From: Candidatus Alistipes avicola
Lineage (GTDB): Bacteria > Bacteroidota > Bacteroidia > Bacteroidales > Rikenellaceae
Length of the DNA: 64,000 nucleotides
Direction of reading: 5' to 3'
Assembly: GCA_019118565.1 (NCBI GenBank)
Contig: DWYR01000016.1
Coordinates: forward strand, 1-64,000
Position 1 is the stretch's first letter; every line of letters begins with the position of its first letter. Under the pieces are notes generated by a model. It saw only the letters and a program-made list of their open reading frames with translations. It was not told the origin of the DNA and made no database searches. The position numbers and the translations under genes were made by a program. Below, one piece after another: positions 1 to 64,000 of the stretch.

Positions 1-32
1 GGTGCAAAAATGATGTTTCGTTTGATGTTCAT
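1..32 (-). CDS. 5' end of a tyrosine recombinase/integrase running off the left edge (partial)
   Basis: Reverse strand reads ATG AAC ATC AAA CGA AAC ATC ATT TTT GCA (MNIKRNIIFA), resembling the start of Bacteroidota Arm-DNA-binding-domain integrases; upstream inverted repeat TGGGTGTATTTG/CAAATATACACCCA. Confidence 0.5.
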   Translation of the reverse strand, partial: MNIKRNIIFA

Positions 33-34
33 GA

Positions 35-74
35 CTGGGTGTATTTGAAATTCTGCACCCAAATATACACCCAA
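35..74. repeat. Imperfect inverted repeat upstream of the putative integrase
   Basis: tgggtgtatttg ... caaatatacaccca, arms about 12-14 nt. Confidence 0.5.
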
Positions 75-174
75 AAATTGAAATAGCGAGCGATATTCGA
101 TAATATTTAGATTTAATTATGATTGTAATAATCTGGTTATTAATAGACATTTGCGATTGTGTGATATTTTGAGA

Positions 175-206
175 TAGCACAGGTTCAAGAGCCTCTCTCT
201 CCGCCA
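175..206 (+). other. tRNA 3'-end-like remnant / candidate att site
   Basis: agcacaGGTTCAAGAGCCTCTCTCTCCGCCA resembles a tRNA T-arm plus acceptor 3' strand with CCA; no 5' tRNA part in the window; terminator follows directly. Confidence 0.5.
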
Positions 207-212
207 AAAGAT

Positions 213-246
213 GAGGATGTTACGATGAGTAACATCCTCTTTTTAT
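213..246 (+). terminator. Rho-independent terminator
   Basis: GAGGATGTTAC-gatga-GTAACATCCTC followed by TTTTTATTT. Confidence 0.85.
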
Positions 247-374
247 TTCAGAACCTTTGACTGTTCGTTCGGCACTTCTTCCCTGCTGTTTTTCGTAAAA
301 GTTGCAGCATGCCGCACGGCTGCCGGTTTTGGGCAGAGTGATTTTTTTGTTCTGCCGGTTCGGTGCGATGTATG

Positions 375-959
375 CTACTCTTCGAACTCGTTGAGCAGAT
401 CGTCGCAGGCTTTGGTGTGGCGACGGTATTGTCCCCAAGTGATAGAGACTGCAATGATTGTGTAGGCAATACCGATTGCGATGATCAGGTCGCGGTTTGC
501 CGAGTCATTGATGCGGGTGAGAAGTTCCACGAAGATATAGGTAATCATCGCGATGCAGGGAATGATACTGATGGCTTGAGCGCGGCGGTAGAAGCGGCGA
601 TAAGAGGCTATTGTGTGGGTGACTGTCCGCGTATCACCATCAAGCAGATGATCCATGCCCAACTTGCGGTTGATCCAGATTGTGGCCGCGAGATCGGTTA
701 TCGTCCACAGCGATACCAGTACACCGAACAACAGCGGCCAGTGGGTTGTGATACAGATAATCCAGATGGTGGGCAGGGTCAATACATCGACTATCATGCG
801 ATTCCGAATTCCCTTGTTCACAGCTTGTGCCGAGCGATGACGGGCTGCTTTGAAGAAACGTTCGTTCAAACGCTCCTGCTGCTTCACCTGCGCTTTGAAG
901 GCGTTGTAATCGGCTTTCAGAGCATCCAGCTCTTCTCCTATGTTGCGTTCCATATTCAT
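375..959 (-). CDS. Multi-TM protein downstream of ECF sigma factor (possible regulator/anti-sigma)
   Basis: 194 aa, several hydrophobic segments, charged N-terminus; immediately downstream of the sigma gene on the same strand. Confidence 0.65.
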   Translation of the reverse strand: MNMERNIGEELDALKADYNAFKAQVKQQERLNERFFKAARHRSAQAVNKGIRNRMIVDVLTLPTIWIICITTHWPLLFGVLVSLWTITDLAATIWINRKLGMDHLLDGDTRTVTHTIASYRRFYRRAQAISIIPCIAMITYIFVELLTRINDSANRDLIIAIGIAYTIIAVSITWGQYRRHTKACDDLLNEFEE

Positions 960-971
960 ACTTTTTAGTCG

Positions 972-1451
972 TTAATCATTCTTGAGCCGCTCCTTGATGC
1001 GTACCAACTTGAAAGAGACATTCTTGACCGATATGCCTAGGATTGCGCCTATCTCCTCATAGCTCAGGCCTTCGAGCCACAACAAGATGACGCTTCGGTC
1101 GACAAGTCCCAACTTATTGATTCGCTGATAGAGCTGTTTGATTTGCATTTGTTTTTCGAGGTCGCTGTCGGAGGTGTCCGATTCTCTCGCCGTCGTACGC
1201 CTGGTCTGCTCGCGCTTGCGTTTGTCACTGAAGTTGATGCAGTAGTTCAGCGCCACACGGTAAATCCACGTTTTTATATCGCTGCGACCCTCGAATCCAT
1301 CGTATCCCTGCCAAAGCCGCAGAAGGATCTCCTGATGCAGATCATCCACATCTTCGGCATCGTGGGAGAACATATAGCAGACAGCGTATATAGTCTGTTC
1401 ATGCTCTTTGACCAGTTTGGAGAATCGTTGTTCTTTTGTGTTCATCTTCAC
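972..1451 (-). CDS. RNA polymerase ECF sigma-70 factor
   Basis: Region 2 'DVDDLHQEILLRLWQGYDGFEGRSDIKTWIYRVALNYCIN' and region 4 'LSYEEIGAILGISVKNVSFKLVRIKERLK'. Confidence 0.93.
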   Translation of the reverse strand: MKMNTKEQRFSKLVKEHEQTIYAVCYMFSHDAEDVDDLHQEILLRLWQGYDGFEGRSDIKTWIYRVALNYCINFSDKRKREQTRRTTARESDTSDSDLEKQMQIKQLYQRINKLGLVDRSVILLWLEGLSYEEIGAILGISVKNVSFKLVRIKERLKND

Positions 1452-2116
1452 TTCGTTTACCTATTAGACAGACAACCGCCCGAAAAACTATACGGCAAGT
1501 GCGATTTTTTTTGAAAAAAGATTTATTGCTGTCCGAAAATCAAGTCCGGAGTCGAATTTATGAAAATAGAGAAAATATCATATGGGAAACAGTTAATAAC
1601 TTTTCTTAGGAGTAAATATAGGGTCCTATGACGGGCAAAGTCAGTATGGCAAAGCAAGTCGTTACCACAGCAACGTATGTGCATGAACAGAGAGGTTTGC
1701 AGTGGTAAAAATAGCGGGACTAACTATCTTTTAAAAAGCCTCAAATAAGGGTTTATAGAGGGCGATGACTTGTGGCGATGTATTATCTCTATGATGAGAG
1801 ATCTTGTGCTGTTAGATCTATTTAGTCTATGTCAATTCTGTATATTCTCTTGCTGTTTATTTTCCTTGAATTCCATTGCAAGATTAAAACTGAAAAAAAG
1901 AATGATTTTATCAAGAAAAACGAGAGAGCCGGAATTGGAATATATGGCTTCTGTTTCCCAGGGTAAGAAAAGTCTGTTGCTTTGAAGATAGCTGTCTTTT
2001 TCTATGAAAATACAGTGAATGGGCCAATTCATCCTAATTTATAACCAAATTAATGTATAAATTAATGAAGAAAGTGTTGCTTTGAGTTGAATTGTCTTAT
2101 AAATAGATAGTTACGA

Positions 2117-2148
2117 TTTTGTATGAGCCAAAGTTTTATTTATATTTG
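2117..2148 (+). promoter_or_regulatory. Bacteroidota-type promoter for the polysaccharide locus
   Basis: TTTTG (2117-2121), 19-nt spacer, TATATTTG (2141-2148); fits TTTG-N19-21-TAnnTTTG. Confidence 0.6.
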
Positions 2149-2340
2149 TCATTTATTTACATTCTTTAGAGAGGAAAAATGGTGTAGAGTAAAAAGTTAA
2201 CATACATCTATTGGATGTAGAGGCATGACTTTTGAAAATAAAACTTTATTAGAGAGATAAAAAGATTGATAGGGCTAAAACATTTTGTGGATTGATAAAA
2301 ATGATTTTTGAGGTCAAAACTAGGCATTAAGTTCTTTAAG

Positions 2341-2377
2341 CGAACTAAGCGAAAAGGAGAGCAGGATTCTTAGTTCG
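2341..2377 (+). repeat. Leader hairpin upstream of polysaccharide operon
   Basis: Perfect 9-bp inverted repeat CGAACTAAG...CTTAGTTCG, 19-nt loop, between predicted promoter and first gene. Confidence 0.5.
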
Positions 2378-2432
2378 GATTAACAAAATTTTGAGTATAT
2401 TTAAACATCTTATTGATTGATAAAATAGGCCT

Positions 2433-3539
2433 ATGTATTTTTGGGTTTTGAATATTTGTTTAGCCTTTGGCTTGTGTGCTTTTTTAGTCGGTGTGTTTAT
2501 TCCCAGGATTCTTCTGATCTCTTTTCGGAAAAAAATCTTCGATATGCCGGACGAACGGAAAATACACACAACGGTCATTCCCCGTTTGGGCGGGGTGTTG
2601 TTTATGCCGGTGGTTTTCTTCTCATTCATTCTGTTGTTGGGCATAAATGTTGTGATGGGGCAAATGCAAATTCAGGCGGCCGTAATAGAAGATATGTCCG
2701 CATTGACATTTGGATGTTGTTCCCTAATGATCTTGTATTTGCTTGGGATTGTGGATGATATGATCGGAGTCCGGTATAGGGGGAAATTTGTAGGTCAGAT
2801 ATTGAGTGCCATATTCTTAATTATTGGAGGAGTACAGATTGGGAGCCTGAATGGCGTTGCATATGTTTGGACTATGTCCCCATGGATCAGCTATCCGCTG
2901 ACAGTATTGGCTGTCGTTTTTATTATAAATGCAATCAACCTTATTGATGGTGTCGATGGCCTTGCCTCAGGCTTGAGTTGCGTAGCGCTGCTTTTTTATG
3001 GCATCTGGTTTATTGTGCTACAGAAATATATTTATGCAATTTTGGCTTTTGCGACATTTGGGACACTTGCCGCATTTTTCTATTATAACGTTTTTGGGGG
3101 CCATAAACATAATCGTAAGATTTTTATGGGTGATACCGGAAGTTTGACGATCGGCATGATTCTTTGTTTCCTGGGGATTCAGTTGCATCAGTTTGCTTCG
3201 GACTACGATGGGATCTTGCAGAATCCGATGGTGTTGGCCTTTTCCCCATTAATTGTGCCTTGTTTCGATGTGGTCAGAGTTTATTTGCATCGTGTGCGGA
3301 ATGGGAAAAGTCCTTTTATGCCAGACAAGAATCATATTCATCACAAATTATTGGCGATGGGTATGAATCAACGTCAGGTGATGCTTACACTGATTGCTAC
3401 TTCAATCGTAATCACTGTGCTGAATATATTGTTGTCGCCTATCGTAAATGTTTCCTTATTGCTGTTGTCGGATATTCTTATTTGGATCCTCCTGAATATT
3501 TGGCTGTCCCGGAGAATAAGTCGACGCAGCGCACAATAA
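2433..3539 (+). CDS. WecA/MraY-like polyprenyl-phosphate sugar-1-phosphate transferase
   Basis: Multi-TM; 'DDMIGVRYRGKFVGQ', 'NAINLIDGVDGLASG', 'FMGDTGSLTIG', 'DKNHIHHKL'. Confidence 0.92.
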   Translation: MYFWVLNICLAFGLCAFLVGVFIPRILLISFRKKIFDMPDERKIHTTVIPRLGGVLFMPVVFFSFILLLGINVVMGQMQIQAAVIEDMSALTFGCCSLMILYLLGIVDDMIGVRYRGKFVGQILSAIFLIIGGVQIGSLNGVAYVWTMSPWISYPLTVLAVVFIINAINLIDGVDGLASGLSCVALLFYGIWFIVLQKYIYAILAFATFGTLAAFFYYNVFGGHKHNRKIFMGDTGSLTIGMILCFLGIQLHQFASDYDGILQNPMVLAFSPLIVPCFDVVRVYLHRVRNGKSPFMPDKNHIHHKLLAMGMNQRQVMLTLIATSIVITVLNILLSPIVNVSLLLLSDILIWILLNIWLSRRISRRSAQ

Positions 3540-3598
3540 GAGAGATGGATTGGAATCTTGTTAAAAAAACTTTGGATTAAAAAGGATTTTATATCTGA

Positions 3599-4357
3599 TT
3601 GGATATGGGAGAAAATATTTCAGTAATCATACAGGCCAGACTCGGATCAACGAGAATGCCGAAGAAAGTGTTGTTGCCATTTTATGGGCAGAGTACGATA
3701 TTGGATCTTATCATAGATAAGATTAAGTGTATTCAGATTCCGCTGGTTGTCGCTACAACGACGAATCCTCAAGATAATCTGATCGAGGAGTTTTGTCGGG
3801 ATCGGCAGGTAGATTGTTTCCGGGGAAGTGAAGCGGATGTGCTTTCTCGGTTTATTGAGTGTGCAAAGGCAATCCAGGCAACGGGCGTGATTAGGATTTG
3901 TTCCGATAATCCATTTTTGGATGAGGAGTCTTTAAGTGATCTCGTTAGGCGTGCATCTGAAGAGACTTGTGACTACATGAGTTATGACGTGGCTGGGACC
4001 CCCTCCATAAAGACTCACTTTGGATTTTGGAGCGAATTCGTCACATTGTCTGCAATGGAGTCTGTCGCCCGGCTTACTCAGGAGAAACTCTATCACGAAC
4101 ACGTAACGAATTATATTTATACCCATCCGGAACACTTCTCGATTCAATGGATTCCAGTACCCCAAGAGATTGCCGTGCGTAAGGATATTCGATTGACTAT
4201 TGACACGGAAGTCGATTTTCAGAATGCTTCTCGATTATATGCTGCAATGAAAGAGGAGGGGAAACGTATGAATGCCGAGTCCGTTCTGATCTATCTGGAT
4301 GAGCATCCGGAATATAAGGCAACAATGATCAGGGAGATCAGTAAAAATTCGAAATAG
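3599..4357 (+). CDS. SpsF-like cytidylyltransferase family protein
   Basis: 'ISVIIQARLGSTRMPKKVLLPF' nucleotidyltransferase signature; next to a NeuB-like gene. Confidence 0.85.
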   Translation: MDMGENISVIIQARLGSTRMPKKVLLPFYGQSTILDLIIDKIKCIQIPLVVATTTNPQDNLIEEFCRDRQVDCFRGSEADVLSRFIECAKAIQATGVIRICSDNPFLDEESLSDLVRRASEETCDYMSYDVAGTPSIKTHFGFWSEFVTLSAMESVARLTQEKLYHEHVTNYIYTHPEHFSIQWIPVPQEIAVRKDIRLTIDTEVDFQNASRLYAAMKEEGKRMNAESVLIYLDEHPEYKATMIREISKNSK

Positions 4358-4367
4358 ATATATTATT

Positions 4368-5407
4368 ATGGATAAGACATATATAATTGGGGAGATTGGA
4401 CAAAACCACAATGGTTCGGTTGATATAGCTAAACTGTTGGTGGAGCTTGTCGCACGTCCGGTTCATGAGGAGGTCTTCAATTTGGATCTGGAGCCGATGA
4501 ACGCTGTGAAAATGACTAAGAGAGATTTGAATGAGGAGTTGAGCGTTTCACAAATGAATCGTCCGTATATCAATCCGAACTCTTTTGGAAAAACCTACGG
4601 AGAACACCGGGCCGCATTGGAGTTGTCCGATGAGGAACATTATGAGGTCTATAAGCATGCCAAATCATTCGGGCTCGATTTCGTGGAAACACTGTGTGCG
4701 AAAGGTTGCCTTTCGTTGCTGAAACTGTTTACGCCCGACTATCTGAAAGTGGCGAGTCGCGATTTGACCAACCTGCCGTTGCTGAGTGCTATGGCGGAGA
4801 CGAAGATCCCGATCATCCTTTCTACGGGAATGGCCGGGAAGAAGGAGTTGGATGAGGCGTTAGAGGTGATAACCCGTTATCATTCCAATATCTCTATTTT
4901 GCATTGTGTCTCCCAGTATCCGACGGAACCCGATAACCTGAATCTGCGAACGATCTTATATTTGAAGAAACATTATCCCCAGTACCGGATTGGATTCTCG
5001 GATCATACGATCGGAATATCGGCTCCTATTGTGGCAATCGGTATGGGGGCGGAGATCATAGAGAAGCACATTACGATCGATCGTCGAATGAAGGGAACCG
5101 ATCAGGCCGGTTCGCTGGGCCCGGATGGAGTGAATCGGTTGGTTCGGGATATCCGGGTTGCGGAGAAGTGGCTTGGAAAAGAGGAGTTGTATATCGATAA
5201 GAGCGTGGAGAAGGCAAAGATCAAATTGGAACGATCGATTGCAACCAAACGATTATTGAAAGTGAATGATGTTATTCAGGAGAGTGATCTCCATATGTTA
5301 AGTCCTGGGGATGGTTATAAATGGACCCAGTTGTCGGAGGTGGTAGGGAAACGGGTCGTTCGAGAGATTCCGGCCAATGAGGTTATATACCCTGAAGATA
5401 TTGCGTA

Positions 5408-5408
<1 letters not shown>
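4368..5408 (+). CDS. NeuB/SpsE-like sialic-acid synthase family protein
   Basis: 'IGEIGQNHNGSVDIAK', 'LKVASRDLTNLPLLSAMA', 'ILSTGMAG', 'GFSDHTIGISAP', 'EKHITIDRRMKGTDQAGSLGPDG', C-terminal SAF-like domain. Confidence 0.9.
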
Positions 5409-6492
<1,084 letters not shown>

Positions 6493-6529
6493 TGTCAATT
6501 AGTAGACAGTCAATATAAAATATAAGGCT

Positions 6530-8302
6530 ATGTATCTGGAAGTAGGGCGAGAGGGAATCCGGCTCGGAGAAAAGAGTGGAAATGAAGTGTTCCATCGGAT
6601 GGAATCCCGTATATTATGGGCAAATGGTTGTATAAATTCCAATTTGTCGCCGGAAGAGTGTGCTGTGGCAATATCGGCCTTGTCAGATAAGCTCTCCTTC
6701 AAACAGGCGGATAGGTTGTTTGTCGGAGGCTACTTTGTATTGTTGGTCGATGAACAGCGTAAAGAGATCCACATGTTGCGGGATACCATGGGGCAGAGGT
6801 CAGGATATTATCATTATGATGCATCGGTAGGTCGCTTGGTGATAGGGACCAATATGCACGATATTGCCCGGAATATTACGACTGATCTTAGCAAATTTCA
6901 CACGGATTTTTTGCTCTATCAGCAATATGTTGTGGATGGCTGTACGATATATGAGAATATCAAGGAGGTGCCTTCCGGTCACATTCTCTCCTGGAGCGCA
7001 GGCGGTGAGGTAAAATGCGAGGAAAAGAAAGCATTACCAATTGAATATGTCGAGAACGATCTTTCAGAGGTGGATAACATCAGATTGTTGAGAGAGCATA
7101 TTTTACGTGTACATACTAATTATGCCGGTGCTGATAATGTAGTATATCTTTCTGGTGGCATCGATTCATGCGTCATGCTGGCTTCCTTGCATAATATATG
7201 TCCGGATCGGGTTCGGGCTGTTTCCTATCGCGTGGCTAATACACGGTCTGATGAGACTGTATATGCAGCAGAAGTGGCCCGTCATTTGGGTTATGTTCCC
7301 GAGATTATTACAGTTGATCCGATGGACAAGAATATAGTGGCTGATTATGAGGCGGATTTGATGAAAGCGAACAATCCTTATGAGGGGAATTGGATTTTCC
7401 GTCCCAGACCGGTGACAAGAGGTGATGTGCGCTATTTTGCCGGGCAGGATACTCGGTTGCATACGCCTTCTGTAAATAAGGTCGATATGAAGGTGTTTGA
7501 TCGTATTTCTCGACGGGGACTGAAATCTTCATGGCTGGAGAGAGGAGTTGTGAATGTGTATGAGCGGATTTCGTTGGCATTGGGAATGTATAACTCGGCC
7601 GATCGACGGATCAAGTATTCTCATCTCTTGTTGAATGCGATGGTGCCGGAGTGGTTTCTGATGAAACGAAAATTTATGGCCGATCCGGTAAAATATAAAA
7701 CCTGGGGATACGATGAAACAAATTTCCCTGCTATATGTGATTGGTACACTCTTGACTTAAAAAAAGGAATGTCTCCTCGTGAGATTTTCAATCGCATTGT
7801 TGAACGGAAATGGCACGAGCAGTATGTGAACGATATGCGTTATATGGTAGATATGGGTATTCGGGAGCAGGTTCAGGTGCTTCTGCCTTTCTATGGTTGT
7901 GAGTTGAATCGCTTTGCTTCGACAATACCTTGGGAATTGGCTAATAGGACAATGTCAGGATTGTCCGGGTTCGGGAATAAGAAAATACAGGTAAATAAAT
8001 ATGTCCTTCGTAAGGCTTTCGAAAGGGAACTTCCGTGGAGTGTGATGGTTCGTGCGAAGGCTGTTTCTCTTTCCCAGCATCTTATGATGAATGGGGTATT
8101 CGGAAAGAAAATAATACAGGTACTACAGGAAGATTTGGGGTCGAAAGAGTCCCTTTGTCGCCGTTTCGGATACGCCGGTAAGGCCCAGGAGATTATAGCC
8201 CGAGACGAGAAATGGGTCGAAAAAGATGCCTATTTGGCAAAGTTTGCGAATTATTTAAGTGCCTTGTGTGTATATTATCGCTGCAATGTACTCGGGAAAT
8301 AA
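6530..8302 (+). CDS. Asparagine-synthetase-like amidotransferase homologue without N-terminal catalytic Cys
   Basis: ATP-pyrophosphatase motif 'VVYLSGGIDSCVML'; N-terminus starts MYLEV rather than MC. Confidence 0.85.
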   Translation: MYLEVGREGIRLGEKSGNEVFHRMESRILWANGCINSNLSPEECAVAISALSDKLSFKQADRLFVGGYFVLLVDEQRKEIHMLRDTMGQRSGYYHYDASVGRLVIGTNMHDIARNITTDLSKFHTDFLLYQQYVVDGCTIYENIKEVPSGHILSWSAGGEVKCEEKKALPIEYVENDLSEVDNIRLLREHILRVHTNYAGADNVVYLSGGIDSCVMLASLHNICPDRVRAVSYRVANTRSDETVYAAEVARHLGYVPEIITVDPMDKNIVADYEADLMKANNPYEGNWIFRPRPVTRGDVRYFAGQDTRLHTPSVNKVDMKVFDRISRRGLKSSWLERGVVNVYERISLALGMYNSADRRIKYSHLLLNAMVPEWFLMKRKFMADPVKYKTWGYDETNFPAICDWYTLDLKKGMSPREIFNRIVERKWHEQYVNDMRYMVDMGIREQVQVLLPFYGCELNRFASTIPWELANRTMSGLSGFGNKKIQVNKYVLRKAFERELPWSVMVRAKAVSLSQHLMMNGVFGKKIIQVLQEDLGSKESLCRRFGYAGKAQEIIARDEKWVEKDAYLAKFANYLSALCVYYRCNVLGK

Positions 8303-8338
8303 GATTGGATAGCTCTGATCATAAGTACTTTTTCAGAT

Positions 8339-9067
8339 ATGAGAAAAGTTGTTGTCGCGCTCTTGCTTTTTTCCCTTCCGTCCCGATTTGCGTTCTGGCT
8401 GGTTCGGATGATTTGGGGTGGAAAATATTACTCTTTCGGCCGGAAGTGTCGTATTGGATTCTCGCTTGTGTTGGTATCCGAGATTCGGATGGAGGAGGAG
8501 AGTGTAATTCAGAGCGGGAATATTATTGTCGCCGAGTCGGTGACAATGAGTGTGAAGGTTCGGATACAGCGCCTGAATAGTATAAAGGGTCGGTTCTCGC
8601 TTCATCTCGGCCAATTGTCCGTAATAAATAAATACAATAGGATTACCTCTGCACGGAACAACATTCGTTTGTCTGAGTTGTGTCTGGGCGAGAATGCGAT
8701 TATCGGAGTCTCCCATCTGATCGATATGACGGAGAGCGTGTATATTGGTGACCATTCCATATTGGCGGGGTGTGGATCGCAGTTGTGGACCCATGGCTTT
8801 TATCACAGCAAGCAGGGACCTGCCCGTTGGAGGGTGGATGGTGGAATTCGGATTGGCAACAACGTGTATGTAGGGTCGCGATGCCTGATTTGTTCCGGTG
8901 TCTCGATCTGTGATTCGGTGACAATGGGGGCTGGTACTGTAATATCCAAATCGCTTGTACAACCGGGGCTGTATGTTAACCAGGCCTTGCGTTATATCGC
9001 GTTTGACCCGGATCGGGCCATCGGTAAGTTTCGTAAGGTGTCGGAAGGAATATACGAAAGAGAGTAG
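8339..9067 (+). CDS. Hexapeptide-repeat acyltransferase
   Basis: Left-handed beta-helix repeats '...IRIGNNVYVGSRCLICSGVSICDSVTMGAGTVISKSL'. Confidence 0.82.
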   Translation: MRKVVVALLLFSLPSRFAFWLVRMIWGGKYYSFGRKCRIGFSLVLVSEIRMEEESVIQSGNIIVAESVTMSVKVRIQRLNSIKGRFSLHLGQLSVINKYNRITSARNNIRLSELCLGENAIIGVSHLIDMTESVYIGDHSILAGCGSQLWTHGFYHSKQGPARWRVDGGIRIGNNVYVGSRCLICSGVSICDSVTMGAGTVISKSLVQPGLYVNQALRYIAFDPDRAIGKFRKVSEGIYERE

Positions 9068-9072
9068 TCCAG

Positions 9073-10350
9073 ATGGAAGCGCGTATGCGGAATAAGTGGA
9101 TATTGCTGAAAAAGGTCGAGCAGAACCTCGCGTTCTTCGCCCTTTCCAAGGGCGTTGCGTTCCTTGCTCCGATTTTTTTTCTGAAATTTGTCACCCTGGA
9201 GGAATACGGCGTTGTTGAATTCTCCTATGCTTTTGGAAGCGTGACGGCTGTTGTTGCCTCGTTGGGTTTGGCCGGAGCTTATCCTTACTTTATCCTCAAG
9301 CGCGAAGAACATGAAAAGAGGCAGGCATTCCTGTTTTACGGCGTTCCCGTGTTGATACTTTCCGTCGTAGTTTGTCTGCTGCGTTGGTGTGGAGTGTTTC
9401 AGGTCCAGGTTTCGATGATTCTGTTGTTCACCTTGATTTTTGCACTCCAGCGGATTTACAGTGCCATGTTGAAATCGGAAGGGAAAGGTTATTTGGGGGT
9501 GTTGGTCGATGGCGGTTATTATTTTATACTGACAGCAGCTATCCTGATCGTGTGGCCCTTGCATTTGACCAATGCGGTGAGTCTGCTCGAAGGAATGATG
9601 CAGGTGTACCTGTTGGCCCTCGGTGTGTTCTATCTTTGGCAGTTCCTGCAAGTACGTACGAAATCGGTGCGAGCGATTATTCATGAGGACTGTGGTGAAA
9701 TTTTGCGCTTTAGCGTTCACCTGATTATATCGGGAATTGTAATATATTGGCTAACTTCGAGTGCCCGTATTTATATCAAGTATTTTCTGGGATATGAGCA
9801 GGTGGGAGTGTATAGCCTGTATTATCGGTTTGCTGGTATTTCTGTGATTATCTATCTCTTTCTTTATATAGCGTTCTTTCAAAAACTCTATATGGCGGAA
9901 TCCCGTAAGATGGATCTTTATTACCTCGCGGTGATGGGACTCGTACTTGGCGGATGTCTTGCCTGTTTCCTTTTTGCCCCGTTGCTCAGCCGCTTCTTTT
10001 TTGGCGGTACGAATGTGGAAAATATCCGGCTCTTCTTGTTACTTATCCTCCAGATGCCTCTTTGGGTCGGTATTTCGCTTTGCGAGGGTGTGGTGAGTCG
10101 AGAGAATATGGTGCGTCAGATGAATATTCGAATCGGGGCTCTTGTCCTGATATTTCCGGTTGTCCTGTTCCTGATTCGACATTATCTTTCGTTGGAACTT
10201 TTCGCTTTGGTCAATGGCATATTCTTTGCTTTGGCTTTTGGTTCGCAGATGCTGCTCCTGCGTCGGAAAGGTATCGTGTTGCGTAAATGTGCCTGGTTCG
10301 CATCGGCTCTTCTGATCGGATTGGTCGTAGTATATTATATTGGATGTTAA
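9073..10350 (+). CDS. Polysaccharide flippase (Wzx-like)
   Basis: 425-aa multi-TM protein, 'LEEYGVVEFSYAFGSVTAVVASLGLAGAYPYF'; in sugar operon. Confidence 0.85.
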   Translation: MEARMRNKWILLKKVEQNLAFFALSKGVAFLAPIFFLKFVTLEEYGVVEFSYAFGSVTAVVASLGLAGAYPYFILKREEHEKRQAFLFYGVPVLILSVVVCLLRWCGVFQVQVSMILLFTLIFALQRIYSAMLKSEGKGYLGVLVDGGYYFILTAAILIVWPLHLTNAVSLLEGMMQVYLLALGVFYLWQFLQVRTKSVRAIIHEDCGEILRFSVHLIISGIVIYWLTSSARIYIKYFLGYEQVGVYSLYYRFAGISVIIYLFLYIAFFQKLYMAESRKMDLYYLAVMGLVLGGCLACFLFAPLLSRFFFGGTNVENIRLFLLLILQMPLWVGISLCEGVVSRENMVRQMNIRIGALVLIFPVVLFLIRHYLSLELFALVNGIFFALAFGSQMLLLRRKGIVLRKCAWFASALLIGLVVVYYIGC

Positions 10351-10354
10351 AGTC

Positions 10355-11668
10355 ATGAAGATTGTTTTTATAGAGAATAGATACCGGACCCTCTTCTGGG
10401 ATGCAATAGCCGGGTATCTGGCCCGTCAGGGACATGAAATTGTATTTATCGTGCAGAATCATCGTTTCCATCCGGTGAATGGGCGTTCGGTCGTATTGCC
10501 CTATCCTCGGAAGGATGAATTGTCTGATCCGTGTGAGGCGGATCTGGAACTGATTCGTTCGGATCGTAATATCAACTATTTCGGACACGGTTCTACGGGG
10601 CATTATGGTTATTATCGCCGGGTTATCGGCGAGTGCCTGAACCGGGAGCAACCTCAGATTGTATTCGGCGAAAGTACGGCATTTCATGAGTTGATAACGA
10701 TTGACTTGTGCAAACGCCTTTCAATCCCCTATTTGCAGCCGTCTACCTGTCGCTTCCCGGTTGGTCGTTTTTCGTTTTATCGCTATGATACATTGGAGCC
10801 GTTCTCAGGATCGGGCGAGGTGCTTGAGGAGAAAGAGGCTGTCGCTTTGATTGACCGAATCGTCCATCGTACCATCAAGCCCGATTACATGAAAAAGCGG
10901 AAGCAGACTTGGGCTACGCGATGGGCACGTTTGAAAGATTTGGCGCAGTTGTCTCTTTCTTACTTGGGGGGGGAGCATTACAATACGCCGGCACCTTGGA
11001 TCAAAATGCGTATAGAGCGGCGGCGCAAGACGTTGATCCGCCAGTGGGATGAGTTGGCGGCAGGTCGCCGGGAGTTGTTGAATGACAAGTCTCGATTCAG
11101 GATACTTTATCCGATGCAGATGCAGCCGGAAGCCAATCTGGATGTCTGGGGCCGTCCTTTCCGGAATCAGCTGGATACGATCAAGCAGATCATCCGACAC
11201 ACACCGGATGATGTGCTGGTTGTGGTCAAGCCCAATCCGAAGTCGAAATATGAACTGACAGCCGAACTGCTTGAATATATGGCCGGAGAGAGGCGGATTG
11301 TTCCGGTGGAGCATGCTACGTCGATGAATGCAGTTCTGCCATTGGCCGATCTGGTTATTACCGCGACGGGAACTGTCGCTATCGAGTGTATCCTGTCCGA
11401 TATTCCGGTGCTGACGTTGATTAAGACCTTGAATAACGATATGAAGAATTGTCCCAGGCTGGACGGATTCAATGAATTGGCCGGATGGGTAGAGTGTATT
11501 CGTGACGTCCGTTTCCCGAAGACAACCCAAAAGGAGAAGGTCGATTTTATTAACCGGCTTAACCGGACCAGTTTCCGGGGAATCCCTTATGAGACGGCGT
11601 TGCGGGAAGATAATGTAGCCGATTGTGTACGTGGGTTTGATAAAATATTGAAAGAAGTTGGGAAATAA
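10355..11668 (+). CDS. Capsule-synthesis/KpsS-like glycosyltransferase candidate
   Basis: 'YPMQMQPEANLDVWGRPFRNQLDTIKQI', 'VVVKPNPKS', 'LVITATGTVAIECIL'; ATG at 10355 preferred over ORF start 10340. Confidence 0.65.
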   Translation: MKIVFIENRYRTLFWDAIAGYLARQGHEIVFIVQNHRFHPVNGRSVVLPYPRKDELSDPCEADLELIRSDRNINYFGHGSTGHYGYYRRVIGECLNREQPQIVFGESTAFHELITIDLCKRLSIPYLQPSTCRFPVGRFSFYRYDTLEPFSGSGEVLEEKEAVALIDRIVHRTIKPDYMKKRKQTWATRWARLKDLAQLSLSYLGGEHYNTPAPWIKMRIERRRKTLIRQWDELAAGRRELLNDKSRFRILYPMQMQPEANLDVWGRPFRNQLDTIKQIIRHTPDDVLVVVKPNPKSKYELTAELLEYMAGERRIVPVEHATSMNAVLPLADLVITATGTVAIECILSDIPVLTLIKTLNNDMKNCPRLDGFNELAGWVECIRDVRFPKTTQKEKVDFINRLNRTSFRGIPYETALREDNVADCVRGFDKILKEVGK

Positions 11669-11720
11669 GTTTGCTGTCGTGATGGTGTTATCGGATTGTC
11701 TGGGGAAAAATAAGAAGTAA

Positions 11721-13028
11721 ATGATGGAGAAGGTTACGCTTAAGATGGGATTTATTTATAATCTTCGTCCGGAAAAAATAATGTGGATAGCGATTCTTGC
11801 GCTGTTCGGATTCTTAATTTTGGCTCCAGTTGATATAAACAATACGCTTGACACATCTTCTGTCTCGTATATTATATTATCGTTGTTGTTTTTCTGGGCA
11901 GGAACAAAAATGATACGGACAAGGCGGGTTAATACACCTGTCGAAATCGAGGTGGATCGTGGCAAGATCGAACGTATCTATAAAATTACCTTTTGGCTGG
12001 GGCTGATCGGTGTATTGTTTCGCTATTATGATCTGTTTGTCTATAGGGGGGTCTCGATATCAACCTCGGCTATGGATAATATGGATTTGATGGCGGGCGA
12101 AAGCGGTAATATCTTTTCGATTATTGCCAGCATGTTAATGTTTAGTGCCTATATTCCTCCGATGATTGATTTGCTTTGTGAGAAATTACACTCTTGGGGG
12201 TGGAAGGTGCTGTCATTTATTGTTTTTGTTGCCTTAATGATAAATGGAGTATTGTGTGGCAGTCGATTTGCTATAGTCATACCGATAGTGTATTACCTCT
12301 TGTTGTTGTTGAGTACAGGAAAACTTAAATTTCGTTTCTCATTCCGTAATATGATGATTTGGCTTGTGATTATTATTGGAGTGGGTTATGTCGTGGGTGC
12401 ACTGTTTTTGCGCCGATTGTCGGAACAGAATGTAACGGTAGTCATGTCTATCTCTTCGGAGACAGGAGGGTATTCAGACAAGGTCCCTGCAACTGCATCT
12501 TTTCAGCGCTTGTTGACGGAAAGTTCGGATAAATGGTATTTTGTTTATCTGTTTGCTTATTCAAATGTGACGCAATACGGGATGCATGCTATTTTTGAGT
12601 TCCCGGAAGTGAAAAAATATGTGGATCAGCAGGGAGATCACTTTTACGGCGCAGCAACATTCTCTGTTATAACAAAATTCATTCACAAGGTTTTGGGTTC
12701 TTCATATAATATACAAGAAGAGATTAACAGACATAATGCACGTATAGGAATATGGAGTACATTTTTCTTCCTGTGGTATTTGGATTTTGGCTGGGTTGGA
12801 GTCTTTCTCATGTTTATTTTGGGATATCTGACTAAAAAAGTGTGGAGTAATGTGTATTATAGGCAGCATATTCTTTATCTCCCGTTATTGTGTATCCTTT
12901 CAATTATCCTATTGCTCGTTTTTCAGCTTAACTATATTTCAGGGTCAGGTACTTATGCATTGATAACATTCATTGCTCTGCTCATTTGCTTTAAGTCGCC
13001 ATTCAGTACCGTACGGATAGGGAAATAA
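11721..13028 (+). CDS. O-antigen/repeat-unit polymerase-like (Wzy-like) membrane protein
   Basis: 435 aa, about 10 TM segments, large loop, in polysaccharide operon. Confidence 0.7.
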   Translation: MMEKVTLKMGFIYNLRPEKIMWIAILALFGFLILAPVDINNTLDTSSVSYIILSLLFFWAGTKMIRTRRVNTPVEIEVDRGKIERIYKITFWLGLIGVLFRYYDLFVYRGVSISTSAMDNMDLMAGESGNIFSIIASMLMFSAYIPPMIDLLCEKLHSWGWKVLSFIVFVALMINGVLCGSRFAIVIPIVYYLLLLLSTGKLKFRFSFRNMMIWLVIIIGVGYVVGALFLRRLSEQNVTVVMSISSETGGYSDKVPATASFQRLLTESSDKWYFVYLFAYSNVTQYGMHAIFEFPEVKKYVDQQGDHFYGAATFSVITKFIHKVLGSSYNIQEEINRHNARIGIWSTFFFLWYLDFGWVGVFLMFILGYLTKKVWSNVYYRQHILYLPLLCILSIILLLVFQLNYISGSGTYALITFIALLICFKSPFSTVRIGK

Positions 13029-13039
13029 CAGTCGGATTT

Positions 13040-14173
13040 GTGAATATTATGAAGGTCCTGCATATAGGGAAATATTACCCTCCGTTTTTTGGAGGGATCG
13101 AGAAGGTGAATTTTGATCTGGTTGAGAATCTGAATCTTAAGGAAGATTGCCAGGTCGATGAACTCTGCTGTCATCATTCCGTGCACAATGAGCCATTACC
13201 CGAACCGTCCGGGTACAGATTGTTTCGTGCACCTTTATTCACGATCAAGTTCTCGACACCCATATCATTCCGTTTCTTTGATATATATCGTCGTATTAGA
13301 AATAATTACGATATAATTCATTGGCATTTGCCCAATCCGGTTGCAACAATGGCCGCCTTGATCTTCCCGACCCGAGCCAAGGTGGTTCTCCATTGGCATT
13401 CGGATATCGTCAAGCAGAAAAAGTTACGGAAAATCTACAAACCCCTCCAAACGATGTTGCTGCGTCGTGCTGATCGAATTATCGTAACCAGTCAGAATTA
13501 TTTTAACGGGTCGCTTGATTTACAGCCTTATAAAGAGAAGGTCCGTGTCATTCCAATCGGAGTGGATCTGGAACATTTGGCTTTCCCCGAAGGAACAGAT
13601 CAACGGATTCAAGCTGCATATCCTGGGAAAAAAATTATCCTGAGTATTGGACGATTAACCTATTATAAGGGATTTCGTTATCTGATAGAGGCTGCGCAAT
13701 ATTTAGGAGAGGATAAGATGGTGCTTATTGGTGGAGTCGGAGAACTACAGGCGGAGTTGGAGCGACAAATTGCTGATCTTGGAGTTGGAGATCGGGTCCG
13801 CCTCGTTGGTAGTATCCCTAAAGCTGAGATTGGCGCGTATTTTAAAGCGGCTGATTTGTTCTGTTTGCCGTCTATTGCCCGTGCTGAGGCTTTCGGGGTC
13901 GTATTGGCCGAGGCTTTGGCAATGGGAGTGCCGATCGTGTCATGCGATATCCCTGATTCCGGAGTGAACTGGGTTAACCTGCATGATCAAACAGGAATAA
14001 ATGTTCCCGTTTGTAATGCATCGGCTTTGGCAGAGGCTATTAATGGGTTGTTGGAGTCTCCGGACTCAATGGAAGGATTCCGTAAGAGATGTCGGGAACG
14101 GTATAATTCTTTCTTCTCGATGGAGAAAATGGTAGATGCTGTGTATGCCCTTTATCAGGATGTCCTGGCTTGA
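13040..14173 (+). CDS. GT4-family glycosyltransferase
   Basis: 'GKYYPPFFGGIEKV', 'SIGRLTYYKGFRYLIEAAQYL', 'EAFGVVLAEALAMGVPIVSCDIPDSGVNWV'. Confidence 0.92.
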   Translation: MNIMKVLHIGKYYPPFFGGIEKVNFDLVENLNLKEDCQVDELCCHHSVHNEPLPEPSGYRLFRAPLFTIKFSTPISFRFFDIYRRIRNNYDIIHWHLPNPVATMAALIFPTRAKVVLHWHSDIVKQKKLRKIYKPLQTMLLRRADRIIVTSQNYFNGSLDLQPYKEKVRVIPIGVDLEHLAFPEGTDQRIQAAYPGKKIILSIGRLTYYKGFRYLIEAAQYLGEDKMVLIGGVGELQAELERQIADLGVGDRVRLVGSIPKAEIGAYFKAADLFCLPSIARAEAFGVVLAEALAMGVPIVSCDIPDSGVNWVNLHDQTGINVPVCNASALAEAINGLLESPDSMEGFRKRCRERYNSFFSMEKMVDAVYALYQDVLA

Positions 14174-14201
14174 TTGAGTCGATGTCGGGGAGGTATCGAA
14201 T

Positions 14202-14240
14202 GAAATAAAGCGACAGACTTAAAGTCTGTCGCTTTATTTC
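14202..14240. terminator. Bidirectional terminator between convergent genes
   Basis: GAAATAAAGCGACAGACTT-a-AAGTCTGTCGCTTTATTTC, near-perfect 19-bp stem. Confidence 0.75.
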
Positions 14241-14293
14241 ATTCTCCTGCCGCGGCCATTTGAACCGTATGCCGTACCGTTTTGTGGAAATTC

Positions 14294-15652
14294 CTATCTC
14301 TTGTGGGGATTGGCTAGAGTTTTTGTGTGCGGCAGTGAGAGTGATTTTTCGAGACGATCCTGTCGGGTGTGATAGAGGTCTTCGATCATTTTGCAGGCTG
14401 TCAACAGATCAACTGCTCCTGTGTTGATCATCAGGTCATAGCGATGTGGGTCGCTCCAAGTTTCACCCGTATAGTATTCGTAGTGGGTGATGCGATTTTT
14501 ATTGGTGCGTTTTATCTCGGATTCTGCGCTCTGCGGGGAGATTCCGTATTCGTCTACACAGCGTGTGCGGGCACTCTCCGGATCAGAACAACAGAAGATA
14601 CGGATCAGACGAGGGTCGTCACGCAGCACGAAATCGGCACATCGTCCGATGATAATACAGGACTCTTTGCGGGCCAGTTCTTGGATAATCTTGCTTTCGG
14701 AGACGAACAGGATGTCGTCTTTCGAGAAACTGTGTTCCATCCTCAGCTCGCTGTTTTGCGACAGAAGGCATTTCAGCCAGAAAGAGGGGATCGACTGCTC
14801 GTTTTTACGAATATAGGCTTCGTCGATACCACTTTTCTGGGCTGCCATGTGGATGAACTCTTTATCGTATAATTTCAAACCCAACTTCTGAGCCAGCATT
14901 TCGCCCAAGGAGTGCCCTCCGCTGCCGAATTCGCGGGCGATGGTGATGATGATGTGACGGGAGTCTTCGGTTTCGTCGGTATTGGTCTCGGCATATCTTC
15001 CCTCTTTAATCCATCGGTCCAAAAAACGGTAATATGGGGTCAGAAAATGGACGATGGGGCCGACTAACAGGGCGGCAATTACCGTTCCCTCACGTACACC
15101 TCGAATATCGGACATGAAGATGATCGACAGCAGGCAGGCCATTGCGACCAGCGTAACATCGAATCCCAGCTTGACATATCCGAACTCTTTTTTGAATCGC
15201 AGCGAGATAACTCGGACAAAATATTCGCCGGAGGTCATCGCTACGTTCGCCTTTACTTCGAGGGTGATACCGGCGCCGAGGATGATGCATCCAACCAGCA
15301 GGGCTATAATTTTCTGGAGATAGAGCGTCGGATCGAGCCAGAAAAGGAGGCTCATGGCTACGTCGATAAACCAACCGAAGCAGATCGAGATGGGAATCTG
15401 GAGCAGGAATATTCTCCGATTTGTTTTCAGTTCGTTTTTGGTGATGAAGAGCAGTTCGAGCAGGACGAAGAGAATGTTCACGATGATTGTCCATTCACCC
15501 ATGGTTTGCGTGGTAAACATACTCAATACATAGGTGACACTCGTAATGGGGGAGGTCCCCAACAGGGCTTTGGTGATGAAGGCGACTCCGAAGGCGTTGA
15601 TAAACAACGAAACGATGAATATGAAATAGCGTCTCAGTAAAAATATATTCAT
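14294..15652 (-). CDS. YczE/YitT-like membrane domain fused to cytidylate-kinase-like domain
   Basis: N-terminal multi-TM 'FLLRRYFIFIVSLFINAFGVAFITKALLGTSPITSVTYVLS'; C-terminal 'IITIAREFGSGGHSLGEMLAQKLGLKLYDKEFIHMAAQKSGI'; start MNIFLL at 15652 (or MPM at 15658). Confidence 0.82.
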   Translation of the reverse strand: MNIFLLRRYFIFIVSLFINAFGVAFITKALLGTSPITSVTYVLSMFTTQTMGEWTIIVNILFVLLELLFITKNELKTNRRIFLLQIPISICFGWFIDVAMSLLFWLDPTLYLQKIIALLVGCIILGAGITLEVKANVAMTSGEYFVRVISLRFKKEFGYVKLGFDVTLVAMACLLSIIFMSDIRGVREGTVIAALLVGPIVHFLTPYYRFLDRWIKEGRYAETNTDETEDSRHIIITIAREFGSGGHSLGEMLAQKLGLKLYDKEFIHMAAQKSGIDEAYIRKNEQSIPSFWLKCLLSQNSELRMEHSFSKDDILFVSESKIIQELARKESCIIIGRCADFVLRDDPRLIRIFCCSDPESARTRCVDEYGISPQSAESEIKRTNKNRITHYEYYTGETWSDPHRYDLMINTGAVDLLTACKMIEDLYHTRQDRLEKSLSLPHTKTLANPHKR

Positions 15653-15771
15653 TGGCATGACTCCTTTTTGAGAGTGCAAAGGTCGAGTTATTTCCGGAAA
15701 TCCATACATAAAAGAGAGACCGGCATTGGTTAAAAACGAAACAGTTGTTATCTTTACAGAAAAAACGAGGC

Positions 15772-16653
15772 ATGGAGAGTCTAACGGGATTCGGGCAGGA
15801 TCCGACCGAGGGAGAAATTACAGGGAAGTGTTCCTTTTTTCGGAATCACCGTCTTGGACGGGGCGAGAGTCTGAGTCTGGAACGTAGTTTCTCATTCGTG
15901 CTGGTTTCGGAGGGAACGTTGTGTGCGACGGATGCATATCATGATTACTCCTTCGGTGCGAATGATCTGATGGTCCTGACTCCCAGTATGGTTTGTCGGA
16001 TTCATGACGCAGCGCCCTTTGCACGTCTCTCTTGTGTGCGTCTTGTCCCGGAGTATTTTGACACTCTTCCCGACGGGCAGCCTTTGTATGGCCAGCTCGC
16101 TGGATTCCTGGGTGCATACCGGTTGCCTATTCTGCATCTGACCGATCGACAGGCTGAATATCTGCAACGTACTTTTTCGTTGTTTGCCGAACAGTTGTCC
16201 GAATACCAACTCTATCGCGATGGTATTGTGCGGAACTTGTGTGAATTTCTGCTGCTACAGAGTGCCGAGATCTTTTGTCAGTACAACAGCCATACGCCTG
16301 TCTATGTCAAGCGATGCAACGAGATTTTCCGACTCTTCAAAAAATTGCTGGTCGAAAACTACAAAAACCATCACGACCTGCAGTTTTATGCCGCCCGACT
16401 TCACATCTCAACGACCTACTTGTCGCGAATCGTGAAACGGCTGACCGGCAATACGGTGCGTTTCCATATCTCGGAGTTGATCTGTGCCGAAGCCCGGCGG
16501 CAGTTGGAGTGTACGGACCGAGAGATCAAGGAGATTGCTGCCGAGTTGGGATTCTCCGATCAGTCTGTTTTCGGAAAGTTCTTTGTAGCCAAGACGGGTC
16601 TTTCGCCGTTGAGGTTCCGCATGAGCAAAACGAGGGGACAGACGGCTAAATAG
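15772..16653 (+). CDS. AraC-family transcriptional regulator
   Basis: C-terminal 'FYAARLHISTTYLSRIVKRLTGNTVRFHISELICAEARRQLECTDREIKEIAAELGFSDQSVFGKFFVAKTGLSPLRFR'; start could be 15745. Confidence 0.92.
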   Translation: MESLTGFGQDPTEGEITGKCSFFRNHRLGRGESLSLERSFSFVLVSEGTLCATDAYHDYSFGANDLMVLTPSMVCRIHDAAPFARLSCVRLVPEYFDTLPDGQPLYGQLAGFLGAYRLPILHLTDRQAEYLQRTFSLFAEQLSEYQLYRDGIVRNLCEFLLLQSAEIFCQYNSHTPVYVKRCNEIFRLFKKLLVENYKNHHDLQFYAARLHISTTYLSRIVKRLTGNTVRFHISELICAEARRQLECTDREIKEIAAELGFSDQSVFGKFFVAKTGLSPLRFRMSKTRGQTAK

Positions 16654-16682
16654 AGGATGTAAATTTATAAAAACGATAGAAA

Positions 16683-17726
16683 ATGAAAGCCTATACTTAT
16701 ATTGAACAGGGGCGATTCGAGTGGCGGGAGAAACCGAAACCCGCTTTGCAAGCTTCGCGCGATGCGATTGTACGCATTACGCTCGGCAGTATCTGTACGA
16801 GCGACCTGCACATTAAGCACGGGAGTGTTCCCCGTGCCGTTCCGGGTATCACGGTCGGACACGAGATGGTGGGTGTCGTGGAGGAGGTTGGTCGGGAGGT
16901 AACTTCGATCAAGGTGGGCGATCGGGTGGTCGTCAATGTCGAGACCTTCTGTGGCGAGTGTTTCTTCTGTCGGCACGGTTATGTGAATAACTGTACCGAT
17001 CCTCAGGGCGGATGGGCGTTGGGCTGCCGTATTGACGGCGGTCAGACCGAGTATGTGCGGGTCCCCTATGCCGATCAGGGGTTGACCCGAATCCCGGATA
17101 CTGTGAGCGACGAGCAGGCGCTCTTTGTCGGTGATATTCTGGCGACGGGTTTCTGGGCGGCAAGGATCTCCGAAATTACGGCCGAGGATACGGTGTTGTT
17201 GATCGGAGCCGGACCAACGGGTGCCTGTACGTTGCTTTGCGCCATGTTGAAACATCCGAAACGGCTGATTGTCTGCGAGAAGTCGGCGGAACGGAGACAC
17301 TTCGTTGAGCAACACTATCCCGAAGTGCTGGTAACTACGCCGGAGGAGTGCCGTGATTTTGTAATGCGTAACAGCGATCATGGAGGGGCGGACCGCGTGA
17401 TCGAGGTGGCCGGAGCTGAAGATACCTTTCGTCTTGCTTGGGAGTGTGCCCGTCCCAACGCCATCGTAACAGTGGTGGCACTTTATGACCGTCCGCAGGA
17501 GCTCCCTCTGCCGGAGATGTACGGGAAGAACCTCTCCTTCAAGACCGGCGGAGTGGACGGTTGCGACTGTGCCGAGATTCTGCAACTGATCGAACGGGGC
17601 GAGATTGATACTACACCGTTGATTACCCATCGTTTCCCGCTGAGTCGGATTGAGGAAGCTTACAGTCTCTTCGAGAGTCGCCGGGATGGGGTAATCAAAG
17701 TGGCTATCGAAGGTCAGAAGGGTTGA
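16683..17726 (+). CDS. Zinc-dependent alcohol dehydrogenase family protein
   Basis: 'GHEMVGVVEEVGREVTSIKVGDRVVVNVETFCGECFFCRHGYVNNC', 'VLLIGAGPTG'. Confidence 0.93.
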   Translation: MKAYTYIEQGRFEWREKPKPALQASRDAIVRITLGSICTSDLHIKHGSVPRAVPGITVGHEMVGVVEEVGREVTSIKVGDRVVVNVETFCGECFFCRHGYVNNCTDPQGGWALGCRIDGGQTEYVRVPYADQGLTRIPDTVSDEQALFVGDILATGFWAARISEITAEDTVLLIGAGPTGACTLLCAMLKHPKRLIVCEKSAERRHFVEQHYPEVLVTTPEECRDFVMRNSDHGGADRVIEVAGAEDTFRLAWECARPNAIVTVVALYDRPQELPLPEMYGKNLSFKTGGVDGCDCAEILQLIERGEIDTTPLITHRFPLSRIEEAYSLFESRRDGVIKVAIEGQKG

Positions 17727-17743
17727 TCTTTTCGAAAAAAGAA

Positions 17744-17776
17744 AAGCCGATCCGTGAATGGATCGGCTTCTTTGGT
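17744..17776. terminator. Terminator between convergent genes
   Basis: AAGCCGATCC-gtgaat-GGATCGGCTT flanked by A-rich and T-rich tracts. Confidence 0.75.
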
Positions 17777-17791
17777 TTGTGAGTTTGGAAT

Positions 17792-18868
17792 TTAGACAAA
17801 ACGTCCGTCATCCATCTGTTTCATATCCTCAAGTACCTGCTTGATGTGCTGTTCCCGACTGCGGGGACAGATCATCAGGGCATCCGGTGTATCGACAACG
17901 ATGTAGTCGTGCAGTGAATCGACTACGACCGCCTTCTCTTGCGGAGCCTTGATCATGCATCCGGTCGTTTCGTACGTCTGGATGCGTTCCGGTACGACGT
18001 TGCCATCAGAGTCTTTGGGCGAAAGTTCGTAGAGCGAACCCCATGTACCGACATCATTCCAACCGAAATCTGAACTGCGCACATAGACGTTGTCGGCACG
18101 TTCCAGCACGCCGTAGTCGATCGAGATTGAGGGGCTGACGGCGAAAATCTCTCCGACAGCCTTCCCTTCGCGCGGGGTGCCGAATTCGTCGGCGCGCTCG
18201 GCAAAGAGGCGGTATACCTCCGGGAGGTGGCGTTCGAGGGCTGCAAGAATAGTCCGGTTCGACCAGACGAAGATGCCCGCGTTCCAAAGGTAGTTACCTG
18301 CGGCCAGATAGCTCATGGCTGTTTGCAGGTCGGGTTTTTCGCGGAACGAGGCGACCGGAGCGATCTCCTCCCGGGCATCGGTCTGTATGTAGCCGTAACC
18401 GGTGTCGGGACGTGAGGGGCGGATGCCGATGGTCATCAGGGCATCGCGTTGCTGGACGAACTCCATACAGGATTCGATGTTGCGGCGGAACTCCTCCTCA
18501 TCGAAGATGTAGTGGTCGGACGGAGCCACGACCATTACCGCATCGGGGTGCTGTGCCTTCAGTCGGAAGGCGGCATAGGCGATGCAGGGGGCCGTGTTGC
18601 GGCCGATCGGCTCGCATAGCACCTGTTCGGTGCTGAGTTCGGGCAGCTGTTCGAGGACAAGCTGCCGATAGGCGGCGTTCGTAACCACGAGAAAGTTCTC
18701 GGCCGGGATGATCGGCGCAAAACGTTCGAAGGTGTGGCGGATGAAGGTCTTGCCCGTTCCCATGATGTCGAGGAACTGTTTGGGCAGACTGCGGCGGCTG
18801 GCCGGCCAGAAACGGCTGCCGATGCCTCCGGCCATAATGACGCAAAAACGATTCTTATTTGTATCCAT
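17792..18868 (-). CDS. manC: Mannose-1-phosphate guanylyltransferase
   Basis: 'CVIMAGGIGSRFWPASRRSLPKQFLDI', 'VVAPSDHYIFDEEEF', 'NAGIFVW', 'WNDVGTWGSLYEL'. Confidence 0.93.
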   Translation of the reverse strand: MDTNKNRFCVIMAGGIGSRFWPASRRSLPKQFLDIMGTGKTFIRHTFERFAPIIPAENFLVVTNAAYRQLVLEQLPELSTEQVLCEPIGRNTAPCIAYAAFRLKAQHPDAVMVVAPSDHYIFDEEEFRRNIESCMEFVQQRDALMTIGIRPSRPDTGYGYIQTDAREEIAPVASFREKPDLQTAMSYLAAGNYLWNAGIFVWSNRTILAALERHLPEVYRLFAERADEFGTPREGKAVGEIFAVSPSISIDYGVLERADNVYVRSSDFGWNDVGTWGSLYELSPKDSDGNVVPERIQTYETTGCMIKAPQEKAVVVDSLHDYIVVDTPDALMICPRSREQHIKQVLEDMKQMDDGRFV

Positions 18869-18898
18869 ACTGTATCTGTTGCCTTTACATACGTTGAT

Positions 18899-19444
18899 TT
18901 ATCGGGATGCTGCCGCGGAAGAACAGGTTACACCTTTTGAGTTTCGGGCCCAGTCTCCGCGGGCACGCAATACCTGTTCGATGATGTCCCGCACGCATCC
19001 GTATCCTCCGTTGAATTCCGATACGTAGCGCGAGGCTTCGATGACCTCCGACGCAGCATCTGCCGGACATACCGGAATACCCACGGCCCGCATACACTCC
19101 AGATCGGGAATATCGTCTCCCATGTAGATCACGTGTTCGGGGTTCAGGTTGTAACGCTTGAAAAAGTCGTTCATCGCTGCGATCTTATCCATGCAATCCA
19201 GATAGACATCTTCGATTCCCAGCATCTTGAGACGGTGTTTCAGCGTTTCGCCCCGTCCGCCGGTAATGATGCAGATCTTGTATCCCATTCGGATTGCATA
19301 GGCAATTGCATAACCGTCCTTGGCGTGGTATTTCCTGATGAAGTCCCCGTTTGTCAGGGGGATAATCCCCCCGTCGGTCATTACTCCGTCCACATCGAGG
19401 ATGAAAGCCTCGGTTTTTACAATGTCTTCTTTGAAGTTTCCCAT
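18899..19444 (-). CDS. KdsC-like 3-deoxy-D-manno-octulosonate 8-phosphate phosphatase
   Basis: 'AFILDVDGVMTDGGIIPLTNGDFIRKYHAKDGYAI', 'CIITGGRGE', 'IYMGDDIPDLECMRAVGIPVCPADA'. Confidence 0.9.
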   Translation of the reverse strand: MGNFKEDIVKTEAFILDVDGVMTDGGIIPLTNGDFIRKYHAKDGYAIAYAIRMGYKICIITGGRGETLKHRLKMLGIEDVYLDCMDKIAAMNDFFKRYNLNPEHVIYMGDDIPDLECMRAVGIPVCPADAASEVIEASRYVSEFNGGYGCVRDIIEQVLRARGDWARNSKGVTCSSAAASR

Positions 19445-20199
19445 ATGCTTTGACTTAATGATTCGTAGATGGATTTCAAATGTGGTTTGTTCTCTAAAAT
19501 CGTGCCGTGTTTCTGCATGGTCGGTAAATCGTGTCGTACGGCCGGCCCCGTTTGCACCCGTCGTGGATCTTTGGAGTCGATCGCTTTCGAGGCCGTCTCT
19601 TCGATCAATGGGGTCAGTACCTCAAACGGCAGATCGGCTTCGTGCAGGATCTCTCCCCCAAGGGTATAGAGGTGGTTGGTGAAGTTGCAGGCGAATACGG
19701 CGGCCAGATGGAGCCTTGCACGTCGTTCTGAGTCGGCACGGTAGACCGTATGGCTCAGTTGTCGTGCGAATGTTTCGAGTTCTTGGGTGAAAGCCTCCGT
19801 ATTCCCTTCCACAAAGATCGGGATTCGTGAGAAATCGACCCGACGGCCACGGGTAAAGGTTTGGAGCGGGTAGAACACTCCTCGACGTGTCAGCCGGTCG
19901 GGGAGTGCTTCGATGCCGATTCCCCCGGCCGTATGTACGACTGCAGAGTCGGTCGGAATGGGCAATGATGCCGCTACTTGTGCAATGGCCGAGTCGCTTA
20001 CGGCGATCAGGTAGAGGTCGGCTGTCGCTAAAGTGTGGGGGTCTGAACTCCAGGGACAGCGGCATTGTGCTGCAATTTGGGCTCCCCGTTCCGGATTGCG
20101 GGCCATCAACTGCCGCAGTTCGAGTGTCGGGTGTTCACACACCGCCAGGGCCAATGCTTCGGCCAGATTCCCGCTGCCTATGATGACAATACTTCTCAT
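19417..20199 (-). CDS. Rossmann-like/DUF2520-type NADP-binding protein
   Basis: 'IVIIGSGNLAEALALAV', 'VHTAGGIGIEAL', 'GVFYPLQTFTRGRRVDFSRIPIFVEG'. Confidence 0.85.
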   Translation of the reverse strand: MRSIVIIGSGNLAEALALAVCEHPTLELRQLMARNPERGAQIAAQCRCPWSSDPHTLATADLYLIAVSDSAIAQVAASLPIPTDSAVVHTAGGIGIEALPDRLTRRGVFYPLQTFTRGRRVDFSRIPIFVEGNTEAFTQELETFARQLSHTVYRADSERRARLHLAAVFACNFTNHLYTLGGEILHEADLPFEVLTPLIEETASKAIDSKDPRRVQTGPAVRHDLPTMQKHGTILENKPHLKSIYESLSQSIWETSKKTL

Positions 20200-21557
20200 A
20201 TTTTCCCCGTTGTGTTATCCGTTTCTCCCGCTTGATTCTGACGGTTGAGCGAATCGTCCAGGTCGATGAGCCGGATGCGTTCACCTTCGCTCCGAATGGT
20301 CGAACGCAGCTCTTTAAGGGACTGTTCGATTTGGCGCATCTCGGCCGTGCCGGCCAGGTGCAGATGAGTCGTACCTTTGCGATCTACCGCTCTTAAAATA
20401 TTATAGAAGGTCATTCCGTGAATATCGCGACCGGGAGAGAAAGCCGTTTCGCGATCATCGTCCTGGTTGTTGACTTCGATGAGCATTCCTGCTTCGACCA
20501 GTTGATACAATACATCGTTGACGATACGTGTCGGGAGGGAGAGTCGGCTCCTGATTTCAGAGACGGGAACGGCTCCCTCGCCTTTTCGGAAACAGTGTAC
20601 GATGCAGAGCATAACGGCCAGAATGATTTGCCTACGGGTATCGGTGCTGATTTTGAGCGATTCACGTTCTTCATCGAAGCGGGAGATATTTTGGTAGGCA
20701 AATGAGAGCTCTCCCCCGAAAAGCAGAATTTCCCACGAGATCTGGATCCAGAGCAGGAAGAGCGGAATGGCGGCGAAACTCCCGTAGATCGTGTTGTAGG
20801 AGCTCATCCATTGCTGCAGGTAGACGTATCCCCACTGGAATAACAGAAAGATCGTACCTGCAATGATGCCGGCGCGCCAGGCATTTCTCCACAGCACCTT
20901 GGTGTTGGGAACGACGACATAGATAAGAGTGAACATACCCCAGATAATCAGCAGGGCTGATATTTTAGTCAGGATTAGGCTGAACAGGGCATTTTGCGGG
21001 GCAAACAGTTCCAGAGCGTAGTTCCCCAGGGCGCTGGCAAAGAGCCACAGGATCGGGGCGATGATAACCAGAACGAGGTAGTTGACGTATTGTCGGGCGA
21101 TGTTGCGCGACGAACGGACCTCCCAAATGTTGTTGAAAGCCCGTTCGACCGATCCGAAGACCCGGATGACCGCCCAGAAGAGCGTAACGATACCGAATGC
21201 GGCGAGTACACCGCCCCGTGTGGTTGCCAGAGCCCGCTCGGCGAACTGGACGATGTAGTCGACTACTCCTTCGTTTTGCGGCAGGATCGCGTGGAGATCT
21301 TGAATCAGCCCCTCCATCAGCCCGAATCCCTTGACAACGGCAAAAATCAACGCCAGGATCGGAACGATCGAGATGATCGTATAAAAGGTGAGTGCGGCGC
21401 TGCGTACGATGGTGTCATGCTCGATTAACCCTCTGGCCGTGTAGAAGAGCAGTTTGTACTGCTTGACGGCCCAACGGATACGGGGCGAACGGTACGAATT
21501 TACGTTTCTCCGAAAGATCGTATCCGTGAAGTAGATGAACAGGTTTTTGATTTTCAT
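20196..21557 (-). CDS. YihY/BrkB-family inner membrane protein
   Basis: 'VRSAALTFYTIISIVPILALIFAVVKGFG'; TACCTTTG-like element at 21578-21585 (- strand) argues for a start at MKIKNLF (21557) rather than 21608. Confidence 0.88.
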   Translation of the reverse strand: MKIKNLFIYFTDTIFRRNVNSYRSPRIRWAVKQYKLLFYTARGLIEHDTIVRSAALTFYTIISIVPILALIFAVVKGFGLMEGLIQDLHAILPQNEGVVDYIVQFAERALATTRGGVLAAFGIVTLFWAVIRVFGSVERAFNNIWEVRSSRNIARQYVNYLVLVIIAPILWLFASALGNYALELFAPQNALFSLILTKISALLIIWGMFTLIYVVVPNTKVLWRNAWRAGIIAGTIFLLFQWGYVYLQQWMSSYNTIYGSFAAIPLFLLWIQISWEILLFGGELSFAYQNISRFDEERESLKISTDTRRQIILAVMLCIVHCFRKGEGAVPVSEIRSRLSLPTRIVNDVLYQLVEAGMLIEVNNQDDDRETAFSPGRDIHGMTFYNILRAVDRKGTTHLHLAGTAEMRQIEQSLKELRSTIRSEGERIRLIDLDDSLNRQNQAGETDNTTGKI

Positions 21558-21586
21558 CGGTGTGCGCGACATTTGACCAAAGGTAC

Positions 21587-22735
21587 TCATTTTAGGCGGA
21601 TTGTCCAATAATCCTGTCCGATTTTCGTGAAGGCAATATATCCCTCGTTGCCGGGGTGAATGCCCAGTCGGGAGGCAATTTCGGCGGTGTTTAACGGGAA
21701 ATCCTGTTTGAGCAGGGTTATCTTTCGGCCTTTCAGGTCGTGTCGCAGTTTTTTGGGATTGTACGGTTCGATACGATCGATCTCCATCCAGCGGCCCATC
21801 GGGGCTTCGCTCTTCTCACGGGCGAAGCCATAGCCGTTCACACTCCACAGGTCTGCTCTACCCTCCAGATAGTGTGGCGTCAGGCGTGCCTTTTGCAGCG
21901 AAACATCCGGCAGAAAGAGCCAATGATAGGCCCCCGGATCAAACGCAGGAGTTTGTATTTTGCCGATCTGCTCCGGGCGTGCGGAGAATTCGCCGCGTCC
22001 GATGGCGACGGCCGTTAAGAGGGGGCCGCCGTTGTCGGCATAGATCATTACCTCCTTGCATTCGTCGTGGAGGGAGACCACCTCGACGCGGGCCTTCTCG
22101 AAAAGGCGGAAGGCCTCCTGTACGTCGAACAGCGGAGAGTTTTTCAGGCAGAGCCGATCCGTTCGGCGGAAGATCTCGCTGCGCAGGGCGAGGATGTCGG
22201 GGGAACAATCTTCCAGGCGAACCAGTTTACGGCCTTCGGTACTCCGGCGGTCCGGATCGGCGTAGATCCAGTCGAACCGCTCCTGCACCAGGGGTAGGAA
22301 GTGTTCGGCTGAATCGTGGATGACCTGAATATTCGTAACACCGAGACGCCGGAAGTTCTCGGCGGCGATGGCAGCCAGCACTTCGTTGCGTTCGAGCGTG
22401 ATGACCCGCTCGAAATGTTGTGCCAGGTAGAGGGCATCGACCCCAAGGCCGCAGGTGAGGTCGAGTACGGACTCTCCCCGGCAGCTCTTCCGCGCGGCAC
22501 ACGCCTCGCTCGAGGCCTGTTCGAAAGCCAGAGGAGGAAGAATACAGCGCGCTTCGTAATAGCGGGGCAGTTTGGTGCGTGCCCGCTGAAGGTATTTTAC
22601 CTGTGTAGCAACTAAGGCTGCGTGTTCGATCCGCTTGTCCAGGGCAATCCGGGTCGGATCGCGCTCGATCTGTTGGTCGATCGTTTGGCGCAGCCGATCG
22701 CTGCAGAGCAGTTCGTATTGTTCGAGTGTGATCAT
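21587..22735 (-). CDS. SAM-dependent methyltransferase with THUMP-like C-terminal region
   Basis: 'VLDLTCGLGVDALYLAQHFERVITLERN', 'DWIYADPDRRS'. Confidence 0.82.
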   Translation of the reverse strand: MITLEQYELLCSDRLRQTIDQQIERDPTRIALDKRIEHAALVATQVKYLQRARTKLPRYYEARCILPPLAFEQASSEACAARKSCRGESVLDLTCGLGVDALYLAQHFERVITLERNEVLAAIAAENFRRLGVTNIQVIHDSAEHFLPLVQERFDWIYADPDRRSTEGRKLVRLEDCSPDILALRSEIFRRTDRLCLKNSPLFDVQEAFRLFEKARVEVVSLHDECKEVMIYADNGGPLLTAVAIGRGEFSARPEQIGKIQTPAFDPGAYHWLFLPDVSLQKARLTPHYLEGRADLWSVNGYGFAREKSEAPMGRWMEIDRIEPYNPKKLRHDLKGRKITLLKQDFPLNTAEIASRLGIHPGNEGYIAFTKIGQDYWTIRLK

Positions 22736-24252
22736 TCTGATGGCAAATGTACCGATTTTTCCCGTTCAATACTCCAGAGAAACAATGTCGCCAATATGAA
22801 AAGGGCATAGGCAAAACCGCATTGCAGGCCGGAGAGACGAAGTTCGATGGTTGCGTGTGGAAGGTTGGCTCCGTATTCGATCAGCAGATTTTGTAGACGG
22901 GCTAACCATCCGATAACGGGTGAAAAAACGGGTTGAAGAAAAGATAGGGGCAGGAGCATCCAGATAGTGCAGGCTCCGACCAGCAGGTTGGCGATGAGAA
23001 CGACGATTGGATTGAGCAAAAGACCGATGATTGAGACCTGTCCGAAAGTATAGGAGATAAGCGGGGCCGTAACGACAGCGGCTGTAATACCGATCGAAAG
23101 GGTGGCACTCAGGGCGTTTAAGACTCTTACCCGACTTCTCAGCAATCGGGTAAGCGGAATGCCCCAGGCAATGATTCCGCCGACGGCCAGAAAGGAGAGT
23201 TGAAAACTGATGTCGAACAGGTAATCAGTACGGAATAGCAGCATGACGAAGGCCGTACCACAGAGTGTGTTCATGCTGATGTATTCCGAGGAGGTGGCGA
23301 GGGCGAATTGCAGGATTGAGAACATCAGGGTTGCGCGTATGACACTTGGAGGGAATCCGGTTGTTGCGGCGTAGAGCCAGATGAGCAGAATGACGAGGAT
23401 GTTGCGTGCGATGTGTCCCCGTCGTAGCAACGGCATCCACCACAACACAAGGTTCGTAAGCATGAAGACGATCCCGACGTGCAGACCCGATACGGCAAGC
23501 AGGTGCGACGTTCCGCTGCGGGAGTAGGAGTCCCGCAGCGTTGCCGAGATCGTGCGTCGGTCGCCGGCTGTCATGGCATTGACGATGGCCTGTTCGTCGG
23601 GAGACAGTTGCAGACGGTTGAGGCGCATGACGGCTCCTTCATGAAGCCCTGTAGAGAGTCGTCGCAGGGAGATCCCATGACGGGTGGTATCAAGGTTTAG
23701 TACCTGGTATTTGTTCAGATAGAGTGTCCCGACATATCCACGTCTTGTCATGAGCCGTCCATATCCGCCGCTTCGTTCCGTAAAAGGGTATATTACTCCG
23801 CAAATGATCGCATTGTCTCCCGGAGAGAGGGCGATCGTAGAATCGCATCGGATGAGCAGATTCCCTCCGGAGGGGAGCCACTTGTTGCTATCGGCAAGAC
23901 GTTCTGCCCGGATGTGTGCTCCGACCGAACTGCGACGGCCTTGCTCCGAGAGAGTCTCCCGGATAGTAACTTCGTATTCACCCCAAATATCGGTCTGCGT
24001 CTGCGGCTCGTCTCCCCAAATGGTAACAGTCATCCCGAAGAGCAGCGTCGCTGCCAGCGTGGCATATCCGGCTGTACGTTCCTCGGTAAGCAGTGCGGCG
24101 ATCCCGCAAAGAAGGAATCCACCTCCCGTAAACCACAGCGGTAATACGTAGTGGTCAGCCAGCAGAATTCCTGCAATCAGGGCCGGTAAGGCTCTGACCA
24201 TCGGCATTCGCATCAGACGTTCCCGCAGAATTGTCGGGTTGATTCGTAACAT
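22732..24252 (-). CDS. comEC: ComEC/Rec2-family competence protein
   Basis: 'SGTSHLLAVSGLHVGIVFMLTNLVLWW', 'ATTGFPPSVIRATLMFSILQFA'; start at MLRINPTIL (24252), not the 24552 extension. Confidence 0.88.
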   Translation of the reverse strand: MLRINPTILRERLMRMPMVRALPALIAGILLADHYVLPLWFTGGGFLLCGIAALLTEERTAGYATLAATLLFGMTVTIWGDEPQTQTDIWGEYEVTIRETLSEQGRRSSVGAHIRAERLADSNKWLPSGGNLLIRCDSTIALSPGDNAIICGVIYPFTERSGGYGRLMTRRGYVGTLYLNKYQVLNLDTTRHGISLRRLSTGLHEGAVMRLNRLQLSPDEQAIVNAMTAGDRRTISATLRDSYSRSGTSHLLAVSGLHVGIVFMLTNLVLWWMPLLRRGHIARNILVILLIWLYAATTGFPPSVIRATLMFSILQFALATSSEYISMNTLCGTAFVMLLFRTDYLFDISFQLSFLAVGGIIAWGIPLTRLLRSRVRVLNALSATLSIGITAAVVTAPLISYTFGQVSIIGLLLNPIVVLIANLLVGACTIWMLLPLSFLQPVFSPVIGWLARLQNLLIEYGANLPHATIELRLSGLQCGFAYALFILATLFLWSIEREKSVHLPSE

Positions 24253-24319
24253 GGGGTTGTGTCGCGTGTGAGGTTTCTTCCTGATAAAGGTAGCGGATTT
24301 TCCTATACAATGAGCTTCA

Positions 24320-24360
24320 ATAAATAAAAACAGTCTTCTGTCCGGTTGCAGAAGACTGTT
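24320..24360 (-). terminator. Rho-independent terminator downstream of nuclease gene
   Basis: ACAGTCTTCTG-tccggttg-CAGAAGACTGT; T-rich tail on the - strand (AATAAATAAAAA on +). Confidence 0.75.
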
Positions 24361-24386
24361 GAAACGGGATTGCTTCCCCTTTGTCG

Positions 24387-25511
24387 TCAGAAGGAGGAGA
24401 AGACACTCCAACTGGAGTTTTGCTCTGCGGAGGCTTGAATTTCCTCCGGCAGGTTCGCAAAGAAATTGTAACCGGTCAACTGTTCGATCTCGGCGACCGA
24501 TTTGGTGTAGCTTTGGTAGCTGGTCCCCGAATACTCCTTGTGGGGCAACCAAACACCGACAGTCGAAGCCGATGTGATCTCTCCGGTACTTGCATCACGC
24601 TTGACCTTGAGCAGCACTTTGTAGTAGTAATTGGGTACAGGACACTGCTTGCTGTCGTTTTTCGGTTGGATGTACGTAACCGATTCGTTGCCGGCAACGG
24701 TTTGCAGGATTGCTCCCGTTACGACATAGACCGTATCGGTCGAACTGGTCAGCGATCGGACAGCCCCCTCGAGCGAATTCCAGATACCTCCATTGAATCC
24801 GTTTTGCAACTGAGGGGTTGAGTTGGTCGCATAAAAAGTTTGCGTACAAGCCGTTCCGTATGGATCTCGGTTGCGATCGGCATTCGAGATCTGGTGCCCG
24901 CGTGAGTAGTAGTTGCTGCCGACGCTCACACCGTATGAGCCGTTCCAGATATTGATCTGGTCCGAGGTCGATATGCCGGGCGTAGCCTGCCACGGATCGT
25001 TCGGACGTCCCGATCCCAGATCGCCTGCCGTGAGCGGATAGGCAACCCAGTAGGCCGTGTAGGTCGACGTATCGTAGTACATCGTATAGTTTCGTGCCGA
25101 CTTCTCGTCGTAGAAACTGCGGGTCAGCATGTTGCTCCCTTCGCCTTCGATCTTGGCCGGCAGTTCGAACCAGGCCGTGTGATCGGTCAGCGGGTTGGGG
25201 TTGAGCGTTGTAAAAGTAGTTTCGGCGCTTTGCGGCGAGGTGCCATTGGTCGCCGTAACTATACCATAGAGCGTGTAGGTCGTATTGCCTTGCAGTGAAG
25301 AGAGGGTTGCCGTTGCCCGATTCCCCGTTACAGTGGCAACGACACTTTTCGTGTCGCTGCCATTGTCGGAGAAATAGACGAACTGCACCCCGGCTACGTA
25401 GGCCTCATTGGTCAAGTTGCACGTAACCTCTGCACTGGAGGCGGTGATGTTGCTCACGCTTGGCGTTTCGATTCCCGGGGTAGGGTCTGGGGTCGGAACT
25501 CCGCCCCCTCC
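24387..25511 (-). CDS. Fn3-like domain plus DNA/RNA non-specific endonuclease (NUC1-type); in frame with the upstream lipoprotein ORF across one TGA
   Basis: 'YYSRGHQISNADRNRDPYGTACTQTFYATNSTPQLQNGFNGGIWNSLEGAVR'; linker GGGGVPTPDPTPGIETPSV directly follows the TGA (25512-25514) in the same frame. Confidence 0.82.
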   Translation of the reverse strand, partial: GGGGVPTPDPTPGIETPSVSNITASSAEVTCNLTNEAYVAGVQFVYFSDNGSDTKSVVATVTGNRATATLSSLQGNTTYTLYGIVTATNGTSPQSAETTFTTLNPNPLTDHTAWFELPAKIEGEGSNMLTRSFYDEKSARNYTMYYDTSTYTAYWVAYPLTAGDLGSGRPNDPWQATPGISTSDQINIWNGSYGVSVGSNYYSRGHQISNADRNRDPYGTACTQTFYATNSTPQLQNGFNGGIWNSLEGAVRSLTSSTDTVYVVTGAILQTVAGNESVTYIQPKNDSKQCPVPNYYYKVLLKVKRDASTGEITSASTVGVWLPHKEYSGTSYQSYTKSVAEIEQLTGYNFFANLPEEIQASAEQNSSWSVFSSF

Positions 25512-27665
25512 TCATTGCTTTTTGAATAGACGGAAGGTGCCGTTCTGGTTCGTGTCGCTACCGGTATATGTTCTCCAGTTGTTGTTTTTATAACCAGCTA
25601 AATATCTGGATGTAATCGTATTGAGAATTTCCCATCCCTGACTGCTGGTAGTCTTGGTAAATGTCCATACATGGGTATTGTAACCCGAGCTGATTCGGAG
25701 TCCGGAGTTACTGTCGGTTGTTCCCATAAAGATCGCTGGGTCGGCGGTCGATGATACGGTGAATCCGGAGCCGCTGGCCGTAAGCGTCCAGGTCATGTCG
25801 GCGGTAGGATTGGTGATCGTATTGCCCGACAGAATGACCGATGCGGGGAGTGTCGTCGAGACAGGCTGCGCTCCGGCTGCATCTGTGTTCGGGAGATAAT
25901 AGGGAGTGCCGCTGAACTCTCCGATCAGAATGTACTCTCCGGCCGTAACCTCTTCGGTTGTCATAACCTCGACATAGCCGCCCTCGATCGGAGTACTTGA
26001 AAGTTGTGAGACGGTAATGGTCTGAGCCGGAGCAGTCGCGTAGGTGAAGGTAACGGTTGCCGAACGGAAGTCTCCGTTGTTTGCATCTACCGTGAAGGTC
26101 ACCTGCCCGTCCGTTGTGGTGTCGAAATCGTGGATCCATGTTGCGGGGGCGTCGCTCGAGGTTGCCGTTGCTGCGATCGTCTCGCCCTCGACGGGGTTCT
26201 CGATCGAGTAGGTAACGGTTATCTGCTCGCCGGCCGGATCTGCCGATACGGAGGTCGGGCTGGTGAGCGTCAGAACGGGAGGCAGACCTGCGGTATGACC
26301 TGCAACTACCTGGAAGTAGTCGATATAACCGCGTTTTCCGGTAACTTTTACATCGACCTTCGCCTTGTTGCCTTGCGGATCGAATTGGAAGCTGTAGTAA
26401 GCGTACTCGGAAGTCAGGGCCTGCTCCTGAACAGCTTCGCCTGCGGTGATCTGGAGCGAAGAGACGTCCGATCCATACGTTTTGGCGTGAACGATTACCG
26501 TAAAAGGCTGCGACAGGTCGAGGTCGGCCGTCGTGAAGTAGCCGCGGTTCTTGCTCGATCCGAATTTCAAGGCCGGAGCCTCGGGATAGGTGTATTCCGT
26601 TGCGGTGTAAAGTTCCTCCCCACTGGTCCCTTTGGGATAGTCGGTCAGGCGCAGTGCTGTGGTCGAGGTGGTGCTAATCCAAGAGAAGTCGTCCGTGAAA
26701 GGCAGGGCCATACCGGTCTCTGCAGCAGTGATATGCTCGTCCGCAATGCCGATGCGAAGCGTGGTGATCTTTCCCGGGAGAATCTCGATGTCCTGGCCCA
26801 GCGTAATCACCTTGTTGATCGTATAGCCTTCGGTCGAAGCGGCAACGATCAACTGCGTTCCCGTAGGCAACGTCTGCGGATATACGTTCAGGTAAGTGGC
26901 GTTCGTCCCGTCGATGGCGTATTGCGTGGCGCTGGTGTAGTGTGCTACGACACTCCTGGAGTGGTTGTAATAGGGAGCTGTCATTGCCCCGTTTACAAAG
27001 TCGAGAACGACACGTCCAGCCAGATGGAGCGTTTGTGACTCATCAGTGGCAACCGAGAGGGTGTTAACATGCTGTCCGGTGATGGCATCGCCCGTCGTGT
27101 TGTCCAGCAGGACGACTTTCAGGACACCGCTGACGCGTTTGAACTGCATGTTCTCGATCGAGGTAGTCGTCGAGGTAACCTGTACCGGTTTGCTGACCAA
27201 CAGGTCGGCCGTACCGTCGAACGATGTGGCGGTCGGATTCTGGTTGATCGGCAGGTCTACCAGAGCCCCGAATACTTTATTGCCTGTACCGAGGCCGTTG
27301 TTCGAATAAGGATAATAGGCATAGAGGGTCGCACCTTCTGCCGGGATGGTTATCGAACCGGAGAAGGTTGTCGTCTGTGTAGACGACTCATTGTCGTTGG
27401 TGAAACTTTGGTGGTTTGCGGAAGCCTCTGCACTTGCCGTAGTGGTTACACCGATCTGGTCGTTGGCGCTCCACATGGGAGTTGCACCCTGCATCTCGGT
27501 ACGGGTTCCTTGCTCGTCGATGCCCGATACCTCGGGATTGCCGGCCTGGATGGTCAGTTGGACAGGTTTCAGTGTGTTGTCCTCCTCTACACTGTCTTTG
27601 GTGCAAGCGGTGAATGCCATTGCAGCTGCTGCAATGAGCATCCAAGATTTAATCAAGGTTTTCAT
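25512..27665 (-). CDS. Fimbrillin-like multidomain surface lipoprotein, ending at TGA 25512-25514
   Basis: Lipoprotein signal 'MKTLIKSWMLIAAAAMAFTACTKDS', Mfa-like region 'YAYYPYSNN...', BACON-like region 'YATAPAQTITVSQLSS', C-terminal 'GTFRLFKKQ'; start 27665 preferred over 27740. Confidence 0.82.
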   Translation of the reverse strand: MKTLIKSWMLIAAAAMAFTACTKDSVEEDNTLKPVQLTIQAGNPEVSGIDEQGTRTEMQGATPMWSANDQIGVTTTASAEASANHQSFTNDNESSTQTTTFSGSITIPAEGATLYAYYPYSNNGLGTGNKVFGALVDLPINQNPTATSFDGTADLLVSKPVQVTSTTTSIENMQFKRVSGVLKVVLLDNTTGDAITGQHVNTLSVATDESQTLHLAGRVVLDFVNGAMTAPYYNHSRSVVAHYTSATQYAIDGTNATYLNVYPQTLPTGTQLIVAASTEGYTINKVITLGQDIEILPGKITTLRIGIADEHITAAETGMALPFTDDFSWISTTSTTALRLTDYPKGTSGEELYTATEYTYPEAPALKFGSSKNRGYFTTADLDLSQPFTVIVHAKTYGSDVSSLQITAGEAVQEQALTSEYAYYSFQFDPQGNKAKVDVKVTGKRGYIDYFQVVAGHTAGLPPVLTLTSPTSVSADPAGEQITVTYSIENPVEGETIAATATSSDAPATWIHDFDTTTDGQVTFTVDANNGDFRSATVTFTYATAPAQTITVSQLSSTPIEGGYVEVMTTEEVTAGEYILIGEFSGTPYYLPNTDAAGAQPVSTTLPASVILSGNTITNPTADMTWTLTASGSGFTVSSTADPAIFMGTTDSNSGLRISSGYNTHVWTFTKTTSSQGWEILNTITSRYLAGYKNNNWRTYTGSDTNQNGTFRLFKKQ

Positions 27666-27681
27666 TGAAGTAGCATCTTTT

Positions 27682-27849
27682 TTACAAATCGTAATCGTTT
27701 CCATAATCCAGGTCGCCGCCGGCTGCACCGGGATCACCATATCCCTGGCTGTCGACGAAGCCTTTTTCTACCGAAATCTCCAAGACTTCGATGCGCGGAG
27801 AAGAGTAAGCGTCTTTTCTTCCGGCAAATGAATCGTAATGTCTTTCCAT
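27682..27849 (-). CDS. 55-aa small Gly/Asp-rich protein upstream of fimbrillin-like lipoprotein
   Basis: MERHYDSFAGRKDAYSSPRIEVLEISVEKGFVDSQGYGDPGAAGGDLDYGNDYDL*; below the ORF-track cutoff. Confidence 0.7.
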   Translation of the reverse strand: MERHYDSFAGRKDAYSSPRIEVLEISVEKGFVDSQGYGDPGAAGGDLDYGNDYDL

Positions 27850-27952
27850 AATAAGATAAATTAAGGTTTGATGTTTTGTAATGTCTTTTATTGAATAATC
27901 TTTATATAGAATAAAGTTTGTATCTGGCTGTGTATAATAAAACTGGATGATA

Positions 27953-27960
27953 CAAATATA
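27953..27960 (-). promoter_or_regulatory. -7 element (TATATTTG) upstream of the 55-aa ORF/lipoprotein unit
   Basis: CAAATATA on + strand; no clear -33 TTTG. Confidence 0.4.
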
Positions 27961-28072
27961 CGAATAATTTGGATAAAATTATAAAGAAAAGGGATCGATT
28001 TCATAAAAAAGTAACAACAATCCCCTTGTAAGGCCCTGAGAGAGTGATTTGCCTCTGAGACAAACTTTTGGA

Positions 28073-30958
28073 TCAATACATGTTTTCGAACATGCTTTGA
28101 CTTTTGTCGTATTTCAGGTCGGACAGAGAAGCGGCTTTGACTCCGATGTTGAAACTCCAGCTTTTGTAATTGCCGAAAGGAATCCAGGTGAACGACATTT
28201 GCCAGCAATGGAGGTCTCGTATAACCGTGACGGTTGCCGGAGATAGCTTTTTCGCCTGGAAGTCGTAGCCTCCCTGGAAACTGACACCCAGTTTGGGCAA
28301 CACCGTGAGGCTGCCGTTCACGCTGATCGTTTGAGAGAGATTCTTGCGATAACCGGTCGTGCCGTTATTGACGGCCTGAGCCGTGTAGCTGAGCGTGTAG
28401 CTGAAGCCCACGTTCCAGGGGAGTGAGAAGTCGTAGTAAGTCTGACTCATCAGGATACGGCGTTGTGCAGGATCCATCTGCCCGTATGGATCGTAGAACG
28501 GATTGGAGTAAATCGGATCCATGTTGGAACTGGTGATGTCGTTGATCGCAGGAGTCGATTTGTCCTGACGCGACTGGAACGTATAACCGAACGAGGTGCT
28601 CGCGCTGGAGATTCGTCCGGGGAAGAAGAGTTTGTTGTAGCGCTGTCCCTGAGGTGAGATGCGGTAGGGATCGAGTGTGGCGTTGATTGTGATACCGAAG
28701 TTCGGAATGACTGTGGTTCTCAACGAGAGGGGAATGGTCGAAAGTCGCATCGAATCGGCCAGAAAGTTGTAAGAGAGGGCTCCGATGCGGAATTCGTCGA
28801 TCAGTTTAATTTTCTTCATGCCGGTCGTATCGCTCTTGCTCAACACCTTCATCTCTAAAGTTTGTGAGAGGGTGAAGTTCAGATTCAGACTTTGTCCGGA
28901 AGTCGGGCCTCCGAAAATACCGTCCTGGAAGGGGGAGTACGTTTTCGTGTTGCCTAACGAGTCACTTTGCACGGTTTTATAGAAGCCGTACTTTTGCTTC
29001 GAAAAATCGGGGGCATAGGAAAAGCTGATCGTCGGGGTCAGGGTGTGTCGGATTGCCTGGATCTTGCGCGTACGTTTTTTCGATTCGAACCGACCGTAGA
29101 CCGTTGTCGAGGCCTGTAGACTGAAGTTGTAGTTGTACAGACGATAGAAACCATACTCGGGAGCGAGTTTCTCCACTTGGTTGGTAACCGGATTCCAGAC
29201 CTGTTCGGTCTTCTTGAAATACCATTTTTCGTCGTAATTGACCGTCGGACCGAAGTTGATGTAGTTGAAGAGCATGTAAGAGGCTGAAACGGGAATCGTG
29301 TGTTGGATTCCGTATTGCATGTCTTCGAACGTCTGACGTGAGAAGAGATCCGACTCCTGGGCGTTTATCTTGGCATTGAGTTTTCCGGTGTACCGGAGCG
29401 AGATCTTTTCATACCATTTGGCTTTACCCATGGCCTCCTTGCGTTTGAAGGGGTAGAATGTCGAAACGCTGAAGACGGCGTTGGGGAGGGTGATCGACAG
29501 AGCTCCGCTTTGTGAGTTCTGTGAGGCCGTCATGCTCGACGAGAAGGAGAACGGAGTACCGAGCCAGCTTTTCGAGTAAGAGATCGATGAGTTGGTTTGT
29601 GTTTGCAGGGCCTGATTCAGGGAGGTGGCCGAGTAGTCGTTGTAGCCGCTGGTTCGGAAGTCGACCAGGGCGGCAAAGGTCGATCCGGGGTTGGCTTTGG
29701 CATCCTGTTGATGTCGCCAGTAGAGTTGGAAGTCGCTCTGGCTCGTATAGTCGGGCATTCCCTTGTCTCCGACGCGGATACTTGAGTAGTTGAATAGCAG
29801 ATTCCCCGAATGTTTATATCGTTTCATGTAGTTCATGGTGGCAGATGCCTCCCATGATCCGAGCGTGTAGATACCGCCCCGAATGGCTAGATCGACGTGT
29901 TGCCCGATGGCGAAGTAGTAGCCCAGGTCACGAAGGAAGAATCCCTTTGTCGCATCCTCGCCGAAGGTCGGCATGAGCAGACCCGATTTGGGTCCCGTGT
30001 TGAGCGGAAAGAAACCTTCGGGCAACAGCGGGAAGTAGATTGGCACATCCTCCAGAACGATGTAGGCAGGTCCCGTAATGACTTTCTTGCCGGGGATCAT
30101 TTTCGCCTTGGTCAGCGACAGGTAGAAGTGAGGGTGATCCGTTTGGTCGCACGTTGTGTATTTTCCGCCGCGGATATAGGAGGTGTTGTCGTCCAACTTC
30201 TTGACATCGTTGCCAATGAGCCAGCCATCGCCCTGCTGCGTCGCGACACCTTTGATCTTTGCCTTCTTCGTGTTGAAATTGTAGGTGATCGTATCCATCG
30301 AATAGGGTGTCGATGAACCCTCCGTGAAAGTGGGGTGGGTAACTGTTGCCTCTCCGTTTATCGTATCGCTTTTGCCGTATGCCAACACCATCTTGCTGTC
30401 GAGATTCACGCGCATGAAGTCTCCTTTTAGAGACATGTTTTGATAGGAGACATCTCCTTCGTTGTAGATATAAACCGTACGGTTCTTGACATCGTAGACG
30501 AGCGAGTCTTTATTCTTGCTGTAAACGATGTCGTCCAGGAAAGCTTTTTTAGGCTTGTCCTGATTGACCGTATCGCGGGTAAGGGAGTCGGGGCGGGACT
30601 TTGAAAGGGAGTCCTGTCGACTGTAAGGCGAAGTATCAATGGAGGAGGAAGCCTGATTCGAGGCTTCGAGTTGCAATAAGGAGTCTATTGTGCCTCCAGG
30701 CGTAGCGCTTCCCTCTTCGACAGAGAGCTTTTCGAACTCTTTTTGCATTCGTTCGGCTTCCCTTTGTTGTCGGGCCTGTTGGCGCAGTTCTCGTCGGGAT
30801 TTTGGAGCGGAGTCGGGGCGGATACTGTCCGAGCGGGTGCTGCTTTGTGCTTCCATGATCCGTAACTCCGCAGGGATTGCCATGCCGAGTAGCGGGATCA
30901 GGAAGAGCAGCAACATCGCTCCCGTGAAGAAGATATATTTTGCCTTCGGTCTGTCCAA
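28073..30958 (-). CDS. lptD: LPS-assembly protein LptD/OstA-family
   Basis: 'VYDVKNRTVYIYNEGDVSYQNMSLKGDFMRVNLDSKMVLAYGKSD', 'VPIYFPLLPEGFFPLNTGPKSGLLMPTFGED', long beta-barrel C-terminus. Confidence 0.88.
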   Translation of the reverse strand: MDRPKAKYIFFTGAMLLLFLIPLLGMAIPAELRIMEAQSSTRSDSIRPDSAPKSRRELRQQARQQREAERMQKEFEKLSVEEGSATPGGTIDSLLQLEASNQASSSIDTSPYSRQDSLSKSRPDSLTRDTVNQDKPKKAFLDDIVYSKNKDSLVYDVKNRTVYIYNEGDVSYQNMSLKGDFMRVNLDSKMVLAYGKSDTINGEATVTHPTFTEGSSTPYSMDTITYNFNTKKAKIKGVATQQGDGWLIGNDVKKLDDNTSYIRGGKYTTCDQTDHPHFYLSLTKAKMIPGKKVITGPAYIVLEDVPIYFPLLPEGFFPLNTGPKSGLLMPTFGEDATKGFFLRDLGYYFAIGQHVDLAIRGGIYTLGSWEASATMNYMKRYKHSGNLLFNYSSIRVGDKGMPDYTSQSDFQLYWRHQQDAKANPGSTFAALVDFRTSGYNDYSATSLNQALQTQTNSSISYSKSWLGTPFSFSSSMTASQNSQSGALSITLPNAVFSVSTFYPFKRKEAMGKAKWYEKISLRYTGKLNAKINAQESDLFSRQTFEDMQYGIQHTIPVSASYMLFNYINFGPTVNYDEKWYFKKTEQVWNPVTNQVEKLAPEYGFYRLYNYNFSLQASTTVYGRFESKKRTRKIQAIRHTLTPTISFSYAPDFSKQKYGFYKTVQSDSLGNTKTYSPFQDGIFGGPTSGQSLNLNFTLSQTLEMKVLSKSDTTGMKKIKLIDEFRIGALSYNFLADSMRLSTIPLSLRTTVIPNFGITINATLDPYRISPQGQRYNKLFFPGRISSASTSFGYTFQSRQDKSTPAINDITSSNMDPIYSNPFYDPYGQMDPAQRRILMSQTYYDFSLPWNVGFSYTLSYTAQAVNNGTTGYRKNLSQTISVNGSLTVLPKLGVSFQGGYDFQAKKLSPATVTVIRDLHCWQMSFTWIPFGNYKSWSFNIGVKAASLSDLKYDKSQSMFENMY

Positions 30959-30975
30959 AATTCCAAAAAAAATCG

Positions 30976-30999
30976 TACCTTTGCCGACGAGTCGGCAAA
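30976..30999 (+). promoter_or_regulatory. TACCTTTG -7-like element overlapping palindrome TTTGCCGACGAGTCGGCAAA
   Basis: TACCTTTG 30976-30983; 8-bp inverted repeat with 4-nt centre between divergent lptD and amidase genes. Confidence 0.45.
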
Positions 31000-31050
31000 A
31001 ACGCCTGAAAAAGGCTTTTTATACCTGAAAAAATGCGTTTTTATATCCGA

Positions 31051-31058
31051 CAAATATA
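31051..31058 (-). promoter_or_regulatory. -7 element (TATATTTG) for lptD
   Basis: CAAATATA on + strand about 90 nt upstream of the lptD ATG. Confidence 0.4.
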
Positions 31059-31100
31059 GGTAAAAAATCGGAAAACATTAAAAATTCAGCCACTTTTACA

Positions 31101-32207
31101 ATGCGCAAGTCTCTTTTTACGCTCCTCTTGTTTGCGCTGATTGCACTCTTTCCCAACGGAGCCATGGCCGAGAATATTGCGCAGGGAGTACGGGTAATCG
31201 TGATCGATGCCGGTCATGGAGGCCCGAAGTTCCCTGGAGCCAGTTACAAAAGTGTGTACGAGAAGGATCTCAACCTGCAGATTGCCTTGAAACTCGGTGC
31301 TTTGATTGAGAAACACCTGCCGCAAATAAAGGTGGTTTATACCCGCAAAACCGACAAGCAGTTTTCCGAAAGTCTGACGAAAGATCTGCAGGCGCGGGCT
31401 GACATTGCCAACAAGGCATCGGGAGATTTGTTCATCTCGATTCACACCAATGCGGCCCAATCCCGTTCGGCTCGAGGTGTCGAGACGCTGATTATGGGAG
31501 AGACCCCTCTGGAGAAGAATGCCAACGAGCGGGCGCTCTATGACAACAATCAGGAGGAGCTGATCGATATGTCCAACGAGAAAACGGCAGCCATCGTGAG
31601 GGCCTACATTCAGAATCTCCAGTTTACGTACGGTGAATACAGCGAGGCGATGGCCCGTTTGGTCCAGAAACATTACGTCAAGTCAGGAAGACACAATCGA
31701 GGCGTGAAACGTCAACCTCTGAAGGTTCTTTATGCGACCGACATGCCGGGTATCTTGACCGAGATAGGTTTCCTTTCCAACGACGAGGAGCGGGCTTACA
31801 TGACTTCGGAAAAAGGGCAGGCCGCGATTGCACAGGCGTTGTTCAATGCCGTAAAGGACTATACGGAATTCGTGCAGGGAACGTTATTGGTTGAGGGAGA
31901 TGCCATTTACGAACAGGCCGATCCGGAGGAGACGGAGGGCAAGTCCGGTCAGACGGTTGCGCAGGCGGAGACGTTCTATGCTGTGCAGTTGATCGCCAGC
32001 ACCAAGCCGGTCTCGCTGAAAGACAGACAATTCAAAAGTTATCGGGGAAAGGTGGAGCAATATACCACCTCCGGGCGTTTTAAATATAAGTATTGCGTAG
32101 GACGATTCACGGATCGAAAACAGGCCGAGAAGAAGTTGGCTGAAGTGAAGAAGGAGTTTAAGGATGCGTTTATTGTCCGTTGCGAGGGAACGCGTATCGT
32201 TCCGTAG
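31101..32207 (+). CDS. N-acetylmuramoyl-L-alanine amidase (Amidase_3) with SPOR-like C-terminus
   Basis: 'VIVIDAGHGGPKFPGASY', 'LFISIHTNAAQS', 'GILTEIGFLSNDEERAYM'. Confidence 0.92.
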   Translation: MRKSLFTLLLFALIALFPNGAMAENIAQGVRVIVIDAGHGGPKFPGASYKSVYEKDLNLQIALKLGALIEKHLPQIKVVYTRKTDKQFSESLTKDLQARADIANKASGDLFISIHTNAAQSRSARGVETLIMGETPLEKNANERALYDNNQEELIDMSNEKTAAIVRAYIQNLQFTYGEYSEAMARLVQKHYVKSGRHNRGVKRQPLKVLYATDMPGILTEIGFLSNDEERAYMTSEKGQAAIAQALFNAVKDYTEFVQGTLLVEGDAIYEQADPEETEGKSGQTVAQAETFYAVQLIASTKPVSLKDRQFKSYRGKVEQYTTSGRFKYKYCVGRFTDRKQAEKKLAEVKKEFKDAFIVRCEGTRIVP

Positions 32208-32225
32208 TTTCTGAGAAAAGAGAAT

Positions 32226-33278
32226 ATGAAAAGAGAGATTAAAATCGGCATCTTTGCCGTGTTGATGATAGGTGCATTGTGGGCTGGGATTCGTTTCCTG
32301 AAGGGGTTTGACCTGTTCAGCCGCAATATGGTCTATTATGCCGTCTATGATCAGGTGGATGGGGTGCAGAACGCTTCGTCGGTCTTGATTCAGGGCGTGA
32401 AGGTCGGAGCCGTAACGGATATTTTGTTCGATCCGTCGAAGGATCATCGTGTCATCTTGCAGTTGACCGTCAAACGTCAGTACCGGATTCCGGAGGATTC
32501 GGAGGCCCGTATCTTCAGCAACAGTTTGATGGGGTCCAAGGCGATCGGTATTGAATTGGGATCTTCGGATCGTTTTCTGGAGAAGGGCGATACGCTTCGC
32601 TCGGTTCGCGAAAAGGATCTGATGGATATGGCCGGCTCGGAACTCGACTTTTTCAAACAGAAAATCTCGCAGGTTACCTCCGATTTGCATCGGACGATGG
32701 ATAACCTGAATACGATCATGGAACAGAATACGGAGAGTATCCGTGGAACGATGTCGCATCTGAATTCGATTTCGGGCAACGTGGATTTCCTGCTTGCTGC
32801 CGAGCGCGAAAACTTGCAGAATGCTATTGCGAACTTGACCCGTTTCTCGGAGATGTTGGGTGAGAATTCTCCGCGTATCGACAGCATTGTCCGTAATCTG
32901 AACAGTGTCTCCGACCAGATTGCATCGGCGGATCTGATCCGCAACCTCGATGCGACGCTTGCGGATCTGGATGCGATCCTCGCGCGGGTAAAGAGCGGCG
33001 AGGGTACGGTCGGCAAACTGATCAATGACCCGGCTCTTTACGAGTCGCTCAATCGGAGTGCCGAAAATCTGGCCTCTTTGTTGGCCGATCTGGAGGCCTA
33101 TCCGAAACGTTATGTCCACTTCTCGCTTTTCGGCGGCGGGCAGAAAAAAGTAGAGAAGGAGCGCGCCCGTCAGGTGGCGGAGGCACAGGCCGTGCAGGAC
33201 TCCTTATCGATGCAGCCCTCGGATGCCGATGTGTCTTCAGACTCTTCCGAGTCGTCTGATGCAGAGGTGAACGAGTAG
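32226..33278 (+). CDS. MlaD/MCE-family protein
   Basis: N-terminal TM; 'YAVYDQVDGVQNASSVLIQGVKVGAVTDILFDP'. Confidence 0.92.
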   Translation: MKREIKIGIFAVLMIGALWAGIRFLKGFDLFSRNMVYYAVYDQVDGVQNASSVLIQGVKVGAVTDILFDPSKDHRVILQLTVKRQYRIPEDSEARIFSNSLMGSKAIGIELGSSDRFLEKGDTLRSVREKDLMDMAGSELDFFKQKISQVTSDLHRTMDNLNTIMEQNTESIRGTMSHLNSISGNVDFLLAAERENLQNAIANLTRFSEMLGENSPRIDSIVRNLNSVSDQIASADLIRNLDATLADLDAILARVKSGEGTVGKLINDPALYESLNRSAENLASLLADLEAYPKRYVHFSLFGGGQKKVEKERARQVAEAQAVQDSLSMQPSDADVSSDSSESSDAEVNE

Positions 33279-33298
33279 CTTCTCATTGATTCCATACG

Positions 33299-35797
33299 AT
33301 GATATATCCGGCAAACTTTGAACAAAAAGTAGGCTTTGATCGCTTGCGCGAGCAGGTCGCCTCGTTATGTACGATTCGTGGCGGAGAGGAGAGACTGTCC
33401 GCCGAAAAATTCAGTTGCGACCGACGGGAGATTGAGAGACGCTTGTCGCTTGCCGATGAAATGCGCCGCCTGTTGCTGTTGGAACGCGATTTTCCCAATG
33501 ATGATTTTGTAGATACCGACTCCATTCTGGCCAAGCTGCGGATCGAGGGGAGCTTCCTCGAGGTCGAGGAGGTCGTTCGCTTGCGCCAGGCACTGGCTGC
33601 GGCCGGTGGAATTGCAACGTTCATTGCGGGACGGGGTGAGGAGCTGTATCCCGAACTTCGACGCCGCAGTGCAGGGGTGGAGGCATTCCCCGAGATTATC
33701 CGCGCGATCGATGGGATCGTGGATCAGTACGGCAAGGTGCGGGACAACGCCTCTGCGGAGTTGCAGCAGATCCGGCGTTCGATCCGTGAGCGGGAGGGAC
33801 AGGCGGCCAAACGTCTGCAACAGGTGCTCACCAATGCCAAGAGCGCCGGTATTGTGGATGCCGATGCCGTGCTGTCGATTCGTGACGGTCGGGCCGTGAT
33901 TCCCGTCGCGGCGGCCAATAAGCGGAAGTTGCAGGGTTTTATCCATGATGAGTCGGCCACGGGTAAGACTTTCTATATTGAACCGGTGGAGGTTGTTGAG
34001 ATCAACAACGAACTCAAGGAGTTGGAGTATGCCGAGCGTCGTGAGATCGTGCGGATCCTACAGGCCTTTACCGACGGGATACGCCCCGAAGCGGAGCGGA
34101 TCGCCGAGGTTGGGGACTACTTGGCCGATCTGGATATGATCCGGGCCAAGGCGCGTTGGGCCATTGCTAACGGAGCCGGGAAACCGGTCGTATCGACCGA
34201 TGACCGGCTGGTACTCCGCAATGCCCGCCATCCGCTGCTTGAGCAGACGCTCCGGGTTCAGGGAAAGGCGATCGTGCCGCTCGAGATGCAGTTGGACAAG
34301 AACAGCCGCATTCTGGTTATTTCGGGCCCCAATGCCGGAGGAAAGTCGGTTTGCCTCAAGACGACGGGTATCGTGCAGTATATGTTCCAGTGTGGATTCC
34401 TGGTAACGGCTTCGGAGGTTTCGGAGCTGTCTATTTTCCGCAATGTGATGATCGATATCGGCGACGAGCAGTCGATCGATGACGACCTTTCGACCTATTC
34501 GTCCCATCTGGTCAATATGAAGAATATGCTCGGAGGGGCCTCCGGGCAAACCTTGATTCTGATCGATGAGTTCGGATCGGGAACCGAGCCTGTCCTGGGC
34601 GGGGCGATCGCCGAAGCGATCCTCGACCGCCTGCGCGAAAAGGGATGTTATGGGGTTATCACGACCCACTATGCCAATATCAAGTATTATGCGTCGAATA
34701 CCGAAGGTGTCGCCAACGGGGCGATGATGTTCGACGTACAGAATATCCGTCCCCTCTTCAAACTGGAGATGGGGCGTCCGGGCAGTTCGTTTGCCATCGA
34801 GATTGCCCGTAAGATCGGTCTGCCCGAAGAGATCATCCGGGATGCAAGTGAGAAGGCGGGCAGCGACCATATCAATATCGAGAAACAGTTGCGGGAGATT
34901 GCCCGTGACAAGCACTATTGGGCTCAGAAACGCGATCGGATTCGCATTGCGGACCGCAAGGTCGAGGAGTTGGAGCAGAACTATACGGAGCAGCTCTCCC
35001 GAATCCGGGAGGAGCGCTCGGCAATCCTGAAGCGGGCGAAGGAGGAGGCCCAGCAGCTCATAGCGGATGCCAACCGCCAGATCGAGAATACGATCCGGAC
35101 CATTCGGGAGGCGCAGGCCGAGAAGGAGCTGACCCGGCTGGCCCGCAAGGAGTTCGACGGGTTCCGCGATCAGGTCGAACGGGCCGATGCGGTGGATACG
35201 TCGCACGATGAACGGGTGGTGCGGGAGATGGAAAAACTCGAACGCCGCCGCCAGCGCCGCGAGGAGCGCCGTCAGCAGGCGGGTGAGAGCCGTCCCCCAG
35301 AGCCGGCTCCGCAGGTGAAGCCGCGCGAGGTGGAGGTCGGATCGAAGGTCAGGATCGCCGGTCAGGATATTCCCGGCGTGGTGCTCTCCTTCAAAGGCAA
35401 GAAGGCTCAGGTGGCCTTCGGACAAATCCTTACGACGGTCGATCGGAGTGTGCTCGTCGCTATTTCGGGTGCCGAATACAAGCAGGCGACACAACCCGTA
35501 CAGCCGCGCATATCGGTCTCGGCGGATGTGTCGGCCCGTAAACTCAACTTCAAGGACCATATCGATGTGCGGGGATTGCGTGCGGCCGAGGCATTGGAGA
35601 TCGTGCGGGATTTCATCGACGATGCGATCATGGTCGGTGTCGGAACGGTAACGATCCTGCACGGAAAAGGTACCGGAGCCCTTAAGGAGGAGATTCGCCG
35701 TTATCTGCGCAGTGTCCCCGAAGTGCAGCGTGCCGTGGATGAACACGCTGATCGGGGCGGTGCCGGTATTACGGTGGTGACATTCAAATCGGAATGA
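33299..35797 (+). CDS. mutS2: Endonuclease MutS2 with Smr domain
   Basis: 'ISGPNAGGKSVCLKTTGI', 'LILIDEFGSGTEPVLGGAIAEAIL', C-terminal Smr 'DVRGLRAAEALEIV...ILHGKGTGALKEEIRRYL'. Confidence 0.96.
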   Translation: MIYPANFEQKVGFDRLREQVASLCTIRGGEERLSAEKFSCDRREIERRLSLADEMRRLLLLERDFPNDDFVDTDSILAKLRIEGSFLEVEEVVRLRQALAAAGGIATFIAGRGEELYPELRRRSAGVEAFPEIIRAIDGIVDQYGKVRDNASAELQQIRRSIREREGQAAKRLQQVLTNAKSAGIVDADAVLSIRDGRAVIPVAAANKRKLQGFIHDESATGKTFYIEPVEVVEINNELKELEYAERREIVRILQAFTDGIRPEAERIAEVGDYLADLDMIRAKARWAIANGAGKPVVSTDDRLVLRNARHPLLEQTLRVQGKAIVPLEMQLDKNSRILVISGPNAGGKSVCLKTTGIVQYMFQCGFLVTASEVSELSIFRNVMIDIGDEQSIDDDLSTYSSHLVNMKNMLGGASGQTLILIDEFGSGTEPVLGGAIAEAILDRLREKGCYGVITTHYANIKYYASNTEGVANGAMMFDVQNIRPLFKLEMGRPGSSFAIEIARKIGLPEEIIRDASEKAGSDHINIEKQLREIARDKHYWAQKRDRIRIADRKVEELEQNYTEQLSRIREERSAILKRAKEEAQQLIADANRQIENTIRTIREAQAEKELTRLARKEFDGFRDQVERADAVDTSHDERVVREMEKLERRRQRREERRQQAGESRPPEPAPQVKPREVEVGSKVRIAGQDIPGVVLSFKGKKAQVAFGQILTTVDRSVLVAISGAEYKQATQPVQPRISVSADVSARKLNFKDHIDVRGLRAAEALEIVRDFIDDAIMVGVGTVTILHGKGTGALKEEIRRYLRSVPEVQRAVDEHADRGGAGITVVTFKSE

Positions 35798-35821
35798 GAC
35801 GTAAAACTGTGAAATGCGGTT

Positions 35822-38194
35822 ATGCGATATAGTTTATCGGAAATAGCACAAATTGGCGAAGGCAGGCTCTCGGGAGAGGACCTTACGGTCGGGCGGATCT
35901 CGACCGACAGCCGTAATTGCAACGTGGGCGACGGAGAGTTGTTCGTTGCCATGCGGGGCGTAAATCATGATTCGCACGCCTTTGTCGGTGAGATGGCTCG
36001 CCGGGGTGTACGGGCATTTTTGGTAGAGCATCCGGTTGAATTGCCCGACGGATGCGGTTGTGTGGTGGTGGAGCGTTCGATCGACGCCTTGCAGCGGTTG
36101 GCTGCCCATCATCGGGCACAGTTTAAAGGCCGTGTCGTGGGTATTACAGGCTCGAACGGCAAGACGGTCGTCAAGGAGTGGATCTCGCAGCAAATCCCGC
36201 CGATGGTCAAGTATTTCCGCTCGCCGAAGAGTTACAACTCGCAACTGGGCGTGGCTCTGTCGCTGCTTATGATCGAGGGCGACGAGCAGCTGGCCCTGAT
36301 CGAGGCGGGTATCTCGCAACCGGGCGAGATGGTTCGCCTGGAGCGGATGATTCGCCCCGATGTGGTGATCTTTACCTCGATCGGTGAGGCTCACCAGAAA
36401 AATTTTGCATCGCTCGAAGAGAAAAGCGCCGAGAAACTGGTGCTGGCCAAGGGGGCAAAGACGATTCTTTACCACCGCTCGTCGGCGCTGCTGGAGCGGA
36501 TGATCCGCACCCTCTTCTCGAACCGGGAACTGCTCGATGCGGCCGATTATCGCCTGCCGGAACAGTTGCCCGAAGGGGTGCTGGCAAGCGAGGCGGGTCG
36601 GATCGATGCCCAGATCGTGGGAGCGTTCTGCCGGGCGATGGGATTCCCGGCTCCCGATTTCGATCGGATCCAGCCCGTGGCGATGCGCCTTGAGGTGAAG
36701 GAGGGAATCAACCGTTCGCTGTTGATCGACGATGCCTACAATTCGGATATCAACTCCCTCTCGATAGCATTGGATTATCTGCACAACATGGCAGCAGGAC
36801 GCCCCACGACACTCATCCTTTCGGATATCGAACAGAGCGGTGTGGCGGATGAGACCCTTTATGCCGAGGTGGCCCGGATTGTCTCTGCCGCGGGGGTTGG
36901 CCGACTGATCGGTGTCGGAGAACATATCCGTGCGGCCGGTGCTCTCTTCGCTTGCGACAGTACTTTTTACCATTCGACCGATGAACTGTTGCACCACCTG
37001 CGAACGGATGACGTAGCGGGGCGCGTGGTGTTGATCAAGGGTAGTCGGAACAGCCGTTTCGAACGGGTCAGCCATATGCTCGAGCGCAAGAGCCATACGA
37101 CGATTCTCGAAGTCGATCTGGATGCAATGATCCATAATTTGAACTGTTATCGGTCGAAACTCCGTCCCGGAACCCGACTGGTGGCCATGGTAAAGGCTTC
37201 CAGCTACGGTGCGGGTGATTTCGAGATTGCCCAGATGTTGCAGCATCAGGGGGTGAACTACCTGGCTGTCGCATTTGCCGATGAGGGTGTGTTGCTGCGC
37301 GAGCGGGGTATCTCGATGCCGATCGTGGTACTGAATGCCGACGAGGGCAGTTTCGATTTGATGGTTTCGCATCGGTTGGAACCAGAGATATATAGTTTCC
37401 GTTCCTTGGACAACTTCAGCCGGGCCGTTGAACGGGCCGGAGAGGAACACTATCCGATCCACATCAAGCTCGATACGGGTATGCACCGGTTGGGTTTCTC
37501 GGAGGAGGAGCTCGATTGTCTCGCAGAGCGGTTGTGTGCGACGCAACGGGTAAAGGTGGCCTCTACTTTCTCGCATCTGAGTTGTGCCGATATGCCCGAA
37601 AAGGACGAGTTTACGCACGCGCAGATCGCCCGGTTCGATCGTATGAGCAGCCATTTGGCCTCTTTACTCCCGTATTCGATATTGCGCCATACGGCCAATT
37701 CGGCTGCTATCGAGCGCTTCCCCGAGGCGCAGTTCGATATGTGCCGACTGGGAATCGGCCTCTATGGATTCGGCGGTACGCCCGAAGATGATTTGCATCC
37801 CGTCTCGACGCTCAAAACCCGTATCGTGCAGCTCCATCACCTGGCAGCCGGTGAGGCGGTCGGATATGGTGGGGCCGGCGTGCTGAAGCGTCCGTCGCTC
37901 ATAGCGACCATTCCGGTCGGATATGCCGACGGTCTGGACCGTCACCTGAGTTGCGGCCGATGGTCGATGCGGGTGGCCGGGAAGGCTGCTCCGATTGTGG
38001 GGCGAATCTGTATGGACAGCTGTATGATCGACGTGACGGATATACCGGAGGTGGCCGAGGGAGACGAGGTGGTGATCTTCTCGGCGGAGCCTGGCAATAC
38101 GGCCGAAGATATGGCCCGTGTCCTGGGTACAATCTCGTACGAGGTGATGACCTCCGTGTCGGGTCGTGTAAAACGAATTTATAAAAAGGAGTAG
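35822..38194 (+). CDS. Bifunctional MurF / alanine racemase
   Basis: MurF 'GITGSNGKTVVKEWI'; Alr 'LEVDLDAMIHNLNCYRSKLRPGTRLVAMVKASSYGAGDFEIA', 'RICMDSCMIDVTDI'. Confidence 0.95.
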   Translation: MRYSLSEIAQIGEGRLSGEDLTVGRISTDSRNCNVGDGELFVAMRGVNHDSHAFVGEMARRGVRAFLVEHPVELPDGCGCVVVERSIDALQRLAAHHRAQFKGRVVGITGSNGKTVVKEWISQQIPPMVKYFRSPKSYNSQLGVALSLLMIEGDEQLALIEAGISQPGEMVRLERMIRPDVVIFTSIGEAHQKNFASLEEKSAEKLVLAKGAKTILYHRSSALLERMIRTLFSNRELLDAADYRLPEQLPEGVLASEAGRIDAQIVGAFCRAMGFPAPDFDRIQPVAMRLEVKEGINRSLLIDDAYNSDINSLSIALDYLHNMAAGRPTTLILSDIEQSGVADETLYAEVARIVSAAGVGRLIGVGEHIRAAGALFACDSTFYHSTDELLHHLRTDDVAGRVVLIKGSRNSRFERVSHMLERKSHTTILEVDLDAMIHNLNCYRSKLRPGTRLVAMVKASSYGAGDFEIAQMLQHQGVNYLAVAFADEGVLLRERGISMPIVVLNADEGSFDLMVSHRLEPEIYSFRSLDNFSRAVERAGEEHYPIHIKLDTGMHRLGFSEEELDCLAERLCATQRVKVASTFSHLSCADMPEKDEFTHAQIARFDRMSSHLASLLPYSILRHTANSAAIERFPEAQFDMCRLGIGLYGFGGTPEDDLHPVSTLKTRIVQLHHLAAGEAVGYGGAGVLKRPSLIATIPVGYADGLDRHLSCGRWSMRVAGKAAPIVGRICMDSCMIDVTDIPEVAEGDEVVIFSAEPGNTAEDMARVLGTISYEVMTSVSGRVKRIYKKE

Positions 38195-38219
38195 CCGAAT
38201 ACGGTGTAAAATAAGGCGG

Positions 38220-38960
38220 ATGAAAGAGCAACAACAGAAGGAGAAAACAGAACCCGGGACTCTCTATTTGATTCCCTGCCCGATTGCCGAGCATGAGAAC
38301 GTATGGGATGTGCTGCCGGCAGCCAACCGGACGGTGATCGATTCGCTCGACTATTTTATCGTTGAGAATGTCCGTACGGCCCGGCGTTTTCTGTCGAAGG
38401 CGGGAATTGCGCGAAAGATCGACGAGTTGGAGTTCCGCGAGTTGAATGAGCATACGACCGATCCCCGCGAAGTGGATCGGATGATGGACCCGATTCTGGC
38501 GGGACGTTCAGCTGGGGTGATCTCCGAGGCCGGGGTGCCGGGAGTGGCCGATCCGGGGGCCTGGATTGTGGCTCAGAGTCATCGCCACGGCGTGCGGGTG
38601 GTTCCGTTGGTGGGGCCTTCGTCGATTCTGCTTGCTCTGATGGCATCCGGTTTGAACGGACAGTCGTTCGCCTTCAATGGTTATCTCCCCGTCAAACCGC
38701 CCGAGCGGGCGAAGGCGATCCGGGCACTGGAACGGCGTGTCGTGCAGGAGCGACAGTCGCAGCTCTTCATCGAGGCACCGTATCGGAATACGAAACTGCT
38801 GGCTCAGCTGCTGGAGGTGTGCGCTCCCGAGACGCGGCTGACCGTGGCGGCCGACATTACGGGTCCTGAGGAGTATATCCGCACGCGAACGATCCGAGAG
38901 TGGAGAAAGGCCTCGCTTCCGGAAATCGAAAAGCGCCCGGCAATCTTCATCCTTGGCTGA
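38220..38960 (+). CDS. RsmI-like tetrapyrrole methylase-fold SAM methyltransferase
   Basis: 'GTLYLIPCPIAEHENVWDVLPA', 'GVISEAGVPGVADPGAWIVAQSHRHGVRVVPLVGPSSI'. Confidence 0.92.
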   Translation: MKEQQQKEKTEPGTLYLIPCPIAEHENVWDVLPAANRTVIDSLDYFIVENVRTARRFLSKAGIARKIDELEFRELNEHTTDPREVDRMMDPILAGRSAGVISEAGVPGVADPGAWIVAQSHRHGVRVVPLVGPSSILLALMASGLNGQSFAFNGYLPVKPPERAKAIRALERRVVQERQSQLFIEAPYRNTKLLAQLLEVCAPETRLTVAADITGPEEYIRTRTIREWRKASLPEIEKRPAIFILG

Positions 38961-39022
38961 TGCGGCGTTGTGGTATGCATTTTGGACAACAGGATTCGTA
39001 GAAACAAATAAAATAACGAAAT

Positions 39023-39637
39023 ATGAAAAAGGAAAATACTTACAACCAGTCGGTTAATGGCGACGAAGGATTCGCACCGGGCGACGGATACCCCTCCTGC
39101 GAAGGGGAGTCCTGTGCCAATGTGTCAGATGAAAGGCCTGCCGATGCTGACACAATGGCAGGCGATGAAGGGGCGCAGTCGGGTGCGAGCGATGCCGAAG
39201 CGGCCTTGCAGGCGCAGTGCGCCGAGTGGCAGGACAAGTATCTGCGGCTACAGGCTGAATTCGACAATTTCCGCAAGCGCACGCTGCGCGAGAAGATGGA
39301 TCTGGTTCAGAACGGCGGTGCGGATACGGTCAAGAAGTTCCTGCCGTTGATGGATGACGTGCAGCGGGCTCTGGCTGCAATCGAGAAGAGCGACGATGTG
39401 AATGCGCTGCGTGAAGGGGTGAAGCTCATCGCGCAGAAGTTCGGCGATACGCTCAAGCAGCAGAACGTGACGGAGATTCCGGCTGTCGGTCTCGACCTGG
39501 ATACGGATCGCCACGAGGCGGTGGCCCGTGTGCCGGCCGGCAAGGAGAGTAGCGGCAAGATCGTGGATGTCGTGCAGGCCGGTTATATGATGGGCGACAA
39601 GGTGCTGCGTTTTGCCAAAGTCGTTGTCGGCGAATAA
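39023..39637 (+). CDS. grpE: Nucleotide exchange factor GrpE
   Basis: 'DKYLRLQAEFDNFRKRTLREK', 'VVQAGYMMGDKVLRFAKVVVGE'; adjacent to dnaJ. Confidence 0.96.
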   Translation: MKKENTYNQSVNGDEGFAPGDGYPSCEGESCANVSDERPADADTMAGDEGAQSGASDAEAALQAQCAEWQDKYLRLQAEFDNFRKRTLREKMDLVQNGGADTVKKFLPLMDDVQRALAAIEKSDDVNALREGVKLIAQKFGDTLKQQNVTEIPAVGLDLDTDRHEAVARVPAGKESSGKIVDVVQAGYMMGDKVLRFAKVVVGE

Positions 39638-39662
39638 CAAGGGTTGTAAAGTCAGATAGGTT

Positions 39663-40826
39663 ATGGCTGAGAAAAGAGATTATTATGAGGTGCTTGGCGT
39701 TGAGAAGAACGCCAATGCCGATGAGATAAAGAAGGCTTACCGAAAGGCAGCCATCAAATATCACCCGGACAAGAATCCGGGAGACAAGGAGGCCGAGGAG
39801 AAGTTCAAGGAGGCGGCCGAAGCGTACGATGTGCTTTCGAATCCCGAAAAGCGGGCTCGCTACGATCAGTTCGGTCATGCCGGTATGAGTGGCGCGGCCG
39901 GCGGTGCCGGTGGTTTCGGTGGATTCGGCGGAGGAGGTTTCTCGATGGAGGATATCTTCTCGCAGTTCGGCGATATATTCGGCGGCCATTTCGGCGGTGG
40001 ATTCCGTACCTCGTCGGGTGGTGGACGCCGTGTAAGCCGAGGCTCGGATATTCGGGTCAAGGTGAAACTCACGCTCTCGGAGATTGCCAACGGTACGGTC
40101 AAGAAACTGAAGATCAACAAGACGATTGCCTGCTCCAAATGCGGTGGTACGGGTGCCAAGGACAAGGATTCCTACTCGACCTGTACGACCTGTAATGGCA
40201 GTGGTTATGTGACGCGGGTAGAAAATACCTTCTTCGGACGGATGCAGACCCAGGGAACCTGTCCGACCTGCGGCGGTACGGGCAAGGTAATTACCACCCC
40301 CTGCGATGAGTGTAAGGGGGAAGGTGTCGTTCGTGGCTCCGAGGTGGTTGAGATCCGTATTCCGGCCGGTGTCGGCGATGGCATGGCCCTTACGGTGACG
40401 GGAAAGGGTAATGCTGCCCGCCATGGCGGTGTAAACGGAGACCTGCAGGTGGTGATCGAGGAGGAGCATAATCCGGAACTGGTACGAGATGGAAACGATC
40501 TGATACACAATCTTACCATAACGATTCCGACAGCGTTGCTGGGAGGATCGGTCGAGGTGCCTACGATCGACGGCCGTGCCCGTATCAAGATTGCTCCGGG
40601 GACGCATGCCGGTAAGGTGCTGCGATTGGCCGGTAAGGGTTTGCCCGATGTGAACGGTTACGGACGAGGCGATATTCTGGTCGTAGTCGACATCTCAATT
40701 CCGGATAAACTCTCTTCTGAAGAGAAACGGCTCGTGGAACAGTTGGCCGCGCAACCCGGCTTCCAAAAGGCGGGGACGGGAAAGACCCAGAATATTTTTG
40801 AGCGAATGAAAAGTTTCTTCCGGTAA
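39663..40826 (+). CDS. dnaJ: Chaperone DnaJ
   Basis: J-domain '[35 protein letters not shown]', G/F region, CxxCxGxG zinc repeats. Confidence 0.98.
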
Positions 40827-40842
40827 CGGGAGAAACTTTTTT
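40809..40842 (+). terminator. Terminator-like hairpin overlapping the dnaJ stop codon
   Basis: AAAAGTTTCTTCCG-gtaa-CGGGAGAAACTTTTTT, one internal mismatch. Confidence 0.65.
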
Positions 40843-40935
40843 CGTATCTTTACTGCGGCGGACAACTTTTGTGACCGGCATCCGTTTGTCGTATGAGAGA
40901 TGTCCGTATGGACTTTATTTTTAAGAATTATCGCC

Positions 40936-41325
40936 ATGCTCGGATTTTCACCGTTTAAGAAACGCCCCAATCAGTTCAACTATATTCCCCGCTATTATGA
41001 TCCGCTCAAGGAGGAGCGCGATCAGCGTCGGGCGGAACTTCTGGGACAGAAGGCGGAGCATAGCGGCGAGGAGTATCGCCCGGGCCAATATATTCGGACA
41101 CAGAGCGCAGCCCGCTCGGAACGTCGCCGTCAGGAGGCCTCCCGCGGTTCGGAGCGAATCGCGATCCTGATCGGACTGGTCGTGGTGGTACTGCTGTTCA
41201 TGTTATTCGGATATCCGAAACTGGTTGCTTTTTTTACGACCCCGAGACAGGCACAACAGCCGATGGTCGAGGAGTTCAATCCCTATACCCCGATTACGGT
41301 AGTTCCTAACGATTACGAGGAGTAA
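40936..41325 (+). CDS. Conserved-type hypothetical single-TM protein
   Basis: 'MLGFSPFKKRPNQFNYIPRYYDPLKEERDQRRAE', one TM 'IAILIGLVVVVLLFMLFGY'; translationally coupled to mutL. Confidence 0.75.
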   Translation: MLGFSPFKKRPNQFNYIPRYYDPLKEERDQRRAELLGQKAEHSGEEYRPGQYIRTQSAARSERRRQEASRGSERIAILIGLVVVVLLFMLFGYPKLVAFFTTPRQAQQPMVEEFNPYTPITVVPNDYEE

Positions 41326-43226
41326 TGGCAGACCGTATCAAATTGTTGCCGGAGGTCGTCGCGAATCAGATTGCTGCCGGCGAGGTGGTGAACCGCCCCT
41401 CATCCGTGGTAAAGGAGATGATGGAGAATGCGATCGATGCGGGAGCTTCGACCGTAAAGGTCAATTTCCGGGATGGGGGCAAGGAGTTGATCCAGATTGT
41501 AGACGACGGTTGCGGCATGTCGCCCGTCGATGCCCGTCTGGCCTTCGACCGCCATGCTACAAGCAAGATCACTTCACTGGACGATATTTATGCCCTCCGT
41601 ACCTTCGGATTCCGGGGCGAGGCGTTGGCGTCGATTGCCGCCGTCTCGCAGGTGGAGTTGCGTACACGCCAGGAGGGGGATGAGATCGGAACCTTGACTA
41701 CGGTCAATGGCGGAGAGTTTGTTTCCCAGACACCCGTTTCATGCCCTGTGGGTTCGCAGTTCTTTGTGCGGAACCTTTTTTACAATGTCCCGGCACGCCG
41801 CAAGTTCCTCGAAAAAAGCACTACGTCGTCCAATCAGATCAAGGCGGAGTTCCAACGCGTGGCGTTGTGTTACCCGCAGGTGGCATTCGAACTGTTGATG
41901 AACGATCAGCCCGTGTACCGTCTTCCGGCCGCTACGCTGGCAGTCCGGATCGTCGATATCGTGGGACGTCACGTGAAGCAGAATCTGCTGGAGGTCGAGG
42001 CCGACACTTCGATCGTCCGCATCGAAGGTTTCGTAGGGCGTCCGGCTACGGCCAAAAAGGGGAATAACTCGACGCAGTACCTCTTTGTGAATGGCCGTTA
42101 TTTCCGCTCCCCCTATTTTTACAAGGCAATTCTGAAGGCTTACGAGAAGCTGATCCCCGATAATTGTTCACCCTCTTATTTCCTCTATTTGACGATCGAT
42201 CCGGAGCGGATCGATGTCAATGTGCATCCGCAGAAGACCGAAGTGAAATTTGCCGATGAGGAGGCGGTATGGCAGATCATCAATGCGGCCGTACGCGAGA
42301 CGTTGGCCAAGACAGGAGCTGTCCCGATGATGGATTTCGATCAGCAGACGAGTATCGAGATCCCAGTCCTGGAGAGAGGAACCGTTTATCGTGAGCCACG
42401 GGCCATGTCGAACGAGGCATACAATCCCTTCCGGGAGAATTATATCGATCCTTCGGCCGGAATGAAAGATCTCGATTTTTCGGGATTCGATGTCCCTTAT
42501 GACGGGTCTGTCGCTGCTGCTGCGCCGGCGGCTTCGGGCCGGAGTTCCCGGCTGTCGGATCTCTGTTTCCCGTCCGGTTCGGTTGAGGAGTTCGATTCCG
42601 AGCTGGAGTTTGTCGCCTCGACTGCCGATGCGACGCAACAGCGGCTGATCGAGGAGCAGGAGTGCTCCTTTTCGCAGGTTACGGCTGTGGGCGGTGGATA
42701 TGCGTCGGCTCTCTATGGCGGACGTTGGGTCGTAGTCGATCTGCGTCGGGCCCGGGAGCGGGTCCTTTACGACAACTATTCGATCTTGCTGACGAACGGA
42801 TCGGCCGTAAGCCAACAGCTGCTCTTCCCGGATCGGTTGGCCTTCTCGGCCGACGAGTATGCGCTGCTCGAGCAGAATGCCGTCGAATTTGCCGCGTTGG
42901 GTTTCGATATGGAGTTTTGCGGAGAGGGTACGGTCGAGGTGAAAGGTATTCCCGTTGATATTCCTCACGACGGCCTTGAAGAGTTGCTTTATGATCTGTT
43001 GCAGGCGTTCGCCTCGCCCGTCGATGTGCAGCAGTTGCGTCGTGAGAGAATCGCTGCCGTGATGGCCCGCAGCGGTACACGCACGCTGCCGCGTTCGATC
43101 TCCTCGGACGAGGCAGCCATGCTGTTGTCCCATCTGTGCGAGAGCGGCAATGTCAGCTTCACACCTTCTGGTAAACCCATCATGGCAGAAATAACCCAGG
43201 ACGAAATCCGGGCCAAATTGGGCTGA
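41325..43226 (+). CDS. mutL: DNA mismatch repair protein MutL
   Basis: 'IKLLPEVVANQIAAGEVVNRPSSVVKEMMENAIDAGA', 'TFGFRGEALASIAAVS', 'FVNGRYFRSP'. Confidence 0.97.
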   Translation: MADRIKLLPEVVANQIAAGEVVNRPSSVVKEMMENAIDAGASTVKVNFRDGGKELIQIVDDGCGMSPVDARLAFDRHATSKITSLDDIYALRTFGFRGEALASIAAVSQVELRTRQEGDEIGTLTTVNGGEFVSQTPVSCPVGSQFFVRNLFYNVPARRKFLEKSTTSSNQIKAEFQRVALCYPQVAFELLMNDQPVYRLPAATLAVRIVDIVGRHVKQNLLEVEADTSIVRIEGFVGRPATAKKGNNSTQYLFVNGRYFRSPYFYKAILKAYEKLIPDNCSPSYFLYLTIDPERIDVNVHPQKTEVKFADEEAVWQIINAAVRETLAKTGAVPMMDFDQQTSIEIPVLERGTVYREPRAMSNEAYNPFRENYIDPSAGMKDLDFSGFDVPYDGSVAAAAPAASGRSSRLSDLCFPSGSVEEFDSELEFVASTADATQQRLIEEQECSFSQVTAVGGGYASALYGGRWVVVDLRRARERVLYDNYSILLTNGSAVSQQLLFPDRLAFSADEYALLEQNAVEFAALGFDMEFCGEGTVEVKGIPVDIPHDGLEELLYDLLQAFASPVDVQQLRRERIAAVMARSGTRTLPRSISSDEAAMLLSHLCESGNVSFTPSGKPIMAEITQDEIRAKLG

Positions 43227-43230
43227 TAAG

Positions 43231-43261
43231 TTTGTCCGGCATGGAATAATCGTTACATTTG
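43231..43261 (+). promoter_or_regulatory. Bacteroidota-type promoter for rhomboid gene
   Basis: TTTG (43231-43234), 19-nt spacer, TACATTTG (43254-43261), just upstream of ATG 43287. Confidence 0.6.
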
Positions 43262-43286
43262 CGTCTGTAAAAAAACATTTGCTTCT

Positions 43287-43931
43287 ATGTATAATCGATA
43301 TGCGGCATCGACACCTCCGGTCGTTCTGAACCTGATCATCATCAATGCGATCATGTTGCTTGCAACCTCGCTGTTGCCGGATCCGGTCGTCAATAAGATA
43401 ATTTCGAATTTGGCGCTCTTCAACGTGGAGAGCCCGCTTTTCCACTCGTATCAGGTGGTAACCTATATGTTCCTGCATGGAGGGTTCTCCCATCTGTTTT
43501 TCAATATGTTCGCCCTGTGGATGTTCGGCCGTACGTTAGAGTATGAGTTGGGGTCGAAGCGCTTTTTGATCTATTATATGGTTTGCGGTATCGGTGCCGC
43601 CATATTGCAGTTGCTGGTGGGATGGCTGGAGTTCCACTTCGGTGGAGCCGGTGTCGTGGCGTTGTTCGCCCCGACGGTGGGAGCCTCCGGTGCGATCTTC
43701 GGACTGTTGCTGGCTTTCGGCGTATTGCACCCCAACGCGACCATCATGCTGCTTATCCCGCCGATCCCGCTGAAGGCTAAGTGGTTCGTTATCATTTACG
43801 GTGTGATCGAACTCTTCTTCGGAATGTCGGGACGAATGGATAACGTCGCCCACTTTGCCCACCTGGGCGGTATGTTGTGGGGATTCCTGTTGCTGTACTA
43901 TTGGAAACACAAAGGTTCGATTCGCTATTAG
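43287..43931 (+). CDS. Rhomboid-family intramembrane serine protease
   Basis: 'FLHGGFSHLFFNMFALWMFG', 'GASGAIFGLL', 'NVAHFAHLGGMLWGF'. Confidence 0.93.
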   Translation: MYNRYAASTPPVVLNLIIINAIMLLATSLLPDPVVNKIISNLALFNVESPLFHSYQVVTYMFLHGGFSHLFFNMFALWMFGRTLEYELGSKRFLIYYMVCGIGAAILQLLVGWLEFHFGGAGVVALFAPTVGASGAIFGLLLAFGVLHPNATIMLLIPPIPLKAKWFVIIYGVIELFFGMSGRMDNVAHFAHLGGMLWGFLLLYYWKHKGSIRY

Positions 43932-43934
43932 TCG

Positions 43935-45101
43935 ATGAGTGAATATTATTACAACGATTATGGTCGTGCGGATACAACCGAGCGTCGGCACTCCCTCTTA
44001 GGACGGATTGTGGACGGGGTAATGATGATCCTCTCGGTCGTGGCCGGGTTGGCGATGATCTTTACCCTCCTGGCTCCGTACATACATCCTTCCCGCTATT
44101 GGATTTTCCCCGTTTTCGGGTTGATCGCACCGGCCGTTTATGCCGTGGTCGTGCTTTTTACGCTTTATTGGATCATTCGCTGGCGTTGGCGAGTAGCGGC
44201 TCCGCTGTTGTTGTTGCTAATTTTGGGATTCTTCAAAGTGTCTCTCTTCCTTAAGCCGGAATTGCGCCGTCATTATGGGGAAGAGGCACGGTACGGATCG
44301 GGTACGATTACCGTAATGACCTATAATGTCCGCAGTTTTTACAGCGATCAGAAGAAGTGGTCGTTCGACAGTGTGGCGATGCTGATCCATCAGGTCGATC
44401 CCGATATCATTTGCATTCAGGAGTTTGGCCTTAAAGCGGAAGATATGGACCGGATGGATGCTTTGTTGCCGGAATATACTCGAAGTTCGGTCCCCACAGA
44501 TCCCTCGGATGGGAACTCTCTGTTTTATCCGATTGCGGTTTATACCAAATACCGCGTGTTGGGGACTGCCTCTACGATTCTTCGGGAGTCTCCTTATGAG
44601 GGACAGTCTACATGGGTTGATCTGCGGATCGGAGAGGATACGGTACGAATCATCAATAACCATCTCCATTCCACTTCGATTACGGCCGATGACGAGGAGT
44701 TCCTCTCGAAAAAAGAGTTTCTGTCGGACACGGCCAGCAGCGCCAAGGTGAAGAGTATCGTACGTCGGTTCCATAACAATTCCGTGCTTCGAGCCAATCA
44801 GGCCGATACCATTGCTCAGGTTATTCGACAGACGCATCATGCACGGATTGTTTGCGGAGATTTCAACGATACCCCCATGTCGTATGTTTATCGTACGATG
44901 TCGAAGGGGTTGGATGATGCCTTCAGCAGTTGCGGGAAGGGATATTCCTACACCTTTCGAGGGTTTATGGATGCCCTGCGGATTGACTACGTCCTCTATT
45001 CCGAACCGTTGGAGTGTCTCTCCTACGAGGTGCTGTACGATGTGAAACTCTCGGACCACTATCCGGTGGTGGTGCGGTTGAGAAAGGTCGATGCTGATTA
45101 A
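43935..45101 (+). CDS. Membrane-anchored endonuclease/exonuclease/phosphatase-family protein
   Basis: N-terminal TMs; 'TVMTYNVRSF', 'IICIQEFGL', 'RIVCGDFNDTPMSYVYR', 'LSDHYPVVV'. Confidence 0.92.
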   Translation: MSEYYYNDYGRADTTERRHSLLGRIVDGVMMILSVVAGLAMIFTLLAPYIHPSRYWIFPVFGLIAPAVYAVVVLFTLYWIIRWRWRVAAPLLLLLILGFFKVSLFLKPELRRHYGEEARYGSGTITVMTYNVRSFYSDQKKWSFDSVAMLIHQVDPDIICIQEFGLKAEDMDRMDALLPEYTRSSVPTDPSDGNSLFYPIAVYTKYRVLGTASTILRESPYEGQSTWVDLRIGEDTVRIINNHLHSTSITADDEEFLSKKEFLSDTASSAKVKSIVRRFHNNSVLRANQADTIAQVIRQTHHARIVCGDFNDTPMSYVYRTMSKGLDDAFSSCGKGYSYTFRGFMDALRIDYVLYSEPLECLSYEVLYDVKLSDHYPVVVRLRKVDAD

Positions 45102-45114
45102 ATCACGATAAGAT

Positions 45115-45564
45115 ATGATTCTGGATTCATTGAAAAACGGATTCCTCTACTATGGAATCAACCCCCGCCTACAGCGGGCTTTCGAATACCTTGCAACGAC
45201 GGATCTCCGTGCGCTCGAATTGGGACGTCATGAGATTGACGGCGATGCAATCTTCATCAATGTGATGGAACTGGACCTGAAACGTCCGGAGGATGCCCCG
45301 ATCGAAGTTCACAACAAGTATATCGATATTCAGGTGCTGGTGGACGGAACGGCTGAAGAGATGGGATGGAGCGAGCGTCGCAACTGCAGCAAGCCTTGCG
45401 GACCTTTCGACGAGCAGAAGGATGTGCAGTTCTATGCCGACCGGCCTCAGAATTTCGTGTCGGTAAAACCGGGACAGTTCGCAATCTTCCTTCCTGAAGA
45501 TGCACACGCCCCGATGGTAGGTCAGGGACACATCAAAAAGGTCATTGTCAAAGTCCTGAAGTAG
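45115..45564 (+). CDS. YhcH/YjgK/YiaL-family protein
   Basis: 'EVHNKYIDIQVLVDGTAEEMGW', 'VSVKPGQFAIFLPEDAHAPMVGQGHIKKVIVKVLK'. Confidence 0.92.
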   Translation: MILDSLKNGFLYYGINPRLQRAFEYLATTDLRALELGRHEIDGDAIFINVMELDLKRPEDAPIEVHNKYIDIQVLVDGTAEEMGWSERRNCSKPCGPFDEQKDVQFYADRPQNFVSVKPGQFAIFLPEDAHAPMVGQGHIKKVIVKVLK

Positions 45565-45583
45565 ATGTTTTTCTGGATACATG

Positions 45584-45624
45584 AAAAAAGAAGCGGCTTT
45601 CTTGCGAAGGCCGCTTCTTTTTTT
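45584..45624. terminator. Bidirectional terminator between convergent genes
   Basis: AAAAAAGAAGCGGC ... GCCGCTTCTTTTTT. Confidence 0.85.
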
Positions 45625-45640
45625 GTTGCTTGTCGGAGTC

Positions 45641-46828
45641 TTACTTCTGAATTTTCTCCGCAACGGCACGTGCAAGCGTGCCGCAAAGCTCTGCACCTTG
45701 AGCGTCGTAACCTTGTTTCATTTCAATAGACGGACAAATGGGCTCCCATTTCATCTTGCGGGCAAACTCCTCCATGTGTTTTACAGCAGCTCCGGCCCAG
45801 GTGAACGATCCGAAGCAAGCGAAGTTACGGTGCGGAACACAGCGCTCGCTGAGCTTTTCAAGCAGCGTTTTTACTTCCGGGAAGAGTTCTGCATTGTAGG
45901 TGGGAGATCCCACGATGAGCGTATCGTATTTGAATACGTCGCGAAGAACGACCGAAATGTCTGCGTAGGAGAGATCGTAAACAAAGATCTTTTTCAGACC
46001 CTGGGTCGCCAGTTCGCGGGCGATCTTTTCTGCCATTTGAGCCGTGTTGCCATACATCGAACCGTAGGCGATAACGACACCCGGTTCTGCATCGTAGCGG
46101 CTCAGACGATCGTAGATCTCGATAACGCGGCCGATCTGCTCCTGCCATACCGGACCGTGGGTCGGACAGATCGTCTCGATGGCCAATCCTCCGAGTTTCT
46201 GCAATGCTTTCTGTACCGGGGCACCGTATTTGCCGACGATGCAGGCGTAGTAGCGGCGCATCTCGTCCCAGATGTGATCCAATTCAACTTGAGAGTCAAG
46301 AATTCCGCCGTTCAGGGCTCCGAACGTACCGAAAGCGTCGGCCGAGAAGAGAACCTTGTGTTCAGGGCAGTAGCTGACCATAACCTCGGGCCAGTGAACC
46401 ATGGGCGCGAAGTAGAACGAAAGCGATTTTTTACCCAGTGAGAGGTTGTCACCCTCCTTGACCTCGATCGTGTGGTCTTGAACGCCGTAGTAGCCGTTGA
46501 GCATCTGGATCGTTTTTGCATTGCCGATGATCTGCATCTCGGGATAGAGCAGACGCAGCGTACGGATCGATGAGGAGTGGTCCGGCTCCATGTGATCTAC
46601 GATCAGGTAGTCGATCGGACGGTTGCCGAGGATTGTACGGATGTTCTCAACGAATTGTTCCGCATAGGAGACTTCGACCGTGTCGATCAGGGCGACTTTT
46701 TCGTCTACAATCAGATATGAGTTGTAAGAGACACCATAAGGAAGTGACCATAAAGACTCGAAACGGGTCGTCGTACGGTCGTTCACTCCTACATAATGAA
46801 TTCCGGGGATTATTTCAGTAAAGGCCAT
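45641..46828 (-). CDS. FprA-family A-type flavoprotein
   Basis: 'YLIVDHMEPDHSSSIRTL', C-terminal flavodoxin 'VIAYGSMYGNTAQMAEKIA', 'LIVGSPTYNAELFPEV'. Confidence 0.94.
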   Translation of the reverse strand: MAFTEIIPGIHYVGVNDRTTTRFESLWSLPYGVSYNSYLIVDEKVALIDTVEVSYAEQFVENIRTILGNRPIDYLIVDHMEPDHSSSIRTLRLLYPEMQIIGNAKTIQMLNGYYGVQDHTIEVKEGDNLSLGKKSLSFYFAPMVHWPEVMVSYCPEHKVLFSADAFGTFGALNGGILDSQVELDHIWDEMRRYYACIVGKYGAPVQKALQKLGGLAIETICPTHGPVWQEQIGRVIEIYDRLSRYDAEPGVVIAYGSMYGNTAQMAEKIARELATQGLKKIFVYDLSYADISVVLRDVFKYDTLIVGSPTYNAELFPEVKTLLEKLSERCVPHRNFACFGSFTWAGAAVKHMEEFARKMKWEPICPSIEMKQGYDAQGAELCGTLARAVAEKIQK

Positions 46829-47114
46829 AACTATAACTTTTTTGAATTTTTACTTGCCCAAATTTATTCTCGATAAACTGGTCTCAAATTGTTGAATGTG
46901 ATCGGGTGCGAAGGTAGTAAAAAATTTTTTATGCATTATCGGGGCTGATGTTTTTATTATATATTTGGAAGCGAGATATGACTCTATGCACGGAAAGACT
47001 TGCCCTGTCAAAAAATTACCATTCTTTTTTTGAGCAGAAGCCGAAAATGTCGTATCTTTTTTCTGTTCGAATCGAATTTTTATTCCCCTTTTTTGAATGT
47101 TTTGAAGGAAATAA

Positions 47115-47146
47115 TTTGTTTGCGAGGCAATAAAGTCCTATATTTG
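47115..47146 (+). promoter_or_regulatory. Bacteroidota-type promoter for susCD-like pair
   Basis: TTTG (47115-47118), 20-nt spacer, TATATTTG (47139-47146). Confidence 0.6.
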
Positions 47147-47188
47147 CTCGGAACTTTTTATTTCAAACTCAACTTTATATTAACGCTT

Positions 47189-50100
47189 ATGATTAAAAAA
47201 ATTGTACTATCGTTAATTACCGTGCTGAGTTTCTGTTCGTTAGCCATTGCGCAAAACAAGCAGGTCACAGGTACGGTTACTGATGTGCAGGGGGAGCCTA
47301 TCCTCGGAGCTACGGTTGTGGCCGAGGGTACTACTTCTGGTACGACGACCGACATTGACGGTCGGTTCGCATTGATGGTGCCGGCAGACGGTTCTATCGT
47401 GGTTTCGTTCATCGGTTATGAGACGAAGCATGTTTCTGTAGTCGGAATGACGAACGTCAACGTGACTCTGAAAGAGGCGAGCGAGATAATCGATGAGATT
47501 GTCGTTGTCGGTTATGGCTCTGGTAAGAAAATCTCCTCGGTTATCGGTCAGGTTGATCAGGTGAAGTCTGACAAGATCGAGAACCGTCCGAGCAACAACG
47601 TTGCCGATGCATTGCAGGGTCAGGTGGCCGGTCTTCAGATTATGACCGGTAGCGGTGAGGTGAACCAGACCTCTTCGATCCGTATCCACGGTATCGGTTC
47701 TATCAACGCAGGTACCTCTCCGTTGATCCTTCTGGATGGAGCGCCGATCTCCTCTTCTACGCTTTTGGCGTTGAACCAGAACGATATTGCATCGATCAAC
47801 GTCTTGAAGGATGCTGCCGCAACCTCTATCTACGGTTCGCGTGCTGCCAATGGTGTAATTTACGTTACGACCAAAACGGGTCGTCGCAACCAGGGCGAGG
47901 ATGTAGAGGTGACTCTGCGTGCCCAGTATGCAATGACCAGCGCAATCGATCCGCGTATTACGCCGATGAACAGCGAGGAGTTCATCAACTATCGTGCGGC
48001 ATCGGCTGTTGCTGACAAATACGGTGTTTACTCTCCGAACAACCGCAACTACAACACCTATTTGAATATCGAGCGCCAGAAATTGATCTCGCAGTACAAT
48101 ATCGATATGGATACCAATGTAAACTGGTGGGATGAGATCTTCGAGAAGAATGCTCCGATGTATCAGGTGGACTTGTCGGTAAGCGGAGGATCAGCCAAGA
48201 CGGCTTACTACTTCTCAGGTAACTTCTCGGATGAGACCGGTATTCTCCCGGGTTCTGCATCGCAGCGTTATACGTTCCGTACCAATGTGGATACGAAAGT
48301 AAACAACTGGTTGCGCGTGGGTTTGAATTTGGGTATGGGTTACACGGGAGCTTCGACTGCCGATACGGACAGCACTACGGGTGGCCTGTATGTGTCGAAC
48401 CCGGTTATCGCCGCGTTGATTACGCCGTCTTATCAGCCTCTTTATGACAAGGAAACGGGTGAGATGCTGAACTTCCTGACTCAGACATCGGCCGTCAACC
48501 CGCTGTTGACCCCCTACTACATGCCGCGCGGTTCGTCGCGTTTGCAGTTGAACGGTTCAGGTTATGTTGAGTTGACTCCGGTTAAGGGTTTGACGATCCG
48601 TTCGTCTTTGTCGGCCGACGGGTTCGACTGGCAGCCTTGGAGCAAGACTTCGCCGCTGACTCCTTCTCCGACGGGTGGTATCTTCGGTTCGGGTAGCGAT
48701 ACGGAGCTTTACCAGCGTCTCTACTCTTGGACGTGGACCAACACGGCGGAGTACAAGTTTACGTTGAATGACAAGCACAACTTCACGGCCCTGCTCGGTG
48801 AGGAGACCATTTACAACTCCAATACGAGCACCTCGTTCACGGTGATCGGTATCACTTCGTCCGACTACATCAATCCTTCGATGGGTTCCGAAGTGAGCTC
48901 ACTTCCTTCTTACGGTATTTCGCAGTCCGCAAGCAACTCGGTGTTCGGTCATTTGGAATACAACTTCGACGAGCGCTACTTCTTCGATGTTACGTTGCGT
49001 AACGATGCCAGCTCGCGTTTCGCAAAAGAGAAGCGTAATGCATTCTTCTATTCGGTTGGCGCAAAGTGGAACGTGAAACGCGAGAGCTTCCTGCGCGACA
49101 ACGAGACGATCTCCGATTTGGGTTTGAGCGTCAGCTACGGTACGCAGGGTAACTCCGATATCGGTTCTTATGCATACCTGCGTTATCTGGGTGCTTCTTC
49201 CGCTTACGACGGTACGACTACTTGGGCTCTTGCAGCTCTGGGAGATCCGAACCTGACTTGGGAGAAACAGTCTATTTTGAGCGTCAACTTGGATATCCAG
49301 CTTTGGAAGAAGTTGCGCGTTGAGTTGGGTTACTATCGTCGCCAGACGACCGACATGCTTTTCAGCATTCCGTTGGCTCCGTCGTCCGGTTTCTCGGCTC
49401 GCGCCGGAAATATCGGTGCCATGCGTAATAGCGGTGTTGACGTAACGATCAACTACGATATCTACAATACGAAAGATTGGTACATCAACTTCCGCACCAC
49501 CTTCAACTACAACAAGAACCAGGTTACCAAACTGTGGGATCCCTCTCTGAAGACGGTCAGCATGGGTAACGGTTTGTATGCATGGAGCGTTGGCGATCCT
49601 TATCCGACCTGGGAGATGCCGCAGTGGATGGGCGTAGACCCCAACTCCGGTTTGGATACTTGGGTATCGCTCGACGGTGGTATTACGACTGACTTCAACA
49701 ATGCAGCTTATGTAAATCAGGGTACCTCGTACATCGCACCTTATACGGGTGGTTTCAGCATCACGGCTCAGTGGAAGGGTCTGGCTCTGTCGGCCGACTT
49801 CTCGTGGGTTGCAGGCAACTACGTGTATAACAACACCATGTACTTCCTGGCCAACGGTCCTGTTGCTTTGAACAACGGTTTCAACGCTTGTACGGAGGCA
49901 TTCGACTACTGGAAAGAGCCGGGTGATGCTACGAAGTATCCTCGCTTGGATCAGGATATCCAGTTCGATACGCGTATGCTCGAGAAGGGTGACTTCATGC
50001 GTTTGAAGAACCTTCAGTTGTCCTATTCTCTGCCGACCCATATTCTGCAGAAGACGAAGTTTATCAAGGGACTTAAAGTTTGGATCGGTGGTCGAAACTT

Positions 50101-50215
50101 GTGGACCGTAACGGGTTACAACGGTTTGGATCCGGAGGCGGCTGAAATGGGTGTCGATGTCGACGTATACCCCAATACCCGTCAGATAACTTTCGGCCTT
50201 GAGTTTAAGTTCTAA
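47189..50215 (+). CDS. SusC/RagA-family TonB-linked outer membrane protein
   Basis: Signal peptide 'MIKKIVLSLITVLSFCSLAIAQ', carboxypeptidase-like 'VTGTVTDVQGEPILGATVV', plug 'ASINVLKDAAATSIYGSRAANGVIYVTTKTG'; start 47189 rather than 47000. Confidence 0.95.
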   Translation: MIKKIVLSLITVLSFCSLAIAQNKQVTGTVTDVQGEPILGATVVAEGTTSGTTTDIDGRFALMVPADGSIVVSFIGYETKHVSVVGMTNVNVTLKEASEIIDEIVVVGYGSGKKISSVIGQVDQVKSDKIENRPSNNVADALQGQVAGLQIMTGSGEVNQTSSIRIHGIGSINAGTSPLILLDGAPISSSTLLALNQNDIASINVLKDAAATSIYGSRAANGVIYVTTKTGRRNQGEDVEVTLRAQYAMTSAIDPRITPMNSEEFINYRAASAVADKYGVYSPNNRNYNTYLNIERQKLISQYNIDMDTNVNWWDEIFEKNAPMYQVDLSVSGGSAKTAYYFSGNFSDETGILPGSASQRYTFRTNVDTKVNNWLRVGLNLGMGYTGASTADTDSTTGGLYVSNPVIAALITPSYQPLYDKETGEMLNFLTQTSAVNPLLTPYYMPRGSSRLQLNGSGYVELTPVKGLTIRSSLSADGFDWQPWSKTSPLTPSPTGGIFGSGSDTELYQRLYSWTWTNTAEYKFTLNDKHNFTALLGEETIYNSNTSTSFTVIGITSSDYINPSMGSEVSSLPSYGISQSASNSVFGHLEYNFDERYFFDVTLRNDASSRFAKEKRNAFFYSVGAKWNVKRESFLRDNETISDLGLSVSYGTQGNSDIGSYAYLRYLGASSAYDGTTTWALAALGDPNLTWEKQSILSVNLDIQLWKKLRVELGYYRRQTTDMLFSIPLAPSSGFSARAGNIGAMRNSGVDVTINYDIYNTKDWYINFRTTFNYNKNQVTKLWDPSLKTVSMGNGLYAWSVGDPYPTWEMPQWMGVDPNSGLDTWVSLDGGITTDFNNAAYVNQGTSYIAPYTGGFSITAQWKGLALSADFSWVAGNYVYNNTMYFLANGPVALNNGFNACTEAFDYWKEPGDATKYPRLDQDIQFDTRMLEKGDFMRLKNLQLSYSLPTHILQKTKFIKGLKVWIGGRNLWTVTGYNGLDPEAAEMGVDVDVYPNTRQITFGLEFKF

Positions 50216-50257
50216 TTCGTGAAAGATGATTTATAAAAATTAAACAAGGCTAAGAAT

Positions 50258-51814
50258 ATGAAAAAGATAAGTAATTTGATTGTGTCGTTGGGCGCCCTTC
50301 TTGCCCTGACATCTTGTGATTTGAACCTGGAGCCTCATACCGGCCCTAAAGCAGATGATCTGAAAACCTTTTCGCTGGAGTACTGCGAGGGTATGCGTGA
50401 CTACATCTACGTCGATATGAAGGCATTGCTTTCCGGTGATTTCTTTATCCAGACGGATCTTTATGCCGACATTTATACCCCTACTATTTTAACCGGTAAC
50501 GGAGGTGTTTATGTATACAACCAGAGATTGTATACCAACGACTCGACGGTATCGGGCTTCTGGAGTAGTTACTATGGTGCCATCAAGGATATCAACTATG
50601 CGAAGGAGCATCTCGAGAAAGCTCTTGAGTCTGGTATGTTGTCTGCAAACGAGATCTCTCTTGTAAAGGGATATATTGCAGAGATGCACTTCTTCCGTGC
50701 GTATGTAATGTACCGTCTTTCGTTGATGTTCTGCGAGGACTATGATCCTGCTCGTGCAACGGAGCAGTTGGGTGTTCCTTATCCGGTTCAGTGGGATCCT
50801 GAGGCTAAACTTCCTCGTAAGACGTTGGCTGATGTTTATACCCAGCTTGAGAAAGATTTGGTTGAGGCTGAGAAAGAGATTAACTCTTCCAACGCGAACT
50901 ACAAGGGTGGTGCTGCCGGTTCTTATTATGTAACCGAGAATGCATTGAAGGCGTTCCGTGCTCAGTATGCTTTGCAGATTCACGATTATCAGACTGCCAG
51001 CACTTTGGCAAAAGAACTTTACTCCTCCTATCCGTTGGTTCAGAGCAAGGATGAGTTGGAGCGTATGTGGTACTTGAGTGACAAGGCATCGGAGGACATT
51101 CTGGTGCTGAACACCATTCGTACGACATCGACCAGCACGAACTCGTTTGCCGATCTGATTCAGGCCAGCTGGGATGCAGCTTCGAGTCAGTATCTGTGCG
51201 GTCCGTACTATGTTCCCGAGCAGCACGTAGTCGATCTGTTCAGTGCAGAGGATTACCGTACGGGTATCTATATCTCTCAGTTGGATGATCCGGAATTCCC
51301 CTATACGATCAATGTACAGGGTTATACTTTCCAGGGTATCATGATCAAGAAGTTCATGGGAGACAAAACCTTCCAGACTTCCGATACGCAGCTGGGTTAT
51401 CGTATCGCTCCTAAGATGTTCCGTATTGCCGACATGTATCTGATCGATGCTGAGGCACAGTGGCGTTTGGGTGGCGATGCCGCAACTCCGCTGAATGATC
51501 TGCGTCAGTCTCGTGGTCTGGCAGCGCTCGATGCTGCGGCTAACATTGAGACCGAGCTCAAGAACGAACGTCTGCGCGAGATGGTTGCCGAGGGTACCCG
51601 TCTGTACGATTTGAAGCGTTGGGATGATCCTTTGATTCGTGATATCCAGTCTTCGTTGTCGCCTTTGTTCTACGGTACTTGGATGAATACGATTCCTGCA
51701 GATCAAGCATCGAGACCGTCTCAGTTGGCAACTCGTTACGCATGGCCGATTCCTTATACGGAGACGGTTCAGAACCCGAATATCGGTCCTCAGAACCCCG
51801 GTTATACGAACTAA
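50258..51814 (+). CDS. RagB/SusD-family nutrient-uptake lipoprotein
   Basis: Lipoprotein signal 'LLALTSCDLNLEP', SusD-like 'MFRIADMYLIDAEAQWRLGGDAATPLNDLRQSRGL', 'ELKNERLREMVAEGTRLYDLKRWDD'. Confidence 0.93.
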   Translation: MKKISNLIVSLGALLALTSCDLNLEPHTGPKADDLKTFSLEYCEGMRDYIYVDMKALLSGDFFIQTDLYADIYTPTILTGNGGVYVYNQRLYTNDSTVSGFWSSYYGAIKDINYAKEHLEKALESGMLSANEISLVKGYIAEMHFFRAYVMYRLSLMFCEDYDPARATEQLGVPYPVQWDPEAKLPRKTLADVYTQLEKDLVEAEKEINSSNANYKGGAAGSYYVTENALKAFRAQYALQIHDYQTASTLAKELYSSYPLVQSKDELERMWYLSDKASEDILVLNTIRTTSTSTNSFADLIQASWDAASSQYLCGPYYVPEQHVVDLFSAEDYRTGIYISQLDDPEFPYTINVQGYTFQGIMIKKFMGDKTFQTSDTQLGYRIAPKMFRIADMYLIDAEAQWRLGGDAATPLNDLRQSRGLAALDAAANIETELKNERLREMVAEGTRLYDLKRWDDPLIRDIQSSLSPLFYGTWMNTIPADQASRPSQLATRYAWPIPYTETVQNPNIGPQNPGYTN

Positions 51815-51840
51815 TTTCCATTGGTGAAATAAATCTTGAA

Positions 51841-51874
51841 AGAAGGAGAGCGTGAGTTCTCCTTCTTTTTTTTG
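51841..51874 (+). terminator. Rho-independent terminator after susD-like gene
   Basis: AGAAGGAGA-gcgtgagt-TCTCCTTCTTTTTTTT. Confidence 0.8.
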
Positions 51875-52117
51875 GGGAGGGGGGGAAAGGAAAAAGAAGC
51901 AGAATCGCGAAGAGAACTTTCTCTGTTCCCGAGATGGCCATGCGGATAAGAGTTTCGATTTATTTTGTGGCTTTTCAGGTCGGGAAAAGTCGCTTCTTTG
52001 CGGAATACTTCTCCTCAAAATCTTTTGAGAGGATAGAGGAGATCGCTCTCTGTCGTATGGGCTGGATCCCGGACGACGGAGTCTGGTTTAGAGACTGGAA
52101 ACGAGTGAAGAGCAGCC

Positions 52118-52139
52118 TGAATAGATCTTGAATAGATCT
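52118..52139. repeat. Perfect 11-bp tandem duplication
   Basis: TGAATAGATCT TGAATAGATCT. Confidence 0.6.
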
Positions 52140-52246
52140 TAATAGGCGGTTGAATCCAATTTTGGGACAGGACTCTTGAAGATCGAGGTGGGCAAGGGGA
52201 GAAAACGCGTCGGGGATGGGAACTGATGCGTTGTCTTGTGGTAAGG

Positions 52247-53704
52247 TTAGGCGCGTTGGGACTCTTTTCCCGAGCGGGTGAGATCCTTGGGAAGGGGAAG
52301 AGAGAGTCGGGAGAAGCTGATCAGGGAGCCAAGCAAGGCGAATCCTCCGGCCAGCATCAGAGCGATGTGTGCACTTTGATCCGAGGTGGCATGGAAGAGA
52401 AGGGCAACCAGAGCGGCCCCTGTCGTTTGACCCGTCAAGCGAGCTGTCGCGAGCATGCCGCTAGCGCTTCCGCTGCGTTGTGGCGGAGCCGAAGCGATTA
52501 GAATACTGTTATTGGGAGACTGGAACAATCCGAATCCGAATCCGCAGAGGACCAAACGCCAGACAATATCGAACGTGCTGGTGTTTTCCGGCAGATAAGC
52601 CAAAAGGAAGAGACCCGTAGCCATTACGATCAATCCCACGCCACCCAAGGCTCCGGCATGTACCCGTTCGACCAAGATCCCGGCGATTGGAGCTATGATC
52701 ATGATGATGGCGGGCCAGGCCGTTAGGATCAGTCCCGTGTCGACCTCGGAGTATCCGAGCGATCGTTGTAGATAAAACGGGAGTGCAACCATTGCCAGCA
52801 TTTGGGCTATGAATGAGCTGATGGAGGTTACGATCGAAACGGAAAAGATCGGTGTTTTCAGCAGATCGAATGGCAGAATCGGGTAAGGTTTGTGAAGTTG
52901 ACTGCGTACGAACCGAGTGCCGATGATGACCAGAAGAATGACTCCGATACCGATATAAGCCGGTTTTATGCCGTGCGAGTAGCCTTCGATCGAGAGGATG
53001 AGCAATCCGAACGTAAGCGCATTCATCACTCCGTCCCGCCAGTCGAAACGTTGCCCGCGTATTCGCACGGGATTCTTAGGAAGGAATCGGTAGCTGAGTG
53101 TAATGGCGATCAGGCCGATAGGAATGTTGATGGCGAAGAGCCAGGGCCAGCTTGCCACCGAGAGGATCCCCGATGCGATCGTAGGCCCGGCCACGGATGA
53201 AACGGCGACGACCGTTGCGTTGATACCCATTCCCCGTCCCAGACTGTGGCGGGGATAGATCAGGCGAATCAGTGTCGTGTTGATGCTGGTGACGGCTGCG
53301 GCTCCGAATCCTTGACAGACGCGGGCTGTCACGAGGGTCGGAAGGGAGTTCGAAAGGGTGCACCCGAGTGAGGCGATCGTGAATACGACCAATCCTCCGA
53401 TATAGATTTTCCGGTGTCCGATCAGATCTCCTAATGCCGAGAAAGAGAGCAGAGATACGACAATGGCTAATTGGTAAGCGTTGACGATCCAAATTGAATT
53501 GGCTGCCGAAATACCGAGAGTACGAGCCATTGTCGGCAGGGCGACATTTGCGATCGAGCCGTCGATTACCGACAGGGAAACGCCGAATGCAACAGCCAGA
53601 ATGGCCCAGATACGGGTCGGCATGGGAAGACCGTTCCAATCTTTGTTGCCGGCGATTCGATTGTCGGCGGTCAGGGTCGTCTGTTGTGGTTGTATGTCTT
53701 TCAT
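52247..53704 (-). CDS. MFS transporter (EmrB/QacA DHA2-like)
   Basis: 'VIDGSIANVALPTMARTLGISAANSIWIVNAYQLA'; TATCTTTG element at 53720-53727 (- strand) supports start 53704. Confidence 0.92.
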   Translation of the reverse strand: MKDIQPQQTTLTADNRIAGNKDWNGLPMPTRIWAILAVAFGVSLSVIDGSIANVALPTMARTLGISAANSIWIVNAYQLAIVVSLLSFSALGDLIGHRKIYIGGLVVFTIASLGCTLSNSLPTLVTARVCQGFGAAAVTSINTTLIRLIYPRHSLGRGMGINATVVAVSSVAGPTIASGILSVASWPWLFAINIPIGLIAITLSYRFLPKNPVRIRGQRFDWRDGVMNALTFGLLILSIEGYSHGIKPAYIGIGVILLVIIGTRFVRSQLHKPYPILPFDLLKTPIFSVSIVTSISSFIAQMLAMVALPFYLQRSLGYSEVDTGLILTAWPAIIMIIAPIAGILVERVHAGALGGVGLIVMATGLFLLAYLPENTSTFDIVWRLVLCGFGFGLFQSPNNSILIASAPPQRSGSASGMLATARLTGQTTGAALVALLFHATSDQSAHIALMLAGGFALLGSLISFSRLSLPLPKDLTRSGKESQRA

Positions 53705-53864
53705 GGTCGGAATCCGAGGCAAAGATACGAATAAAACCTCGGCTGGGGGAATCTCTGAGGTGGAAATCGTTGCCCGGATGAGTGGTCGGAACCGGTGAAA
53801 AGTTCGTCTATATCAGATGAAATTCATACTCGGGGACTCTCTCTCCCGAATAGATGTATATTTT

Positions 53865-54443
53865 TTATAGTCTCTTTTGGAAAGCGATTCTCTCGCCGCT
53901 GTCGTACCGGATGATTCCGCACCGGATGAAATTCAGGGATCGGAGCAGTCGCAGCATGTACTCGTTGTCGTAATTGGTATCGACGCGGAAACTTGAAATG
54001 CCGCGTTCAAGAGCCAGCTCGGCGACGCGTTGCATGAATTCGCGAGCAAAGCCTCTTCTTTTCACCTCATCGGCAACAGCCAGCCGATGAAGTACTACAT
54101 AGGGATGATCATCCAACCATTCCCCTTGAATATCGTTGTAGGCGGATTCTCCGTCGAAAACGACCGCTCCATAGGCCCATACACTCGAGTTGTCTCCTAA
54201 AACGTATCCATACCCATGGGAAATATCGTTGCGGATGTTTTCTGGGGCTGGATACCCGTTTTGCCATTGCAGGGATCCTCTGCGTCGCATCTGTTCTTGC
54301 GCTTGGCGGATGATGGTGCAGATCCGTGAAAGATCATTCGATAGAGCCGGGCGGAAGTATAACGAGGCAGGAGTGAAGTCGGAGTGTGGATTCATTGTTG
54401 GAGAAACGAAATAACCATAAGATGTCGTGGTTCGGCCTGGCAA
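53865..54443 (-). CDS. GNAT-family N-acetyltransferase
   Basis: 'LHRLAVADEVKRRGFAREFMQRVAELALERGISSFRVDTNYDNEYMLRLLRSLNFIRCG'; start may be 54395. Confidence 0.9.
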   Translation of the reverse strand: MPGRTTTSYGYFVSPTMNPHSDFTPASLYFRPALSNDLSRICTIIRQAQEQMRRRGSLQWQNGYPAPENIRNDISHGYGYVLGDNSSVWAYGAVVFDGESAYNDIQGEWLDDHPYVVLHRLAVADEVKRRGFAREFMQRVAELALERGISSFRVDTNYDNEYMLRLLRSLNFIRCGIIRYDSGERIAFQKRL

Positions 54444-54461
54444 GAGGTTACGATAGGCTGA

Positions 54462-55739
54462 CTATTGTTTATCCAGAGTCTCTTTCAAGGTCCTCAGGTC
54501 GTTGCCTGTGGGCTCCTGGAATACCCTCAGGTCAAATTCGGGAATAATGGCATAGACGTGATCGAAAATATCGGACTGTATCTTCTCGTAGGGAATCCAG
54601 TTTACCGTATCGGTAAAGAAGTAAAGTTCGATCGGAAGTCCCGTTGCGGTCGGTTGGAGCTGGCGGACCATCAGTGTCATCTCCTGGTTGACATTTTTCT
54701 GGCGACGCAGATAGAGGGTCAGGTAGTTGCGGAAGACACCGATATTCGTTTGATTGAGTCCGTTGATATGTCCGAGATCCGGTGCGATCCCCAGCTCCTT
54801 GTTATACTGTTCAACCTCTTGTTGAGTCTCTGCAATATACTCTTTTATCAGGTCTATTTTCGAAAATCGTTCGAGCATCTCCGGAGTGCAGAAGCGGATG
54901 CTGGTCATGTCGATATTGATCGACCGCTTGACCCTTCGTCCGCCGGAGGCCCGCATCCCCTCCCAATTCTGGAAAGAGTCGCTGACCAGTAAATAGGGTG
55001 GCAGCGTGGTGATCGTATTATCCCAGTTGCGTACCTTGACTGTGGTCAGAGAGACCTCTTCGACCGTTCCGTCCGCTCCGTATTTGGGCATACTGATCCA
55101 GTCCCCCACGTTGAGCATATTGTTGGCCGAGAGTTGGATTCCGGAGACGAAACCCAGGATACTGTCTTTGAAAATCAACATGACGATGGCGGCCGAGGCA
55201 CCGAGTCCGGTCAGGAAGATCGCGGGTGATTTGTCGAGAAGGATCGATACGACCAGAATGAATCCGATCAGGAAGGTGATGATCTGTCCGGTCTGCATCA
55301 ATCCCTTCAATGGTTTGCCTTGCCATGAGGGGCGTTGTTCCAACAACTGGAAAATGGCTTTCAACAGGGTGTTGACGAAACGGACAACGGCGATGACGAT
55401 CAGGATGGTAATCAGGCGCAGAGTGATTCGGAGGAGATAGCCTCCATGCGGGAAGGCAATGGGAAGCATGATCGCCACGATGATCGGGGTGACGATATGG
55501 GCCATACGACGTAATACCTTATCGTCGAAAAGAATATCGTCCCACTGGATTTTTGTCCGTTTGACAACCCTGCGTACGACATGCAACAGCAGAATGCGAA
55601 ACAGGAAGTCAAGTCCGATTCCGATGACAAGGATCAGAAGCAGAAGAATCCATGGTTCGGCCTCTTCGGCACCGGCAGGTGAGAGCCCCGTTTTTACGAG
55701 CAGTAGATCGATCCAGTGGCGTATGGTGTCTTGTAGCAT
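54462..55739 (-). CDS. Mechanosensitive ion channel (MscS family)
   Basis: 'FVSGIQLSANNMLNVGDWISMPKYGADGTVEEVSLTTVKVRNWDNTITTLPPYLLVSDSFQNW'; TACCTTTG at 55791-55798 (- strand) argues against start 55793. Confidence 0.92.
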   Translation of the reverse strand: MLQDTIRHWIDLLLVKTGLSPAGAEEAEPWILLLLILVIGIGLDFLFRILLLHVVRRVVKRTKIQWDDILFDDKVLRRMAHIVTPIIVAIMLPIAFPHGGYLLRITLRLITILIVIAVVRFVNTLLKAIFQLLEQRPSWQGKPLKGLMQTGQIITFLIGFILVVSILLDKSPAIFLTGLGASAAIVMLIFKDSILGFVSGIQLSANNMLNVGDWISMPKYGADGTVEEVSLTTVKVRNWDNTITTLPPYLLVSDSFQNWEGMRASGGRRVKRSINIDMTSIRFCTPEMLERFSKIDLIKEYIAETQQEVEQYNKELGIAPDLGHINGLNQTNIGVFRNYLTLYLRRQKNVNQEMTLMVRQLQPTATGLPIELYFFTDTVNWIPYEKIQSDIFDHVYAIIPEFDLRVFQEPTGNDLRTLKETLDKQ

Positions 55740-55859
55740 ATTCTGTATTTGTTGTTCTGTTAGAGAGTCGTATTCCTTTGTTGTCTCGTACAAAGGTAAC
55801 GAATAAATGTAAATTTGGTCCCGATTTACCCGCGTCTCCTTTTTTTGTGCCGTAGGTAA

Positions 55860-56627
55860 TTATATGAAATTTTTGAGGATGAATGGCGTAAGGTTGTTGA
55901 GCAGGTGGAAGGCAACGGAAATAAAAAAGCCGTGTTTAAGTCTCGTATAACCGAGTAATAGAGCGCTTGGTATTTTGATCGCTTCCATGAGTATGATGCG
56001 TTCCCATTCGCTGAAAGACAGGGTGGAAAGGTCATAGTTCATGATATGCAGAATAGAGAAGAGTATGGTCATGAGCCAGAACCAGATCCGGAAGTCGGCT
56101 CTCTGAATCCATTTATATCCCCAAAACCAGAAGATTATCGCTAATACTGCACATAGAACCGGTTTTTGCCATACTATTTCATATACAGATGTCGAAAAAA
56201 CAGGAGCCGACAGGATAAAAGTTATTGCTGTTATGGATAGTGTAATAAAAATGCGTTTCCGTTTTAGCGGCAAACGGAAGGCTGTCTCTTCTAACAAGGG
56301 TGGTATTATTAGGATGACCCCAAGCGGAAGCATGGTTTGGATGTCACTGATGCTGCTTGAAGGTAGGCTTTCATTAAATAACACCAAATCTACAAAGTGG
56401 TAACTGATTCCAAAGAGTAGGGTGATGATGAGATACCATAGGAAAGAGCTCATAACAGAACCGACCCTAAGATCTGTCGTGCAGTTCTCTTGAGGACTTC
56501 TTATGAAGTGGATAATATCGTGCAATTTGTTGTTTTTTCTATAGATAAAATAGAAAAAAACGATAATGACTGCCGCAACACAGATAAGTCCTAAGATAAA
56601 ACTATGGTAGGAGAGAGCGTTTCCCAT
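55860..56627 (-). CDS. CPBP-family intramembrane protease-like protein
   Basis: 'PLLEETAFRLPLK' (EExxxR-like), later 'SILHIMNY', multi-TM. Confidence 0.78.
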   Translation of the reverse strand: MGNALSYHSFILGLICVAAVIIVFFYFIYRKNNKLHDIIHFIRSPQENCTTDLRVGSVMSSFLWYLIITLLFGISYHFVDLVLFNESLPSSSISDIQTMLPLGVILIIPPLLEETAFRLPLKRKRIFITLSITAITFILSAPVFSTSVYEIVWQKPVLCAVLAIIFWFWGYKWIQRADFRIWFWLMTILFSILHIMNYDLSTLSFSEWERIILMEAIKIPSALLLGYTRLKHGFFISVAFHLLNNLTPFILKNFI

Positions 56628-56711
56628 GCAATTGACTTTTTACAAAGATACGCGAAGATGACGGAATAATCGCTATTTTTGAACAATGTATATGCGATGA
56701 CCCTCTTTATG

Positions 56712-57086
56712 TTGAAAGTTATGAACCCTTTATTCATTTGCTATCCCAAATGCTCAACCTGCGGCAAGGCGGCCGAATGGTTGCGGCAACATGATATTGC
56801 GTTTGATCTGCGGGATATTTTCCTACAGAATCCCACAGAATCGGAGTTGCAGGAGTGGATTGCACGCAGCGGTCTTCCTGTTAGCCGTTTCTTCAATACC
56901 AGCGGTCTGCGCTATCGCGCACTTGGACTGAAAGATCGGGTGAAAACGACTCCTCGAGAGGAGTTGGTCCGACTGCTTGCTACCGATGGAATGCTCGTGA
57001 AGAGGCCTCTGCTTGTATTACCGGATCGCGTGCTGGTCGGTTTTCGTGAGCCGGAGTGGGATGCGGCACTGTTGAATCGCCGTTAA
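56712..57086 (+). CDS. ArsC/Spx/YffB-family thioredoxin-like protein
   Basis: 'FICYPKCSTCGKAAEWLRQHDIAFDLRDIFLQNPTESELQEW', 'VKRPLLVLPDRVLVGF'; start 56712 or 56721. Confidence 0.9.
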   Translation: MKVMNPLFICYPKCSTCGKAAEWLRQHDIAFDLRDIFLQNPTESELQEWIARSGLPVSRFFNTSGLRYRALGLKDRVKTTPREELVRLLATDGMLVKRPLLVLPDRVLVGFREPEWDAALLNRR

Positions 57087-57102
57087 AAGCACATTGTACT
57101 TT

Positions 57103-57714
57103 TTATTCTCCTTTTTTCGCGGGCTTGTTCGTACGTTCGCGTTTGATCCGCTTTTTTCGTCGAACGGACCATCCGAAGTGGCCCAGCATTTTGCCCAGGG
57201 AGAAATACTCTCCGTGAGAATAGACGATTGGGCGTGCCTTTTCGAGGTCGAGTTTCCCCGTTGTGGGATCGATGAAACGCTCATCCGCCTGAATATTGAC
57301 CACCTCGGCCAGAAACATGTCGTGCGAACCGAGCGGGATGACCTGCCGCACGCGGCATTCGATTGAAATGGGCGACTCGGCAATCAGAGGCGCTTGGACT
57401 TGAGCCGCCGGCAGAGGGGTAAGTCCGGTCTCCTTGAATTTGTCGTAGTCGCGTCCGGAGCGTACGCCGCACCAGTCGGTCGCACGTGCCATCTCTTCGG
57501 TTGTAAGATTGATGACGAATTCTCCTGTCCTCCGGATGATCTGATAGGAGTGCCGTTCCGGACGTACGGAGATATAACACATCGGCGGATTGGTGCATAC
57601 GGTGCCTGTCCAGGCAACCGTCAGCATATTATATTCTTCCTGGGTGGCTCCGCAGCTGACCAGTACGGCCGGCAACGGGTAAATCAGCGTGCCGGGTTTC
57701 CATTTCTCTTTCAT
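57103..57714 (-). CDS. Flavin reductase family protein
   Basis: 'PLPAVLVSCG', 'NMLTVAWTGTVCTNPPMCYISVRPERHSYQIIRRTGEFVINL'; TACTTTTG-like element at 57847-57854 (- strand). Confidence 0.88.
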   Translation of the reverse strand: MKEKWKPGTLIYPLPAVLVSCGATQEEYNMLTVAWTGTVCTNPPMCYISVRPERHSYQIIRRTGEFVINLTTEEMARATDWCGVRSGRDYDKFKETGLTPLPAAQVQAPLIAESPISIECRVRQVIPLGSHDMFLAEVVNIQADERFIDPTTGKLDLEKARPIVYSHGEYFSLGKMLGHFGWSVRRKKRIKRERTNKPAKKGE

Positions 57715-58205
57715 TGTATTTTTATCCGTGTTGTTTTTCGATCTCGGGATAATCTCGATCTCTTGTACGGTAGGCGTGAGTTTTGCGGACAATGAGATGC
57801 ACGACACGACCGAAATCCTACAGTGTATTTGAGGGCTGCTTTTTGACAAAAGTAGTCGAAATATTTATTTCAGGGCTTCTCTCCTTTCTTTTTTCTTAAA
57901 AATTCCGACTTTTCTTTCTTTATGAAAAAGGTAAACATCGTTTGTTAAAGGGAGAGTTTGTAATTAAAAAAACGAAAATAAAAAAGGTTTGTTTGTTCGT
58001 ATGACCCTCTTCAAAAGATTTTGTTTTGTAAAATAATCGATGTTTGGTCATTTGTTTTTGACGAAAATAATTTTATTAAAAAAATCAGTAAAAAATTTTG
58101 TTTTGTTGCTGAGAAAACATTAATTTTATCCTATATGAAGAATCTCTTAATGGAAAAATAAGTGTAGTTTCTTTTTTAATGGAAGTATTAACCAAAATTA
58201 AATGT

Positions 58206-60086
58206 ATGAGAAAAATCTATTTTTTTATTGCATGTTTGACTTTGTCGACCTTGTTCTGTTCCTGTAACAATGACGATAATACACAGACGAAAGCCCAACT
58301 GGAGATAACCCCCTCGAGCGACATTGTATTTGAAGCTGCCGGAGGTAAAAAGACGATTGCCGTTTTGACGGATCAAGCGGCTTGGACCGTAAAGTCGAAT
58401 CAGGATTGGTGCGAGGTGACAAAGAATGGCAGCGATACGTTTATAGTAAGTGCCGCAGAGAATGAAACGACGAATCCTATGCCGCAGGCGACCGTGACCG
58501 TAATGGCCGGTGAAGGCGAGTATGCATCGACGGTTCAGTTCAAGGTGGACCAGAAGGGAGCCGAAGAGCCTCCCGTTTCCGATGTGACGTTTGAGATCAA
58601 GTTGAGCGAGCCGACGGCTTCCGGTGTGGATGTTACGGTGACCCCCTCGAGCAACGAGGCCGTATACTATTACGATGTCTTGTCGGTGGAGGTGCTTAAA
58701 GAGGCGCATTCGGGCGATCTGGCCGTTTACATGACCAACATGATGAAGGAGGCGGTCAGCAGCTTCGGCTCGGTTGAGGAGGCGATGAAAAAACTTTGCA
58801 CGAAGGGCGAAAGTTCTCATTCGTTCTCCCGCCTGAACTCCGATACGGACTATGTGGCCTTTGCGGCCGGCCTGAACGCGCAGGGTGTCGTGAATACCGA
58901 GATCAAGTCGGTGTCGTTCCGCACGGCGGCCCTCGCTCAGGGACTCTCTTTCAAGATTGAATTCAGCAACTATGCATACGATGGCGTGGATTACAAGATT
59001 ACGCCGTCCGATATGGAGGCCCGCTACTATTCGGCAATCCGTCCGGCTTTCGCTTATCGGAATATGAGTGACGAGGAGATTCTGAATACGGTTGCCGCGG
59101 AGGATGGTTTCATGATCGATTTCTATGCGACGACGGGCGTTTCGGAGTACACGAACGAGCATGTCTGGGCTACGGATACGGAGTATCTGGTAGTGGTCTT
59201 CGGATGGGAGAACTATGCCCCCTCGACGGGTCTTTTCAAGTTCCCGTTCCGTACGAGCAAACCGACGATCGATCCGGCCGACTGTCAGTTTACGGTGACC
59301 CCTTCGGATATTACCTCGCGGAGCCTGAAGATCAAGATTACCCCCTCGGACAATACGGTCATGTATATGTACGACCTGATTGCCGATGAGGATTATCAGC
59401 CGTACAAGACGGATATGGAGAGCTACGTGCGTGAATACGTACAGCAGGGCATCGCCATGCTCGACAACAACCGTGTCCGCGGTGAGGCGGGATACTCCTA
59501 CCAGAAGATGCTCGAGCCGGGTACGACCTATTACGTGTGGACGGCTTGTATCGGTGAGACGGGCGAACTGGAGTCCAAGGTGCACCTTTCCGATCCGATC
59601 CAGACCCTGCCTAACCAGTTGAGCAAAGCGACCGTTACGGCAACGGTGAACAAATATTTCAACGGTGATGACCTTTATGCGAAAGATCCCGTGAAGTATG
59701 CCTCGTATCAAGGCAAGGCGTATGTCTCCGTAACCTTCGAGGCTACCGATGCGGCTACCTGGTATGGAATGCTGGTAGAGGAGAATCCCAGGGATCCGAC
59801 CAGTGCCATCTCGGATGCCGAGATCATTGAGGGGCTGGTTAACGGAAACGGCACCTTCTGTCCGACCGGAAAACTCTATCTCTGCAACTGGGATGTGGAG
59901 AATACCATCCTGGCAGTAGGAGTCGGAACGGATGACAATACGGGTGCCCTGCTACGTCAGACGCATGTCTTCACCAAGGATGGTGCTGCTCCGGTTTCGG
60001 AGTTCGTCGATCCTTCGATGTCGAGCCTTCGTGCACAGGCATTCGTAAGTGCCAAATATGTAGCTTCGGTTAAAAATTATAAATAA
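58206..60086 (+). CDS. BACON-domain lipoprotein with four degenerate Fn3-like repeats
   Basis: Lipobox 'LFCSCNND'; BACON 'AWTVKSNQDWCEVTKNGSDTFIVSAAENETTNPMPQATVTVMAG'; repeated 'V.VTPSSNEAVYYYDV', 'YKITPSDMEARYYSAI', 'IKITPSDNTVMYMYDL', 'VTFEATDAATWYGMLV'. Confidence 0.85.
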   Translation: MRKIYFFIACLTLSTLFCSCNNDDNTQTKAQLEITPSSDIVFEAAGGKKTIAVLTDQAAWTVKSNQDWCEVTKNGSDTFIVSAAENETTNPMPQATVTVMAGEGEYASTVQFKVDQKGAEEPPVSDVTFEIKLSEPTASGVDVTVTPSSNEAVYYYDVLSVEVLKEAHSGDLAVYMTNMMKEAVSSFGSVEEAMKKLCTKGESSHSFSRLNSDTDYVAFAAGLNAQGVVNTEIKSVSFRTAALAQGLSFKIEFSNYAYDGVDYKITPSDMEARYYSAIRPAFAYRNMSDEEILNTVAAEDGFMIDFYATTGVSEYTNEHVWATDTEYLVVVFGWENYAPSTGLFKFPFRTSKPTIDPADCQFTVTPSDITSRSLKIKITPSDNTVMYMYDLIADEDYQPYKTDMESYVREYVQQGIAMLDNNRVRGEAGYSYQKMLEPGTTYYVWTACIGETGELESKVHLSDPIQTLPNQLSKATVTATVNKYFNGDDLYAKDPVKYASYQGKAYVSVTFEATDAATWYGMLVEENPRDPTSAISDAEIIEGLVNGNGTFCPTGKLYLCNWDVENTILAVGVGTDDNTGALLRQTHVFTKDGAAPVSEFVDPSMSSLRAQAFVSAKYVASVKNYK

Positions 60087-60178
60087 AAAAGGTGGAAGGT
60101 GCAATTGAAGTGGTTTTTGCACCCTCCTGAATTAGGTAGAAAGTTAGAAAGGGAGTATCTGTAGCATACAGGTACTGG

Positions 60179-60217
60179 GATTCACCCTTGCCGTGAGGCC
60201 GGGGTGAATTTTTTTTG
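60179..60217 (+). terminator. Terminator-like hairpin
   Basis: GATTCACCC-ttgccgtgaggcc-GGGGTGAATTTTTTTT. Confidence 0.6.
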
Positions 60218-60242
60218 CATGGGATGGATTTCCCGGCTGGAT

Positions 60243-61856
60243 TTAGAATGGGGCCGGACTTTCGATGCGCAGCACTTCTCCGGTGATGGGGTGACGGAAT
60301 TCGATGCGCTCGGCATGGAGGAAAAGCCTTCGATCGGGTGTGCCATAGAGCCTGTCTCCCAGGATGGGAGTGTTGAGGCCGTCGGGGTGGGCTGCATGTA
60401 CGCGCAGTTGGTGGGTGCGCCCGGTCAACGGGTAAAATGCGATCCGAGTCTTGCCTGCTTCGATTTGCAGGACACGGTATTCGGTAATGGCCGGTTTCCC
60501 GTGAATGGGATCGACCGCTTGTCGCGGTCGATCGTAAGGATCCGGACGCAGGGGAAGATCGATTCGACTGCTATGGGTGTGGACGATGCCCTCCAGAAGG
60601 GCAATGTAGTGCTTCTGGACGGTCCGATGCCTGAACTGGGCTTGTAGATTTTGATGGATCGTTTTATTTCTTGCCAATAACAGCACCCCGGAGGTGTCCA
60701 TGTCGAGACGGTGGACAATGATGGGGCCGGACAGCTCCGGCCAACGGTTGCGGGCCCACTGCTCGACCGAGGGGGCATCCGATTTGCCGGGGACGGAGAG
60801 CATGCCGGCCGGTTTGTCGACGGCGATCAGCCAGCGGTCTTCGAACAGGATTGTCGGTTCCAGCCCCCGATCTTCGAGAGGAGGCAGTCGCTGCAGGTCG
60901 AGTCCCCGAAGCATGTGGCTTAGAATCGGAAGGCATTTGCCCCGGCAGGCCGGGTAGAAGTCTCCGTGGCGACGGATCTCTCCTTTTGGGGAGGCTCCCC
61001 ACCAGAACTCGGCTATGGCGAGAGGCTTAAGTCCTTGTTCGAAGGCATATTGCAACAGTTTCGGAGCGGCGCACTCACCGGCTCCGGCCGGGGGAACTCC
61101 TTGAGGGGTATGAGCGAAGATGTCACACAGGTCTTTGATTTCTCCTGAGGCATTCCGCATTCGGAACTGTCGGAAAATCTGCATCTGCAAGGAGGATGAC
61201 CGCTGTTTGCGTTCCTGTTGCAGTCGTTCGATCTCTTCGAGACAAGATTTTTCCTGTTCCTGTAAGGCGGCGATGCGATGCACCCAATGACGTTTGAGCC
61301 GGTGGAAGGTGGCTCGCTGGAACTGGCTCTCCCGGATCAACTCTTCTTGTGCATGACACTCTGTCGTTTCGGAGCGTCGTTTATCGCGGTTGAGTTTGGC
61401 AGCCAGCATTCGCTGTTTTTCAGCCGAGAGGATTGTCTCTGAGAGTGCTTTGGTGCGGTTGATGACTTGCTGAAGTCGGAGAAGCCGTGGTGCCTGTTCG
61501 AGTGTCTCGATGCGATGGTTGATGCGTGAGATCACCTGCTCGTCCTGTCGAAAAAAGTCGTCGGGAGCCAACATGTCGTAAACCGGAGGTACGAAGTAGT
61601 CGTGTCGATTCATTCCGGCCAGATTCCCGGAGAAGGCGGCCAGAAATCCCAGTTCGTCGGATGGATCGCTGACGACCAGTACACCGAACATTTTTCCATG
61701 GGATAGTTCGGCGTGCCAGTCCGTGCGTTGCGCCAGATAGGTCTGAACCTGTTGTGCGGCCAATTGGCAGAGCGGATGCGGCTCGTACCGGAACGGGTCG
61801 TTGAGCCGTTCCGGTCGCGCTATCTGCGCAATGTCGTCCTGGAAGCGGTGCAGCAT
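60243..61856 (-). CDS. RluA-family pseudouridine synthase with long N-terminal extension
   Basis: 'LIAVDKPAGMLSVPG', 'PIIVHRLDMDTSGVLLLARN', 'TEYRVLQIEAGKTRIAFYPLTGRTHQLRVHAAHPDGLNTPILGDRLYG'. Confidence 0.93.
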   Translation of the reverse strand: MLHRFQDDIAQIARPERLNDPFRYEPHPLCQLAAQQVQTYLAQRTDWHAELSHGKMFGVLVVSDPSDELGFLAAFSGNLAGMNRHDYFVPPVYDMLAPDDFFRQDEQVISRINHRIETLEQAPRLLRLQQVINRTKALSETILSAEKQRMLAAKLNRDKRRSETTECHAQEELIRESQFQRATFHRLKRHWVHRIAALQEQEKSCLEEIERLQQERKQRSSSLQMQIFRQFRMRNASGEIKDLCDIFAHTPQGVPPAGAGECAAPKLLQYAFEQGLKPLAIAEFWWGASPKGEIRRHGDFYPACRGKCLPILSHMLRGLDLQRLPPLEDRGLEPTILFEDRWLIAVDKPAGMLSVPGKSDAPSVEQWARNRWPELSGPIIVHRLDMDTSGVLLLARNKTIHQNLQAQFRHRTVQKHYIALLEGIVHTHSSRIDLPLRPDPYDRPRQAVDPIHGKPAITEYRVLQIEAGKTRIAFYPLTGRTHQLRVHAAHPDGLNTPILGDRLYGTPDRRLFLHAERIEFRHPITGEVLRIESPAPF

Positions 61857-61877
61857 GGGAGATGCGGTCGTCCGAAG

Positions 61878-62993
61878 TTACATGGGTTTCGGTCCTCGCA
61901 ACAGGCTCCATCCCTGGGTGAGGAACAGGCGGAGCTGGCTTTCACGATAAACGATCCCGTGTTTCCAACGGTAGGTCCACCAGCGTCGGAGTTTGAACCA
62001 TAATACCTGGAGCATATTCCCTTTGGGTGGCCTCTTCGGGAATCGGGGATGCAGAATGTCTTGCAGCACGCGTTCTTCGAGGGCGTGATCTCGCGGGAAC
62101 GTGGGAAAGAGCGCAGGATCGATACCGAGGCAGTCGGTTGCAAAGGCGTTCATGCAGTGCAGGAACCGGTGCATATTCTCCTCCTCAGCGATGCGCTCCA
62201 GGGTTGTCCAGTCGATCTGACGATGGTATCTGCGTACGAACATCGCCCAGTCGATCAGGTAACGAACGCCGATGCCGATGGCCGCGAAGTGAGCTGCTGC
62301 ATGGCGGAGCAGAAAGATCGCGTCGAAATTGGCCGGTGGCAGATAAACCGTGGCTTCGCCGACTTGAGCCGTCTCCTCCGGCAGCTTCTGGACCATAGCC
62401 TGTAGCTGCGCCTCGATCTTGCGGTTCGAATGGTGGGTCTGGATGTTCAGAAAGTGGATATGGTTCTCGATCAGAATACCCTCTAAATAAAAGGTTGTGT
62501 GGTTGTTGTGCTCTTCGTCGATCTCCACGGAATATCGTTGCTGTACCAGCCGGTCGGCTTCCCGCTGCCGCCCGAATAGCCAGATGTCTATGTCGGCACA
62601 GGTGCGGTGCTCCGGGACGGGGTAGGTCAGGCTGAGCCCGTATCCCTTCAGGATCATCAGGTCGATCCCCTGCGTGGCATAGAGCAGGGCCAGCCGTTCG
62701 ATCAGCTCCTTCTGTTTGGCGTAATGTTCTTCAGCCTGGAGTACGTTGCCGGCCCACTGGATGCGCAGGGTACGGGACGGCCCCTTCTCCGCAGGGAGGA
62801 CCCCCTCGTCGAGCAGACGTTTCAGCCCGTCGTAGGCAATGGCCGATACACCTTGTTTCAAGGCCATTCGATAGAGCGCCTCCCAGTCGATCTCCGTTTG
62901 CGGGAGTGTTGCGGCCTCTCTCAGGTCGTGATCGTCGGCAGTATTCAGCCCCAGACGGAGCAGCAGGAAAAAGAGTTTGTTCGAACGAGTCAT
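61878..62993 (-). CDS. Nucleotidyltransferase family protein (polysaccharide-associated type)
   Basis: 'IDLMILKGYGLSLTYPVPEHRTCADIDIWLFG' with conserved D-x-D. Confidence 0.85.
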   Translation of the reverse strand: MTRSNKLFFLLLRLGLNTADDHDLREAATLPQTEIDWEALYRMALKQGVSAIAYDGLKRLLDEGVLPAEKGPSRTLRIQWAGNVLQAEEHYAKQKELIERLALLYATQGIDLMILKGYGLSLTYPVPEHRTCADIDIWLFGRQREADRLVQQRYSVEIDEEHNNHTTFYLEGILIENHIHFLNIQTHHSNRKIEAQLQAMVQKLPEETAQVGEATVYLPPANFDAIFLLRHAAAHFAAIGIGVRYLIDWAMFVRRYHRQIDWTTLERIAEEENMHRFLHCMNAFATDCLGIDPALFPTFPRDHALEERVLQDILHPRFPKRPPKGNMLQVLWFKLRRWWTYRWKHGIVYRESQLRLFLTQGWSLLRGPKPM

Positions 62994-63062
62994 GGTCGAG
63001 TCGGTTAATTATCCGGTAAAATTAAGGGAAAAACGGGAAATATTTCAATCGGGGGCGCGATT

Positions 63063-64000
63063 TTATCCACATCTCCTGTTAAGCCGGTTGCGGATAACCA
63101 GGAAGAGAATCGCCAGCCGGAAACAGGGGGTGATGACAGCGGCCAGACCTGCTCCCGAAAGGCCGTAATAGCGGATGAGCAGATAGCACCCGATCAGGTT
63201 GACAACCAATTCGATCCCGTTGATGAAGGGCTGGATGCGGAAGACCCGCATGGCCGTAAGTGAGTAACCCAGGGCGTTGGCCATGTTGGCGAAGATGCCG
63301 CCCAGCATGATCAGCGAAAAGAGGCGTGAGTAGGCGGCGATTGCGGGGCTGAACGCGAGTCGGAGGAACCACTCCCCCCATACGAGCGTAAAGAGAAACA
63401 GCGCGAGCCCCACCAGGGCGTTTCCCCCGACGAAGAGTTGGCTGAGCCGTATGAAACGGATCCGTTCTCCGTCAGCATAATAGCGGCTCAGACGGGGGGA
63501 GAAGGATTGTCCGACGGCATTGCTGACGAAATTTCCTACAACGAGACAGTAGGCGATGGCCGAATAGATACCCTGTTGCTCGGTTCCCAGTAGCAGTTCA
63601 GAAAAGTATTTCGGGATGTTCCCGTTCAGGGAGATGATCAGCATGACGAAGCCCAGCGGGAGAGATTTTACGAAGAGAGATTTGTAGTTCAAACCTCGCA
63701 GCGAGATGAATCGCTTGCGTCCGAAGAGCCGGTAGCAGTTGAGGTAGTCGTTGAAGAAGAGTACGACCAGGTTCAGTGCAACGGCCAGGGCGAGTCCCAC
63801 GGCCAGCGAATCGAAACAGTAGACTCCGACCGGAATGGCAATCGTTGCGGCAACTCCTTTCAGAGAGAGCGACAGGGCCAGAAACTCCATCCGTTCGAGT
63901 TTTTGTTGCTGACCGTTGAAGATCTCGGCCATTCCTTCGACCCCTTTCAAGGCCGCTACTGCGGTCAGGATCCCCATATCGACCCGCCCGATCAGTCCGA
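63063..64000 (-). CDS. Polysaccharide flippase/Wzx-like MATE-fold protein (partial; continues past right edge)
   Basis: Multi-TM; 'AIAYCLVVGNFVSNAVGQSFSPRLSRYYADGE'; frame stays open beyond the ORF-track ATG (GLIGRVDMGIL...). Confidence 0.82.
   Translation of the reverse strand, partial: GLIGRVDMGILTAVAALKGVEGMAEIFNGQQQKLERMEFLALSLSLKGVAATIAIPVGVYCFDSLAVGLALAVALNLVVLFFNDYLNCYRLFGRKRFISLRGLNYKSLFVKSLPLGFVMLIISLNGNIPKYFSELLLGTEQQGIYSAIAYCLVVGNFVSNAVGQSFSPRLSRYYADGERIRFIRLSQLFVGGNALVGLALFLFTLVWGEWFLRLAFSPAIAAYSRLFSLIMLGGIFANMANALGYSLTAMRVFRIQPFINGIELVVNLIGCYLLIRYYGLSGAGLAAVITPCFRLAILFLVIRNRLNRRCG

Follow-up and report, generated by a model that had tools for sequence, protein, structure and literature searches.

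A conserved in-frame UGA between a fimbrillin-like lipoprotein and a nuclease module in Alistipes and its relatives: a candidate for programmed readthrough in bacteria

Programmed readthrough of stop codons is well documented in viruses and animals. Among the closest described systems, the coat gene of phage Qbeta ends in a UGA that is read as tryptophan about once in 15 times to give the A1 protein (PMC8067240), viral Gag-Pol and plant-virus genes make an enzyme by readthrough of an in-frame stop (PMC5009743), and bacterial selenoprotein genes decode UGA with the help of a hairpin (PMC8211752). A review of recoding states that in-frame UGA readthrough is not known from any bacterial release factor gene (PMC5009743). 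Leaving aside selenocysteine and pyrrolysine, our own literature search, limited and not a proof, turned up no readthrough for a conserved gene on a bacterial chromosome.

The locus described here lies within a stretch of 64,000 nucleotides from Candidatus Alistipes avicola (assembly GCA_019118565.1, contig DWYR01000016.1, positions 1 to 64,000), referred to as the window. On the minus strand, an ORF for a fimbrillin-like surface lipoprotein of 717 residues runs from 27665 to 25515, ends with ...FRLFKKQ, and is closed by an in-frame TGA at 25514-25512 (25512..27665 including the stop). The same frame proceeds without a gap as GGGGVPTPDPTPGIETPS... for 374 codons to the terminal stop of a nuclease module, TGA at 24389-24387. 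An earlier note on this DNA had pointed out the single in-frame TGA and the gapless frame, estimated a fusion of about 1,100 residues, and saw neither a signal peptide nor a convincing ATG in the continuation. All of these observations were borne out, the predicted full fusion across the TGA comprising ~1,092 residues. We propose, with a probability of roughly 85%, that this is a gene with programmed UGA readthrough, which would produce a short lipoprotein as the major product and a lipoprotein-nuclease as the minor one.

The arrangement resembles the Qbeta coat/A1 pair in that an in-frame UGA follows an abundant surface or structural protein and a long C-terminal extension is carried (here, by prediction) on a minority of copies. 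It differs in being a bacterial chromosomal lipoprotein gene with an enzyme as the extension and a conserved hairpin after the stop. With viral Gag-Pol and plant-virus readthrough it shares the in-frame stop, the downstream RNA structure, and the predicted supply of an enzyme as a minority fusion. However, the host and its ribosome are bacterial, the codon is UGA instead of UAG, the structure is a simple hairpin rather than a pseudoknot, and the system is known here from its sequence.

We collected relatives by searching 101 genomes with the post-stop protein and widened the set with a covariance model and a scan of named GTDB genomes. A single stop codon occupies the same place in 46 distinct junctions (45 TGA and one TAG), which are related sequences, not independent samples; most members are metagenome-assembled genomes (MAGs) named Alistipes, Tidjanibacter, Rikenellaceae or Bacteroidales. 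Further cases beyond this count are L160, L182, L202, and L203. The common layout consists of a variable surface-protein domain, the stop, a Gly/Ser/Thr-rich linker, the sequence "PPATDPTPG", and the nuclease. The upstream frame is kept in every member, and the distances from the stop to the nuclease differ by multiples of three.

Because the first covariance model contained the TGA, we built two further models without the stop codon. All 25 matches in subgroup A were preceded by TGA, and subgroup B gave nine matches leading into a nuclease, eight of them preceded by TGA and one by TAG. The comparison of TGA with sense codons suggested in the earlier note thus revealed no sense codon at the junction among the hairpin-bearing members. 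The sole TAG junction belongs to a Tidjanibacter sp. RGIG9496 MAG (L201, the same as L066), in which the hairpin and the linker are kept. These ORFs end in a variety of terminal stops (22 TAA, 13 TAG, and 10 TGA), so that, away from the junction, one stop codon is freely replaced by another. TGA serving as the terminal stop in 10 of 45 ORFs, including the one in the window, also led us to reject a reassignment of UGA similar to genetic codes 4 and 25. The base following the internal stop is A in 17, T in 14, G in 10, and C in 5 junctions, which shows no bias towards contexts known to be leaky.

An ancestral fusion gene struck by a recent nonsense mutation, or misread through a sequencing or assembly error, as considered in the earlier note, would show just one TGA interrupting its reading frame, and the uninterrupted homologues sought there do exist in some species as lipoprotein-nuclease fusions (L005 and L007). 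Yet 46 distinct modules, each from a separate genome, have this stop, and purifying selection past it is strong, which leaves this explanation with next to no probability; one shared assembly error at a single codon across genomes is not credible. The other option of that note, programmed or leaky readthrough with two forms, is strongly favoured.

Residues 138-356 of the continuation (24444..25100, minus strand) match Endonuclease_NS (PF01223; NUC1, beta-beta-alpha-metal) with an E-value of 5.9e-37 and 127.9 bits against a curated cutoff of 23. The RGH...N...E motif is intact in the window, and these catalytic residues are kept in the alignment of relatives. Both sequence and predicted fold relate the module to Anabaena NucA and the Serratia nuclease. 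The domain ahead of it (25212..25460) has a weak Fn3 sequence match (E 0.0068, under its cutoff) but appears as an Fn3-like domain in the structure model, upholding the earlier assignment of an Fn3-like domain and a non-specific endonuclease; it is missing from many relatives. The post-stop nuclease showed dN/dS values of 0.06-0.27 in 11 pairs; among uninterrupted relatives, three pairs could be measured and gave 0.08-0.13. Strong purifying selection acts on the module past the stop. From its domain family, we would expect it to digest extracellular DNA or RNA.

No signal peptide was detected after the stop in the window continuation. The first ATG, at codon 128, lies inside the module and is preceded by a GTG at codon 19. 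This GTG, and the fact that reinitiation after stops is common in bacteria (PMC6728339), speak for two separate genes, with the nuclease starting by itself after the stop at GTG, TTG or a rare start codon. However, the relatives have no start position in common after the stop, several lack any ATG before the nuclease domain, and the conserved linker precedes any possible start. Independent initiation would also yield a signal-less, cytoplasmic non-specific nuclease and leave the frame identity with the upstream ORF unexplained. We regard it as very unlikely.

A nuclease with its own signal peptide, which the earlier note named as a sign against an ancestral fusion, was met only in relatives without the stop. 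By our reading of the N-termini, nearly all of the 43 junction-less relatives not cut by a contig end begin with a lipoprotein signal, a signal peptide or a membrane segment that belongs to them; the two exceptions, L102 and L121, have an ambiguous N-terminal signal when read from the first ATG. On the simplest reading, the stop-preceded nuclease would come about solely as the C-terminal continuation of an exported lipoprotein. It shares the domain, the catalytic motif, and the predicted fold with NucA/Serratia-type secreted nucleases (PF01223), but whereas these have a signal peptide of their own, it would be carried out as the readthrough tip on a fimbrillin-like lipoprotein.

The upstream ORF in the window begins with the lipoprotein (SPII) signal MKTLIKSWMLIAAAAMAFTAC (27603..27665), predicted from the sequence, whose Cys21 is invariant in an alignment of 25 relatives. 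An SPII signal starts 26 of the 27 upstream ORFs examined, and the remaining one is cut by a contig end. The upstream part has no Pfam match. The model of its N-terminal domain matches the Bacteroides fimbrillin/adhesin folds 4k4k and 3sy6 (Foldseek E 3e-9 to 1e-6, TMt 0.48-0.65), although confidence in the model of the entire upstream part is modest, with a mean pLDDT of 66. The description as fimbrillin-like, already given in the earlier note, thereby holds at the level of the predicted fold; a surface location for the lipoprotein and any nuclease attached to it is probable.

The upstream proteins have the leader and the N-terminal region in common and differ in their middle domains (BACON, Big, and Fn3-associated). 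In two pairs, L034 with L037 and L038 with L042, close nuclease modules stand behind different last domains before the stop. In these pairs, it seems that the lipoprotein has exchanged its middle part and retained the stop and the hairpin.

The Gly/Pro linker in the window, GGGGVPTPDPTPG (25473..25511, minus strand), is kept by the relatives as GxGGxxPPxxDPTPG, and its coding sequence contains the hairpin. In subgroup A, the RNA forms an interrupted stem of 17 bp beginning 5 nt after the stop. Across 20 sequences, 91.8% of cells were paired vs. 47-57% with slid partners, and 29 double-sided compensatory cells were observed vs. 9.1 in shuffles; one pair occurs as GC, CG, UA, AU, and UG. In subgroup B, a short hairpin unrelated to that of subgroup A (UCCGGCG gagg CGCCGGA) begins 6 nt after the stop, and its covariation depends on a single pair. 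The median folding z was -2.46 after the stop, -0.20 before it, and 0.02 in the linkers of uninterrupted relatives. Gly codons followed by Pro codons favour pairing of G-rich with C-rich stretches, and the hairpin could partly be a by-product; the loss of pairing upon sliding the partners counts against such a by-product of codon composition. In the window, the hairpin is short, with 7 bp and a bulge of one base (GGGGCGG AGUU CCG A CCCC, 25489..25507, minus strand); it folds, but not better than shuffles (z 0.37). This copy is weak, and we assign the element there by its position and its homology to the hairpin of the relatives. We propose that the hairpin would stimulate readthrough, judging from its covariation in subgroup A and, more weakly, in subgroup B.

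Hairpins after the terminal stops reached an even lower median z of -3.46, as expected for terminators. A hairpin after a stop is therefore not diagnostic by itself, and the case rests on covariation and the coding frame. The equal strength of these terminal hairpins, together with the shuffling of the middle domains among species, would suit another reading, in which the internal hairpin serves to terminate transcription or as a site of DNA recombination, with the nuclease as a silent cassette to be moved behind a start. We found no U-tract after the internal stem, whereas a terminator-like stem with a U-tract follows the nuclease in the window (24329..24360, minus strand). Models R1 and R2 gave one strong site per genome, hence no partner site for recombination, and neither process would need conservation of the stop identity and the frame. 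A terminator or recombination site is accordingly very unlikely. A search of an order-wide sample with R3 gave weak matches of at most 24.8 bits. No Rfam family matched the junction; weak sub-threshold matches fell outside it or on the opposite strand.

In T4 gene 60, too, a hairpin stands behind a stop, and ribosomes bypass a stretch of the message. Bypassing over the hairpin is suggested here by this likeness. However, we found no matched take-off and landing codons, and the codon before the stop varies among members. Changes in hairpin length stay in frame, and the hairpin encodes the conserved linker, which together make bypassing highly improbable.

The readthrough that we favour requires a tRNA for the UGA. 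The position of the UGA and the hairpin resembles that of a bacterial selenoprotein gene (PMC8211752), and selenocysteine insertion directed by a bacterial SECIS could in principle be involved. Searches of 10 genomes yielded no SelB above the cutoff, and the matches below it resemble ordinary translation GTPases; in 16 genomes, no tRNA-Sec exceeded the cutoff. Unlike in selenoproteins, the residue would lie within a Gly linker with no Cys counterpart, and one member has TAG. Barring a selenocysteine system of a new type, the probability of selenocysteine insertion is negligible.

We expect decoding by a near-cognate tRNA, most likely with tryptophan as the inserted residue. The tRNA-Trp(CCA) of genome G000 and its relatives has a U11-A24 pair in the D-stem, which is the pair gained by the E. 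coli Hirsh suppressor tRNA-Trp. Among 110 good genomes from the family, 94 contain the motif with A24, and most other Bacteroidales sampled have C11-G24. In four more MAGs with subgroup B junctions, tRNA-Trp has either U11-A24 or A11-U24; the gene was not found in five further MAGs looked at. Since junction-less members of the family have the same pair, U11-A24 is a lead and not evidence of specificity. The tRNA-Trp(CCA) gene at G000:C8:16012-16085 (L228) also has a G-U pair atop the anticodon stem. A tRNA-Trp with a shortened anticodon stem was reported in 2026 to read UGA in E. coli (PMC13092985), which by analogy supports tryptophan tRNA as a general kind of decoder.

Putting these elements together, most ribosomes would end at the UGA and release the fimbrillin-like surface lipoprotein. 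A minority, aided by the hairpin 5-6 nt downstream, would accept a near-cognate tRNA at the UGA (most likely tRNA-Trp) and proceed through the Gly/Pro linker into the non-specific nuclease. Without a start or an export signal of its own, the nuclease would have no way out of the cytoplasm other than at the C-terminal tip of the lipoprotein. A fixed or regulated fraction of ribosomes would then place nuclease-tipped copies among bare lipoproteins, where they might attack extracellular nucleic acid; the dosage may be low due to the cost or self-harm of a surface nuclease. We consider the odds about even for a more specific version, in which a hairpin-stimulated UGA-to-Trp system sets the ratio of bare to nuclease-tipped copies, uses the Hirsh-type 11-24 tRNA-Trp, and may respond to growth state or RF2 level.

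In the nuclease tree, the stop-preceded state is present in both deep clades and requires 10 changes, at least seven of which are forced by supported branches. Together with the shuffled middle domains, these changes indicate that the junction was gained, lost or exchanged several times; some species have an uninterrupted fusion, such as L005 or L007, where others have the junction. Such a pattern is as expected if the nuclease can be supplied either by a full-length fusion or by readthrough. A search of viral contigs gave only distant nuclease matches, and we dropped a phage origin.

As for the neighbourhood in the window, a small ORF of 55 residues, MERHYDSFAGRKDAYSSPRIEVLEISVEKGF... (27682..27849, minus strand), lies 16 nt upstream of the lipoprotein ATG, and several relatives are also preceded by similar small ORFs with acidic tails. 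A gene for a ComEC-like DNA uptake protein (22732-24252, minus strand) is located directly downstream of the nuclease. We abandoned a link to competence: comEC adjoins the gene in the window but is absent from the flanks of all 80 named relatives.

If the proposal is correct, this would be, to our knowledge, the first conserved cellular case of readthrough without selenocysteine in bacteria. The family holds a single cis element in dozens of natural variants, so the sequence rules of bacterial UGA readthrough are directly testable. Standard annotation would report a lipoprotein ending at the UGA and a start-less nuclease fragment, and such products may be missed or labelled as pseudogenes. For the bacteria themselves, the locus suggests that common gut commensals carry an extracellular nuclease of controlled dosage.
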